Shown here: positions 1 to 38,287 of the stretch, one piece after another
Numbering within the stretch: the stretch's first letter is position 1
Layout: every line of letters begins with the position of its first letter
DNA from: Pseudomonadota bacterium
GTDB taxonomy: Bacteria > Pseudomonadota > Gammaproteobacteria > Xanthomonadales > Rhodanobacteraceae
DNA: 38,287 bases
Direction of reading: 5' to 3'
NCBI GenBank assembly: GCA_021815695.1
Contig: JAKAZT010000006.1
Span: 1-38,287, forward strand
Program-made: the position numbers and the translations under genes
Notes under the pieces: generated by a model
What the model saw: the letters and a program-made list of their open reading frames with translations, nothing else
Database searches by the model: none
Told to the model about the DNA's origin: nothing

Positions 1-1701
1 AACATCCAGGACTGGTGCATCAGCCGCCAGCTCTGGTGGGGGCACCGCATTCCGGCGTGGTACGACGCCAACGGCGATATCTTCGTGGGCGAGGACGAGG
101 CCGACGCGCGCGCTCACGCTGCGACGCCACCCGTCGGCGCGCTGCGCCAGGACGACGACGTCCTCGACACCTGGTTCTCCTCCGCGCTGTGGCCGTTCTC
201 GACGATGGGCTGGCCGAAGACCGACGGCCCCGTCGTGATCGACGGCCAGCCGGTCGCCGACTGGCGCAGCGACCAGACCTTCCTGCCCAGCGCGGTGCTG
301 GTCACCGGCTTCGACATCATCTTCTTCTGGGTCGCGCGCATGGTGATGGCGACGACCTATTTCGTCGGCCGCAATCCGGATGGCACGTACACACCGGAAC
401 GACAGGCATTGGCCGACCGCGTGCCCTTCCGCGAGGTCTACATCAACGCCATCGTGCGCGACGCCGAAGGCCAGAAGATGTCCAAGTCCAAGGGCAACAC
501 CATCGATCCGCTGGACCTGATCGACGGCATCGGCCTCGAGGAGCTGGTGAAAAAATCCACCACCAGCCTGCTGATCCCGCAGGTGCGCGCCAGGGTCGAA
601 AAGCGCATCCGCAAGGATTATCCCGAGGGCATCCAGGCGGTCGGCACCGACGCGCTGCGCTTCACCTTCGCCGCGCTGGCCACCCACGGGCGCACCATCA
701 ACTTCGACCTCAAGCGCGCCGAGGGCTACAGGAACTTCTGCAACAAGCTGTGGAACGCCGCGCGCTTCGTGCTGATGAACACCGAGGGCTTCAGCGCCGC
801 GGGCGAGCCGACGCGGATCACCTTGGCCGAGAAATGGATCCACCAGCGCTTCTGGTGGACGATGGAGCTTGTCACGAGAGAGTTTCGCAACTATCGATTC
901 GACCTCGTCGCGCATCACCTCTATCAGTTCGTCTGGAACGACTACTGCGACTGGTTCGTCGAGCTGGCCAAGCTGGCGCTCCATGGCGACGATGAAACAG
1001 CCGCGCAGTCCACGCGCCACACTCTGCTCTACTTGCTCGAAGGGCTCCTGCGAGCACTGCATCCGATCACGCCATTCGTTACCGAAGCGATCTGGCAGGA
1101 AGTCGCGCCGCGGCTGGGACTTGCGCAGTCCAGCATCCTCGCCCGCCCCTACCCGGGGGTGCCGGAACCTTCCGCCGGAATGAGCGTTGGCGAGCCGGCT
1201 CGTTTCCATGCGACCGCGTCTACCCTCGAGACCGGCAGAATCACGTTTCTGATCGAGGCCGTTGAGAAACTGCGCAGCATCCGCAGCCAGCTCGGGCTGG
1301 CACCCGGCCGCCAGGTGCCGCTGCTGATCGAAGGTGCGTTGATCGACCCGAAACTTTTCGGCGACATCGAACCCATGCTGTGCGCGCTGTGCCGCATCGA
1401 TTCGATCCGTCACCTGGGTGCGGGCGAACCGGCACCGGCTGCCGCGGGGGCTTCGTTCCAGGGCGCGAAACTGCTGATCCCTCTCGCCGGGCTGATCGAC
1501 CTCGATGCCGAGCGGGCACGGGTGGCGAAGGAGATCAGGCGTGTCGAAGGCGAGATCGCCAAATGCCGGGCCAAGCTGGGCGGTGCGACCTTCGTCGCCC
1601 ACGCGCCGGCGGCGGTGGTCGAACAGGAGCGTCAGCGCCTGGCCGACTGGAGCGCGCAACTCGCGGCGCTGAGCGAACAGGCGGCGCGGCTGGGCGGTTA
1701 G
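1..1701 (+). CDS. valS: Valine--tRNA ligase, C-terminal part (5' truncated by window edge)
   Basis: Class Ia synthetase that charges tRNA-Val in the cytoplasm. The reading frame is open from base 1, so the ORF-track Met at 85 is not the start; the visible 566 residues begin inside the catalytic domain with [20 protein letters not shown]. The family signature KMSKSKGN lies near residue 160, followed by the tRNA-binding helical domain ([20 protein letters not shown]) and a C-terminal coiled-coil arm ([19 protein letters not shown]). Roughly 40% of the protein, including the HIGH motif and most of the editing domain, lies upstream of the window. Codon use between about 865 and 1300 is less GC3-biased than on either side (see findings). 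It converges on rimI, with 41 bases between the stops. Confidence 0.97.
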
Positions 1702-1711
1702 AAACGCGCAT

Positions 1712-1739
1712 CAGGCACACGCGCGCTCGTGTCTGCCTG
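1712..1739. terminator. Hairpin between convergent valS and rimI
   Basis: CAGGCA-CACG pairs with CGTG-TC-TGCCTG around a short CGCGCT loop, leaving a 2-base bulge. It sits in the 41-base gap between two converging stops, so it could terminate in both directions. No clear U-tract follows, so the call is tentative. Confidence 0.35.
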
Positions 1740-1742
1740 CGG

Positions 1743-2243
1743 TCAATCCTCGGGCGGGCCGTCGCCGTCGGCCAGCGGCAGCAGGTCGAACGCCATCACG
1801 ATGGCGTCCTCGCGCGCACGCCGCGCCGGGTAGTAGTTGGGTCGCCGTCCGATCTCGACGAAACCGGCACGACGATAGATCGCGACCGCACGCACGTTGC
1901 TGGGACGCACTTCCAGAAACACCCGTCGCGCGCCGTGCCAGCGCGCCAGGTCCACCAGCCGCCGCAGCAGGCGCCGGCCGTGGCCGCAGCCCTGCTCGGC
2001 CGGCGCGACGCAGACATTGAGCACGTGCGCCTCCTCGGCGGCGACCGACAGCACGCCGTAGCCGATCATGCGCCCCTGCTGCTCGAGCACCCAGCAGGCG
2101 TAGCCGGCATTGAGGCAGTCGCGGAAGATGCCCGTCGTCCAGGGAAACTCGTAGGATCGCGCCTCGATCTGCGCGACCGCGTTGAGATCGTCGCGGCGCA
2201 TCGGCCGCAACTGCGGTGCCTGCGGTGCGACCACGGCCACCAT
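1743..2243 (-). CDS. rimI: Ribosomal protein S18-alanine N-acetyltransferase (GNAT family)
   Basis: Acetyl-CoA-dependent N-terminal acetyltransferase, 166 residues. The acetyl-CoA pyrophosphate loop is visible (VAPAEQGCGHGRRLL), as is the RimI-like end NVRAVAIYRRAGFVEIGRRP followed by NYYP. I start at the ATG at 2243, not at the upstream Met of the ORF track, because GGAGG lies 9 bases ahead of it and the upstream gene stops 1 base before it. The gene is the last of a coupled pssA-(holD-like)-rimI set. In E. coli rimI likewise follows holD, which bears on the identity of the gene before it. The substrate is assigned from family resemblance; other GNAT substrates cannot be excluded. Confidence 0.88.
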   Translation of the reverse strand: MVAVVAPQAPQLRPMRRDDLNAVAQIEARSYEFPWTTGIFRDCLNAGYACWVLEQQGRMIGYGVLSVAAEEAHVLNVCVAPAEQGCGHGRRLLRRLVDLARWHGARRVFLEVRPSNVRAVAIYRRAGFVEIGRRPNYYPARRAREDAIVMAFDLLPLADGDGPPED

Positions 2244-2244
2244 C

Positions 2245-2751
2245 TCAGTTGGCCTCCACCAATGCATGACGCAGGGTTTTCAGCGCGCGCCACAGGGTGC
2301 GCTTGCGCGCCGGCTCGGCCAGCAGCAGCGCAGGCGCCTCGACGCCGAGCACGCAGGTGGTCTGCTGCTCGGCCGCGCTGAGCGCGCGGCCCAGGGCCTG
2401 CAGCGCTTCCTGGCCGAAAGCGAGATAGGCCCGCGCGCGCGGCGGCGGCACGGCGACATCGACTTCCAGCCACGGCGCCCGCTGCAGCGCGGTCGGCAGG
2501 CAGGCGACGACCGCGCGCAGCAGAGCTTGCTGGCGCGCGTCGGCGGCGCTTCCTGCCGGCAGCAACAGCAGCAGGGCCATGCGCTCATCGCTGACGGCCG
2601 GCACCGGCATCGCGGCGGCGACCGGCGCAAGCACCGGGGTCGCTGCCGGCGCACGCCGCGACCCGCGCAGCGCCATCGGCACCACGCCGAGCACGCGCAG
2701 CATGCGATCGCGAGCGACCGCATCAGGCCGACGTACGCCGGCAGCGATCAT
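2245..2751 (-). CDS. Candidate DNA polymerase III psi subunit (HolD-like), otherwise hypothetical
   Basis: 168 residues; the ORF track shows it only as the tail of a 535-residue out-of-frame reading. The ATG at 2751 overlaps the pssA stop (ATGA). From memory, it aligns along its length with E. coli HolD. MLRVLGVVPMALRG matches the chi-binding N-terminus (LQQLGITQWSLR). MALLLLLPAGSAADARQQAL matches the central VRLVMVANDLPALTDPLVSD. The C-terminal PALLLAEPARKRTLWRALK matches PALTDLRANPTARAALWQQI. The next gene is rimI, as in E. coli holD-rimI. If correct, it bridges the clamp loader to chi and SSB. A Pro/Ala-rich stretch (about residues 30-50) makes it longer than the E. coli protein (137 aa). 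Psi is poorly conserved, so this remains an inference; a second start at 2703 is possible. Confidence 0.55.
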   Translation of the reverse strand: MIAAGVRRPDAVARDRMLRVLGVVPMALRGSRRAPAATPVLAPVAAAMPVPAVSDERMALLLLLPAGSAADARQQALLRAVVACLPTALQRAPWLEVDVAVPPPRARAYLAFGQEALQALGRALSAAEQQTTCVLGVEAPALLLAEPARKRTLWRALKTLRHALVEAN

Positions 2752-3542
2752 GGCGAGTCGACCGGCGGCACGGCCGGGCGCCGCTGGCGGCGGCGCGCAG
2801 CGGCACGTCCCCACAGCGTCAGCACCGGCCCGGACAGCACATACAGCACGGCAATGCCAAACAGCACCCGCGGCGGATCCAGCGCCAGCCCGATCAGCAC
2901 CAGCAGCACGGTCAGGATCGTCACGAACGACACGCGCTCGCTGACCGGCCAGCTCTTGAAGCTGAAGTAGCGGATGCGGCTGACCATCAGCAATCCGGCC
3001 GAGACGGCGATGAACGGCGTGACGAACACCAGTTCGCGGCCGTCGAGGCCCAGCGTCTCGGCGCCCCAGACGTAGCTCATCGCAAGCCCCGCCGCCGCCG
3101 GGCTGGCCAGGCCCTGGAAGTAGCGCTTGTCGGCCATGCCGACCTGGGTGTTGAAGCGCGCCAGTCGCAGCGCGGCGCAGGCGGCATACAGGAACGCCGC
3201 GGTCCAGCCGACCTTGCCCCACACCGGCCCGTAGGCCTGGAGATGCGCCAGCGACCACGTGTAGAGCACCAGCGACGGCGCCAGACCGAAGCTGATCAGG
3301 TCCGACAGCGAGTCGTACTGCACGCCGAACTCGCTCTGCGTGCCGGTCAGACGCGCCACACGGCCATCCAGCCCGTCGAGCACGCCGGCGACGAAGACCG
3401 CCACCACGGCGTCGCTGTAGTGACCGCCGATCGCGGCGATGATCGCGTAGAAGCCCGCGAACAGCGCACCGGTGGTGAACAGGTTCGGCAGCAGGTAAAT
3501 GCCGCGCCGCGGGCGCACCGGCGTGGGGGAGGAAGTGTTCAT
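2748..3542 (-). CDS. pssA: CDP-diacylglycerol--serine O-phosphatidyltransferase
   Basis: Inner-membrane CDP-alcohol phosphotransferase that makes phosphatidylserine, the precursor of phosphatidylethanolamine. At 264 residues it is the integral-membrane type (as in Bacillus and many proteobacteria) rather than the peripheral PLD-like E. coli enzyme. The family signature DG-x2-AR-x8-G-x3-D-x3-D is complete (DGRVAR...EFGVQYDSLSD), and several hydrophobic helices follow (for example FVTILTVLLVLIGLAL). I start at the ATG at 3542 (MNTSSPTP), with a weak GGGA upstream; the longer ORF-track start runs into the divergent gene. It heads the coupled set with the HolD-like gene and rimI. Confidence 0.93.
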   Translation of the reverse strand: MNTSSPTPVRPRRGIYLLPNLFTTGALFAGFYAIIAAIGGHYSDAVVAVFVAGVLDGLDGRVARLTGTQSEFGVQYDSLSDLISFGLAPSLVLYTWSLAHLQAYGPVWGKVGWTAAFLYAACAALRLARFNTQVGMADKRYFQGLASPAAAGLAMSYVWGAETLGLDGRELVFVTPFIAVSAGLLMVSRIRYFSFKSWPVSERVSFVTILTVLLVLIGLALDPPRVLFGIAVLYVLSGPVLTLWGRAAARRRQRRPAVPPVDSP

Positions 3543-3670
3543 GATCGTCCCGGACTGGCGTTGCGCCGAGTGTAAACCAAGGTCGTGGCGTGGCCGGGCC
3601 CGGCAGGCCGCGCGACCCGCCCGCCCGCAGGACGTGATTCGGCGCGCAACCACGCGGCTGGCGGCGCTGG

Positions 3671-3676
3671 TAAAGT
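3671..3676 (+). promoter_or_regulatory. Possible -10 element of the DUF4124 gene
   Basis: TAAAGT followed by CGGCGCCG, 32 bases before the ATG. No convincing -35 is visible. It is included because the same arrangement recurs before several genes here (see findings). Confidence 0.25.
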
Positions 3677-3708
3677 CGGCGCCGTCCGCCCTGCCCGGGA
3701 GTGCTCCC

Positions 3709-4149
3709 ATGCGCCGTACCTACATCCTGCTCGCGCTGCTGCTGGTCACACCGCTGGCCTCGGCCCAGGTTTACAAATGGACCGACGCCAAGGGCGTGGT
3801 GCATTACTCCGACGTGCCGCCTCCGCAGGGGGTGAAATACAAAAACATGCACATGTCGCTGACCGGCGGCGCCGCGCCGGCGGCCGCGACGTCCGCATCC
3901 CCGGCTGCCGCGGCATCATCGCCCGCCGATGCAGGCGCAGCACCCGCCAGCGCCCGAACCGTCGCGGACAACCCCGAGAACCGCGCCAGGCTCTGCGCCC
4001 AGTTGCGGCAGAATTACACGCTGCTCAAGGGCAGCCAGCCGCTGACCCGGGACAATGCCAAGGGGCAGAAGCAGCTGGTTTCCGAGAAGCAGCGTACCCA
4101 GGACATGGTCAACACCCAGCAGCAACTGCAGCAGTACTGCGGCGGCTGA
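3709..4149 (+). CDS. DUF4124-domain secreted protein
   Basis: 146 residues starting at the ATG at 3709, with GGGAG 7 bases upstream. A signal peptide (MRRTYILLALLLVTPLASA, cleavage before Q20) is followed directly by the DUF4124 motif VYKWTDAKGVVHYSDVPPP. A low-complexity Ala/Ser/Pro linker follows (about residues 50-85), then a Gln-rich, probably helical C-terminus (QRTQDMVNTQQQLQQYC). DUF4124 proteins are periplasmic or envelope proteins of unknown biochemical role that are common in this group. It is divergent from pssA, with 166 bases between starts, and lies 93 bases upstream of proS. Confidence 0.85.
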   Translation: MRRTYILLALLLVTPLASAQVYKWTDAKGVVHYSDVPPPQGVKYKNMHMSLTGGAAPAAATSASPAAAASSPADAGAAPASARTVADNPENRARLCAQLRQNYTLLKGSQPLTRDNAKGQKQLVSEKQRTQDMVNTQQQLQQYCGG

Positions 4150-4210
4150 CCGCGCGGGCGGCCTTTTTGCACGGATGCCATGCGCCGCGCGCCGGCGCAC
4201 GAGTCGCCAT

Positions 4211-4216
4211 TACAAT
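4211..4216 (+). promoter_or_regulatory. Possible -10 element of proS
   Basis: TACAAT followed by TCCGCC, 26 bases before the proS ATG. No clear -35 hexamer lies 16-18 bases upstream. Confidence 0.35.
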
Positions 4217-4242
4217 TCCGCCTCACACCGCGGAATATCCCC

Positions 4243-5967
4243 ATGCGACTCAGCCGTTTTCACCTTGCCACCGTCAAGGAAACCCCCTCTGACGCCGAAA
4301 TCGTCAGCCACCGGCTGATGCTGCGCGCGGGCATGATCCGCAAACTGGCGTCCGGCATCTTCACCTGGACGCCGCTGGGCCTGCGCGTACTGCGCAAGGT
4401 CGAGGCGGTGGTGCGCGAGGAGATGCAGCGCGCCGGCGCGATCGAGCTGCTGATGCCCTCGGTGCAGCCGCGTGAACTCTGGGACGAAACCGGACGCTGG
4501 ACGAAATTCGGCGGCCTGCTGCTCAAGCTGAAGGACAGCAAGGAGCATGAATACTGCTACGGCCCGACGCACGAGGAAGTGATCACCGACTTCGCCCGTC
4601 ACGAGCTGAAAAGCTATCGCCAGTTGCCGGTCACGTTCTTTCAGATCCAGACCAAGTTCCGCGACGAGATCCGCCCGCGCTTCGGCGTGATGCGGGCGCG
4701 CGAATTCCTGATGAAGGACGCCTATTCGTTTCATCTGACCGCCGACTGTCTGGCGCGCGAATACCGGAACATGTTCGACGCCTATGCGCGTGTCTTCAGC
4801 CGGCTGGGCCTGCGTTTTCGCGCGGTGCAGGCCGATACCGGCGCCATCGGCGGCAACGCCAGCCACGAGTTCCATGTGCTGGCCGACTCCGGCGAGGATG
4901 CGATCGCGTTTTCGGATGCATCGGATTTTGCCGCCAATGTCGAGCTGGCCGAAGCACTCGCCCCCGCCAAGCCGCGGCCTGCGCCCACCGCCGCGCTGGC
5001 GCGGGTCGCCACGCCGACGCAGAAAACCATCGACGAGGTCGCCGGTCTGCTCGGCGTCGCGCCCGCGCGGTGCGTCAAGACCCTGCTGGTGCGCGGCCGC
5101 GACGGCCTGGTCGCGCTGTGCGTGCGCGGCGATCACGAGATCAACGAAATCAAGGCGGCCAAACTGGACGAACTGCCGGGCGAGTCGGTACTGGCCGGCG
5201 AGGCCGAGATCGCTGCTGCCACTGGTTCGCGACCCGGCTTCCTCGGCCCGGTCGGGCTGGCTGCAGGCATTCCGGTGATCGTCGACCGCAGCGCGGCGGC
5301 GCTGGCCGACTTCGTCTGTGGCGGCAATGCCGAAGGCACTCATTGCACCGGCGCCAACTGGGAACGCGACGCGCGCATCACGCGCATCGCCGATCTGCGC
5401 AAGGTCGTCGCCGGCGACCCGTCGCCCGACGGTCGCGGCACGCTGTCCATCGCCCGCGGCATCGAGGTCGGCCACGTGTTCCAGCTCGGCCGCAGTTACG
5501 CGCAGGCGATGGGCGCGGTGGTGCTCGACGAGACCGGTCAGGCGCAGGTGATGCTGATGGGCTGCTACGGCATCGGCGTCAGCCGCATCGTCGCCGCGGC
5601 CATCGAGCAGAACCACGATGCGGCCGGCATCCTCTGGCCGCCGGCGATGGCGCCTTGGCAGGTTGCCGTCTGCCCGATCAATCCCAAGGCCGACCCCGCC
5701 GTCACCGCCGCGGCGGAGTCGCTCTACGCCGAATTGAACGCTCTCGGCATCGAGACCGTGCTCGATGATCGCGGCTTGCGCCCCGGACCGATGTTTGCGG
5801 ATATCGAGCTGATCGGCATTCCGCATCGCGTGGTGGTCAGCGAACGCGGGCTGGCCGCCGGCAGTTTCGAATACCGTGCGCGCGGCGACAGCGAAAACCG
5901 CGCGCTGAGCCGTCAGGACCTGCTTGCGCTGATCGCGGCCGGCAATAACATGTCGACTCGGGGTTAA
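4243..5967 (+). CDS. proS: Proline--tRNA ligase (bacterial type with YbaK-like editing domain)
   Basis: Class II synthetase, 574 residues, close to the E. coli length. I chose the ATG at 4243 ([13 protein letters not shown]), because this is the normal N-terminus; the ORF track adds 21 residues. The order is an N-terminal catalytic half with motif 1 and 2 regions ([36 protein letters not shown]), an inserted editing domain at about residues 240-380 ([20 protein letters not shown]), motif 3 ([17 protein letters not shown]), then the C-terminal anticodon-binding domain ([18 protein letters not shown]). The editing insertion hydrolyses mischarged Ala-tRNA-Pro in this family. A strong nested terminator follows. 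Confidence 0.97.
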
Positions 5968-5975
5968 ACCCGTCG

Positions 5976-6036
5976 CCATTGCCCGCCAAAAACGCATGAC
6001 TTTTGGCGGTATCCGGCAATGGGGGGATTTTCTTTT
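5976..6036 (+). terminator. Nested-hairpin terminator of proS
   Basis: An outer stem CCATTGCC/GGCAATGG encloses an inner 9-bp stem CCGCCAAAA/TTTTGGCGG with a 9-base loop (the two stems share one base on the left). GGGGATTTTCTTTT follows on the plus strand. This gives a good rho-independent terminator just after the proS stop and isolates the H-NS-family gene. Confidence 0.75.
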
Positions 6037-6133
6037 GATCATTGCCGGGGCAGAATGGTGCCACGGCTGCCACAGCAACCCTTGCGCTGCCGGTGTTTAT
6101 TCCACTGCCCAAGCCCCCCACTGGAGCACACTC

Positions 6134-6460
6134 ATGGCTATCGACTTGAAGACCCTCAACCACAATCAGTTGCTCGACCTGATCGAAAAGGCCAAGAATC
6201 GCCAAGGCGAACTGGCCAAGGAGAAAATCTCCGACTTGCGCGCGCGCATCGAGCAGATGGTGAAAAAGGAAGGCTTCAGCATGGACGACGTGTTTCCCGC
6301 CCGCGGCGGCCGTCGCGGCCGCAAGCTGGGCAGCGTCGCCCCCAAGTACCGCAATCCGGGCAATCCGGGTCTGACCTGGTCCGGCCGCGGCAAGCGCCCG
6401 CGCTGGTTCGTCGAGGCACTGGCGGCCGGCAAGAAGGAAAAGGATCTTCTGATCAAGTAA
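6134..6460 (+). CDS. H-NS family nucleoid-associated DNA-binding protein
   Basis: 108 residues from the ATG at 6134, with GGAG 7 bases upstream; the longer ORF-track start has no support. The N-terminus (about residues 5-50) is a charged helical oligomerisation segment (LLDLIEKAKNRQGELAKEKI). The C-terminus carries the AT-hook-like DNA-binding motif YRNPGNPGLTWSGRGKRPRW, which identifies the H-NS/BpH3/XrvA group rather than enterobacterial H-NS itself. Such proteins bind AT-rich DNA and silence transcription, often of acquired genes. It is monocistronic between two terminators. Confidence 0.92.
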   Translation: MAIDLKTLNHNQLLDLIEKAKNRQGELAKEKISDLRARIEQMVKKEGFSMDDVFPARGGRRGRKLGSVAPKYRNPGNPGLTWSGRGKRPRWFVEALAAGKKEKDLLIK

Positions 6461-6479
6461 TTCACGCGGCAGCGCTTCG

Positions 6480-6506
6480 CAAACGCCGGCACATTGCCGG
6501 CGTTTG
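6480..6506. terminator. Bidirectional hairpin between H-NS gene and pgeF
   Basis: CAAACGCCGGC-ACATT-GCCGGCGTTTG is a perfect 11-bp stem with a 5-base loop, placed between two converging stops (6460 and 6510). The A/T-rich stem base acts as the short U-tract on either strand, so it probably terminates both transcripts. Confidence 0.65.
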
Positions 6507-6509
6507 CAT

Positions 6510-7280
6510 TCAAGGCCGCGCGCGATCGCGCCATATCAGGCTGGCGAAGCGGCCACTGGCGGCTGGGTCGCGACGATGGGAATAAAAACGCGGGTCGCTG
6601 CGAGTGTCAAAATCGCCGCCGCAGATCCGCGTCACTCCGGACGCGAGCAGCCGGCGCCGCGCCAATGCCGCCAGATCGCAGGTCCAGTGACCGGGCCGCG
6701 CGGGTGTGAACGCCCCGGCCGCACCGGCATCCGTGTCGACGAATGCTCCGCGTACCTCGACACCGACTTCGTAGGAAGCCGCGCCGATGCATGGCCCCAG
6801 CCACGCCAGCAGCCGCGCCGGCGGCGTGCGCAGCGCGGCGACCGTCGCCTCCAGAACCCCGGCCGCCAGTCCGCGCCAGCCGGCGTGCGCGACGGCGATC
6901 TCGCTGCCGTCGGCAGCGGCAACCAGCACCGGCAGGCAATCGGCGGTCAGCACGGCCAGCACGCGTCCCGGCGCGCGCGTGATTGCGGCATCGGCCCGGG
7001 GCTCGACTCCGGCCTCGATCACATCGGCGTCGATCACGTCGCGGCCGTGGACCTGATGCAGCCAGAGTGGCTCGCATGGCAACACCAGGGCGGCGCGCAG
7101 CAGCGCGCGATTGGCGCGTACCGTTTCCGCAGGCTCGCCGTTGCGCAGACCGAGGTTGCACCGGGCATGGGGGCCCAGCGAAACGCCCGGAGTGGCGCGC
7201 GTGGTCACCGCGCAGCGGATGCCCGGCGGCGTCGGCCACCCGGGTCGCAGCAGACCCAGCGGGTCAAGCCCGCTCGACAT
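6510..7280 (-). CDS. pgeF: Laccase-domain purine nucleoside phosphorylase / peptidoglycan editing factor (YfiH family)
   Basis: 256 residues. The copper/zinc-site motifs of the family are present: WLHQVHGRDV, LTADCLPVLV, AVAHAGWRGLAAGV and LGPCIGAASYEVG. Family members act on purine nucleosides and, in E. coli, help keep peptidoglycan composition correct; older annotations call them polyphenol oxidases. The ATG at 7280 lies inside the end of rluD, a 17-base overlap, which mirrors the E. coli rluD-yfiH pair and implies translational coupling. The longer ORF-track N-terminus would lie in rluD and is rejected. Confidence 0.92.
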   Translation of the reverse strand: MSSGLDPLGLLRPGWPTPPGIRCAVTTRATPGVSLGPHARCNLGLRNGEPAETVRANRALLRAALVLPCEPLWLHQVHGRDVIDADVIEAGVEPRADAAITRAPGRVLAVLTADCLPVLVAAADGSEIAVAHAGWRGLAAGVLEATVAALRTPPARLLAWLGPCIGAASYEVGVEVRGAFVDTDAGAAGAFTPARPGHWTCDLAALARRRLLASGVTRICGGDFDTRSDPRFYSHRRDPAASGRFASLIWRDRARP

Positions 7281-8232
7281 CGGCTGCCGCGTCGGCGCGC
7301 AAGGTTGCCAGCAGTGCGAGAAAATCCGCGGCCGGCGCGGCCTCGAACCGCAAAAGCTCGCCCCCGAACGGATGGGCAAATGCCAGCCGTTCGGCATGCA
7401 GGGCCTGGCGGCCAAAAGCGCGCAACGCCGCGATCAGCGCCGGACTGGCGCCGCGCGGCAGCCTCAGGCCGCCGCCATACAGCGGATCACCCACCAGCGG
7501 ATGGCCCAGATGCGCCATGTGCACACGGATCTGATGGGTGCGGCCGGTCTCCAGATTGCACTGCAGCAGGGTATGGGCACGAAAGCGTTCGCGGACGCGG
7601 TAGTGCGTCAGCGCCGGCTTGCCGGCGCCGCCCTCGCGGACCGCCTGGCGCTGACGATCCTGCGGATGACGCCCGATCGCGGCGCGCACCTCGCCACCGG
7701 CGATCAGCACGCCGCGCACGATCGCCGCGTACTGGCGGCTGATCTCGCGCGCGGCGATCATCGCCGTCAGCGCGGTATGCGCGCGCTGCGAGCGCGCCAC
7801 CACCATCAGGCCCGTGGTGTCCTTGTCCAGCCGGTGCACGATGCCGGCACGCGGCAGGGCGGCCAGTCCGGGATCGAAATGCAGCAGCGCGTTCTGCAGC
7901 GTGCCGGCCGGATTGCCGGCGCCGGGATGCACCACCAGGCCTGCGGGCTTGACCAGCACCAGCAGGTCGTCATCGATGTGGCGCAGATCCAGCGCGATCG
8001 GCTCCGGCGCCAGCGGCACGGCCTGCTCCTGCGGCACCTCGATGCTGACCTGTTCGCCACCGCGCACGCGCAGCCGCGGCGCGGCGAGCGCGCCGTCGAC
8101 ACGCACCGCGCCGGCACGCAACCACGTCGTCAATCGCGTGCGCGAGTAGTCCGGGAACAGCTCGGCCAGCGCCTGATCGAGGCGCAGTCCGGCGAACTGC
8201 AGCGGCAAGCGGACGTGACGGCTGACGGTCAT
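7264..8232 (-). CDS. rluD: 23S rRNA pseudouridine(1911/1915/1917) synthase
   Basis: 322 residues. An N-terminal S4 RNA-binding domain (about residues 16-65, LRLDQALAELFPDYSRTRLT) precedes the RluA-type catalytic domain with the signature HRLDKDTTGL, whose Asp136 is the catalytic nucleophile, and the later ETGRTHQIRVHMAHLGHPLV. It modifies helix 69 of 23S rRNA if orthologous; the pairing with pgeF supports RluD over RluA or RluC. I prefer the ATG at 8232 (MTVSRHVRLP) over the ORF-track start 16 residues upstream. It is divergent from bamD, as commonly seen. Confidence 0.92.
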   Translation of the reverse strand: MTVSRHVRLPLQFAGLRLDQALAELFPDYSRTRLTTWLRAGAVRVDGALAAPRLRVRGGEQVSIEVPQEQAVPLAPEPIALDLRHIDDDLLVLVKPAGLVVHPGAGNPAGTLQNALLHFDPGLAALPRAGIVHRLDKDTTGLMVVARSQRAHTALTAMIAAREISRQYAAIVRGVLIAGGEVRAAIGRHPQDRQRQAVREGGAGKPALTHYRVRERFRAHTLLQCNLETGRTHQIRVHMAHLGHPLVGDPLYGGGLRLPRGASPALIAALRAFGRQALHAERLAFAHPFGGELLRFEAAPAADFLALLATLRADAAADVERA

Positions 8233-8288
8233 TGCAACCGCCCGGCAACGGCTGCCGCGCTTAACGCCGGGCACATGCACCTTTCCGC

Positions 8289-8294
8289 TATGAT
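8289..8294 (+). promoter_or_regulatory. Possible -10 element of bamD
   Basis: TATGAT followed by GCCGGC, 31 bases before the bamD ATG, in the 93-base divergent gap with rluD. No good -35 is seen. Confidence 0.4.
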
Positions 8295-8325
8295 GCCGGC
8301 TTTGCCAGCCGTACGGTCCCGATCG

Positions 8326-9147
8326 ATGCGCCTTTCCAAGCTGCTACCTCTCCTCGCCATGATGCTGCTGCTGCCGGCTTGCGCGCTGTTTGGCGGCAAG
8401 CGCGAAAACCCCGACCAGATGACGGTCGAACAACTCTACAGCCAGGCACGGACAGCCCTGCATCGGTCCAATTATGGCGGCGCGGAAAAACTTTACGAGC
8501 GCCTGATCGCACGCTTCCCGTTCGGACCCTATACCGAGCAGTCGCAGCTGGAACTGGCCTATGCCCAGTACAAGGACGACAAGGCGGACGACGCCTACTC
8601 GACCATCAACCGCTTCATCAAGACCTACCCGGCCGCCAGGCACATCGACTACGCCTACTATCTGCGCGGCCTGATCAACTTCAACCGCAGCGGCGGCATG
8701 CTGGTGCAGTTGTTCGCCCAGGACCGCTCACGCCGCGATCAGGGCTACGCGGTGCAGTCGTTCGACGACTTCAGCCAGCTGCTGCAGCGCTACCCGAACA
8801 GCAAGTATGTGCCGGATGCGCGCCAGCGCATGATCTGGCTGCGCAATGGCCTGGCCCAGTTCGAGTTGAACATCGCCGAGTACTACCTGCGGCGCAAGGT
8901 CTATGTCGCGGCGCTGGATCGCGCGCAATACATCATCGAGCATTACCAGCAGGCGCCGCAGACCGGCGATGCGCTGGCGGTGATGGTCAAGGCCTACCGG
9001 GCACTGGGCGAAACCACCCTGGCCAATGACAGCCTCGGCGTGCTGAAACTCAATTATCCCGATCATCCGTATCTCAAGGATCCCTCCGGCTGGCCATCGC
9101 GTCCGGCCTGGTTCTGGAAACTGATCCCGTTCATGGGTGGCGGCTGA
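8326..9147 (+). CDS. bamD: Outer membrane protein assembly factor BamD (lipoprotein)
   Basis: 273 residues; essential outer-membrane lipoprotein of the BAM complex that inserts beta-barrel proteins. The start is the ATG at 8326 (MRLSKLLPLL); the 678-residue ORF-track reading runs backwards through the antisense of rluD and is spurious. A type II signal peptide ends in the lipobox LPAC, with Cys19 the acylated residue. The rest is a TPR-like helical array typical of BamD/ComL (QLYSQARTALHRSNYGGAEK; RFPFGPYTEQSQLELAYAQY; YYLRRKVYVAALDRAQYIIE). It is related in function to lptD and surA elsewhere in the window, whose products depend on or feed the BAM machine. Confidence 0.96.
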   Translation: MRLSKLLPLLAMMLLLPACALFGGKRENPDQMTVEQLYSQARTALHRSNYGGAEKLYERLIARFPFGPYTEQSQLELAYAQYKDDKADDAYSTINRFIKTYPAARHIDYAYYLRGLINFNRSGGMLVQLFAQDRSRRDQGYAVQSFDDFSQLLQRYPNSKYVPDARQRMIWLRNGLAQFELNIAEYYLRRKVYVAALDRAQYIIEHYQQAPQTGDALAVMVKAYRALGETTLANDSLGVLKLNYPDHPYLKDPSGWPSRPAWFWKLIPFMGGG

Positions 9148-9175
9148 GCGAAAGCGGGACGCGGGGCGAGTCGGG

Positions 9176-9192
9176 CCGGTGCCACGCACCGG
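9176..9192 (+). terminator. Small hairpin after bamD
   Basis: CCGGTG-CCACG-CACCGG, a 6-bp stem with a 5-base loop, followed by GGATGGTTTGC. The T-tract is poor, so this is only a possible terminator. Confidence 0.3.
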
Positions 9193-9230
9193 GGATGGTT
9201 TGCAGCGACTCGGCACGGAGTTTCGAACCT

Positions 9231-9258
9231 CGTCGTTCCGGCGCAAGCCGGAATGACG
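9231..9258. repeat. Palindromic intergenic repeat unit (CGTCATTCCGGC type)
   Basis: CGTCGTTCCGGC-GCAA-GCCGGAATGACG forms a 12-bp stem with one G-T wobble and a 4-base loop, in the 187-base gap between convergent bamD and nadE. The half-site GCCGGAATGACG resembles dispersed intergenic palindromes common in high-GC proteobacteria. Only one copy of this exact type is seen in the window, so its repeat nature is inferred from general knowledge. Confidence 0.55.
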
Positions 9259-9334
9259 CCGAAGCGATCGGCGCCGGCGGCGGCCTCGCAAGCGCGGTCC
9301 ATGCGCGGGATCGGGCGACGCGCGAGCCGTCCGA

Positions 9335-10990
9335 CTAACGCCAGCCCGAAGTGATCGGATAGCGTCGCTCGCGACCGAAGGCGCGCCGGCTGACGCGCGG
9401 CCCCGGCGCCGACTGCCGGCGCTTGAATTCGCTCGCCAGCACCAGCCGCACCACGTGACGCACGGTTTCGGCGTCGAAGCCGGCGGCGACGATCTCGGTC
9501 TGCGACTGCTCCCCCTCGATGAAGCGCTCGAGAATCGCGTCCAGCGTGTCGTACGGCGGCAGCGAATCCTGATCGGTCTGGTCGGCACGCAGCTCCGCCG
9601 AAGGCGCGCGCTCGATCACCGCGCCGGGAATCACCTCGCCCTGTACACCCGCGGGTCCCGGGTCCCGGGTCCCGGATCCCGCGCCGTTACGCCAGCGCGC
9701 CAGGCGGTAGACCTGCGTCTTGTAGACATCCTTCAGCGGCGCGTAGGCCCCGCACATGTCGCCGTAGAGCGTGGCGTAGCCGACCGCCATCTCGCTCTTG
9801 TTGCCGGTGCTCAGCAGCAGGTGTCCGAACTTGTTGCTGAGCGCCATCAGCATCACGCCACGGCAGCGCGACTGCAGGTTTTCCTCGGTCGCATCGGACG
9901 CGCGGCCCGCGAACGCCGGAGCCAGTGCGTCATTGAACGCGCTGCAGGCCGGCTCGATCGGCAACTCCCGATAATCGACGCCCAGGCCGCGCGCCTGCGC
10001 CTGCGCTTCGCGCAGCGACAGCGCGGACGTGTGGCGCGAGGGCAGCATCACCGCGTGGACACGATCGGCACCGAGTGCGTCGACCGCGATCGCCAGCGTC
10101 AGTGCCGAATCGATGCCGCCGGAAAGCCCGAGCAGCACGCTGCGAAAACCGTTCTTGTGCACGTAGTCGCGCACGCCGCGCACCAGTCCGGCATACAGCG
10201 TGGCAACGGTGCCGGTGGCGCCCGGCTCCGGCCAATCGATCGCGCCGAGGCAGCGCGTATCGGCGTCGTAAACGCAATCCAGCAGCGCCTCGACGAAGGC
10301 AGGCGCGCGCGCCGCGATGCTGCCGTCAGGCTGCACCAGCAGCGAACCGCCGTCGAACAGCAGGTCATCCTGCCCCGCAACCAGATTGACATAGGCGATG
10401 GCGGTGCCGTTCTCGCGCGCGCGCTGCGTCAGCACCTGCTCGCGCGCCGACGCCTGCTGCACGTCATACGGCGAGGCGTTGATCACCAGCAGCAGTTCGG
10501 CGCCGGCGCGAACCGCCTGCGCGGCGGGCTCGGGCTGCCAGATGTCCTCGCAGATCAGCAGACCGATGCGCACACCCTGGATCGGCACCACGCGCGTGCC
10601 GTGGCCGGGGCGAAAGTAGCGCTTCTCGTCGAACACGGTGTAATTGGGCAGGACCTGCTTGTGATAGGTGCAGGAAACGCGACCGCCCTCGAGCAGACTG
10701 AGCGCGTTGTAGACCTCGCCCAGCGCGTGCGGATGGCCGACCACCGCCGCGATGCCTGCGAGTCCGCCCGCCAGTGCGTCGAGCTCGCGGGCGCAGGCCT
10801 CGAGAAAGCTCGGGCGCAGCAGCAGATCCTCGGGCGGATAGCCGCAGAGCGCGAGCTCCGGAAACGCGATCAGCGCCGCGCCCCAGCGCCCGCGCGCCTC
10901 GACGGCCAGCGCGCGCATGCGCGCCGCGTTGGCCGCCACGGCGCCGACCGCGAAATCATATTGGGCGAGCGCGAAGCGCAGCACGGCCAT
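9335..10990 (-). CDS. nadE: NAD+ synthase, glutamine-dependent (nitrilase + synthetase fusion)
   Basis: 551 residues; converts deamido-NAD to NAD using glutamine ammonia. The N-terminal nitrilase-type glutaminase domain has the expected Glu45 (FPELALCGYPPEDL), Lys111 (YHKQVLPNY) and Cys147 (LLICEDIW). The C-terminal synthetase domain has the PP-loop SGGIDSALTLA (from residue 290) and the conserved LSTGNKSEMAVGY and AELRADQTDQDSLPPYD. The start is the ATG at 10990, with GGAG 7 bases upstream. Between RLARWRNG and GEVIPGAVIERAP an extra GSGTRDPGPAGVQ-like stretch is encoded by four 7-bp tandem repeats (9653-9680). Its position in a loop before the conserved AELR motif suggests a tolerated insertion. 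Confidence 0.95.
   Translation of the reverse strand: MAVLRFALAQYDFAVGAVAANAARMRALAVEARGRWGAALIAFPELALCGYPPEDLLLRPSFLEACARELDALAGGLAGIAAVVGHPHALGEVYNALSLLEGGRVSCTYHKQVLPNYTVFDEKRYFRPGHGTRVVPIQGVRIGLLICEDIWQPEPAAQAVRAGAELLLVINASPYDVQQASAREQVLTQRARENGTAIAYVNLVAGQDDLLFDGGSLLVQPDGSIAARAPAFVEALLDCVYDADTRCLGAIDWPEPGATGTVATLYAGLVRGVRDYVHKNGFRSVLLGLSGGIDSALTLAIAVDALGADRVHAVMLPSRHTSALSLREAQAQARGLGVDYRELPIEPACSAFNDALAPAFAGRASDATEENLQSRCRGVMLMALSNKFGHLLLSTGNKSEMAVGYATLYGDMCGAYAPLKDVYKTQVYRLARWRNGAGSGTRDPGPAGVQGEVIPGAVIERAPSAELRADQTDQDSLPPYDTLDAILERFIEGEQSQTEIVAAGFDAETVRHVVRLVLASEFKRRQSAPGPRVSRRAFGRERRYPITSGWR
9653..9680. repeat. Four tandem heptamers (GGGTCCC) inside nadE
   Basis: GGGTCCC x3 then GGATCCC, 28 bases, within the nadE reading frame. 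On the coding strand it encodes SGTRDPGPA. The unit length is not a multiple of three, so gain or loss of one unit would frameshift nadE. Confidence 0.8.
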
Positions 10991-11011
10991 CGGGCGTCTC
11001 CACAACGGGCA

Positions 11012-11033
11012 AGGCCGCGGCAATCCGCGGCCT
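11012..11033 (-). terminator. Hairpin between sucD and nadE
   Basis: AGGCCGCGG-CAAT-CCGCGGCCT, a perfect 9-bp stem with a 4-base loop, in the 88-base gap downstream of sucD and just upstream of the nadE start. The following U-tract on the minus strand is weak (TGCCCGTTGT), so termination of sucCD may be partial. Confidence 0.5.
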
Positions 11034-11078
11034 GCGCACTTCAGGCCCCCGCGCCGCGAGCGGTGCAGGATACTGCGC

Positions 11079-11954
11079 TCACTGGCGCATCCGCGCTGCC
11101 AGCGTCTTGCCGAGATCGGCCGGGGACTTGACCGTGATGACGCCGGCCTTCTCCAGTGCGGCGAACTTGGCCGCCGCCGTGCCCTTGCCGCCGGAGATGA
11201 TCGCGCCGGCGTGGCCCATGCGCTTGCCCGCCGGAGCGGAAGCGCCGGCGATGAAGGCGACCACCGGCTTGGTCACCTGTTCGGCGATGAATTCGGCCGC
11301 CTCTTCCTCGGCACTGCCGCCGATCTCGCCGACCATGATGATGCCCGCGGTCTGCGGGTCGGCCTGGAAGAGTCTGAGACAGTCGATGAAGTTCATGCCC
11401 TGGATCGGGTCGCCGCCGATGCCGATGCAGGTGGACTGGCCGAGCCCGACCTCGGTGGTCTGGAACACGGCCTCGTAGGTCAGGGTGCCGGAGCGGCTGA
11501 CGATACCGACCGTGCCCGGCCGATGGATGTGGCCGGGCATGATGCCGATCTTGCATTCACCCGGGGTGATGATTCCCGGGCAGTTGGGCCCGATCAGCAC
11601 GCTGTCGGGGTAGGACCTGAGCGCGTTCCTGACGCGCAGCATGTCCAGCACCGGAATACCCTCGGTGATCGTCACGATCACGCGCACGCCGGCGTCCGCC
11701 GCCTCGAGAATGGCGTCGGCGGCAAACGGCGGCGGCACGAAGATCATGCTGGCATCGGCGCCGGTGGCGTCGACCGCGTCCTGCACGGTGTTGAACACCG
11801 GCAGACCGAGATGCTCGCTGCCGCCCTTGCCGGGCGTGATCCCGCCGACCAGCCGGGTGCCATAGTCGAGCGCCTGCTGCGAGTGGAAGGTGCCCTGCTG
11901 GCCGGTGAAGCCCTGGCAGATCACCGTGGTGTTCCTGTTGACGAGCACGGACAT
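11079..11954 (-). CDS. sucD: Succinate--CoA ligase (ADP-forming), alpha subunit
   Basis: 291 residues; TCA-cycle enzyme interconverting succinyl-CoA and succinate with substrate-level phosphorylation. The CoA-binding N-terminus ([40 protein letters not shown]) and the active-site histidine loop ([18 protein letters not shown], the phospho-His) are intact. The ATG at 11954 has AAGGAG 7 bases upstream and starts 10 bases after the sucC stop; the 35-residue N-terminal extension in the ORF track belongs to the sucC region. It forms an operon with sucC. Confidence 0.97.
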
Positions 11955-11964
11955 CGAAAGCTCC

Positions 11965-13125
11965 TTAGGCGATGGCGGCCACGGCCTTGCGGGCCGCATC
12001 GTTGAGATCGTCGGCGGGCGTGATCTTGAGACCCGACTGCGCCAGCAGCGCACGGCCCTGCTCGACATTGGTGCCCTGCAGGCGCACCACCACGGGTATC
12101 GTCAGCCCCACTTCCCTGACCGCGCCGATGATGCCCTCGGCGATCAGGTCGCAGCGCACGATGCCGCCGAAGATGTTGACCAGGATCGCCTTCACCTTGT
12201 CGGAGCTGAGGATCAGCTTGAACGCCTCGGTGACGCGCTCCTTGGTGGCACCGCCGCCGACGTCGAGAAAGTTGGCGGGTTCGGCGCCGGCCAGCTTGAT
12301 CACGTCCATGGTCGCCATCGCCAGGCCCGCGCCGTTGACCATGCAGCCGATGCTGCCGTCCATGGTCACGTAGTTGAGGTTGTGCTCCTGCGCCACCGCC
12401 TCGGCGTGGTCTTCCTGCGACGCGTCGCGCATCGCGGCAAGCCGCGGATGGCGGAACTCGGCGTTGTCGTCGGAGTTGACCTTGCCGTCCAGCGCCAGCA
12501 GGTCGCCGGCGCTGTTGATCGCCAGCGGATTCAGCTCGATCAGCGCGAGGTCCTGCTCCATGAACAGCCGGAACAGGCCGCTCATGATCCGGGTCAGCTG
12601 GCCCACCTGCCTGGCGTTGAGGCCGAGGGCAAAGCCCAGCTTGCGGCACTGGTAGGGCTGCAGGCCCTGCACGTAATCGATGGCGACGGTGTGGATCTCG
12701 TCGGGGGTCTCGCGGGCCACCTGCTCGATGTCGACGCCGCCGCGCGCCGAGGCAATGAACGCCACCGCCTTGGTGCCACGATCGACCAGGACCGACAGAT
12801 ACAGCTCGTGCGCGATATCGGTGGCCTCGGTCACCAGCACCAGACCCACCGGCAGTGCACGGCCGCCGGACTGGTAGGTGACCATCGACTTGCCGAGCAT
12901 GCCGGCCGCGGCAGCCCTGACCTCGTCGAGGTTCTTGCAGAACCTGACGCCGCCGGCCTTGCCGCGGCCGCCGGCGTGAATCTGCGCCTTGACCATCCAG
13001 TGCTCGCCGCCGAGCGCACGCGCCGCCTCGACCGCCTGCTCGGGTGACGCCGCGACCTTGCCCGCCGGAACGGCGATGCCGTATTCGGCGAACAGCTCTT
13101 TGGCCTGGTATTCGTGAAAGTTCAT
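11965..13125 (-). CDS. sucC: Succinate--CoA ligase (ADP-forming), beta subunit
   Basis: 386 residues, the usual length. It has an ATP-grasp fold at the N-terminus ([38 protein letters not shown]) with the nucleotide-binding and metal residues ([20 protein letters not shown]), and the C-terminal ligase domain with [20 protein letters not shown] and [17 protein letters not shown]. It determines nucleotide specificity and contributes to the succinate site. The ATG at 13125 has GAGG upstream. The 1045-residue ORF-track reading fuses it to the antisense of pilS and is an artefact. It is divergent from pilS across 165 bases. Confidence 0.97.
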
Positions 13126-13211
13126 GCTCGACCTCGCATGCGGGAAAGGGGCGCGCACCGCGCGCGGCGGCGGCGAGGCCGCGACGGGCATCGCGGTGCC
13201 GCAAGGGCGGA

Positions 13212-13226
13212 ACAATCGCCTATTGT
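13212..13226. promoter_or_regulatory. Inverted repeat ACAAT-N5-ATTGT in the sucC/pilS divergent region
   Basis: A perfect 5-bp inverted repeat with a 5-base spacer (CGCCT), A/T-rich in a very G/C-rich context, roughly midway between the two divergent starts. It has the shape of a dimeric repressor/activator site, but no family is recognised and a short match like this can arise by chance. Confidence 0.3.
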
Positions 13227-13259
13227 CGAGGATAGGGGTCGCGATGGAAAGGCCCGCGC

Positions 13260-13265
13260 TATACT
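13260..13265 (+). promoter_or_regulatory. Possible -10 element of pilS
   Basis: TATACT followed by GCTGC, 25 bases before the proposed GTG start of pilS. No convincing -35. Confidence 0.35.
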
Positions 13266-13290
13266 GCTGCAGCCCTTCCGGAACGCCTCC

Positions 13291-14922
13291 GTGCCCGCCG
13301 CTCAAGTCCGTGCCCGCACGCGCCCCGCCCCCGCCGGCGAAACCGTCCGCCGCGAGTTGTATTTCTTCAACCTGTTCCGCGTCCTGCAGGCCACGGTCTA
13401 CACCGGGCTGGCGTTCAGTCCGCTGGCCGTGCAGTGGGTGGTGCTGAGCCAGCCGCTGCTGGCGCGCGTCACCGCCATGCTCTACCTGCTGTTCGCGTTG
13501 ATCGCGCTGGCGCAGACCCGGCAGTGGCTGCCGAAGCTCTCGCTGAACGTCGCCATCGCGCTCAGCGTCGACGTGCTGGCGGCGCTGCTGGCGATCCTGT
13601 CGATGCACGATGCGCGCACCGGCATCGCCACCATGCTGATCGTCAGCGTCGGCGCCGGTGCGCTGCTGCTGCCGTTGCGGCTGGGCATGTTCTTCGCGGC
13701 GCTGGCCGCGCTGGCGCTGCTCGGGCACACCTTCGCCGACAGCGTCACCGGCAACGGCATCGACCGCGACCTGCTGGAATCGGGACTGTTCGGAATCGCC
13801 TATTTCGCCATCGCCTGGCTGTCGTTCGCGCTGGGCACGCAGATGCGCGAGACCGAAGCGCTGGCCGAACAGCGCGGGCTGGACCTGGCCAACCTCGGCC
13901 AGGTCAACGACATGATCATCCGCCGCATGAAGACCGGCGTGCTGCTGGTCGACGAAGGCAATCGCATCCACCAGTTCAACGAGTCGGCGTGGCTGCTGCT
14001 GGGCAGCCCGTCCGCCGAGCGCCGCGATCTCGGCACGGTGGCGCCGGAGCTGTCGCGTCGGCTCTACCACTGGCGCACCACCGGCAAGCCGGACGAAACC
14101 GCGGTCGCGCTGGCCGAGGGCGTGCCGGAAGTGGTGCCGCGCTTCACCCGCCTCGCCGCCAATGACGATGCGCACGTGCTGATCTTTCTCGACGACACCT
14201 CGCTGGTGTCGCGCCGCGCCGAGGAACTGACGCTGACCTCGCTGGGCCGGCTGTCGGCTTCGATCGCGCACGAGATCCGCAATCCCCTCGCCGCGATCCG
14301 CTACTCCGCGCAGCTGCTGGCCGAATCGGACCAGATTCCCGAAAGCGACATGCGCATGATCGAGATCATCAACAACCACTGCTCGCGGCTCAACGAGATC
14401 ATCGAGAACATCCTGCAGCTGTCGCGCCGCGACCGCTCGCGCCCGGAGGCGATGGACCTCAACGACTGGGTGCTGGGCTTCATCGAGGAGTACGCCGAGT
14501 CCAACGACCTCGGCAGCGACAGCCTGCGCGCGATCACCCAGCCGCGCACGGTCGAGGCGCTGGCCGATCCGCAACATCTGCAGCAGGTGGTGTGGAATCT
14601 GGTGCAGAACGCGCTGCGCTATGGCCGTCTGCCGGGCGAGCCGGCGCGGGTGATGCTGATCGCGCGCAACGCCACCGAGGTCGGCCCGCCGCTGCTCGAG
14701 GTCGTCGACCGCGGCCCGGGCATTCCGTCCAAGGTGGCGGCGCAGATCTTCGAGCCGTTCTTCACCACCCACGAACTGGGCACCGGGCTCGGTCTTTACC
14801 TGGCCAAGCAGATGGTCGAGGCCAACCAGGGCAGTCTGGAATACGTCCCGGTCCCCGGCGGCGGCAGCTGCTTTCGCATCACCCTGGCCGCACCGGCGCC
14901 GCTGCCGTCCGCATCCGCATGA
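13291..14922 (+). CDS. pilS: Two-component sensor histidine kinase PilS (type IV pilus regulation)
   Basis: 543 residues from a GTG at 13291, chosen because the ORF-track ATG at 13114 lies inside the divergent sucC and no other ATG precedes the first membrane helix. Six hydrophobic segments span about residues 30-180 (for example [30 protein letters not shown]). A PAS-like region follows ([20 protein letters not shown]), then the H-box [16 protein letters not shown] with phospho-acceptor His327, and the ATPase N, G1 and G2 boxes ([34 protein letters not shown]). It phosphorylates PilR, which controls pilin transcription with sigma-54 in Pseudomonas. pilR starts 61 bases downstream. Confidence 0.92.
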
Positions 14923-14983
14923 AACCTTTGCGCGGAGCCGGCCGCACGCTACCCTGATCACGCCCTGATAGCGGAAGCCGTGC

Positions 14984-16408
14984 ATGAGCAAGCAGACGGT
15001 CCTGGTCATCGACGACGAGCGCGACATTCGCGAGCTGCTGACCATCACGCTCGGCCGCATGAATCTGCTGGTCGAATCCGCGGGCAACGTCAGCGACGCC
15101 AAGCGACTGCTCGCCGGGCATCACTACGATCTGTGCTTCACCGACATGCGCCTGCCGGACGGCTCGGGCCAGGAGCTGATCGAGCTGATCGCGCGCGAAC
15201 ATCCGCAGATGCCGGTGGCGATGATCACCGCCTACGGCAACATGGACGCCGCGGTCAACGCGCTCAAGGCCGGCGCCTTCGACTTCGTCTCCAAGCCGGT
15301 CGACATCAACATGCTGCGGCGACTGGTGCAGACGGCGCTGCGGTTGTCATCCGAGCGCCGTGACGGCGACGGCGACGACGCCGCGGTCGTCGCGCCGACC
15401 GCGGACACGGTCGTGGTGCAGCGGTTGATCGGCGATTCGCCGCCGATGCAGCAGGTGCGCGCCACCATCGCCAAGCTCGCGCGCAGCCAGGCACCGGTGT
15501 ACATCTCGGGCGAGTCGGGTGTCGGCAAGGAGCTGGTCGCGCGGCTGATCCACGAGCAGGGCCCGCGCGCCAGCGGCCCGTTCGTGCCGGTCAATTGCGG
15601 AGCGATCCCGTCCGAGCTGATGGAGAGCGAGTTCTTCGGTCACAAGAAGGGCAGCTTCACCGGTGCGCAGACCGACAAGGAGGGCCTGTTCCAGGCCGCC
15701 AACGGCGGCACCCTGTTCCTGGACGAGGTGGCCGATCTGCCCATGCACATGCAGGTCAAGCTGCTGCGCGTGATCCAGGAAAAGGCGGTCCGCCCGATCG
15801 GCGGACGCACCGAGGTTCCGGTGGACGTGCGCATCCTGTCGGCCACCCACAAGGATCTGGCGCGGCTGGTCGACAGCGGACATTTCCGCCAGGATCTGTT
15901 CTACCGGATCAATGTCATCGAACTGCGCGTGCCGTCGCTGCGCGAACGCCGCGAGGACATTCCCAAGCTGACCGTGCGCATCCTCAACCGGCTTGCCGCC
16001 GAGGCCGGCGGCGACGCGCCGCGCCTGCAGCCGCCGGCGCTGAAGGCCCTGCTCGACTATGCCTTTCCCGGCAACGTGCGCGAACTGGAAAACATCCTCG
16101 AGCGCGCGGTGGCGCTGTGCGAGAACGGCAGCATCGAGGTCGCCGACCTGATGCTCAATGCGCGCGCCGCGGCGGGCGCTGGCGGCAGCGCGGACAGCGA
16201 GGATGACGAGGACGGAGACGACCCCGGAGCCGGCAACGGCGCCGCATCCGGCTCCGTGGGCCTCGACGACTACATCTCCAACCTCGAACGCGAAAAGATC
16301 ATGCAGGCGTTGCTGGAGACCCGCTACAACAAGACGGCGGCGGCCAAGCGTCTCGGCATCACCTTCCGCGCGCTGCGCTACAAGCTGAAGAAGCTCGGCA
16401 TCGACTGA
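14984..16408 (+). CDS. pilR: Sigma-54-dependent response regulator PilR
   Basis: 474 residues in three domains. The receiver (about residues 5-120) has Asp54 as phospho-acceptor ([12 protein letters not shown]), the acidic pair Asp10/Asp11 and Lys104. The AAA+ domain has Walker A GESGVGKE, the sigma-54 contact loop as GSFTGA (the form I recall for PilR) and Walker [15 protein letters not shown] Fis-type helix-turn-helix ends the protein ([20 protein letters not shown]). An acidic low-complexity linker ([15 protein letters not shown]) joins the last two domains. It likely activates sigma-54 promoters such as that of pilA; no pilus structural genes are in the window. Confidence 0.94.
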
Positions 16409-16495
16409 TCGCTTGTGCATGGCCGCGCGGCGCCCGCTGCGCCATCTGCCCGCGGCAGCGCGGAACTCCGTCAGCCGTCAATCGCACGATACCCG

Positions 16496-16529
16496 CAAAG
16501 CAAAAGAAGCCGGCTGAAAAGCCGGCTTC
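16496..16529 (-). terminator. Rho-independent terminator of ssb
   Basis: Read on the minus strand: GAAGCCGGC-TTTTCA-GCCGGCTTC followed by TTTTGCTTTG. A 9-bp perfect stem, 6-base loop and U-rich tail 36 bases after the ssb stop. Confidence 0.85.
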
Positions 16530-16564
16530 CGATGAATTTGCAACGCTGCCGCAAACGGCAGAAT

Positions 16565-17047
16565 TCAGAACGGAATGTCGTCGTCCTCGAAGCCGTTGTC
16601 GGTCGCGGGTGCCGGCTGCGACGTCGCCGCGCCCCCGCGGGCCGGGGCCGGACGCGCCGATGCAGTCGAGCGCGGCTGGCCACCCTCGCCGCCGCGCGCA
16701 CCCCCGTCGCCGGGGCCGCCGAGCAGCTGCATCTCGTTGGCGATGATCTCGGTGGAAAATTTCTCCACGCCTTCCTTGTCGGTGTACTTGTCGGTGCGGA
16801 TCGCGCCCTCGATGTACACCTGCCGGCCCTTTTTCAGGTACTCGTTGGCGATCTCGGCCAGGCGTCCGAAGAACTTCACCCGATGCCACTCGGTGCGCTC
16901 CTGCATCTCGCCGCTCTGCTTGTCCTTCCAGGACTCGGAGGTGGCGAGGCGGATCGTGGTGATGGCCGAGCCGGAGGTGGTGTAGCGCGTCTCGGGGTCG
17001 GCGCCGAGATTGCCGATCAGGATCACTTTGTTGACGCCACGGGCCAT
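16565..17047 (-). CDS. ssb: Single-stranded DNA-binding protein
   Basis: 160 residues. The N-terminal OB-fold (residues 1-110) starts [20 protein letters not shown] and contains [20 protein letters not shown] and [17 protein letters not shown] Gly/Ala/Pro-rich linker leads to the acidic tip DDDIPF, the docking site for Pol III chi, PriA, RecO and other SSB-interacting proteins. It binds ssDNA as a tetramer in replication and repair. It stands alone with its own terminator, converging on pilR. The chi/psi link connects it functionally to the candidate HolD at 2245-2751. Confidence 0.97.
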
Positions 17048-17169
17048 GATGCGAGCCTCCGAAGCCGGGGTATTGAGGACAGCCAGATTATCACGCGGGC
17101 CGGTGCCCGCTGCCGATGCGCAACGTCAGCCGGCGCCGCGCCAGCCTGTCGTCGACGTGCCGCGAACCA

Positions 17170-18363
17170 TCACGGCAGCACGGCCTGCGTCGCGTTCATC
17201 AGGCGTGCGCCGCGCGCCAGCAGCAGCGACCACGGCAGGCTGACCGCCGCCGCCGCGGCAAACAGGCCGCTCACGCCGCAATACCCCAGCAGCAGGCCGC
17301 CGAGAACGCCGCCGGTGGCCATGCCGAAGAACTGGCTGGCCGAATAGGCGCCCAGCGCCGCGCCGCGCATCGGCAGCGGCGCGATGCGCGAAACCAGGCT
17401 GGGCAGGCTGGCTTCGAGCAGGTTGAAGCCGACGAAGAACACCATGGCCGCCGCGCCGGCCACCCAGACCGAGCCGCCGGCCAGCGCCAGCCCGGCCAGG
17501 CCCAGCCCGACCGCGGCCACGCTGGCCTGCACCAGGCGCACGCTGGCACCCAGCGTGCGCAACCGCGGCAGCAGCAGCCCCATCGCCACCGCGGCGGCCA
17601 GCAGCGCCGGCACATAGATGCGCCACTGCACGGCGGGCGGCAGGTCGAGCGCATGGGCCAGCAGCAGCGGCATGGCGATGAAGAACGCGGTCAGCACGCC
17701 GTGCAGGGCAAACACCGAGGCGTCGAGCAGCAGCAGGCGGCGATCGCGCAACGTGCCGAGGATGGAGCCGATGCCGGCGCTGGCTTGCCCGCGCGGCACC
17801 GGCGCGTGCGGCACCACGATCCAGAGCAGGGCGATCGCGCCCAGCACCAGCACGAAGGTCAGCATGAACAGCCCGCGCAATCCGGCCAGCGCCGCCAGCG
17901 GCGGCCCCAGCAGCAGTGCCAGCAGGAACGCGATGCCGATCATCGCGCCGATGATGCCCATCACCGCGCCGCGGCTCTGCTCGCGCGACAGGTCCGCCGC
18001 CAGCGCCTGGCTGGCGCCGGTGACCGCGCCGGTGCCCTGCAGGGCGCGGCCGAGGATGATGCCCGGCACGCCGTGCGCCAGCGCCGCGACCAGGCTGCCC
18101 AGTGCAAACAGGGCAAGCCCGAAGCTGATCACCGGTTTGCGGCCGATGCGGTCGGACAGCATGCCCATCGGAATCTGCAGCAGCATGTGGCCGATGCCGT
18201 ACACGCCCAGCGCCAGGCCGATCAGCGCCGGCGTCGCGCCGGGCATCTTCTGCAGGTAGAACGCCAGCACCGGCAGCACCAGAAACAGCCCGAACATGCG
18301 CAGACCGACCACGCTGGCCAGCGCCAGCGCGCTCTTGAGTTCGGCGCGGCTGAGGGTGCTCAC
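17170..18363 (-). CDS. MFS transporter, YajR-like without the C-terminal YAM domain
   Basis: 397 residues, about 12 hydrophobic helices. The first half closely follows E. coli YajR as I remember it: LRMFGLFLVLPVLAFY, ALIGLALGVYGIGHMLLQIP, the MFS motif A GMLSDRIGRKPVISFG, and IILGRALQGTGAV. E. coli YajR is about 454 residues because of a ferredoxin-like YAM domain; this protein ends just after the last helix (LARGARLMNATQAVLP), so that domain is absent. I use the GTG at 18363 as start, since the ORF-track N-terminus is a G/C artefact; no good RBS is visible. Substrate unknown; likely a proton-coupled drug or metabolite exporter. Confidence 0.85.
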   Translation of the reverse strand: MSTLSRAELKSALALASVVGLRMFGLFLVLPVLAFYLQKMPGATPALIGLALGVYGIGHMLLQIPMGMLSDRIGRKPVISFGLALFALGSLVAALAHGVPGIILGRALQGTGAVTGASQALAADLSREQSRGAVMGIIGAMIGIAFLLALLLGPPLAALAGLRGLFMLTFVLVLGAIALLWIVVPHAPVPRGQASAGIGSILGTLRDRRLLLLDASVFALHGVLTAFFIAMPLLLAHALDLPPAVQWRIYVPALLAAAVAMGLLLPRLRTLGASVRLVQASVAAVGLGLAGLALAGGSVWVAGAAAMVFFVGFNLLEASLPSLVSRIAPLPMRGAALGAYSASQFFGMATGGVLGGLLLGYCGVSGLFAAAAAVSLPWSLLLARGARLMNATQAVLP

Positions 18364-18438
18364 GATGGGGATGATGGTTCGATGACGGGGATGGGCATGA
18401 TGGCAGGCCGGGAGCGGCGCGCGCGTCGGCGCCGCACC

Positions 18439-18444
18439 TATAAT
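18439..18444 (+). promoter_or_regulatory. -10 element of ispB
   Basis: A perfect TATAAT followed by GGCCGCC, 29 bases before the ispB ATG, in the divergent gap with the MFS gene. No -35 match is seen at 16-18 bases. Confidence 0.5.
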
Positions 18445-18473
18445 GGCCGCCACTCCGACCGCACCGGATCCGC

Positions 18474-19472
18474 ATGAGTTCCCTCGTCGCCGACGCCCGT
18501 CCCGCCGACTTCGACGCCGTGCGCGCACTTGCCGCAGCGGACATGTCGCGGGTGGACGCGCTGATCCGCAGCCGGCTGGCGTCCGACGTGGCGCTGATCC
18601 ACCAGATCGCCGAGTACATCATCGGCGCCGGCGGCAAGCGCCTGCGGCCGATGCTGCACGTGCTGGCGGCGCGCGCGGCGGGCTACCACGGCGACGAGTC
18701 GGTCACGCTGGCCGCGGTGATCGAGTTCATCCACACCGCCACCCTGCTGCACGATGACGTCGTCGACGACTCCGCGCTGCGGCGCGGACGCAAGACCGCC
18801 AATGCGGTCTGGGGCAACGCCGCCAGCGTGCTGGTCGGCGATTTCCTCTATTCGCGCGCGTTCCAGCTGATGGTGGAGCTGGACCGCATGCGCGTGATGC
18901 GCATCCTCGCCGACACCACCAACGCCATCGCCGAAGGCGAGGTGCTGCAGTTGCTCAACATCGGCAACCCCGACACCGACGAGGCCGCCTACCTGCGCGT
19001 GATCGAGCGCAAGACTGCGGTGCTGTTCGCCGCCGCAACCGAACTGGGCGGCGTGCTGGCCGGACTGCCGGCCGCGCAGGAACAGGCGCTGCGCCGCTAC
19101 GGCATGGAGCTGGGCTTCGCCTTCCAGATCGCCGACGACCTGCTGGATTTCGTCGCCGACAGCACCGCGCTCGGCAAGAACGTCGGCGACGACCTTGCCG
19201 AGGGCAAGCCCACGCTGCCGGTGATCTACGCCCTGCAGAGCGCCGCACCGGCGCAGGCTGCGGCATTGCGCCGCGCCATCCGCTCAGGCGGGCTGGAGTC
19301 GCTGGATGCGGTCGTGGCCGCGCTGCGCGATTCGGGCGCGGTCGAACGCACCCGCGAGCGCGCCCGCCGTCATGCCGCCGCCGCGCACGCGGCGCTCGCC
19401 GCACTGCCCGCCTCGCCCTGGCGCGAGGCGCTGGCGACCCTGGCCGACTACGCCGTCGAGCGCAGCGCCTGA
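18474..19472 (+). CDS. ispB: Octaprenyl (polyprenyl) diphosphate synthase
   Basis: 332 residues; trans-prenyltransferase that builds the ubiquinone side chain from farnesyl-PP and IPP. Both aspartate-rich motifs are present: first LLHDDVVDDSALRRGR and second FQIADDLLDFVAD, plus the IPP-binding GAGGKRLRPMLHVLAARAAG near residue 50. The residues ahead of the first motif are small to medium, as in long-chain synthases, so an octaprenyl product is likely but the exact chain length is inferred. It works with ubiH and ubiI located 1.5-4 kb downstream. ATG at 18474. Confidence 0.93.
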   Translation: MSSLVADARPADFDAVRALAAADMSRVDALIRSRLASDVALIHQIAEYIIGAGGKRLRPMLHVLAARAAGYHGDESVTLAAVIEFIHTATLLHDDVVDDSALRRGRKTANAVWGNAASVLVGDFLYSRAFQLMVELDRMRVMRILADTTNAIAEGEVLQLLNIGNPDTDEAAYLRVIERKTAVLFAAATELGGVLAGLPAAQEQALRRYGMELGFAFQIADDLLDFVADSTALGKNVGDDLAEGKPTLPVIYALQSAAPAQAAALRRAIRSGGLESLDAVVAALRDSGAVERTRERARRHAAAAHAALAALPASPWREALATLADYAVERSA

Positions 19473-19520
19473 GAACGCGCGGATCCGTCGGCTGCGTGAG
19501 CCGCCGGCGGCAATGTTCTC
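19471..19520. terminator. Nested hairpins between ispB and the DLH-family gene
   Basis: Outer arms GAGAAC/GTTCTC flank an inner CGGCT-GCGTG-AGCCG stem in the 64-base convergent gap. There is no long T-tract, so it is a possible bidirectional terminator only. Confidence 0.35.
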
Positions 19521-19536
19521 GCCCGTTCCACAGCGC

Positions 19537-20328
19537 TCACGGCTTGCCGGCGAAGGCGTCGTCCAGCCACACGTGCATGAACTGATAGGCGCGTTTGGCC
19601 ACCGGCGGGTCGTAGACGCAGTTGGGCGCCGGCTTCTGCGCCGCCTCGGTGAAGCAGTGCACGGCGCCACCGAAATCGACGACCGCCCAGCGTTTGACGC
19701 CGCCGGCGCGCATCTCCTGCTCGAAAGCGGCGCGCGCCGCGGGCGGTACCGCCTGGTCCTCGTCCCCGGTCAGCACCAGGACCTCGGCCCTGATGTGCTT
19801 CGCCAGCGCCGGATCGTCGGTCGCGAGGATGCCGTGGAAGGTGACCACCGCGGCGACGTCCGCGCCGGCGCGGGCCAGATCCAGCACCGCCGAGCCGCCG
19901 AAGCAGAAGCCTATCGCCGCGATGCGCGCCGGATCGATCGGCGCACGGCCTTCCTGGGCGCGCAGTTCGGCCAGCGCCTTGATCATGCGTGCCCGCATCA
20001 GTGCGCGGTCCGCATACAGCGGCTTGACCGCGGCCTGCGCCTGCCCGGTGTTCACCGGGCGCACGCCCTCACCGTACAGGTCGGTGAGCAGGATCACGTA
20101 GCGGCGACCGGCAATCATCTCCGCCTTGGCGATGGCGTCGGCGTTGACGCCGTACCAGTTGGGCACCATCACCAGGCCGGGGCGCGGCGTGGTCACGGCA
20201 TCGTCATAGACCAGCACGCTGCGGAAGGTGGTGCCGTCGAGGGTCCAGCTGACGGGGCGCGCGACCATCGCGGCGCGGGCGGCGCCGGCGACCAGCAGCA
20301 GACCGAACAGGGCAACGAGGCGGCGCAT
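19537..20328 (-). CDS. Exported dienelactone hydrolase family protein
   Basis: 263 residues, alpha/beta hydrolase. It has an N-terminal signal peptide (MRRLVALFGLLLVAGAARA), so it is likely periplasmic, unlike classical cytoplasmic dienelactone hydrolases. The nucleophile elbow is GFCFGGS with Cys142, typical of the DLH family. The Asp is in LTGDEDQAVP (Asp189 or Asp191) and His224 is in GGAVHCFTE. AAGGAG precedes the ATG at 20328. The natural substrate is unknown; family members cleave lactones or esters. It is divergent from the cytochrome c gene, with about 108 bases between starts. Confidence 0.88.
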   Translation of the reverse strand: MRRLVALFGLLLVAGAARAAMVARPVSWTLDGTTFRSVLVYDDAVTTPRPGLVMVPNWYGVNADAIAKAEMIAGRRYVILLTDLYGEGVRPVNTGQAQAAVKPLYADRALMRARMIKALAELRAQEGRAPIDPARIAAIGFCFGGSAVLDLARAGADVAAVVTFHGILATDDPALAKHIRAEVLVLTGDEDQAVPPAARAAFEQEMRAGGVKRWAVVDFGGAVHCFTEAAQKPAPNCVYDPPVAKRAYQFMHVWLDDAFAGKP

Positions 20329-20403
20329 CGGGGGACTCCTTGCAGGGACCGGGCGTGGCGCACGAGCTTACGCCTGCAGAGCGTTTCGACAGAAAACCCC
20401 GGC

Positions 20404-20409
20404 TATGCT
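20404..20409 (+). promoter_or_regulatory. Possible -10 element of the cytochrome c gene
   Basis: TATGCT followed by CGCCG, 27 bases before the ATG. TTTCGACA lies upstream but only about 13 bases away, too close for a standard -35. Confidence 0.3.
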
Positions 20410-20436
20410 CGCCGCTCACCGACCCGGAGTGCCGTC

Positions 20437-20889
20437 ATGCGTCGTCTGCCCCTCGTTCTTGCCGCCGTTGCCGGATTCGCCATCAGCGCGGTCGCGCTGG
20501 CCGCCATCAAGCCCGGCACCGCGGTCGCTTACCGGCAGGGCGTCTATCACGCCATCCTCTGGAACTTCGTGCCGATGAGCGACATGGTGCGCGGCCGGAC
20601 ACCGTGGAATCAGGCCGAATTCGCCAAGCGCGCCGAGCGCGTCAGCTTCTACAGCCGGCAGTTGCTGGAAGGCTTCCCGCCGGGCTCGCTGACCGGCCGC
20701 AGCGAGGCCAAGCCGGGTATCTGGACGCACTGGCCGGACTTCGAGGCCAGGATGCAGGCGTTCGAGAACGCTTCCGCGGCCATGGCACAGACAGCCCGGG
20801 GCACGGACGAGGCCGCGACCAAGGCCGCGTTCGCCAAGACCGCCGAGACCTGCAAGTCCTGCCACGACAAGTACCGCAGGGACGATTGA
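20437..20889 (+). CDS. Class II cytochrome c (cytochrome c'/c556 type)
   Basis: 150 residues from the ATG at 20437; the 527-residue ORF-track reading is the antisense of the neighbour plus this gene. A signal peptide (MRRLPLVLAAVAGFAISAVALA) is followed by a four-helix-bundle sequence with the class II features: RQGVYHAILWN near the start, AKPGIWTHWPDFEARM in the middle, and the single haem-binding motif CKSCHDKYR close to the C-terminus. A periplasmic electron carrier or NO-binding haem protein is expected. The haem ligation type (c' versus c556) cannot be decided from sequence by eye. Confidence 0.88.
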   Translation: MRRLPLVLAAVAGFAISAVALAAIKPGTAVAYRQGVYHAILWNFVPMSDMVRGRTPWNQAEFAKRAERVSFYSRQLLEGFPPGSLTGRSEAKPGIWTHWPDFEARMQAFENASAAMAQTARGTDEAATKAAFAKTAETCKSCHDKYRRDD

Positions 20890-20968
20890 TCGGCGACCAC
20901 GGCGCCGCGCGACCCGGGCAGGATCCGGATACGTTCGGACCTTTCGCGAGCCGAGGCTTGTCGGCGCT

Positions 20969-22153
20969 TCACCGCAGCCCCGCGGCGTGCGCGGCCAGCC
21001 GACGCTTGAGCGCGGGCAGCCGGTCCAGCGCGCGCATGCCGAATCCGCGCAGCGCCGTCCACGGTGCGGCATCGATCGCGAACGCGCGGGCGATGGCGTC
21101 AAAGCCGTGGGCGTCGAGCGTGTCGGCGCTGCGCCGGCGGCGCGCATAGCGGCGCAGCACGCTGTCGGCACCGATGTCGGTGCCGGCATCGCGCGCGACA
21201 CTCAGCACGGCAACCAGCTCGGCGACGTCGCGCAGGCCCAGATTGATGCCCTGCCCCGCCAGCGGATGCACCGCGTGCGCGGCGTCGCCCAGCAGCAGCA
21301 GGCGGGTCGCGGCAAAGCGTTGTGCCAATCCCAGGCGCAGCGCGAACGCCGCGCGCGGCGTCGTCGCCCGCACCCGGCCGAGCCGGAAATCGCTGCCGGC
21401 GCCGACCGCGGCGCAAAAATCCGCATCGTCCAGCGCCAGCACCCGCGCCGCCTCGGCCTCCGGCAGCGACCACACCAGCGAGACGCGGCCGTCGGCCAAC
21501 GGCAGCAAGGCCAGCGGCCCGCCGGGCAGGAAACGCTGCCAGGCGGTGTCGGCATGCAGGCGCTCGACGTCGAGATGCGCGACCACCGCGCGCTGGCCGT
21601 AGTCGCGGCCGCGGCTGGCGATGCCGAACGCGGCACGCAGCGGCGAATCGCGGCCGTCGGCGGCGATCAGCAGCCGCGCCGCCAGCGTGCTGCCGTCGTC
21701 CAGAGGTACCCGCACGCGGCCGCTCTCCTGCACCGGTGCGCCGACCGCCACCGGTGCGCGACATTCGACACCGGCCGCCGCCAGCGCCTGCCACAAGGCC
21801 GACTGCACCAGGTTGTTCTCGACGATCCAGCCCAGCTCGTTGCGATCGAGCAGCGCGGCGTCGAAACCGAACTCGGCGCCGCTGGCGGCGTCCCACACGC
21901 GCATCGCGCGGTAGGGCGAAACGCGCGCCGCGGCGACCGTCGACCACACGCCCATCCGATCGAGCAGTCGCGCCGAGGACGGCGCCAGCGCCACCACGCG
22001 CAGATCCGCCGGCGCGGCCGGCGACCACGTCGGCGGACGCTGGCGGTCCAGCAGCGCCACCGCGAAGCCGGCCTGCGCCAGGGCCAGTGCCGCCGCCGCG
22101 CCGGCCATGCCGCCGCCCACGATCAGCACGTCGAGCGGACGCCGCGCGCTCAC
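20969..22153 (-). CDS. ubiI: FAD-dependent ubiquinone hydroxylase, UbiI/VisC-like
   Basis: 394 residues. N-terminal Rossmann FAD site (DVLIVGGGMAGAAAALALAQ), a central RLLIAADGRDSPLR motif and the C-terminal FAD/ribityl motif LLLGDAAHAVHPLAGQGINL place it in the UbiH/UbiI/VisC family. These enzymes add hydroxyl groups to the ubiquinone ring; UbiI acts at C5. It follows ubiH with a 4-base ATGA overlap, the same order as E. coli ubiH-ubiI, which is the main reason for choosing UbiI over UbiF or UbiM. Ring position specificity is not readable from sequence by eye. Confidence 0.82.
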   Translation of the reverse strand: MSARRPLDVLIVGGGMAGAAAALALAQAGFAVALLDRQRPPTWSPAAPADLRVVALAPSSARLLDRMGVWSTVAAARVSPYRAMRVWDAASGAEFGFDAALLDRNELGWIVENNLVQSALWQALAAAGVECRAPVAVGAPVQESGRVRVPLDDGSTLAARLLIAADGRDSPLRAAFGIASRGRDYGQRAVVAHLDVERLHADTAWQRFLPGGPLALLPLADGRVSLVWSLPEAEAARVLALDDADFCAAVGAGSDFRLGRVRATTPRAAFALRLGLAQRFAATRLLLLGDAAHAVHPLAGQGINLGLRDVAELVAVLSVARDAGTDIGADSVLRRYARRRRSADTLDAHGFDAIARAFAIDAAPWTALRGFGMRALDRLPALKRRLAAHAAGLR

Positions 22154-23358
22154 GGCCCGGGCTCCAGCACGGCGCGCGGCGGCTGACCGCGAAAGCCCAT
22201 GCCGCGACGGGCGATCGCGCGGCGCAGCGGCGGCAGCGCAGCGGCCGTCAGCAGTGCCAGCGAGGTCAGCGGCCGCAACGCCGGTTCCGCCAGTCCGCCC
22301 AGGCGCACCAGACCATGGCTGGCGCGCGCGGTGCCGTCGCGATCCGCCGCGCGCTGCGCGGCGTAGGCGGCGAGCCGCTCGGACGCGCCCGGGTCGACCG
22401 CCCCGGCGACGTGTTCGGCCAGCGTCAGCGCGTCGCGCAACCCGAGGTTGAAACCCTGTGCGCCGACCGGGTGCAGGGTCTGCGCGGCATTGCCGATCAG
22501 CACCGCGCGCGACGCGATCAGCGACTGCGCCAGCACGCCCCGGATTGCATAGGCATGGCGCCGCCCCGGCCGCGTCAGGCGTCCGACCCGCGCGCCGAAG
22601 CGCGCCTGCGCCAGCGCGAGATAACCGGCATCGTCCAGCGCTGCCACGGCGTCGGCTTGTGTCGCGGGCACGCTGAGCACCAGTCCGGCGCGACCCTGCG
22701 GCAGCGGCAGCAGCGCGGTCGGACCGTCATCGCCGAAGCGCTCGAAGGCGCAGCCGTCGAGCGCTTTCTGCGGCGTCAGCGTGCACACGAACAGGGTCTG
22801 CGCGTAGTCGAGGGTCGTCGCGGCAATGCCCAGCGCCGCGCGCACCCCGGACGACGTGCCGTCGGCACCGACCAGCAGCCGCGTCCGCAGCATGCGCTCG
22901 CCGTCCGCCAGCGCCAGCCGCGCGCGCCAGCCCGCGGCATCGGGTTCGAGTCCGGTCACGGTCGCCGGCGCCAGCCGCGTCAGCCGGGTGCAGGCCTCCA
23001 GGCGCGCCAGCAACGCGGCACCCAGCGCGCGCGCCGGCAGCGTATGGCCGAAACTGTCCAGACCGAGCTCGGCCGCATCGAGCCGGGTCGCGCCGAAGAC
23101 GCCCGCACGGCTGACGTGGACGCGACGGATCGGCGCGGACTCATGCGCCGCCAGCGGCCATACACCCAGCGCGGTCAGGCCGTTGACGGTGGCGCGCGCG
23201 AGCGCCAGATTGCGCTCGTCATAACCCGGATGCGCATCGGCGCGCGGTGGCGCGCTCTCGACCAGGGTGGCGGCGATGCCGGCGACATCCAGCGCGATCG
23301 CCAGACTGGCGCCGACCAGACCGCCGCCGACGATCAGGATCTCGGTGGACTCGACCAT
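22150..23358 (-). CDS. ubiH: 2-octaprenyl-6-methoxyphenyl hydroxylase
   Basis: 402 residues of the same flavoprotein family as its neighbour. The FAD dinucleotide motif is EILIVGGGLVGASLAIALD, the middle motif RLLVGADGTSSGVRAALGI, and the late motif VLIGNAAQTLHPVGAQGFNL. The GNAAQTLHP form is characteristic of UbiH rather than UbiI/UbiF (GDAAH). It hydroxylates C1 of the ubiquinone ring precursor. ATG at 23358. It heads the ubiH-ubiI pair and is divergent from the histidine-phosphatase-like gene across 212 bases that contain a large palindrome. Confidence 0.9.
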   Translation of the reverse strand: MVESTEILIVGGGLVGASLAIALDVAGIAATLVESAPPRADAHPGYDERNLALARATVNGLTALGVWPLAAHESAPIRRVHVSRAGVFGATRLDAAELGLDSFGHTLPARALGAALLARLEACTRLTRLAPATVTGLEPDAAGWRARLALADGERMLRTRLLVGADGTSSGVRAALGIAATTLDYAQTLFVCTLTPQKALDGCAFERFGDDGPTALLPLPQGRAGLVLSVPATQADAVAALDDAGYLALAQARFGARVGRLTRPGRRHAYAIRGVLAQSLIASRAVLIGNAAQTLHPVGAQGFNLGLRDALTLAEHVAGAVDPGASERLAAYAAQRAADRDGTARASHGLVRLGGLAEPALRPLTSLALLTAAALPPLRRAIARRGMGFRGQPPRAVLEPGP

Positions 23359-23387
23359 CCCCGAATCATACGCGGCACGACTGGTGT

Positions 23388-23538
23388 GGTGTCTCGGAAG
23401 TACGCGCCAGCGATTGCCGATGGATTTCGCTGCGAGACCAGGCGCGACGAGGAGTCATGGCCACGCCATGGCGACGCGGCGCAACGCCGTATCGCGCCGA
23501 AAGACGCGGGAATGACGGATGCGTATTTCCGGGACACC
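23388..23538. repeat. 151-bp imperfect palindrome (long hairpin element)
   Basis: Outer 18-base arms GGTGTCTCGGAAGTACGC and GCGTATTTCCGGGACACC match at 16 of 18 positions, with both differences being G-T wobbles. They are placed exactly symmetrically around the central CATGGC-CAC-GCCATG (centre 23463). Between them a further stem pairs 425-435 with 492-502 (10 of 11, counting from 23000), and a small GGCG-CAA-CGCC hairpin protrudes on the right side. The element fills most of the gap between ubiH and the next gene. It has no ORF. It may be a MITE-like or REP-type element, or a regulatory structure. Confidence 0.65.
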
Positions 23539-23542
23539 GCAC

Positions 23543-23548
23543 TAAGAT
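23543..23548 (+). promoter_or_regulatory. Possible -10 element of the phosphatase-like gene
   Basis: TAAGAT followed by GCCGC, 22 bases before the ATG at 23571, immediately outside the palindrome. It overlaps the alternative upstream ATG at 23547, which favours the later start. Confidence 0.3.
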
Positions 23549-23570
23549 GCCGCATGTCCTGCGCCATCCC

Positions 23571-24176
23571 ATGCAACTGATCCTGGTCCGCAGCGGCCGC
23601 GCCGAGGCGCCGGCCGGCACGCTGCGCGGCCAGGCCGACCTGCCGCTGGCGGTGGACGGCTTCACCGCGATGCAGCGATTGGCAACGCATTGGACCGGTG
23701 CCGCGCCGCGGTTCCTGTTCTGTTCCGACCAGCGCCGTGCAGTGCAGAGCGCGCAGGTACTGGCGGGACGCTTCGCGCTGGCACCGCTGGCCGACACGCG
23801 CCTGCGCGAGCTCGATCTCGGCCAGTGGAATGGGCTCAACTTCGCCCGCGCCGCTGCCGCCGCGCCGCAGGATTGGCAACGCTGGAACGCCGACTGGCAG
23901 CACCACGCAGCGCCCGGTGGCGAGAGCTTCACGCAGCTGCTGGCGCGCGTGCGCGCCTGGCTGGATGCCGTGCTCGACGCCGCCCAGCGCGACGACCGCG
24001 TGCTGGCCGTCGCGCACGAGGGCAGCATCCGCGCCCTGCTCTGCCATGCACTCGGACTGGATCTTCCGCAGGCCCGCGCGCTGCGCGTGGATTGCGCCGG
24101 GGTCAGCGCGATCGCCGTCCGCGACGGGCGCTTTGAAGTATCCTATTTGAACTGCCCGCTGTTTCTTTCCGACTGA
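23571..24176 (+). CDS. Histidine phosphatase superfamily protein with Ser replacing the nucleophilic His
   Basis: 201 residues (209 if the ATG at 23547 is used). The fold signature is clear: MQLILVRSGRAEAPAGTLRG where LxRHGxT is expected, then SDQRRAVQSAQVLA with the phosphate-binding Arg55, RELDLGQWNG with Glu80, and the late VAHEGSIRALLCHALG with His149. The second residue of the RHG motif is Ser8 (codon AGC), so the usual phosphohistidine cannot form. Its position 11 bases before a DUF6580 membrane protein gene and close to a cobalamin adenosyltransferase suggests descent from a CobC-like alpha-ribazole phosphatase. It may be inactive, a binding or regulatory protein, or use another mechanism. 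Confidence 0.85.
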   Translation: MQLILVRSGRAEAPAGTLRGQADLPLAVDGFTAMQRLATHWTGAAPRFLFCSDQRRAVQSAQVLAGRFALAPLADTRLRELDLGQWNGLNFARAAAAAPQDWQRWNADWQHHAAPGGESFTQLLARVRAWLDAVLDAAQRDDRVLAVAHEGSIRALLCHALGLDLPQARALRVDCAGVSAIAVRDGRFEVSYLNCPLFLSD

Positions 24177-24187
24177 GGCTCCGCCCG

Positions 24188-24754
24188 ATGCAGCCTGCCG
24201 TTGCAGACCGCCGCTTTTCGCCGCGCTTTCTGGTGTTGACCGGGATGATCGCGCTGGCGATCGGCGTGCGCCTGCTGATTCACTTCGTGCCCGGCGTGCT
24301 GCCGTGGAACTTCACGCCGGTCGAGGCGCTGGGCCTGTTCGGCGGCGCGTATTTCAGCTCGCGTCGCGACGCCTTCCTGGTGCCGTTGGCGGCAATGGCG
24401 CTCTCGGACCTGGTCATCGGCCTGCATCCGCTGATCCCGGTGGTCTATGCCTGCATCGCCGGCAGCGTGCTGCTCGGCTTCGGCCTGGCGCAGCGGCCGG
24501 GCGTGCTGCGCGTGGTGCTGGCCGGAATCGCCAGCGCCAGCGGTTTCTACCTGATCACCAACTTCGCGGTCTGGGCGACCTCGGCGATGTATCCGCACAA
24601 CGCAGCCGGTCTGATCGCCTGCTACGTCGCCGGCCTGCCGTTCTATCCGGCGACGCTGGCCGGAACGCTGGTGTGGAGCGGCGTGCTGTTCGGCGGCTAC
24701 GCGCTGCTGCAGCGACGCTGGCCGGCGCTGGCCGCGGCGACCCAGGCGACCTGA
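24188..24754 (+). CDS. DUF6580-family membrane protein (ECF S-component-like, possible cobalamin transporter)
   Basis: 188 residues with about six hydrophobic segments (roughly 14-34, 42-56, 62-79, 81-101, 108-131, 139-173). It matches the DUF6580 pattern as I remember it: PWNFTPVEALGLFGGAYF, FLVPLAAMALSDLVIGLHP, YLITNFAVWATSAMYP and CYVAGLPFYPATLAGTLVWS. Such proteins resemble solitary S-components of ECF vitamin transporters. The adjacent adenosyltransferase gene and Cys89 in VVYACIAGSV invite comparison with BtuM, which binds cobalamin through a cysteine; whether the two families are homologous I cannot verify here. GAGG lies 9 bases before the ATG. It is co-directional and closely spaced with both neighbours. 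Confidence 0.75.
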   Translation: MQPAVADRRFSPRFLVLTGMIALAIGVRLLIHFVPGVLPWNFTPVEALGLFGGAYFSSRRDAFLVPLAAMALSDLVIGLHPLIPVVYACIAGSVLLGFGLAQRPGVLRVVLAGIASASGFYLITNFAVWATSAMYPHNAAGLIACYVAGLPFYPATLAGTLVWSGVLFGGYALLQRRWPALAAATQAT

Positions 24755-24770
24755 GCGGCGCCGCGCCCGC

Positions 24771-25331
24771 ATGGGCAACCGTCTCTCGAAGATCTACACC
24801 CGCACCGGCGACGACGGCAGCACCGGGCTGGGCGACGGCACCCGGGTACCCAAGGACGCCGCCCGCGTCGCCGCCTACGGCACCCTCGACGAACTCAACA
24901 GCGTGCTCGGCATGGTGCTCGCCTGCGCCGACGTGCCGGCGCCGCTGCGCGCCGAGTTCACGCGCATCCAGCACACGCTGTTCGATCTCGGCGGCGAGCT
25001 GTGCATCCCCGGCACGGCGTTGGTGGACGACGCCGACGTGACGTGGCTGGAGCAGACGCTGGACCGCCACAACGAGGATCTGCCGGCGCTGAAGGACTTC
25101 ATCCTCCCCGGCGGCAACATGGCGGCGGCGACCTGTCATCTGGCGCGCACGGTGTGCCGCCGCGCCGAGCGCGACGCGGTGGCTCTGGCACGCATCGAGC
25201 CGGTGCGCCCCGAGGCGCTGCGCTATCTCAACCGCCTTTCCGACCTGCTGTTCGTGTACGCCCGCGTGCTGGCACGCGTCGGCGGCCACGGCGAGGTGCT
25301 GTGGCAGCACGCGCGCCGTCGGGGCGGCTGA
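24771..25331 (+). CDS. Cob(I)alamin adenosyltransferase, PduO type
   Basis: 186 residues; transfers adenosyl from ATP to cob(I)alamin to make coenzyme B12. The PduO/MMAB signatures are present: KIYTRTGDDGSTGLGDGTRV at the N-terminus, AYGTLDELNSVLG, FILPGGNMAAATCHLARTVC, and the ATP-contacting RRAERDAV followed by YLNRLSDLLFVYARVL. This type is unrelated in fold to CobA/BtuR. It starts 16 bases after the membrane protein gene and its stop overlaps the next ATG by one base. No corrin-ring synthesis genes are in the window, so it more likely serves salvage of imported corrinoid. Confidence 0.93.
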   Translation: MGNRLSKIYTRTGDDGSTGLGDGTRVPKDAARVAAYGTLDELNSVLGMVLACADVPAPLRAEFTRIQHTLFDLGGELCIPGTALVDDADVTWLEQTLDRHNEDLPALKDFILPGGNMAAATCHLARTVCRRAERDAVALARIEPVRPEALRYLNRLSDLLFVYARVLARVGGHGEVLWQHARRRGG

Positions 25332-26251
25332 TGCTGCGGCTGTATACGCACGCCGCCTGTCTGGAGCACCAGCCGGGCCCGGGCCATCCCGAATCGCCGT
25401 CGCGCCTGCAGGCGGTGCTGCAGGCGCTGGATCAGGACCGCTTTGCCGCGCTCGACCGCGTCGAAGCACCGCGGGCGACGCTGGAGCAGCTGTCGCGCGT
25501 GCACGCCGGCGCGCAGATCGAGCGCGTTTTCGCCGCTGCGCCGCAGGACGGGCTGACGCGCCTGGACGCCGACACCGCGATGTCGCCGGGTTCGCTGGAA
25601 GCGGCGCTGCGCGCCGCCGGAGCGGTCTGCGCCGCGGTTGACGCGGCACTCGGCGGCGCCGCTGCGCGTGCATTCTGCGCGGTGCGCCCGCCCGGTCATC
25701 ACGCGACCCGCGACGCGGCGATGGGCTTCTGCCTGTTCAACAACGTCGCCGCCGGCGCCGCGCAGGCGCTGGCCGTGCACGGGCTGAAGCGCGTCGCGGT
25801 GGTCGATTTCGACGTGCACCACGGCAACGGCACCCAGGACATCTTCGCGCGCGAGCCGCGCGTGCTGTACGTGTCATCGCACCAGATGCCGCTGTATCCG
25901 GGCAGCGGCGAGCGCAGCGAATGCGGCGTCGGCAACATCGTCAACGCGCCGCTGGCGCCGGGCACCGGCTCCGGTGAATTCCGCGCGCAATGGCACGAGG
26001 CGCTGCTGCCGCGCATCGCCGCCTTTCGCCCGCAACTGATCCTGGTGTCGGCGGGCTTCGACGCCCACCGGCTCGATCCGCTGGCCAATCTCGACCTGGA
26101 CGCCGAGGACTACGCCTGGCTGACCCGGCGCCTCGCCGAACTCGCCGACGCGCACGCCGGCGGCCGGCTGGTGTCCAGCCTCGAAGGCGGTTACAGCCTC
26201 ACCGCGCTGCGCGCCAGCACTGCCGCGCATGTCGGCGCGCTGATGGACTGA
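25331..26251 (+). CDS. Histone deacetylase / acetylpolyamine amidohydrolase family protein
   Basis: 306 residues, zinc-dependent deacetylase fold. The class II HDAC-like motifs are intact: the paired histidines in VRPPGHHATRDAAMGFCLFN, the zinc ligands in VDFDVHHGNGTQDIF, then LILVSAGFDAHRLDPL and SSLEGGYS. The start overlaps the adenosyltransferase stop (TGATG), so it is translationally coupled to it; the 416-residue ORF-track version runs through that gene in another frame. Bacterial members deacetylate polyamines or other small amides, or protein lysines. The link to the upstream B12 genes is positional only. Confidence 0.9.
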   Translation: MLRLYTHAACLEHQPGPGHPESPSRLQAVLQALDQDRFAALDRVEAPRATLEQLSRVHAGAQIERVFAAAPQDGLTRLDADTAMSPGSLEAALRAAGAVCAAVDAALGGAAARAFCAVRPPGHHATRDAAMGFCLFNNVAAGAAQALAVHGLKRVAVVDFDVHHGNGTQDIFAREPRVLYVSSHQMPLYPGSGERSECGVGNIVNAPLAPGTGSGEFRAQWHEALLPRIAAFRPQLILVSAGFDAHRLDPLANLDLDAEDYAWLTRRLAELADAHAGGRLVSSLEGGYSLTALRASTAAHVGALMD

Positions 26252-26348
26252 GCGCGACCGCGACAACCGTCGGCCCGCATCCCCTGCACGCATGCCGCAG
26301 GTCGCGGCTTTCTGCTAGTTTTGCTTGCCACATCCGCTGGGGGTTTCG

Positions 26349-28610
26349 GTGCCGCGTCGTCCTGTTTCCCTGCCGCCGCGCCGGCTGCTCGCGCTGGCGG
26401 TCGCGATCGCCGCGACCGCGCCACTGCACGCCGCCGATCTCGCCGCCGGGACCGCCTGCCCGCTGGGCAGCATCCTGTGCGCGAAGCCGGCGATCGACTA
26501 TTCGCAGTGCCCGGTCAACCCGCTGATGGCGGACTATGTGCCGGGCCTCCCCGCCGCCGGCGGCGACCGCGCCGACGCGCCGACCGACATCCGCGCGGCG
26601 CAGTCCGCCAGCAGCAACGGCCGCGAGTACACGCTGACCGGCAACGTCGCCCTGCAGCGGCTGGATCAGCTGCTGCGCGCCGACCGCATCGACTACGACC
26701 GCGACAGCACGGCCTACGCCGCCAGCGGCAACGTGCGCTACCAGGATCATGCGCTGCTGCTGCGCGCCGACAGCATTCAGGGCAGCACCACGCCCGACCG
26801 CGCCACGGCGCGCGACGTGCAATACCTGCTGCTGGCCGCGCACGGCAACGGCAGCGCCCGGACCGCGCAGATCCTCGACCGCGAACGCAGCGCCTACAGC
26901 AACGCCACCTACAGCACCTGCGACCCGCGCCACCGGCTGTGGGAGATGTCCGCGCGGCGCATCGACATCGACAGCGCCACCGGCATCGGCCGTGCCCGCG
27001 ACGTCAGCATGCGCATCAAGGGCGTGCCGTTCTTCTGGTGGCCTTATCTGCGCTTTCCGGCCAACGGCCAGCGCATGAGCGGCCTGCTGGCGCCCAGCTT
27101 CGGCGTCTCGAGCAACTCGGGCTTCTTCCTGCGGCTTCCCTACTATCTCGATCTGGCGCCCAATTACGACGCCACCGTGATCCCGCAGATCTACGGCAAC
27201 CGCGGCGCGATGCTGGGCGGGCAGTTCCGCTATCTCACCGCGTCCAGCCACGGCACCGTCAATGCCGACTACATGCCGCACGACCGTCTGTCCGGCGGCC
27301 GGCGCTGGTCGCTGCAGGCACAAGACAGCACCACGCTCGGCAACGGCTGGTCGTTCAACGCCAACATCAACCGCGTCAGCGACAGCCGCTACTTCGAGGA
27401 CTTCGGCAACAGCCTGACCCTGGCCGCGACCAGCCTGCTGGGTTCCAGTGCCTACCTCTACGGCAGCGGCAGCTGGTGGAACGCGTCGCTGGGCATCGAC
27501 ACCTTCCAGTTGACCGACCCCACCCTGCCCTACACCTCGCTGCCCTATGCGCGGTTGCCGCGCGCCACCTTCAACGCCGACCTGCCGCTGGCCGGCGCTC
27601 TCGAGTTCGGCCTGCGCAGCGAGGCGGTGGCGTTCCGCAAGCGCAACGCGCTCGAGGGCGACCGCCTCGACCTGTATCCCTATCTGGCACTGCCGCTGCA
27701 GGGCGCGGCGTGGTTCGTGCGGCCGGAGCTGGGCTACCGCTACACCACCTATCAATTGCAGCAGTCCGCCAACAGCAGCCCCGATCGCGGCCTGCCCATC
27801 GGCAGCGTGAATGCGGGTCTGGTGTTCGATCGCGATGTGCACCTGTTCGGCAACGATTACACGCAGACCCTGGAACCGCAGGCCTATTACCTCTACGTCC
27901 CCTATCGCAACCAGAACAACCTGCCGGTGTTCGACACCCAGCCGCTGACCTTCGACTACTGGCAGATGTTCAGCAGCAACACCTATTCCGGCGCCGACCG
28001 CCAGATCAACGCCAACAACCTGACCCTGGCACTGACCTCGCGCCTGCTCGATGCGGGCGGTGTCGAACGGCTGTCGGCCAGCCTCGGCGAGATCCTCTAT
28101 TTCACCCCGCAGCAGGTCACCCTGCCGGGCATGCCGCCCACGAACTACAGCCGCTCCAGCTATGTCGGCACGCTGAGCGTGGCGCTGTCGCCGGACTGGC
28201 GCCTCGACGTCGCCCAGCAGTACGACCCCAACGCGCAACGCATGACCGTCTCCACCATCGGCGTGCAGCGCCGCATCGGCACTGACGGCGTGTTCAACTT
28301 CGCCTACCGCTACCGCCAGGGCCTGCTCGACCAGTACGACGTGTCCGCGCTGTGGCCGCTGAATGCCAGCTGGAGTCTGGTCGGGCGCTGGAACTACTCG
28401 CTGCGCGACCACAGCACGCTGGAAGCACTCGGCGGCGTGGAATGGGACAGCTGCTGCATGGCGGTGCGCGTGGTGGCGCGGCACTACGTGCGCGACTTCG
28501 CCGGCGACACCAGCAACGCGATCATGTTCGAGGTCGAGTTCAAGGGCCTCGGCGACGTCGGCCAGAAGACCGGCGATTTCCTGCGCCGTGCTATCCTCGG
28601 TTATCAATGA
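26349..28610 (+). CDS. lptD: LPS-assembly protein LptD
   Basis: 753 residues from a GTG at 26349 with GGGGG 5 bases upstream; the ORF-track start is a TTG at 26325. A signal peptide ends near APLHA. An OstA/LptA-like jelly-roll domain (about 90-200: YTLTGNVALQRLDQLLRADR; YAASGNVRYQDHALLLRADS) precedes the C-terminal 26-stranded barrel domain (VPFFWWPYLRFPANGQRMSG). The C-terminal adjacent cysteines (Cys702-Cys703 in DSCCMAVRV) and Cys191 (STCDPRH) correspond to the disulfide-forming cysteines of E. coli LptD. There are three N-terminal cysteines (37, 44, 54) where E. coli has one. It inserts LPS into the outer leaflet with LptE and heads the surA-pdxA-rsmA-apaGH operon. Confidence 0.95.
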   Translation: MPRRPVSLPPRRLLALAVAIAATAPLHAADLAAGTACPLGSILCAKPAIDYSQCPVNPLMADYVPGLPAAGGDRADAPTDIRAAQSASSNGREYTLTGNVALQRLDQLLRADRIDYDRDSTAYAASGNVRYQDHALLLRADSIQGSTTPDRATARDVQYLLLAAHGNGSARTAQILDRERSAYSNATYSTCDPRHRLWEMSARRIDIDSATGIGRARDVSMRIKGVPFFWWPYLRFPANGQRMSGLLAPSFGVSSNSGFFLRLPYYLDLAPNYDATVIPQIYGNRGAMLGGQFRYLTASSHGTVNADYMPHDRLSGGRRWSLQAQDSTTLGNGWSFNANINRVSDSRYFEDFGNSLTLAATSLLGSSAYLYGSGSWWNASLGIDTFQLTDPTLPYTSLPYARLPRATFNADLPLAGALEFGLRSEAVAFRKRNALEGDRLDLYPYLALPLQGAAWFVRPELGYRYTTYQLQQSANSSPDRGLPIGSVNAGLVFDRDVHLFGNDYTQTLEPQAYYLYVPYRNQNNLPVFDTQPLTFDYWQMFSSNTYSGADRQINANNLTLALTSRLLDAGGVERLSASLGEILYFTPQQVTLPGMPPTNYSRSSYVGTLSVALSPDWRLDVAQQYDPNAQRMTVSTIGVQRRIGTDGVFNFAYRYRQGLLDQYDVSALWPLNASWSLVGRWNYSLRDHSTLEALGGVEWDSCCMAVRVVARHYVRDFAGDTSNAIMFEVEFKGLGDVGQKTGDFLRRAILGYQ

Positions 28611-28641
28611 TTTCCGCGCCTTGCGGCGCCCGGCCTCCCCC

Positions 28642-29964
28642 ATGAAACGACTTCACGCCCTCCTCCTGTCGGCGCTTGCGCTGGTCGCGTGCAACACGGC
28701 GCAGGCCCAGCTGCTGCAGCCCCAGCAGCCCATCGATCGCATCGTTGCGGTGGTCAACGACGGCGTCGTCCTGCAGAGCGAGCTCGACAGCGCCCTGACC
28801 CAGGTCGAGCACCAGTTCGCCGCCAATCCGCAGCAGTTGCCGCCCAAGCCGGTACTCGAGCGGCAGGTGCTCGAGCGCCTGATCCTGATGAAGCTGCAGG
28901 TGCAGCGCGCCGAGGAAAACGGCATCCGGGTCAGCGACAACGAGGTCGATGCCGCGGTCGCCAATATCGCCAAGCAGAACAAGATGACGCCCGATCAGCT
29001 GCAGCAGGCGATCGTGCAGCAGGGCGGTGACTACGCCGCGTTCCGCAAGCAGATCGCCGACCAGATTCTCGTGCAGCGGCTGCGCGACGCGGTGCTGCAG
29101 GGCAGCGTCCAGGTCACCGACGCCGAGGTCAACAACCTGCTCGACAGTCCCGCGTTCAAGGCCGGCGACGTCGAGCTGGCGCAGATCCTGATCGCGGTAC
29201 CCGAGGCCGCGACGCCGGACCAGGTCACCGCGGCGCAAGCCAAGGCCGTCGACGTCGAGAAGGCGCTGGCCGGCGGGCTCGATTTCACCGCCGCAGCCAT
29301 CCGCTATTCGCAGGCGCCGGACGCGCTCGAGGGCGGCAAGCTCGGCTGGCGCCGGGTCGACGAGCTGCCGACCCAGTTCGCCGATCTGATTCTGAAGATG
29401 AAACCCGGCGAGGTCACGCCGCCGCTGCGCAGCCCGGACGGTTTCCACATCATCAAGCTGGTCGCGCAACGCGCGCCGCAAAAGCAGCTGATCACCGAGT
29501 ATCACGCGCGGCAGATCCTGATCAAGACCTCCGAGCTGGTCAGCAGCGAGCAGGCGCAGCAGAAGATCGCCGATATCCGCAAGCAGATCGTCGACGGCAA
29601 GGCCGACTTCTCGGTGCTGGCGAAGATGGACTCCGGCGACGACACCACCGCCAACGCCGGCGGCGACATGGGCTGGTTCCCTGCCGCCCAGTTCGGCACC
29701 GTCGTGGCGCAACTGCTGCCGACACTGAAGGACAACGAGATCTCGCAGCCGTTCCAGTCGCCGCAGGGCTGGCACATCCTGCAGCTGCTGGGCAGCCGCC
29801 AGGTCGATCGCACCGAGGCGATGCAGCGTGAACAGGCGCGCCAGGCGATCGGCAACCGCAAGGCCGAGGCGGCCTACAGCGACTTCCTGCGCGACCTGCG
29901 CGCCCAGGCTTACGTGCGCATCCTGCTGGGCGGCGCCGGCGAGGCCGGCACCGCGGCACCGTGA
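28642..29964 (+). CDS. surA: Periplasmic chaperone / peptidyl-prolyl isomerase SurA
   Basis: 440 residues. The order is N-terminal chaperone domain (IDRIVAVVNDGVVLQSELDS; RQVLERLILMKLQVQRAEEN), a first parvulin domain (VELAQILIAVPEAATPDQVT ... GGKLGWRRVDELPTQFADLI), a second parvulin domain (YHARQILIKTSELVSSEQAQ ... GGDMGWFPAAQFG) and a C-terminal helix. It escorts outer-membrane proteins such as LptD to BamA/BamD. The signal peptide MKRLHALLLSALALVAC is unusual: it contains LVAC, a good lipobox with Cys17, as well as a standard signal-peptidase I site before Gln23 (AQA-Q). The start follows lptD by 31 bases. Confidence 0.95.
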   Translation: MKRLHALLLSALALVACNTAQAQLLQPQQPIDRIVAVVNDGVVLQSELDSALTQVEHQFAANPQQLPPKPVLERQVLERLILMKLQVQRAEENGIRVSDNEVDAAVANIAKQNKMTPDQLQQAIVQQGGDYAAFRKQIADQILVQRLRDAVLQGSVQVTDAEVNNLLDSPAFKAGDVELAQILIAVPEAATPDQVTAAQAKAVDVEKALAGGLDFTAAAIRYSQAPDALEGGKLGWRRVDELPTQFADLILKMKPGEVTPPLRSPDGFHIIKLVAQRAPQKQLITEYHARQILIKTSELVSSEQAQQKIADIRKQIVDGKADFSVLAKMDSGDDTTANAGGDMGWFPAAQFGTVVAQLLPTLKDNEISQPFQSPQGWHILQLLGSRQVDRTEAMQREQARQAIGNRKAEAAYSDFLRDLRAQAYVRILLGGAGEAGTAAP

Positions 29965-30962
29965 CCGCCGGCGCGGCGCTGCCGCGCCTGGCCCTCACCG
30001 CCGGCGAGCCGGCCGGCATCGGCCCCGAGCTGCTGGCGCGGCTGGCGGCGACCGCGCTGCCGGCCGACCTGATCGCGATCGCCGATCCCGGTCTGCTCGA
30101 ACGCGCCGCCGCGAGCTGCGGCATCCGGCTGCACCTCGAAAGCTGCGATGAACGCCCCCGCGCGCTGCGCGCCGCCGGCAGCCTGCGCGTGATCGAAGTG
30201 CCGTTGCGCGTGCCCGAACAACCGGGCACGCCCGATCCGCGCAACGCGTTCCAGGTGCTGGCGACGCTGGCGCAGGCCGCCGACGGCTGCCTGTCGGGAG
30301 CGTTCGACGCCGTGGTCACCGGCCCGGTGCAGAAGTCGGTGATCAACGACGCCGGCGAAGCCTTCAGCGGCCACACCGAGTTCTTCGCACGCCGCGCCGG
30401 CGCCGAGGTGGTGATGCTGCTGGCCAGCGATCGCCTGCGCGTCGCGCTGGCCACCACCCACCTGCCGCTGGCGGCGGTGCCGGCGGCGATCACGCGCGAC
30501 GGCCTCACGCGCACCCTGCGCATCGTGCGCCGCGAGCTGATCGCGAAGTTCGGCATCATGCAACCGCGCATCGCCGTGCTCGGCCTCAACCCGCATGCGG
30601 GAGAAGGCGGTCATCTCGGCCGCGAGGAGATCGAGGTGATCATTCCCGCGCTCGAGGCACTGCGCAGCGAGGGCTTCGCGCTGCTCGGGCCGCTGCCGGC
30701 CGACACCGCCTTCCTGCCCGCGCTGCGCGCGGACTACGACGCGGTGCTGGCGATGTATCACGACCAGGCGTTGCCGGTACTCAAGGCGGAGGCCTTCGAG
30801 CGCGCGGTCAATGTCACCCTCGGCCTGCCCTTCGTGCGTACCTCGGTCGATCACGGCACCGCGCTCGATCGCGCCGGCCGCGGCACTGCCGACGCGCGCA
30901 GCCTGATCGCCGCGGCCGAACTGGCGCTCACGCTCGCCGCGCGCCGGCGCGCCGGCGCATGA
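29961..30962 (+). CDS. pdxA: 4-hydroxythreonine-4-phosphate dehydrogenase
   Basis: 333 residues; NAD-dependent step of pyridoxal 5'-phosphate synthesis by the DXP-dependent route. It starts at a GTG whose bases overlap the surA stop (GTGA). Characteristic segments are LALTAGEPAGIGPELLARL, VTGPVQKSVINDAGEAFSGH followed by TEFFA, VLGLNPHAGEGGHLGREE and AMYHDQALPVLKAEAF, which supply substrate and metal-binding histidines, ending with GLPFVRTSVDHGTALDRAG. It is coupled at both ends by 4-base overlaps, as in the enterobacterial operon. Confidence 0.95.
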   Translation: MTAGAALPRLALTAGEPAGIGPELLARLAATALPADLIAIADPGLLERAAASCGIRLHLESCDERPRALRAAGSLRVIEVPLRVPEQPGTPDPRNAFQVLATLAQAADGCLSGAFDAVVTGPVQKSVINDAGEAFSGHTEFFARRAGAEVVMLLASDRLRVALATTHLPLAAVPAAITRDGLTRTLRIVRRELIAKFGIMQPRIAVLGLNPHAGEGGHLGREEIEVIIPALEALRSEGFALLGPLPADTAFLPALRADYDAVLAMYHDQALPVLKAEAFERAVNVTLGLPFVRTSVDHGTALDRAGRGTADARSLIAAAELALTLAARRRAGA

Positions 30963-31747
30963 GCGGCAGCGCGCCGGCGCGACCGAAGAAGCACTTCGGC
31001 CAGCACTTCCTGCACGAGCGCAACGTGGTCGAGCGCATCGTGCATGCGATCGCGCCGCGGGCAGGCGACACCCTGATCGAGATCGGTCCCGGCGAGGGCG
31101 CGCTGACCCTGCCGCTGCTGGCCGCCGCCGGCCGTCTGACCGCGATCGAGCTGGATGCCGCGCTGATCCCCGCGCTCGAGGCCGCCGCGCGGCCGGTGGG
31201 CCTGCTCGAGGTCATCCGCGCCGACGTGCTCAAGGTCGATCTCGCCGCGCTGGCGGCCGGTCGCCGGCTGCGCATCGCCGGCAATCTGCCGTACTACATC
31301 TCCAGCCCGATCCTGTTTCATTGCCTGGACTACGCCGACACCATCGCCGACATGCACTTCATGCTGCAGCGGGAGGTGGTCGAGCGCATGGCCGCAGCCC
31401 CCGGCAGCAAGATCTACGGCCGGCTCAGCGTGATGCTGCAGTTGGCCTGCACGGTCGAGCCGCTGTTTCGCGTCGCGCCCGGCGCGTTCCGGCCGCCGCC
31501 CAAGGTCGACTCGGCGGTGGTGCGGCTGACACCGAAGCCGCCGGCCGAGCGGCCGCAGGCCGATCCGCTGCGCATCGCGACGATCGTGCGCGCCGCCTTC
31601 GGACAACGGCGCAAGACCCTGGGCAACGCCCTGCGCGGTGTGCTCGACGCCGAGGCCCTGCGTGTCGCCGGCGTCGATCCGCAGGTGCGCGCGGAAACGC
31701 TGGCGCCCGAGGTCTTCGTGCGCCTTGCGCAACTGCCGCAGGCGTGA
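30959..31747 (+). CDS. rsmA: 16S rRNA (adenine(1518)-N6/adenine(1519)-N6)-dimethyltransferase
   Basis: 262 residues (also called KsgA). Methylates two adjacent adenosines near the 3' end of 16S rRNA and acts as a late small-subunit checkpoint. Visible motifs: [22 protein letters not shown] motif [17 protein letters not shown], the acidic ribose ligand in [10 protein letters not shown], the catalytic motif [15 protein letters not shown], and the C-terminal [13 protein letters not shown] and [16 protein letters not shown]. Starts in the ATGA overlap with the pdxA stop. Confidence 0.96.
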
Positions 31748-31787
31748 CGCGCTTGCTCGCGACGGCGGTGCTGCCCACAATCCCGGC

Positions 31788-32171
31788 ATGAGCATCGACA
31801 TCCCCTACAACATCACCATCGCGGTGCGCACGCGCTATCTCGCCGAGCAGTCGCAACCGGCGCAGCAGCGCTTCGTGTTCAGCTACACCATCACCTTGCG
31901 CAACGCCGGCGCGCTGCCGGCGCGCCTGCTCACCCGCCACTGGATCATCACCGACGCCGACGGCAAGGTCGAGGAAGTGCGCGGCGAGGGCGTGGTCGGC
32001 GAGCAACCCTGGCTGCGGCCCGGCGAAGGCTACGAATACACATCCGGCGCGGTGCTGACGACCAGCGTCGGCACCATGGCCGGCAGCTACCAGATGCTGG
32101 CCGACGACGGCACCCGTTTCGATGCGCCGATTCCGTCATTCGTGCTCTCCGTCCCGCGCACCCTGCACTGA
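31788..32171 (+). CDS. apaG: Co2+/Mg2+ efflux-associated protein ApaG
   Basis: 127 residues, the usual length. A single immunoglobulin-like beta-sandwich (residues about 5-125): [60 protein letters not shown] with the Gly-rich pyrophosphate-like motif region, and [20 protein letters not shown]. ApaG domains are of uncertain biochemical function; mutants in Salmonella are linked to Co2+ resistance and Mg2+ efflux. The ORF track shows it fused to a false 50-residue N-terminus; the ATG at 31788 gives the family N-terminus. The stop overlaps apaH by one base. Confidence 0.94.
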
Positions 32172-33022
32172 TGGCCGTCTACGCGATCGGCGACGTCCAG
32201 GGCTGCTATCCCGAGCTGAACCGGCTGCTCGAAGTGCTGCGTTTCGATCCCGCCGGCGACCGGCTGTGGTTCTGCGGCGACCTGGTCAATCGCGGCGGCG
32301 AGTCGCTGCAGGTGCTGCGCCTGGTGCACGGCCTCGGCGAGACCTGCGTGGTCACGCTGGGCAATCACGATCTCAGCCTGCTGGCGGTCGCCGAGCGCGC
32401 CGAGGAGGCGCAGGCGCGCGTCAATCCCGAACTGCGCTCGGTGCTGTTCGCCGAGGACCGCGACACCCTGCTGCCGTGGCTGCGCCGGCGCAAGCTGCTG
32501 CATCACGATGCCGGACTCGGCTTCACCCTGGTGCACGCCGGACTGGCGCCGTCGTGGACGCTGAAGCTGGCCCAGCGCAACGCCGCCGAGATCGAACACG
32601 AGCTGGACGGGCCGCAGCACCGGCGCCTGCTGCAGCACCTGTTCGGCAACAAGCCGGCGGCGTGGCATGCCGGGCTGCGCGGCATCGAGCGCTGGCGCGC
32701 CGGCATCAACGTATTCACCCGCATGCGCTACTGCGACGTGCGCGGCCGGCTGGACTTCGACAGCAAGGGCGCACCCGGCACCCAGCCCGCCGGCATGTAT
32801 CCGTGGTACGAGGTGCCGGGCATGGTGCGCCGCGAGACGCGCGTGATCTGCGGCCATTGGTCGGCGCTGGGTCGCTTCGACGGGCTGGGCGTTTATGCGA
32901 TCGACACCGGCTGCGTGTGGGGCGGGCGACTGACCGCGCTGCGCCTGGACGGCGACGAGCCGCAGTTCATCAGCGTCGCCGCCGAGCCGCAGCGCAAACG
33001 CGCACCCGGACGCGAGGACTGA
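32171..33022 (+). CDS. apaH: Bis(5'-nucleosyl)-tetraphosphatase, symmetrical
   Basis: 283 residues; metallophosphatase that cleaves Ap4A to two ADP, also able to decap NpnN-capped RNA in E. coli. Metal-binding motifs are AIGDVQGCYPELNRLL, WFCGDLVNRG and VVTLGNHDLSLLAV, with later LVHAGLAPSW and YAIDTGCVWGGRLTALRL. The first motif has Gln where E. coli ApaH has His (GDVHGC); from memory GD-x-QGC is also the Pseudomonas form, so I do not treat it as a defect. The start overlaps the apaG stop (TGATG). Last gene of the lptD operon. Confidence 0.95.
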   Translation: MAVYAIGDVQGCYPELNRLLEVLRFDPAGDRLWFCGDLVNRGGESLQVLRLVHGLGETCVVTLGNHDLSLLAVAERAEEAQARVNPELRSVLFAEDRDTLLPWLRRRKLLHHDAGLGFTLVHAGLAPSWTLKLAQRNAAEIEHELDGPQHRRLLQHLFGNKPAAWHAGLRGIERWRAGINVFTRMRYCDVRGRLDFDSKGAPGTQPAGMYPWYEVPGMVRRETRVICGHWSALGRFDGLGVYAIDTGCVWGGRLTALRLDGDEPQFISVAAEPQRKRAPGRED

Positions 33023-33076
33023 GAGCGGGGCGCCTTCGGCAGGCTGCGATCAGCCGGGTCGCGGGCCGCCCCGCTC
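33023..33076. terminator. Large inverted repeat between convergent apaH and the sensor kinase
   Basis: Perfect 10-bp arms GAGCGGGGCG/CGCCCCGCTC enclose 34 bases that hold a second stem GGCT-GCGATC-AGCC. The right arm lies in the last codons of the kinase gene. No T-tract is visible, but its place in a 27-base convergent gap fits a bidirectional terminator. Confidence 0.45.
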
Positions 33077-36000
33077 CGGCGCTGCGTCAAGGCAGGCCGC
33101 CAGTGCCGCCGCGAGTTGCGCGCCGGTCACCGGCTTGCGCAGGAAACCATCCATGCCGGCGGCAGCCGCCCGCGTCGCCTCGTCACCGCCGGAACGCGCG
33201 GTGATCGCCACGATCGGCAGGCGTCGTCTACTGCCCGCCTCGCGGCTGCGCACCAGGCGCGCCAGTTCGAAGCCGTCCACGCCGGGCAGATCCAGATCGA
33301 GCAGCAGCGCATCGCAGGGCCCCTGCGCGAGCTCGGCCAGCGCGGCCAGACCATGGGCGGCGTGGACGACATGGTGTCCCTGCACCTCCAGCAGCCCGCG
33401 CAGCACCTCGGCCACGGTCGGGTCGTCCTCGACCAGCAGCAGCCGCAACGACGGCGTGCCATCACCCGCAGCGGCAGGTAGCGGCACCGTCGAGGCGGCA
33501 TCGGCAGCCACCGCGGGCAGGGTCAAGGTCACGCTGAAGCGGCTGCCGCGACCCCGCTCGGACTCGAGATCGATGCGCCCGCCCATCAGCTGGATCAGCT
33601 CGCGGCAGATCGCCAGTCCCAGGCCGCTTCCGGCCTGCCGCTGCGGTCCGTCGCCCTGCTCGAAACGCTGGAACAACCGGTCGCCGCTGGCGGCCGGAAT
33701 CCCCGGCCCGCTGTCGCCGACGACGAAGACCAGCGCCGCGCCGGCGCGGCGCAGCTGCAGCCGCACCGTGCCGCGCTCGGTGAACTTGAGCGCATTGTTG
33801 ACGAGGTTGAGCAGCACCTGCCGAAGTCGCGAGCCATCGCCCAGCACGCGCGACGGCAACCCGTCGGCGATCTCCAGTTCGAACGCCAGCCCCTTGCGCG
33901 CCGCCAGCGGCTGCTCCAGCGCCGCCACGTCGCGCAGCAGCTCGGCGGGGTCGAACGGTGCCTGCTCCAGTTCGAAGCGGCCGGCCTCGATGCGAGCCAG
34001 ATCCAGCGCCTCGTTGACCAGCTTCAGGAGCAGGCTGCCGGAGTGCCGGATGGCCTCGGCATGGCCGCGCTGGCGCGCGTCCAGCGGACTGCGCAGCAGC
34101 AGCTCGGTCATGCCCAGCACGCCGGTCATCGGCGTGCGGATCTCGTGGCCGAGGGTGGCCAGAAAACGCGTCTTCGCCGCGCTGGCGTTCTCGGCGAGAC
34201 AGCGCTGCTGTTCGGCCAGATGCATGCGATGGCGCTGCTCCAGGCGGCGCCGCCAGGCGCTGATCAGGACCCACGTCAGCAGCCCGCCGGCCAGCACGTA
34301 CAGCCCCCGGGCCTGCGGCGTCGCCCACGGTGGTGCATCGACGCGGATCGCCCGCGGCGCCAGCGCACCCCACGGCCCGCCCGGCGCCGCCGCCGCGGCC
34401 TCGAGCCGATAGTCGCCCGGCGGCAGACCGGCCAGATCGCGGCGGCCGTCGGCATCGAGCTCGATCCAGCCGGGATCGAAGCCGGCCAGACGCATGCGGT
34501 AACGCGTGTTCGCCGGGTCCACGTAGGACAGGGCACGCAATTGCAGCGTCAGACCATGCTCGCGCCATCCGAGCGCCAGGATCCCGTCGCGCAGGCTCAC
34601 CGGCAGCGCGCGGCCGTCACGCAGCGTGCCCGCGCGCTCGATCACCGGCCGCGGCGCCGGCAACGGCGGCAGCGACTGCCGCGGATGAAAGCCGAGCACG
34701 CCGCCGAGGGTGCCGCCGTAAACCGCGCCGGCGCCCCGCGGCACCAGCGCGGCGGCGGCGAACTCGGAGCTGGGCAGCCCGTCGCGGGTGTCGAACCGCT
34801 GCAAGCTATGCGTGTCCGGGTCGTAGCGCAGCAAGCCGCGCACGCTCGCGGCCCACACCCGCCCGCGCGCATCGACGTGCAGCGCTTCGATCCCGAGCGT
34901 CGGCCAGCCGCTGCCGGCGCCAACCTGCGCGGTCACCCGCGCCACGCCGCGGGCGTCGATCGCGACATGCAGCAGACGATCGGCATAGGCCAGCCAGAAG
35001 CCGCGCGTGCTGGCCGCAAGCGCGTTGATGCGGCCGCGCGGTACTCCGGACACGAAACCGAAGCGGTCGCCGTCGAGGCGCTCGAAGCCGGCGCTGCTGG
35101 CGCGCCAGAGCGCAGCGCCGACGACAGCGAGCTGGTGCGTCTCGCGACCGGCCGCGGTGTTCAGCGCCGGCGCCAGCGCGGTCATCGCCAGGGTGTCGGG
35201 GGCAAACCGCCAGACGCCGTCGCCCGGCGTGGCGGCAGCCATGCCGCCGTCCGCGAGCGGGGCGAGGTGACGCACCCCCGCGGCCAGCGCGTCGCCGCCG
35301 AGGTCGCGCGCCCGGCCACCGGCCCACAGCCGCAGGCCGGACTGCGCGCCGATCCACAGCCGGCCGCGCGCGTCCTCCGCCAGCGCCACCACCGAGCGCG
35401 TGCCGAGTCCGATCGCCGTGCCGAGATGACGCACCGTCCCGGTGGCCGGATCCAGGTGCTCGACCGCGCCGGTCGGGCCGCCCACCCACAGCCCTCCATC
35501 GGCGGCCGGCGCCAGTGCCAGCACGCGGCTCGTGGCAAGACTGCCGGCGTCTTCCGGCACATGCCGGAAGACGGTGAACGCGCGCCATCGCGGTGTCAGA
35601 TAGGCGATGCCGCCATCGCGCAGCGCGAACCACAGGCCGCCCTCGCGATCGCGACTGACCGCCATCACCAGCGCACCCGGCAGACCGGTCGCCAGCGACG
35701 GCTGCGGCGCGAAGCGCGTCCAGCGTCCGCTCGCGTCGCGATAGTCGACGCCACCCTGTCGCGCCGCCCACAGGCTGCCGTCGGGCTCGCGCAGACTGGC
35801 GAAGACCTGCCCGGGCTGTGCGCCGGCGCCGCGCATCGGCGTGGCGACGAGGTCGGCATCGATCCGATACAGGCCGGCGCTGGTCGCCGCGCGACGCTGC
35901 ACGCCTTCGCCGCCGACGTGCCACACCCGCGGCGGCCGCTCGAGACCGGCAAAGCGCACGTGATGGAAGCGTCCGTCCGGGGTGCGCAGGTCGAGCCCCG

Positions 36001-36646
36001 CCGCGGTACCGACCCACAACCGGCCATCGGCCTCGGCGTGCAGTGACAGCACGATGTCCGACGCCAGGCTGGACGGATCCCGCGCATCGTGGCTGTAGTG
36101 ATCAAAGCCGCGGCGATCGCCGTGCAGACGCTCGAGTCCGCCGGCGTAGGTGCCGGCCCAGATCGCGCCATCCGCGGTCTGCGCCAGCGCCCAGACATCA
36201 TTCGCGCTGAGGCTGTCGCGGCGGGCATCGTCGTGGCGCCAGTGACGAAAGCCGCCGCGCGCCGGATCGTGGAGGTTCAGGCCGCTGTCGCCACCACCGA
36301 CCCAGAGCTGGCCATCCCGATCCACCAGCACGGCCGCCGCATCATTGGAAGCCAGCGAGGCGGGATCGCGCGGATCGTGGCGGTACACCTCGAAATGCGC
36401 ACCGTCGAAGCGCGCCAGGCCATCGGCGGTGCCGATCCACAGATAACCCTGGCGGTCCTGCACCACGGCATAGGCCGCGCTGGAAGGCAGCCCGTCGGCG
36501 ACGCCGTAGCGGCGAAACTGGGGCGTCGGCAGCGGCGCCCCGCTGGCCGGCTCCTGCGGCGACACGGCAGGCCCGGCGGTCCACGGCATGGCGATCGCGG
36601 TGAAGCCCACGGCCGCGATCAGGCCGATACGCAGCAGCTGGCGCAT
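33050..36646 (-). CDS. Hybrid two-component sensor kinase with double beta-propeller sensor
   Basis: 1198 residues from the ATG at 36646 (GGAGG upstream), with an N-terminal hydrophobic signal segment. Fourteen LW(I/V)G-type blades can be counted between about residues 40 and 680 (for example YLWIGTADGLARFD, LWVGTAAGLDLRT, LWIGAQSGLRLW), enough for two seven-bladed propellers. A Y_Y_Y-type domain follows (YRMRLAGFDPGWIELD; LPPGDYRLEAAA), then a membrane helix at about 781-799. The kinase core has HEIRTPMTGVLGMTELLL (His834), NLVNNALKF, GDSGPGIP and GSGLGLAICREL. A receiver domain ends the protein (LLLVEDDPTV, Asp1117, Lys1171). No DNA-binding domain and no partner regulator nearby; the ligand is unknown. 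Confidence 0.92.
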   Translation of the reverse strand: MRQLLRIGLIAAVGFTAIAMPWTAGPAVSPQEPASGAPLPTPQFRRYGVADGLPSSAAYAVVQDRQGYLWIGTADGLARFDGAHFEVYRHDPRDPASLASNDAAAVLVDRDGQLWVGGGDSGLNLHDPARGGFRHWRHDDARRDSLSANDVWALAQTADGAIWAGTYAGGLERLHGDRRGFDHYSHDARDPSSLASDIVLSLHAEADGRLWVGTAAGLDLRTPDGRFHHVRFAGLERPPRVWHVGGEGVQRRAATSAGLYRIDADLVATPMRGAGAQPGQVFASLREPDGSLWAARQGGVDYRDASGRWTRFAPQPSLATGLPGALVMAVSRDREGGLWFALRDGGIAYLTPRWRAFTVFRHVPEDAGSLATSRVLALAPAADGGLWVGGPTGAVEHLDPATGTVRHLGTAIGLGTRSVVALAEDARGRLWIGAQSGLRLWAGGRARDLGGDALAAGVRHLAPLADGGMAAATPGDGVWRFAPDTLAMTALAPALNTAAGRETHQLAVVGAALWRASSAGFERLDGDRFGFVSGVPRGRINALAASTRGFWLAYADRLLHVAIDARGVARVTAQVGAGSGWPTLGIEALHVDARGRVWAASVRGLLRYDPDTHSLQRFDTRDGLPSSEFAAAALVPRGAGAVYGGTLGGVLGFHPRQSLPPLPAPRPVIERAGTLRDGRALPVSLRDGILALGWREHGLTLQLRALSYVDPANTRYRMRLAGFDPGWIELDADGRRDLAGLPPGDYRLEAAAAAPGGPWGALAPRAIRVDAPPWATPQARGLYVLAGGLLTWVLISAWRRRLEQRHRMHLAEQQRCLAENASAAKTRFLATLGHEIRTPMTGVLGMTELLLRSPLDARQRGHAEAIRHSGSLLLKLVNEALDLARIEAGRFELEQAPFDPAELLRDVAALEQPLAARKGLAFELEIADGLPSRVLGDGSRLRQVLLNLVNNALKFTERGTVRLQLRRAGAALVFVVGDSGPGIPAASGDRLFQRFEQGDGPQRQAGSGLGLAICRELIQLMGGRIDLESERGRGSRFSVTLTLPAVAADAASTVPLPAAAGDGTPSLRLLLVEDDPTVAEVLRGLLEVQGHHVVHAAHGLAALAELAQGPCDALLLDLDLPGVDGFELARLVRSREAGSRRRLPIVAITARSGGDEATRAAAAGMDGFLRKPVTGAQLAAALAACLDAAPERGGPRPG

Positions 36647-36762
36647 GACAGATCCCCCCTCCCCGATGAGGATCATGCCAAATCCGCCCGCGCCGGGCAG
36701 CCGGCGCAAAACGGAAACGCAGTATTCACGCGCCGCTGAGGGGTTCGTCGCGCAGCATCGGC

Positions 36763-36768
36763 CATAAT
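36763..36768 (+). promoter_or_regulatory. Possible -10 element of the yceI operon
   Basis: CATAAT followed by CCCCGG, 20 bases before the first yceI ATG, in the divergent gap with the sensor kinase. No clear -35. Confidence 0.35.
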
Positions 36769-36788
36769 CCCCGGCGAGACTGCCCCGC

Positions 36789-37430
36789 ATGCGCCCCCAC
36801 GCCGCCCTCGTCCTGTGTCTGGCCCTGCTCGCGCCGACTGCGCGGGCGCACGCCGCTGGCGCCACCTACCGCTTCGACCCGGTGCACAGCCAGATCACCT
36901 TCTTCGTCGATCACGACGGCTATTCCGACGCCTCCGGCCGGCTGCACATCGTGCGCGGCTGGTTCCGCTTCGATCCCGCGGACTGGAGCACGGCCAAGGT
37001 GGTGGCGGACGTCGATCTCGGCGGCGTCGACATGGGCGACACGAGCTGGAACCGCGTCGTCGCCGGCAGTGATTTTCTCGACGCGAAAGCGCATCCCTGC
37101 GCGCACTTCGTCAGCGGCGAAGTCGAGAAGACCGGCACCGATACCGGCATTCTGTTCGGCCAACTGACGCTGCGCGGTCACACCGTCGGCATCGCGTTTC
37201 CGTTCCGCTTCAACCGCCGCGCCTTTACCATCTACGGCCTGCATACCGTGGCCGGCTTCACCGGGCTGGCCACGCTGGACCGCAAGGACTTCGGCATGAC
37301 GGCCTACACCGGAGTGATCGGCGTCAAGGTCAAGGTGCTGCTGGAGATCGAGGGCATCGAGGACAGCGGCGCCGAGCAGGCCTACGTTCGCCAGGTCGCC
37401 AGGGAGACCACGCATGCAGATCAGGAGTGA
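36789..37430 (+). CDS. YceI family periplasmic protein (first copy)
   Basis: 213 residues. A signal peptide (MRPHAALVLCLALLAPTARA) precedes a lipocalin-like YceI domain: YRFDPVHSQITFFVDHDGYS, VVADVDLGGVDMGDTSWNRV, a central FGQLTLRGHTVGIAFPFRFN and the late FTGLATLDRKDFGMTAYTGV. YceI-like proteins bind long isoprenoids or quinone-like ligands in a hydrophobic cavity. The 17-base overlap with the downstream cytochrome b561 gene shows cotranscription. It is divergent from the sensor kinase, with about 142 bases between starts. Confidence 0.9.
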   Translation: MRPHAALVLCLALLAPTARAHAAGATYRFDPVHSQITFFVDHDGYSDASGRLHIVRGWFRFDPADWSTAKVVADVDLGGVDMGDTSWNRVVAGSDFLDAKAHPCAHFVSGEVEKTGTDTGILFGQLTLRGHTVGIAFPFRFNRRAFTIYGLHTVAGFTGLATLDRKDFGMTAYTGVIGVKVKVLLEIEGIEDSGAEQAYVRQVARETTHADQE

Positions 37431-37989
37431 CGACACCCGCTGGGGTGTCCCCGCGCAGTTTTTCCACTGGACCGTGCTGCTGCTGATCATCGCGCTCGGC
37501 GCGCTCGGCCTGTACATGACCGGCCTGCCGCTGTCGCTGTGGAAGGAGCAGGTGTACCTGCTGCACAAGTCGCTGGGCATCACCCTGCTGGGCCTGGTCG
37601 CGCTGCGCCTGCTGTGGCGACTGGTCGATCCGCATCCGGCACCGCCCGACGGCCTGCCGCGCTGGCAGCACCGGGTGGCACAGGCGACGCATGCCGCCCT
37701 GTATCTGCTGCTGCTGGCGATTCCGGTCTCGGGATGGGTGTTCAACTCGGCGTCCGGTTTCCCGTTGCGCTGGTTCGGCCTGCTGCCGCTGCCGGCACTG
37801 GCGGCGGCGTCGAAACCGTTGGCCGCGATCGCCAGGGAACTGCACGAGACGCTGTTCTGGATGCTGGTGGCCCTGGTCGCGGTGCACGCCGCCGCCGCTC
37901 TGCTGCACCACTATCACCATCGCAACCACGTCCTGCGGCGCATGCTGCCGTGGGGCCATCGCCGCCGTGATCCCGGAGCCGCGCCATGA
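37414..37989 (+). CDS. Cytochrome b561 (prokaryotic, CybB family)
   Basis: 191 residues, four membrane helices (about 18-37, 46-70, 92-112, 147-166). The haem-ligand candidates are His18 (FFHWTVLLL), His51 (LLHKSLGITLLG), His93 (ATHAALYLLLLAIP), His144 (LHETLFWMLV) and His158. A His-rich tail follows (LLHHYHHRNHVLRR). Family members are di-haem inner-membrane proteins that oxidise ubiquinol or pass electrons to periplasmic partners such as superoxide. Genes for two putative isoprenoid-binding YceI proteins overlap it on both sides, suggesting a joint function. Confidence 0.92.
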   Translation: MQIRSDDTRWGVPAQFFHWTVLLLIIALGALGLYMTGLPLSLWKEQVYLLHKSLGITLLGLVALRLLWRLVDPHPAPPDGLPRWQHRVAQATHAALYLLLLAIPVSGWVFNSASGFPLRWFGLLPLPALAAASKPLAAIARELHETLFWMLVALVAVHAAAALLHHYHHRNHVLRRMLPWGHRRRDPGAAP

Positions 37990-38287
37990 AGACCCCCGCC
38001 CTGTTCGCCGCACTGACGCTGTCGGCCCTGTTCGCCACCGCCGCGCACGCCACCGCCTGGCGCGTCCTGCCCGGCAGCACGCTGGGCTTCGCCGGAAGCT
38101 TCCAGGGCGAAGGCTTCAGTGGCCGGTTCAAGCGCTTCAGCGCGGCGATCGCCTGGGACCCGGCGCAACCCGCCGCCTGCCATTTCGATGTCCGCGTCGA
38201 TCTCGCCAGTGCCGATACCGGCAACAGCCAGCGCGACGAACTGCTGCCCGGCGCGGATTTCTTCGACGTGGCGAAATTCCCGCAGGC
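37986..38287 (+). CDS. YceI family protein (second copy), 3' truncated by window edge
   Basis: The first 100 codons are visible; too short at the edge to appear in the ORF track. The ATG overlaps the b561 stop (ATGA). A signal peptide (MKTPALFAALTLSALFATAAHA) is followed by the YceI start TAWRVLPGSTLGFAGSFQGE, GFSGRFKRFSAAIAWDP, and a later HFDVRVDLASADTGNSQRDE and LLPGADFFDVAKFPQA at the window edge, where family members read DxFFDVxxFP. It is clearly divergent from the first copy, which lacks the GADFFDV form and has GSDFLDAKAHP, so it is not a recent tandem duplicate. Confidence 0.9.
   Translation, partial: MKTPALFAALTLSALFATAAHATAWRVLPGSTLGFAGSFQGEGFSGRFKRFSAAIAWDPAQPAACHFDVRVDLASADTGNSQRDELLPGADFFDVAKFPQ

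Follow-up and report, generated by a model that had tools for sequence, protein, structure and literature searches.

Loss of the phospho-accepting histidine in a CobC-like protein at a B12-linked locus of a Rhodanobacteraceae genus

The locus and residue 8

The window is the whole stretch of DNA analysed, 38,287 nucleotides of contig JAKAZT010000006.1. The genes and codons that matter here are as follows.

22150..23358, minus strand: divergent FAD-binding monooxygenase, which we take to be UbiH-like; conserved at this place in most relatives and used as a synteny marker
23571..24176, plus strand: CobC-like protein of histidine phosphatase fold, 201 amino acids, Ser8 standing where RHG has its histidine
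23592..23594, plus strand: codon 8, AGC (Ser), at the catalytic histidine position; TGC or GGC in congeners, CAY in all other genera examined
23736..23738, plus strand: Arg56, a pocket arginine that is kept throughout the alignment (SDQR-R56-A)
23808..23810, plus strand: Glu80, the branch-1 acid/base position; kept in the window protein, Ala in G002, G004 and G005
24015..24020, plus strand: His149, the retained pocket histidine, then Glu150, which is genus-invariant and absent from the sister genera
24188..24754, plus strand: DUF6580 membrane protein, 11 bp downstream of the phosphatase-like gene
24771..25331, plus strand: PduO-type cob(I)alamin adenosyltransferase, by profile matches

The 201-residue frame at 23571-24176(+) is free of stops, begins with MQLILVRSGRAEAPAGTLRGQADLPL and reads LVRSGRAE, the family counterpart of RSG being RHG. 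The preliminary description had reported this replacement through an AGC codon, and it is confirmed by translation and by a full-length match to Pfam His_Phos_1 (residues 3-195, profile 1-193 of 194, E 1.5e-44). The predicted fold is intact and confident (pLDDT 95, pTM 0.91), and both profile and solved-fold comparisons place the protein in the branch-1 histidine phosphatase superfamily, taken as a family of fold and homology. Activity in this superfamily needs two histidines and two arginines, and the eponymous histidine is the nucleophile (PMC10218301). In the product of 23571-24176 this phospho-acceptor is Ser, while the second pocket histidine and both arginines (His149, Arg7, Arg56) are present, as is an acid/base glutamate, Glu80. 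The preliminary description was thus right about Glu80 and His149 and wrong about Arg55: the arginine that never varies in the pocket is Arg56.

The search for homologues covered the 13 genomes of the genus, 234 genomes of the family and 399 sampled in the order; loci were extracted with their flanks and then compared with the window neighbours for synteny. On all contigs of sufficient length, the genus has the divergent FAD-dependent monooxygenase, the phosphatase-like gene and then DUF6580-PduO-HDAC-like-LptD. Among the genomes whose flanks were examined, the locus is also recognisable in the sister genera g2, g9, g15 and g5, the exception being one g5 genome, G085, which has no window neighbour within the examined stretch. 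In g15 the orthologue lies on the same strand as cobS and 20 bp downstream of it.

Between the monooxygenase and the phosphatase-like gene, at ~23382-23546, lies a repeat of ~161 bp with imperfect inverted ends (GTGTCTCGGAAGTACGC ... GCGTATTTCCGGGACAC), with about 15 matching places across the genome. G007 and G009 lack the repeat at this site, and the G006 contig stops near it. ACT flanks the repeat on both sides, suggesting a 3-bp target duplication.

None of the 12 readable species of the genus has His at residue 8. Nine have Cys (all TGC), two have Gly (GGC; G008 and G004) and one, the window genome alone, has Ser (AGC). G003, which is 77% complete, yielded no orthologue, and in G002 the gene lies in two parts at the ends of two contigs. 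The histidine is kept, as CAC or CAT, in all 26 orthologues from g2, g5, g9 and g15, and is also found in six more distant homologues of the order. An isolated loss or sequencing error confined to the window genome, with RHG in all its relatives, is therefore ruled out by the 12 of 12 readable congeners without His: the loss is genus-wide. Ser8 as a conserved functional state is likewise ruled out, being found in 1/12; the idea that Ser might be conserved at this column does not hold, the genus state being Cys, with Gly arising twice. The earlier argument that His to Ser takes two base changes also fails, because close relatives have TGC, one base from AGC. The nearest relative, G006 (98% identical), carries Cys TGC at codon 8, so that Ser is a single base from its likely predecessor. 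On the assembly alone, AGC may be a sequencing or assembly error for TGC; the loss of His is unaffected, because the alternative codon is that of Cys and not of His.

On a gene tree whose alignment left out residue 8, the genus forms one clade (support 100/100), and residue 8 changes a minimum of four times. This agrees with a change from His to Cys on the stem of the genus, followed by Cys to Ser once and Cys to Gly twice. Cys is both the commonest state (9/12) and the most parsimonious ancestral state of the genus, as would be expected if Cys had replaced His as phosphate acceptor in the genus ancestor, giving a cysteine-nucleophile phosphatase of which the Ser and Gly forms were later inactive derivatives. 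We consider this very improbable: Cys has been lost independently three times with no other obvious damage, and the Cys-bearing G002 and G005 also lack Glu80.

Compensation by a CobC-like paralogue with an intact RHG was also considered and set aside. Such paralogues are present in seven congeners (E around 1e-14 to 1e-19); none was found in the window genome, G006, G007 or G009, some of these being incomplete drafts, and the paralogue neighbourhood in G004, inspected by eye, contains no B12 genes.

B12 context of the locus

Neither CobS nor CobT was detected in the 13 genomes of the genus, seven of which are at least 90% complete, and controls were detected. The genomes are mostly draft assemblies and that of the window is 88% complete, so the case for absences in it depends on the better congeneric genomes. 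Alpha-ribazole phosphate, put forward earlier as an assay substrate, is thus a compound that these cells probably do not make. The 12 genomes tested from g2, g5 and g9 likewise gave no CobS or CobT; all four g15 genomes that were tested have both.

In g15 a second histidine phosphatase, with RHG, lies directly downstream of cobT (L133, that is G026 contig 12, 557000-566000). This genus has two candidate CobC enzymes, one beside cobS and one beside cobT, either of which could be the alpha-ribazole phosphatase, and the second makes the ancestral substrate ambiguous.

In g2, g5 and g9 (L058, L062, L063 and other loci) the RHG histidine is kept despite the lack of detected CobS and CobT. The phosphatase of these three sister genera is therefore probably used outside nucleotide-loop assembly, and the loss of that pathway alone is insufficient to account for the loss of His.

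Between the phosphatase gene and PduO, g5 has a BtuM relative (8c7p, E 4e-31), and g1, g2 and g9 have DUF6580 in this slot. In Thiobacillus denitrificans, BtuM binds B12 and its gene co-localises with an adenosyltransferase gene (PMC6072759). With this slot and PduO, the surviving operon looks like one for B12 uptake and adenosylation rather than for nucleotide-loop assembly. No cobalamin riboswitch family of Rfam was found in the window or in 11 orthologous loci.

The DUF6580 protein (24188-24754) may itself be a B12 importer, since it shares its slot with the g5 BtuM relative, adjoins PduO and resembles ECF S-components. The top matches of its structural model are the S-components FolT, ThiT and RibU, at weak scores (probability 0.84-0.99, E 0.2-0.9); a comparison of its sequence with solved structures gave no match. 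All 15 homologues compared share its Cys89, and in BtuM the cobalt ligand is a Cys. The locus ties the uncharacterised family DUF6580 to B12 handling, because a relative of the cobalamin transporter BtuM fills the same place in g5.

Constraint on the gene and its possible role

Pairwise dN/dS within the genus (Nei-Gojobori, which is rough for short genes) is 0.05-0.31 for the His-less gene, within the range of the neighbouring genes in the same pairs. The values are 0.05 for G000-G006, 0.21-0.25 among G000, G007 and G009, 0.06 for G001-G010, 0.14-0.16 for G008 with G011 or G012, and 0.31 for G004-G005. No internal stops were reported in the genus orthologues. With dN/dS as low as that of its neighbours, the gene is maintained by purifying selection. 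The orthologue that still has His, in g9 and g15, is held more tightly than its neighbours (0.12-0.15 versus 0.20-0.42).

The constraint has changed in kind. Of the positions invariant in the sister genera, 46% are kept in the phosphatase-like protein of the genus, versus 73-87% in five neighbour proteins, and ten such residues are absent from every congener, versus 0-6 in the neighbours. Together with the low dN/dS, this means that ancestral constraints have been released specifically in the phosphatase-like gene while overall purifying selection persists. Ten positions (5% of columns) have become newly invariant in the genus; these new constraints are suggestive only, because DUF6580 shows a similar number (nine in 188).

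Release of this kind could mark a relict in slow decay after the loss of nucleotide-loop assembly, kept in frame by chance or by its place in the operon. The sequence of losses is what such decay would leave: His throughout the genus, then Glu80 (to Ala) in three of the 12 congeners, G002, G004 and G005, and the RHG glycine in two of the 12, G011 and G012, which read RCA instead of RCG. Strict conservation is gone at 54% of the sister-invariant positions, and CobS and CobT are undetected in the genus. Against this, the gene stands at the same locus in twelve species with an open frame, its dN/dS is like that of its neighbours, its fold is predicted with high confidence and some positions are newly invariant. 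We regard decay as improbable, and the view that the gene is kept for binding, regulation or changed chemistry, already advanced in the preliminary description, is the better reading of a protein whose fold, gene position and purifying selection have all been retained.

In the pocket, His149 is present in 11 of 11 readable congeners, and Arg56 is also never lost. In a column comparison, Glu150 (HEG for HAG) is found in 11/11 orthologues of the genus and in 0/26 from the sister genera, and it stays in G002, G004 and G005, where Glu80 is gone. In branch-2 'HD' enzymes the acid adjoining the pocket histidine works as acid/base, which offers an analogy for Glu150. The protein could therefore still be a phosphatase, in which Arg7, Arg56 and His149 hold the phosphate for direct attack by water and Glu80 or Glu150 serves as acid/base. 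When the nucleophilic His of fructose-2,6-bisphosphatase is replaced by Ala, the enzyme reportedly keeps part of its activity in just this way. The variation of residue 8 between Cys, Gly and Ser and the wide release of ancestral constraints would, however, be unusual for an active catalytic pocket, and the protein has gained genus-specific residues no more often than DUF6580 has. Water-attack hydrolysis ranks as the main rival, with slow decay next, and we consider it unlikely.

The reading we favour, and hold to be moderately probable, is that of a CobC relict left after the loss of nucleotide-loop assembly and maintained as a His-less pseudophosphatase that would bind a phosphorylated ligand and act with DUF6580 and PduO. 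The ancestral gene would have been a CobC-type phosphatase serving B12 nucleotide-loop assembly. With the loss of cobS and cobT it would have been left in an operon for B12 uptake and adenosylation; in the ancestor of the genus the phospho-accepting His8 would then have become Cys, and later, in the window lineage, Cys would have become Ser. The classical two-step reaction through a phosphohistidine should be impossible, since His8 is absent. Binding is a usual reason for keeping such pseudoenzymes, and the remaining clamp (Arg7, Arg56, His149) can hold a phosphate; it is for these two reasons that a pseudophosphatase binding a phosphorylated ligand is favoured. The fold and clamp would most likely serve to bind this ligand without formation of a phospho-enzyme, and the two neighbouring products, the DUF6580 membrane protein and the PduO adenosyltransferase, would be its partners in binding or regulation. 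The persistence of Glu80, His149 and both arginines in the window genome speaks against this reading, as do the partial activity reportedly kept by at least one superfamily member after a His-to-Ala change, the His-bearing sister genera in which CobS is undetected and the second phosphatase of g15.

A wider proposal, which we put forward as doubtful, is that across the whole genus a CobC phosphatase with covalent catalysis has lost its His and taken up a new function in capturing or adenosylating B12. It would either bind a ligand through its phosphate clamp, as the partner of a B12 importer formed by DUF6580, or hydrolyse its substrate non-covalently by means of the His149-Glu150 pair, which is specific to the genus.

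Judged from the sequences, a B12-linked phosphatase has probably become a non-classical protein that is perhaps no longer catalytic. The one histidine that gives histidine phosphatases their name is here lost throughout a genus. The series from His in the sister genera to Cys, Gly and Ser, under purifying selection like that on the neighbouring genes, is a natural experiment on the origin of pseudoenzymes. It also bears on whether the phosphatase fold can work without its nucleophile.

Comparison with known systems

Pseudophosphatases of this superfamily and altered RHG motifs are already known. Cf60 of Dictyostelium (cited in PMC7926622) is a branch-2 histidine-phosphatase-like pseudophosphatase and sets a precedent within the superfamily; unlike the window protein, it is a secreted, eukaryotic, branch-2 protein in another context. 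PGAM5 belongs, like the window protein, to branch 1 and has RHG altered to RHS, but it keeps its histidine and is an active enzyme (PMC5501728). The literature searched yielded no naturally His-less bacterial member of branch 1 and no CobC orthologue with a Cys/Gly/Ser series across a genus.

CobC gives the best matches by TM-score among solved structures (0.92-0.93; E. coli 6e4b and Shigella 6nru). The best NCBIfam model is also that of alpha-ribazole phosphatase, TIGR03162, at 138.1 bits, under the curated cut-off of 162.9. Unlike CobC, the window protein lacks the catalytic histidine, scores below that cut-off and belongs to a genus in which CobS and CobT are undetected (0/13 congeners). 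It shares with CobC the fold, the g15 orthologue beside cobS and the PduO neighbour.

By E-value the best match, in sequence as in fold, is instead phosphoserine phosphatase 1 of Hydrogenobacter thermophilus (4ij5), the H9A mutant coming first in the fold comparison. We know of no B12 context for this enzyme, and in its natural form it has the histidine that the window protein lacks. The crystallised H9A laboratory mutant (4ij6) has lost that histidine, and its structure indicates that the fold is compatible with the loss.
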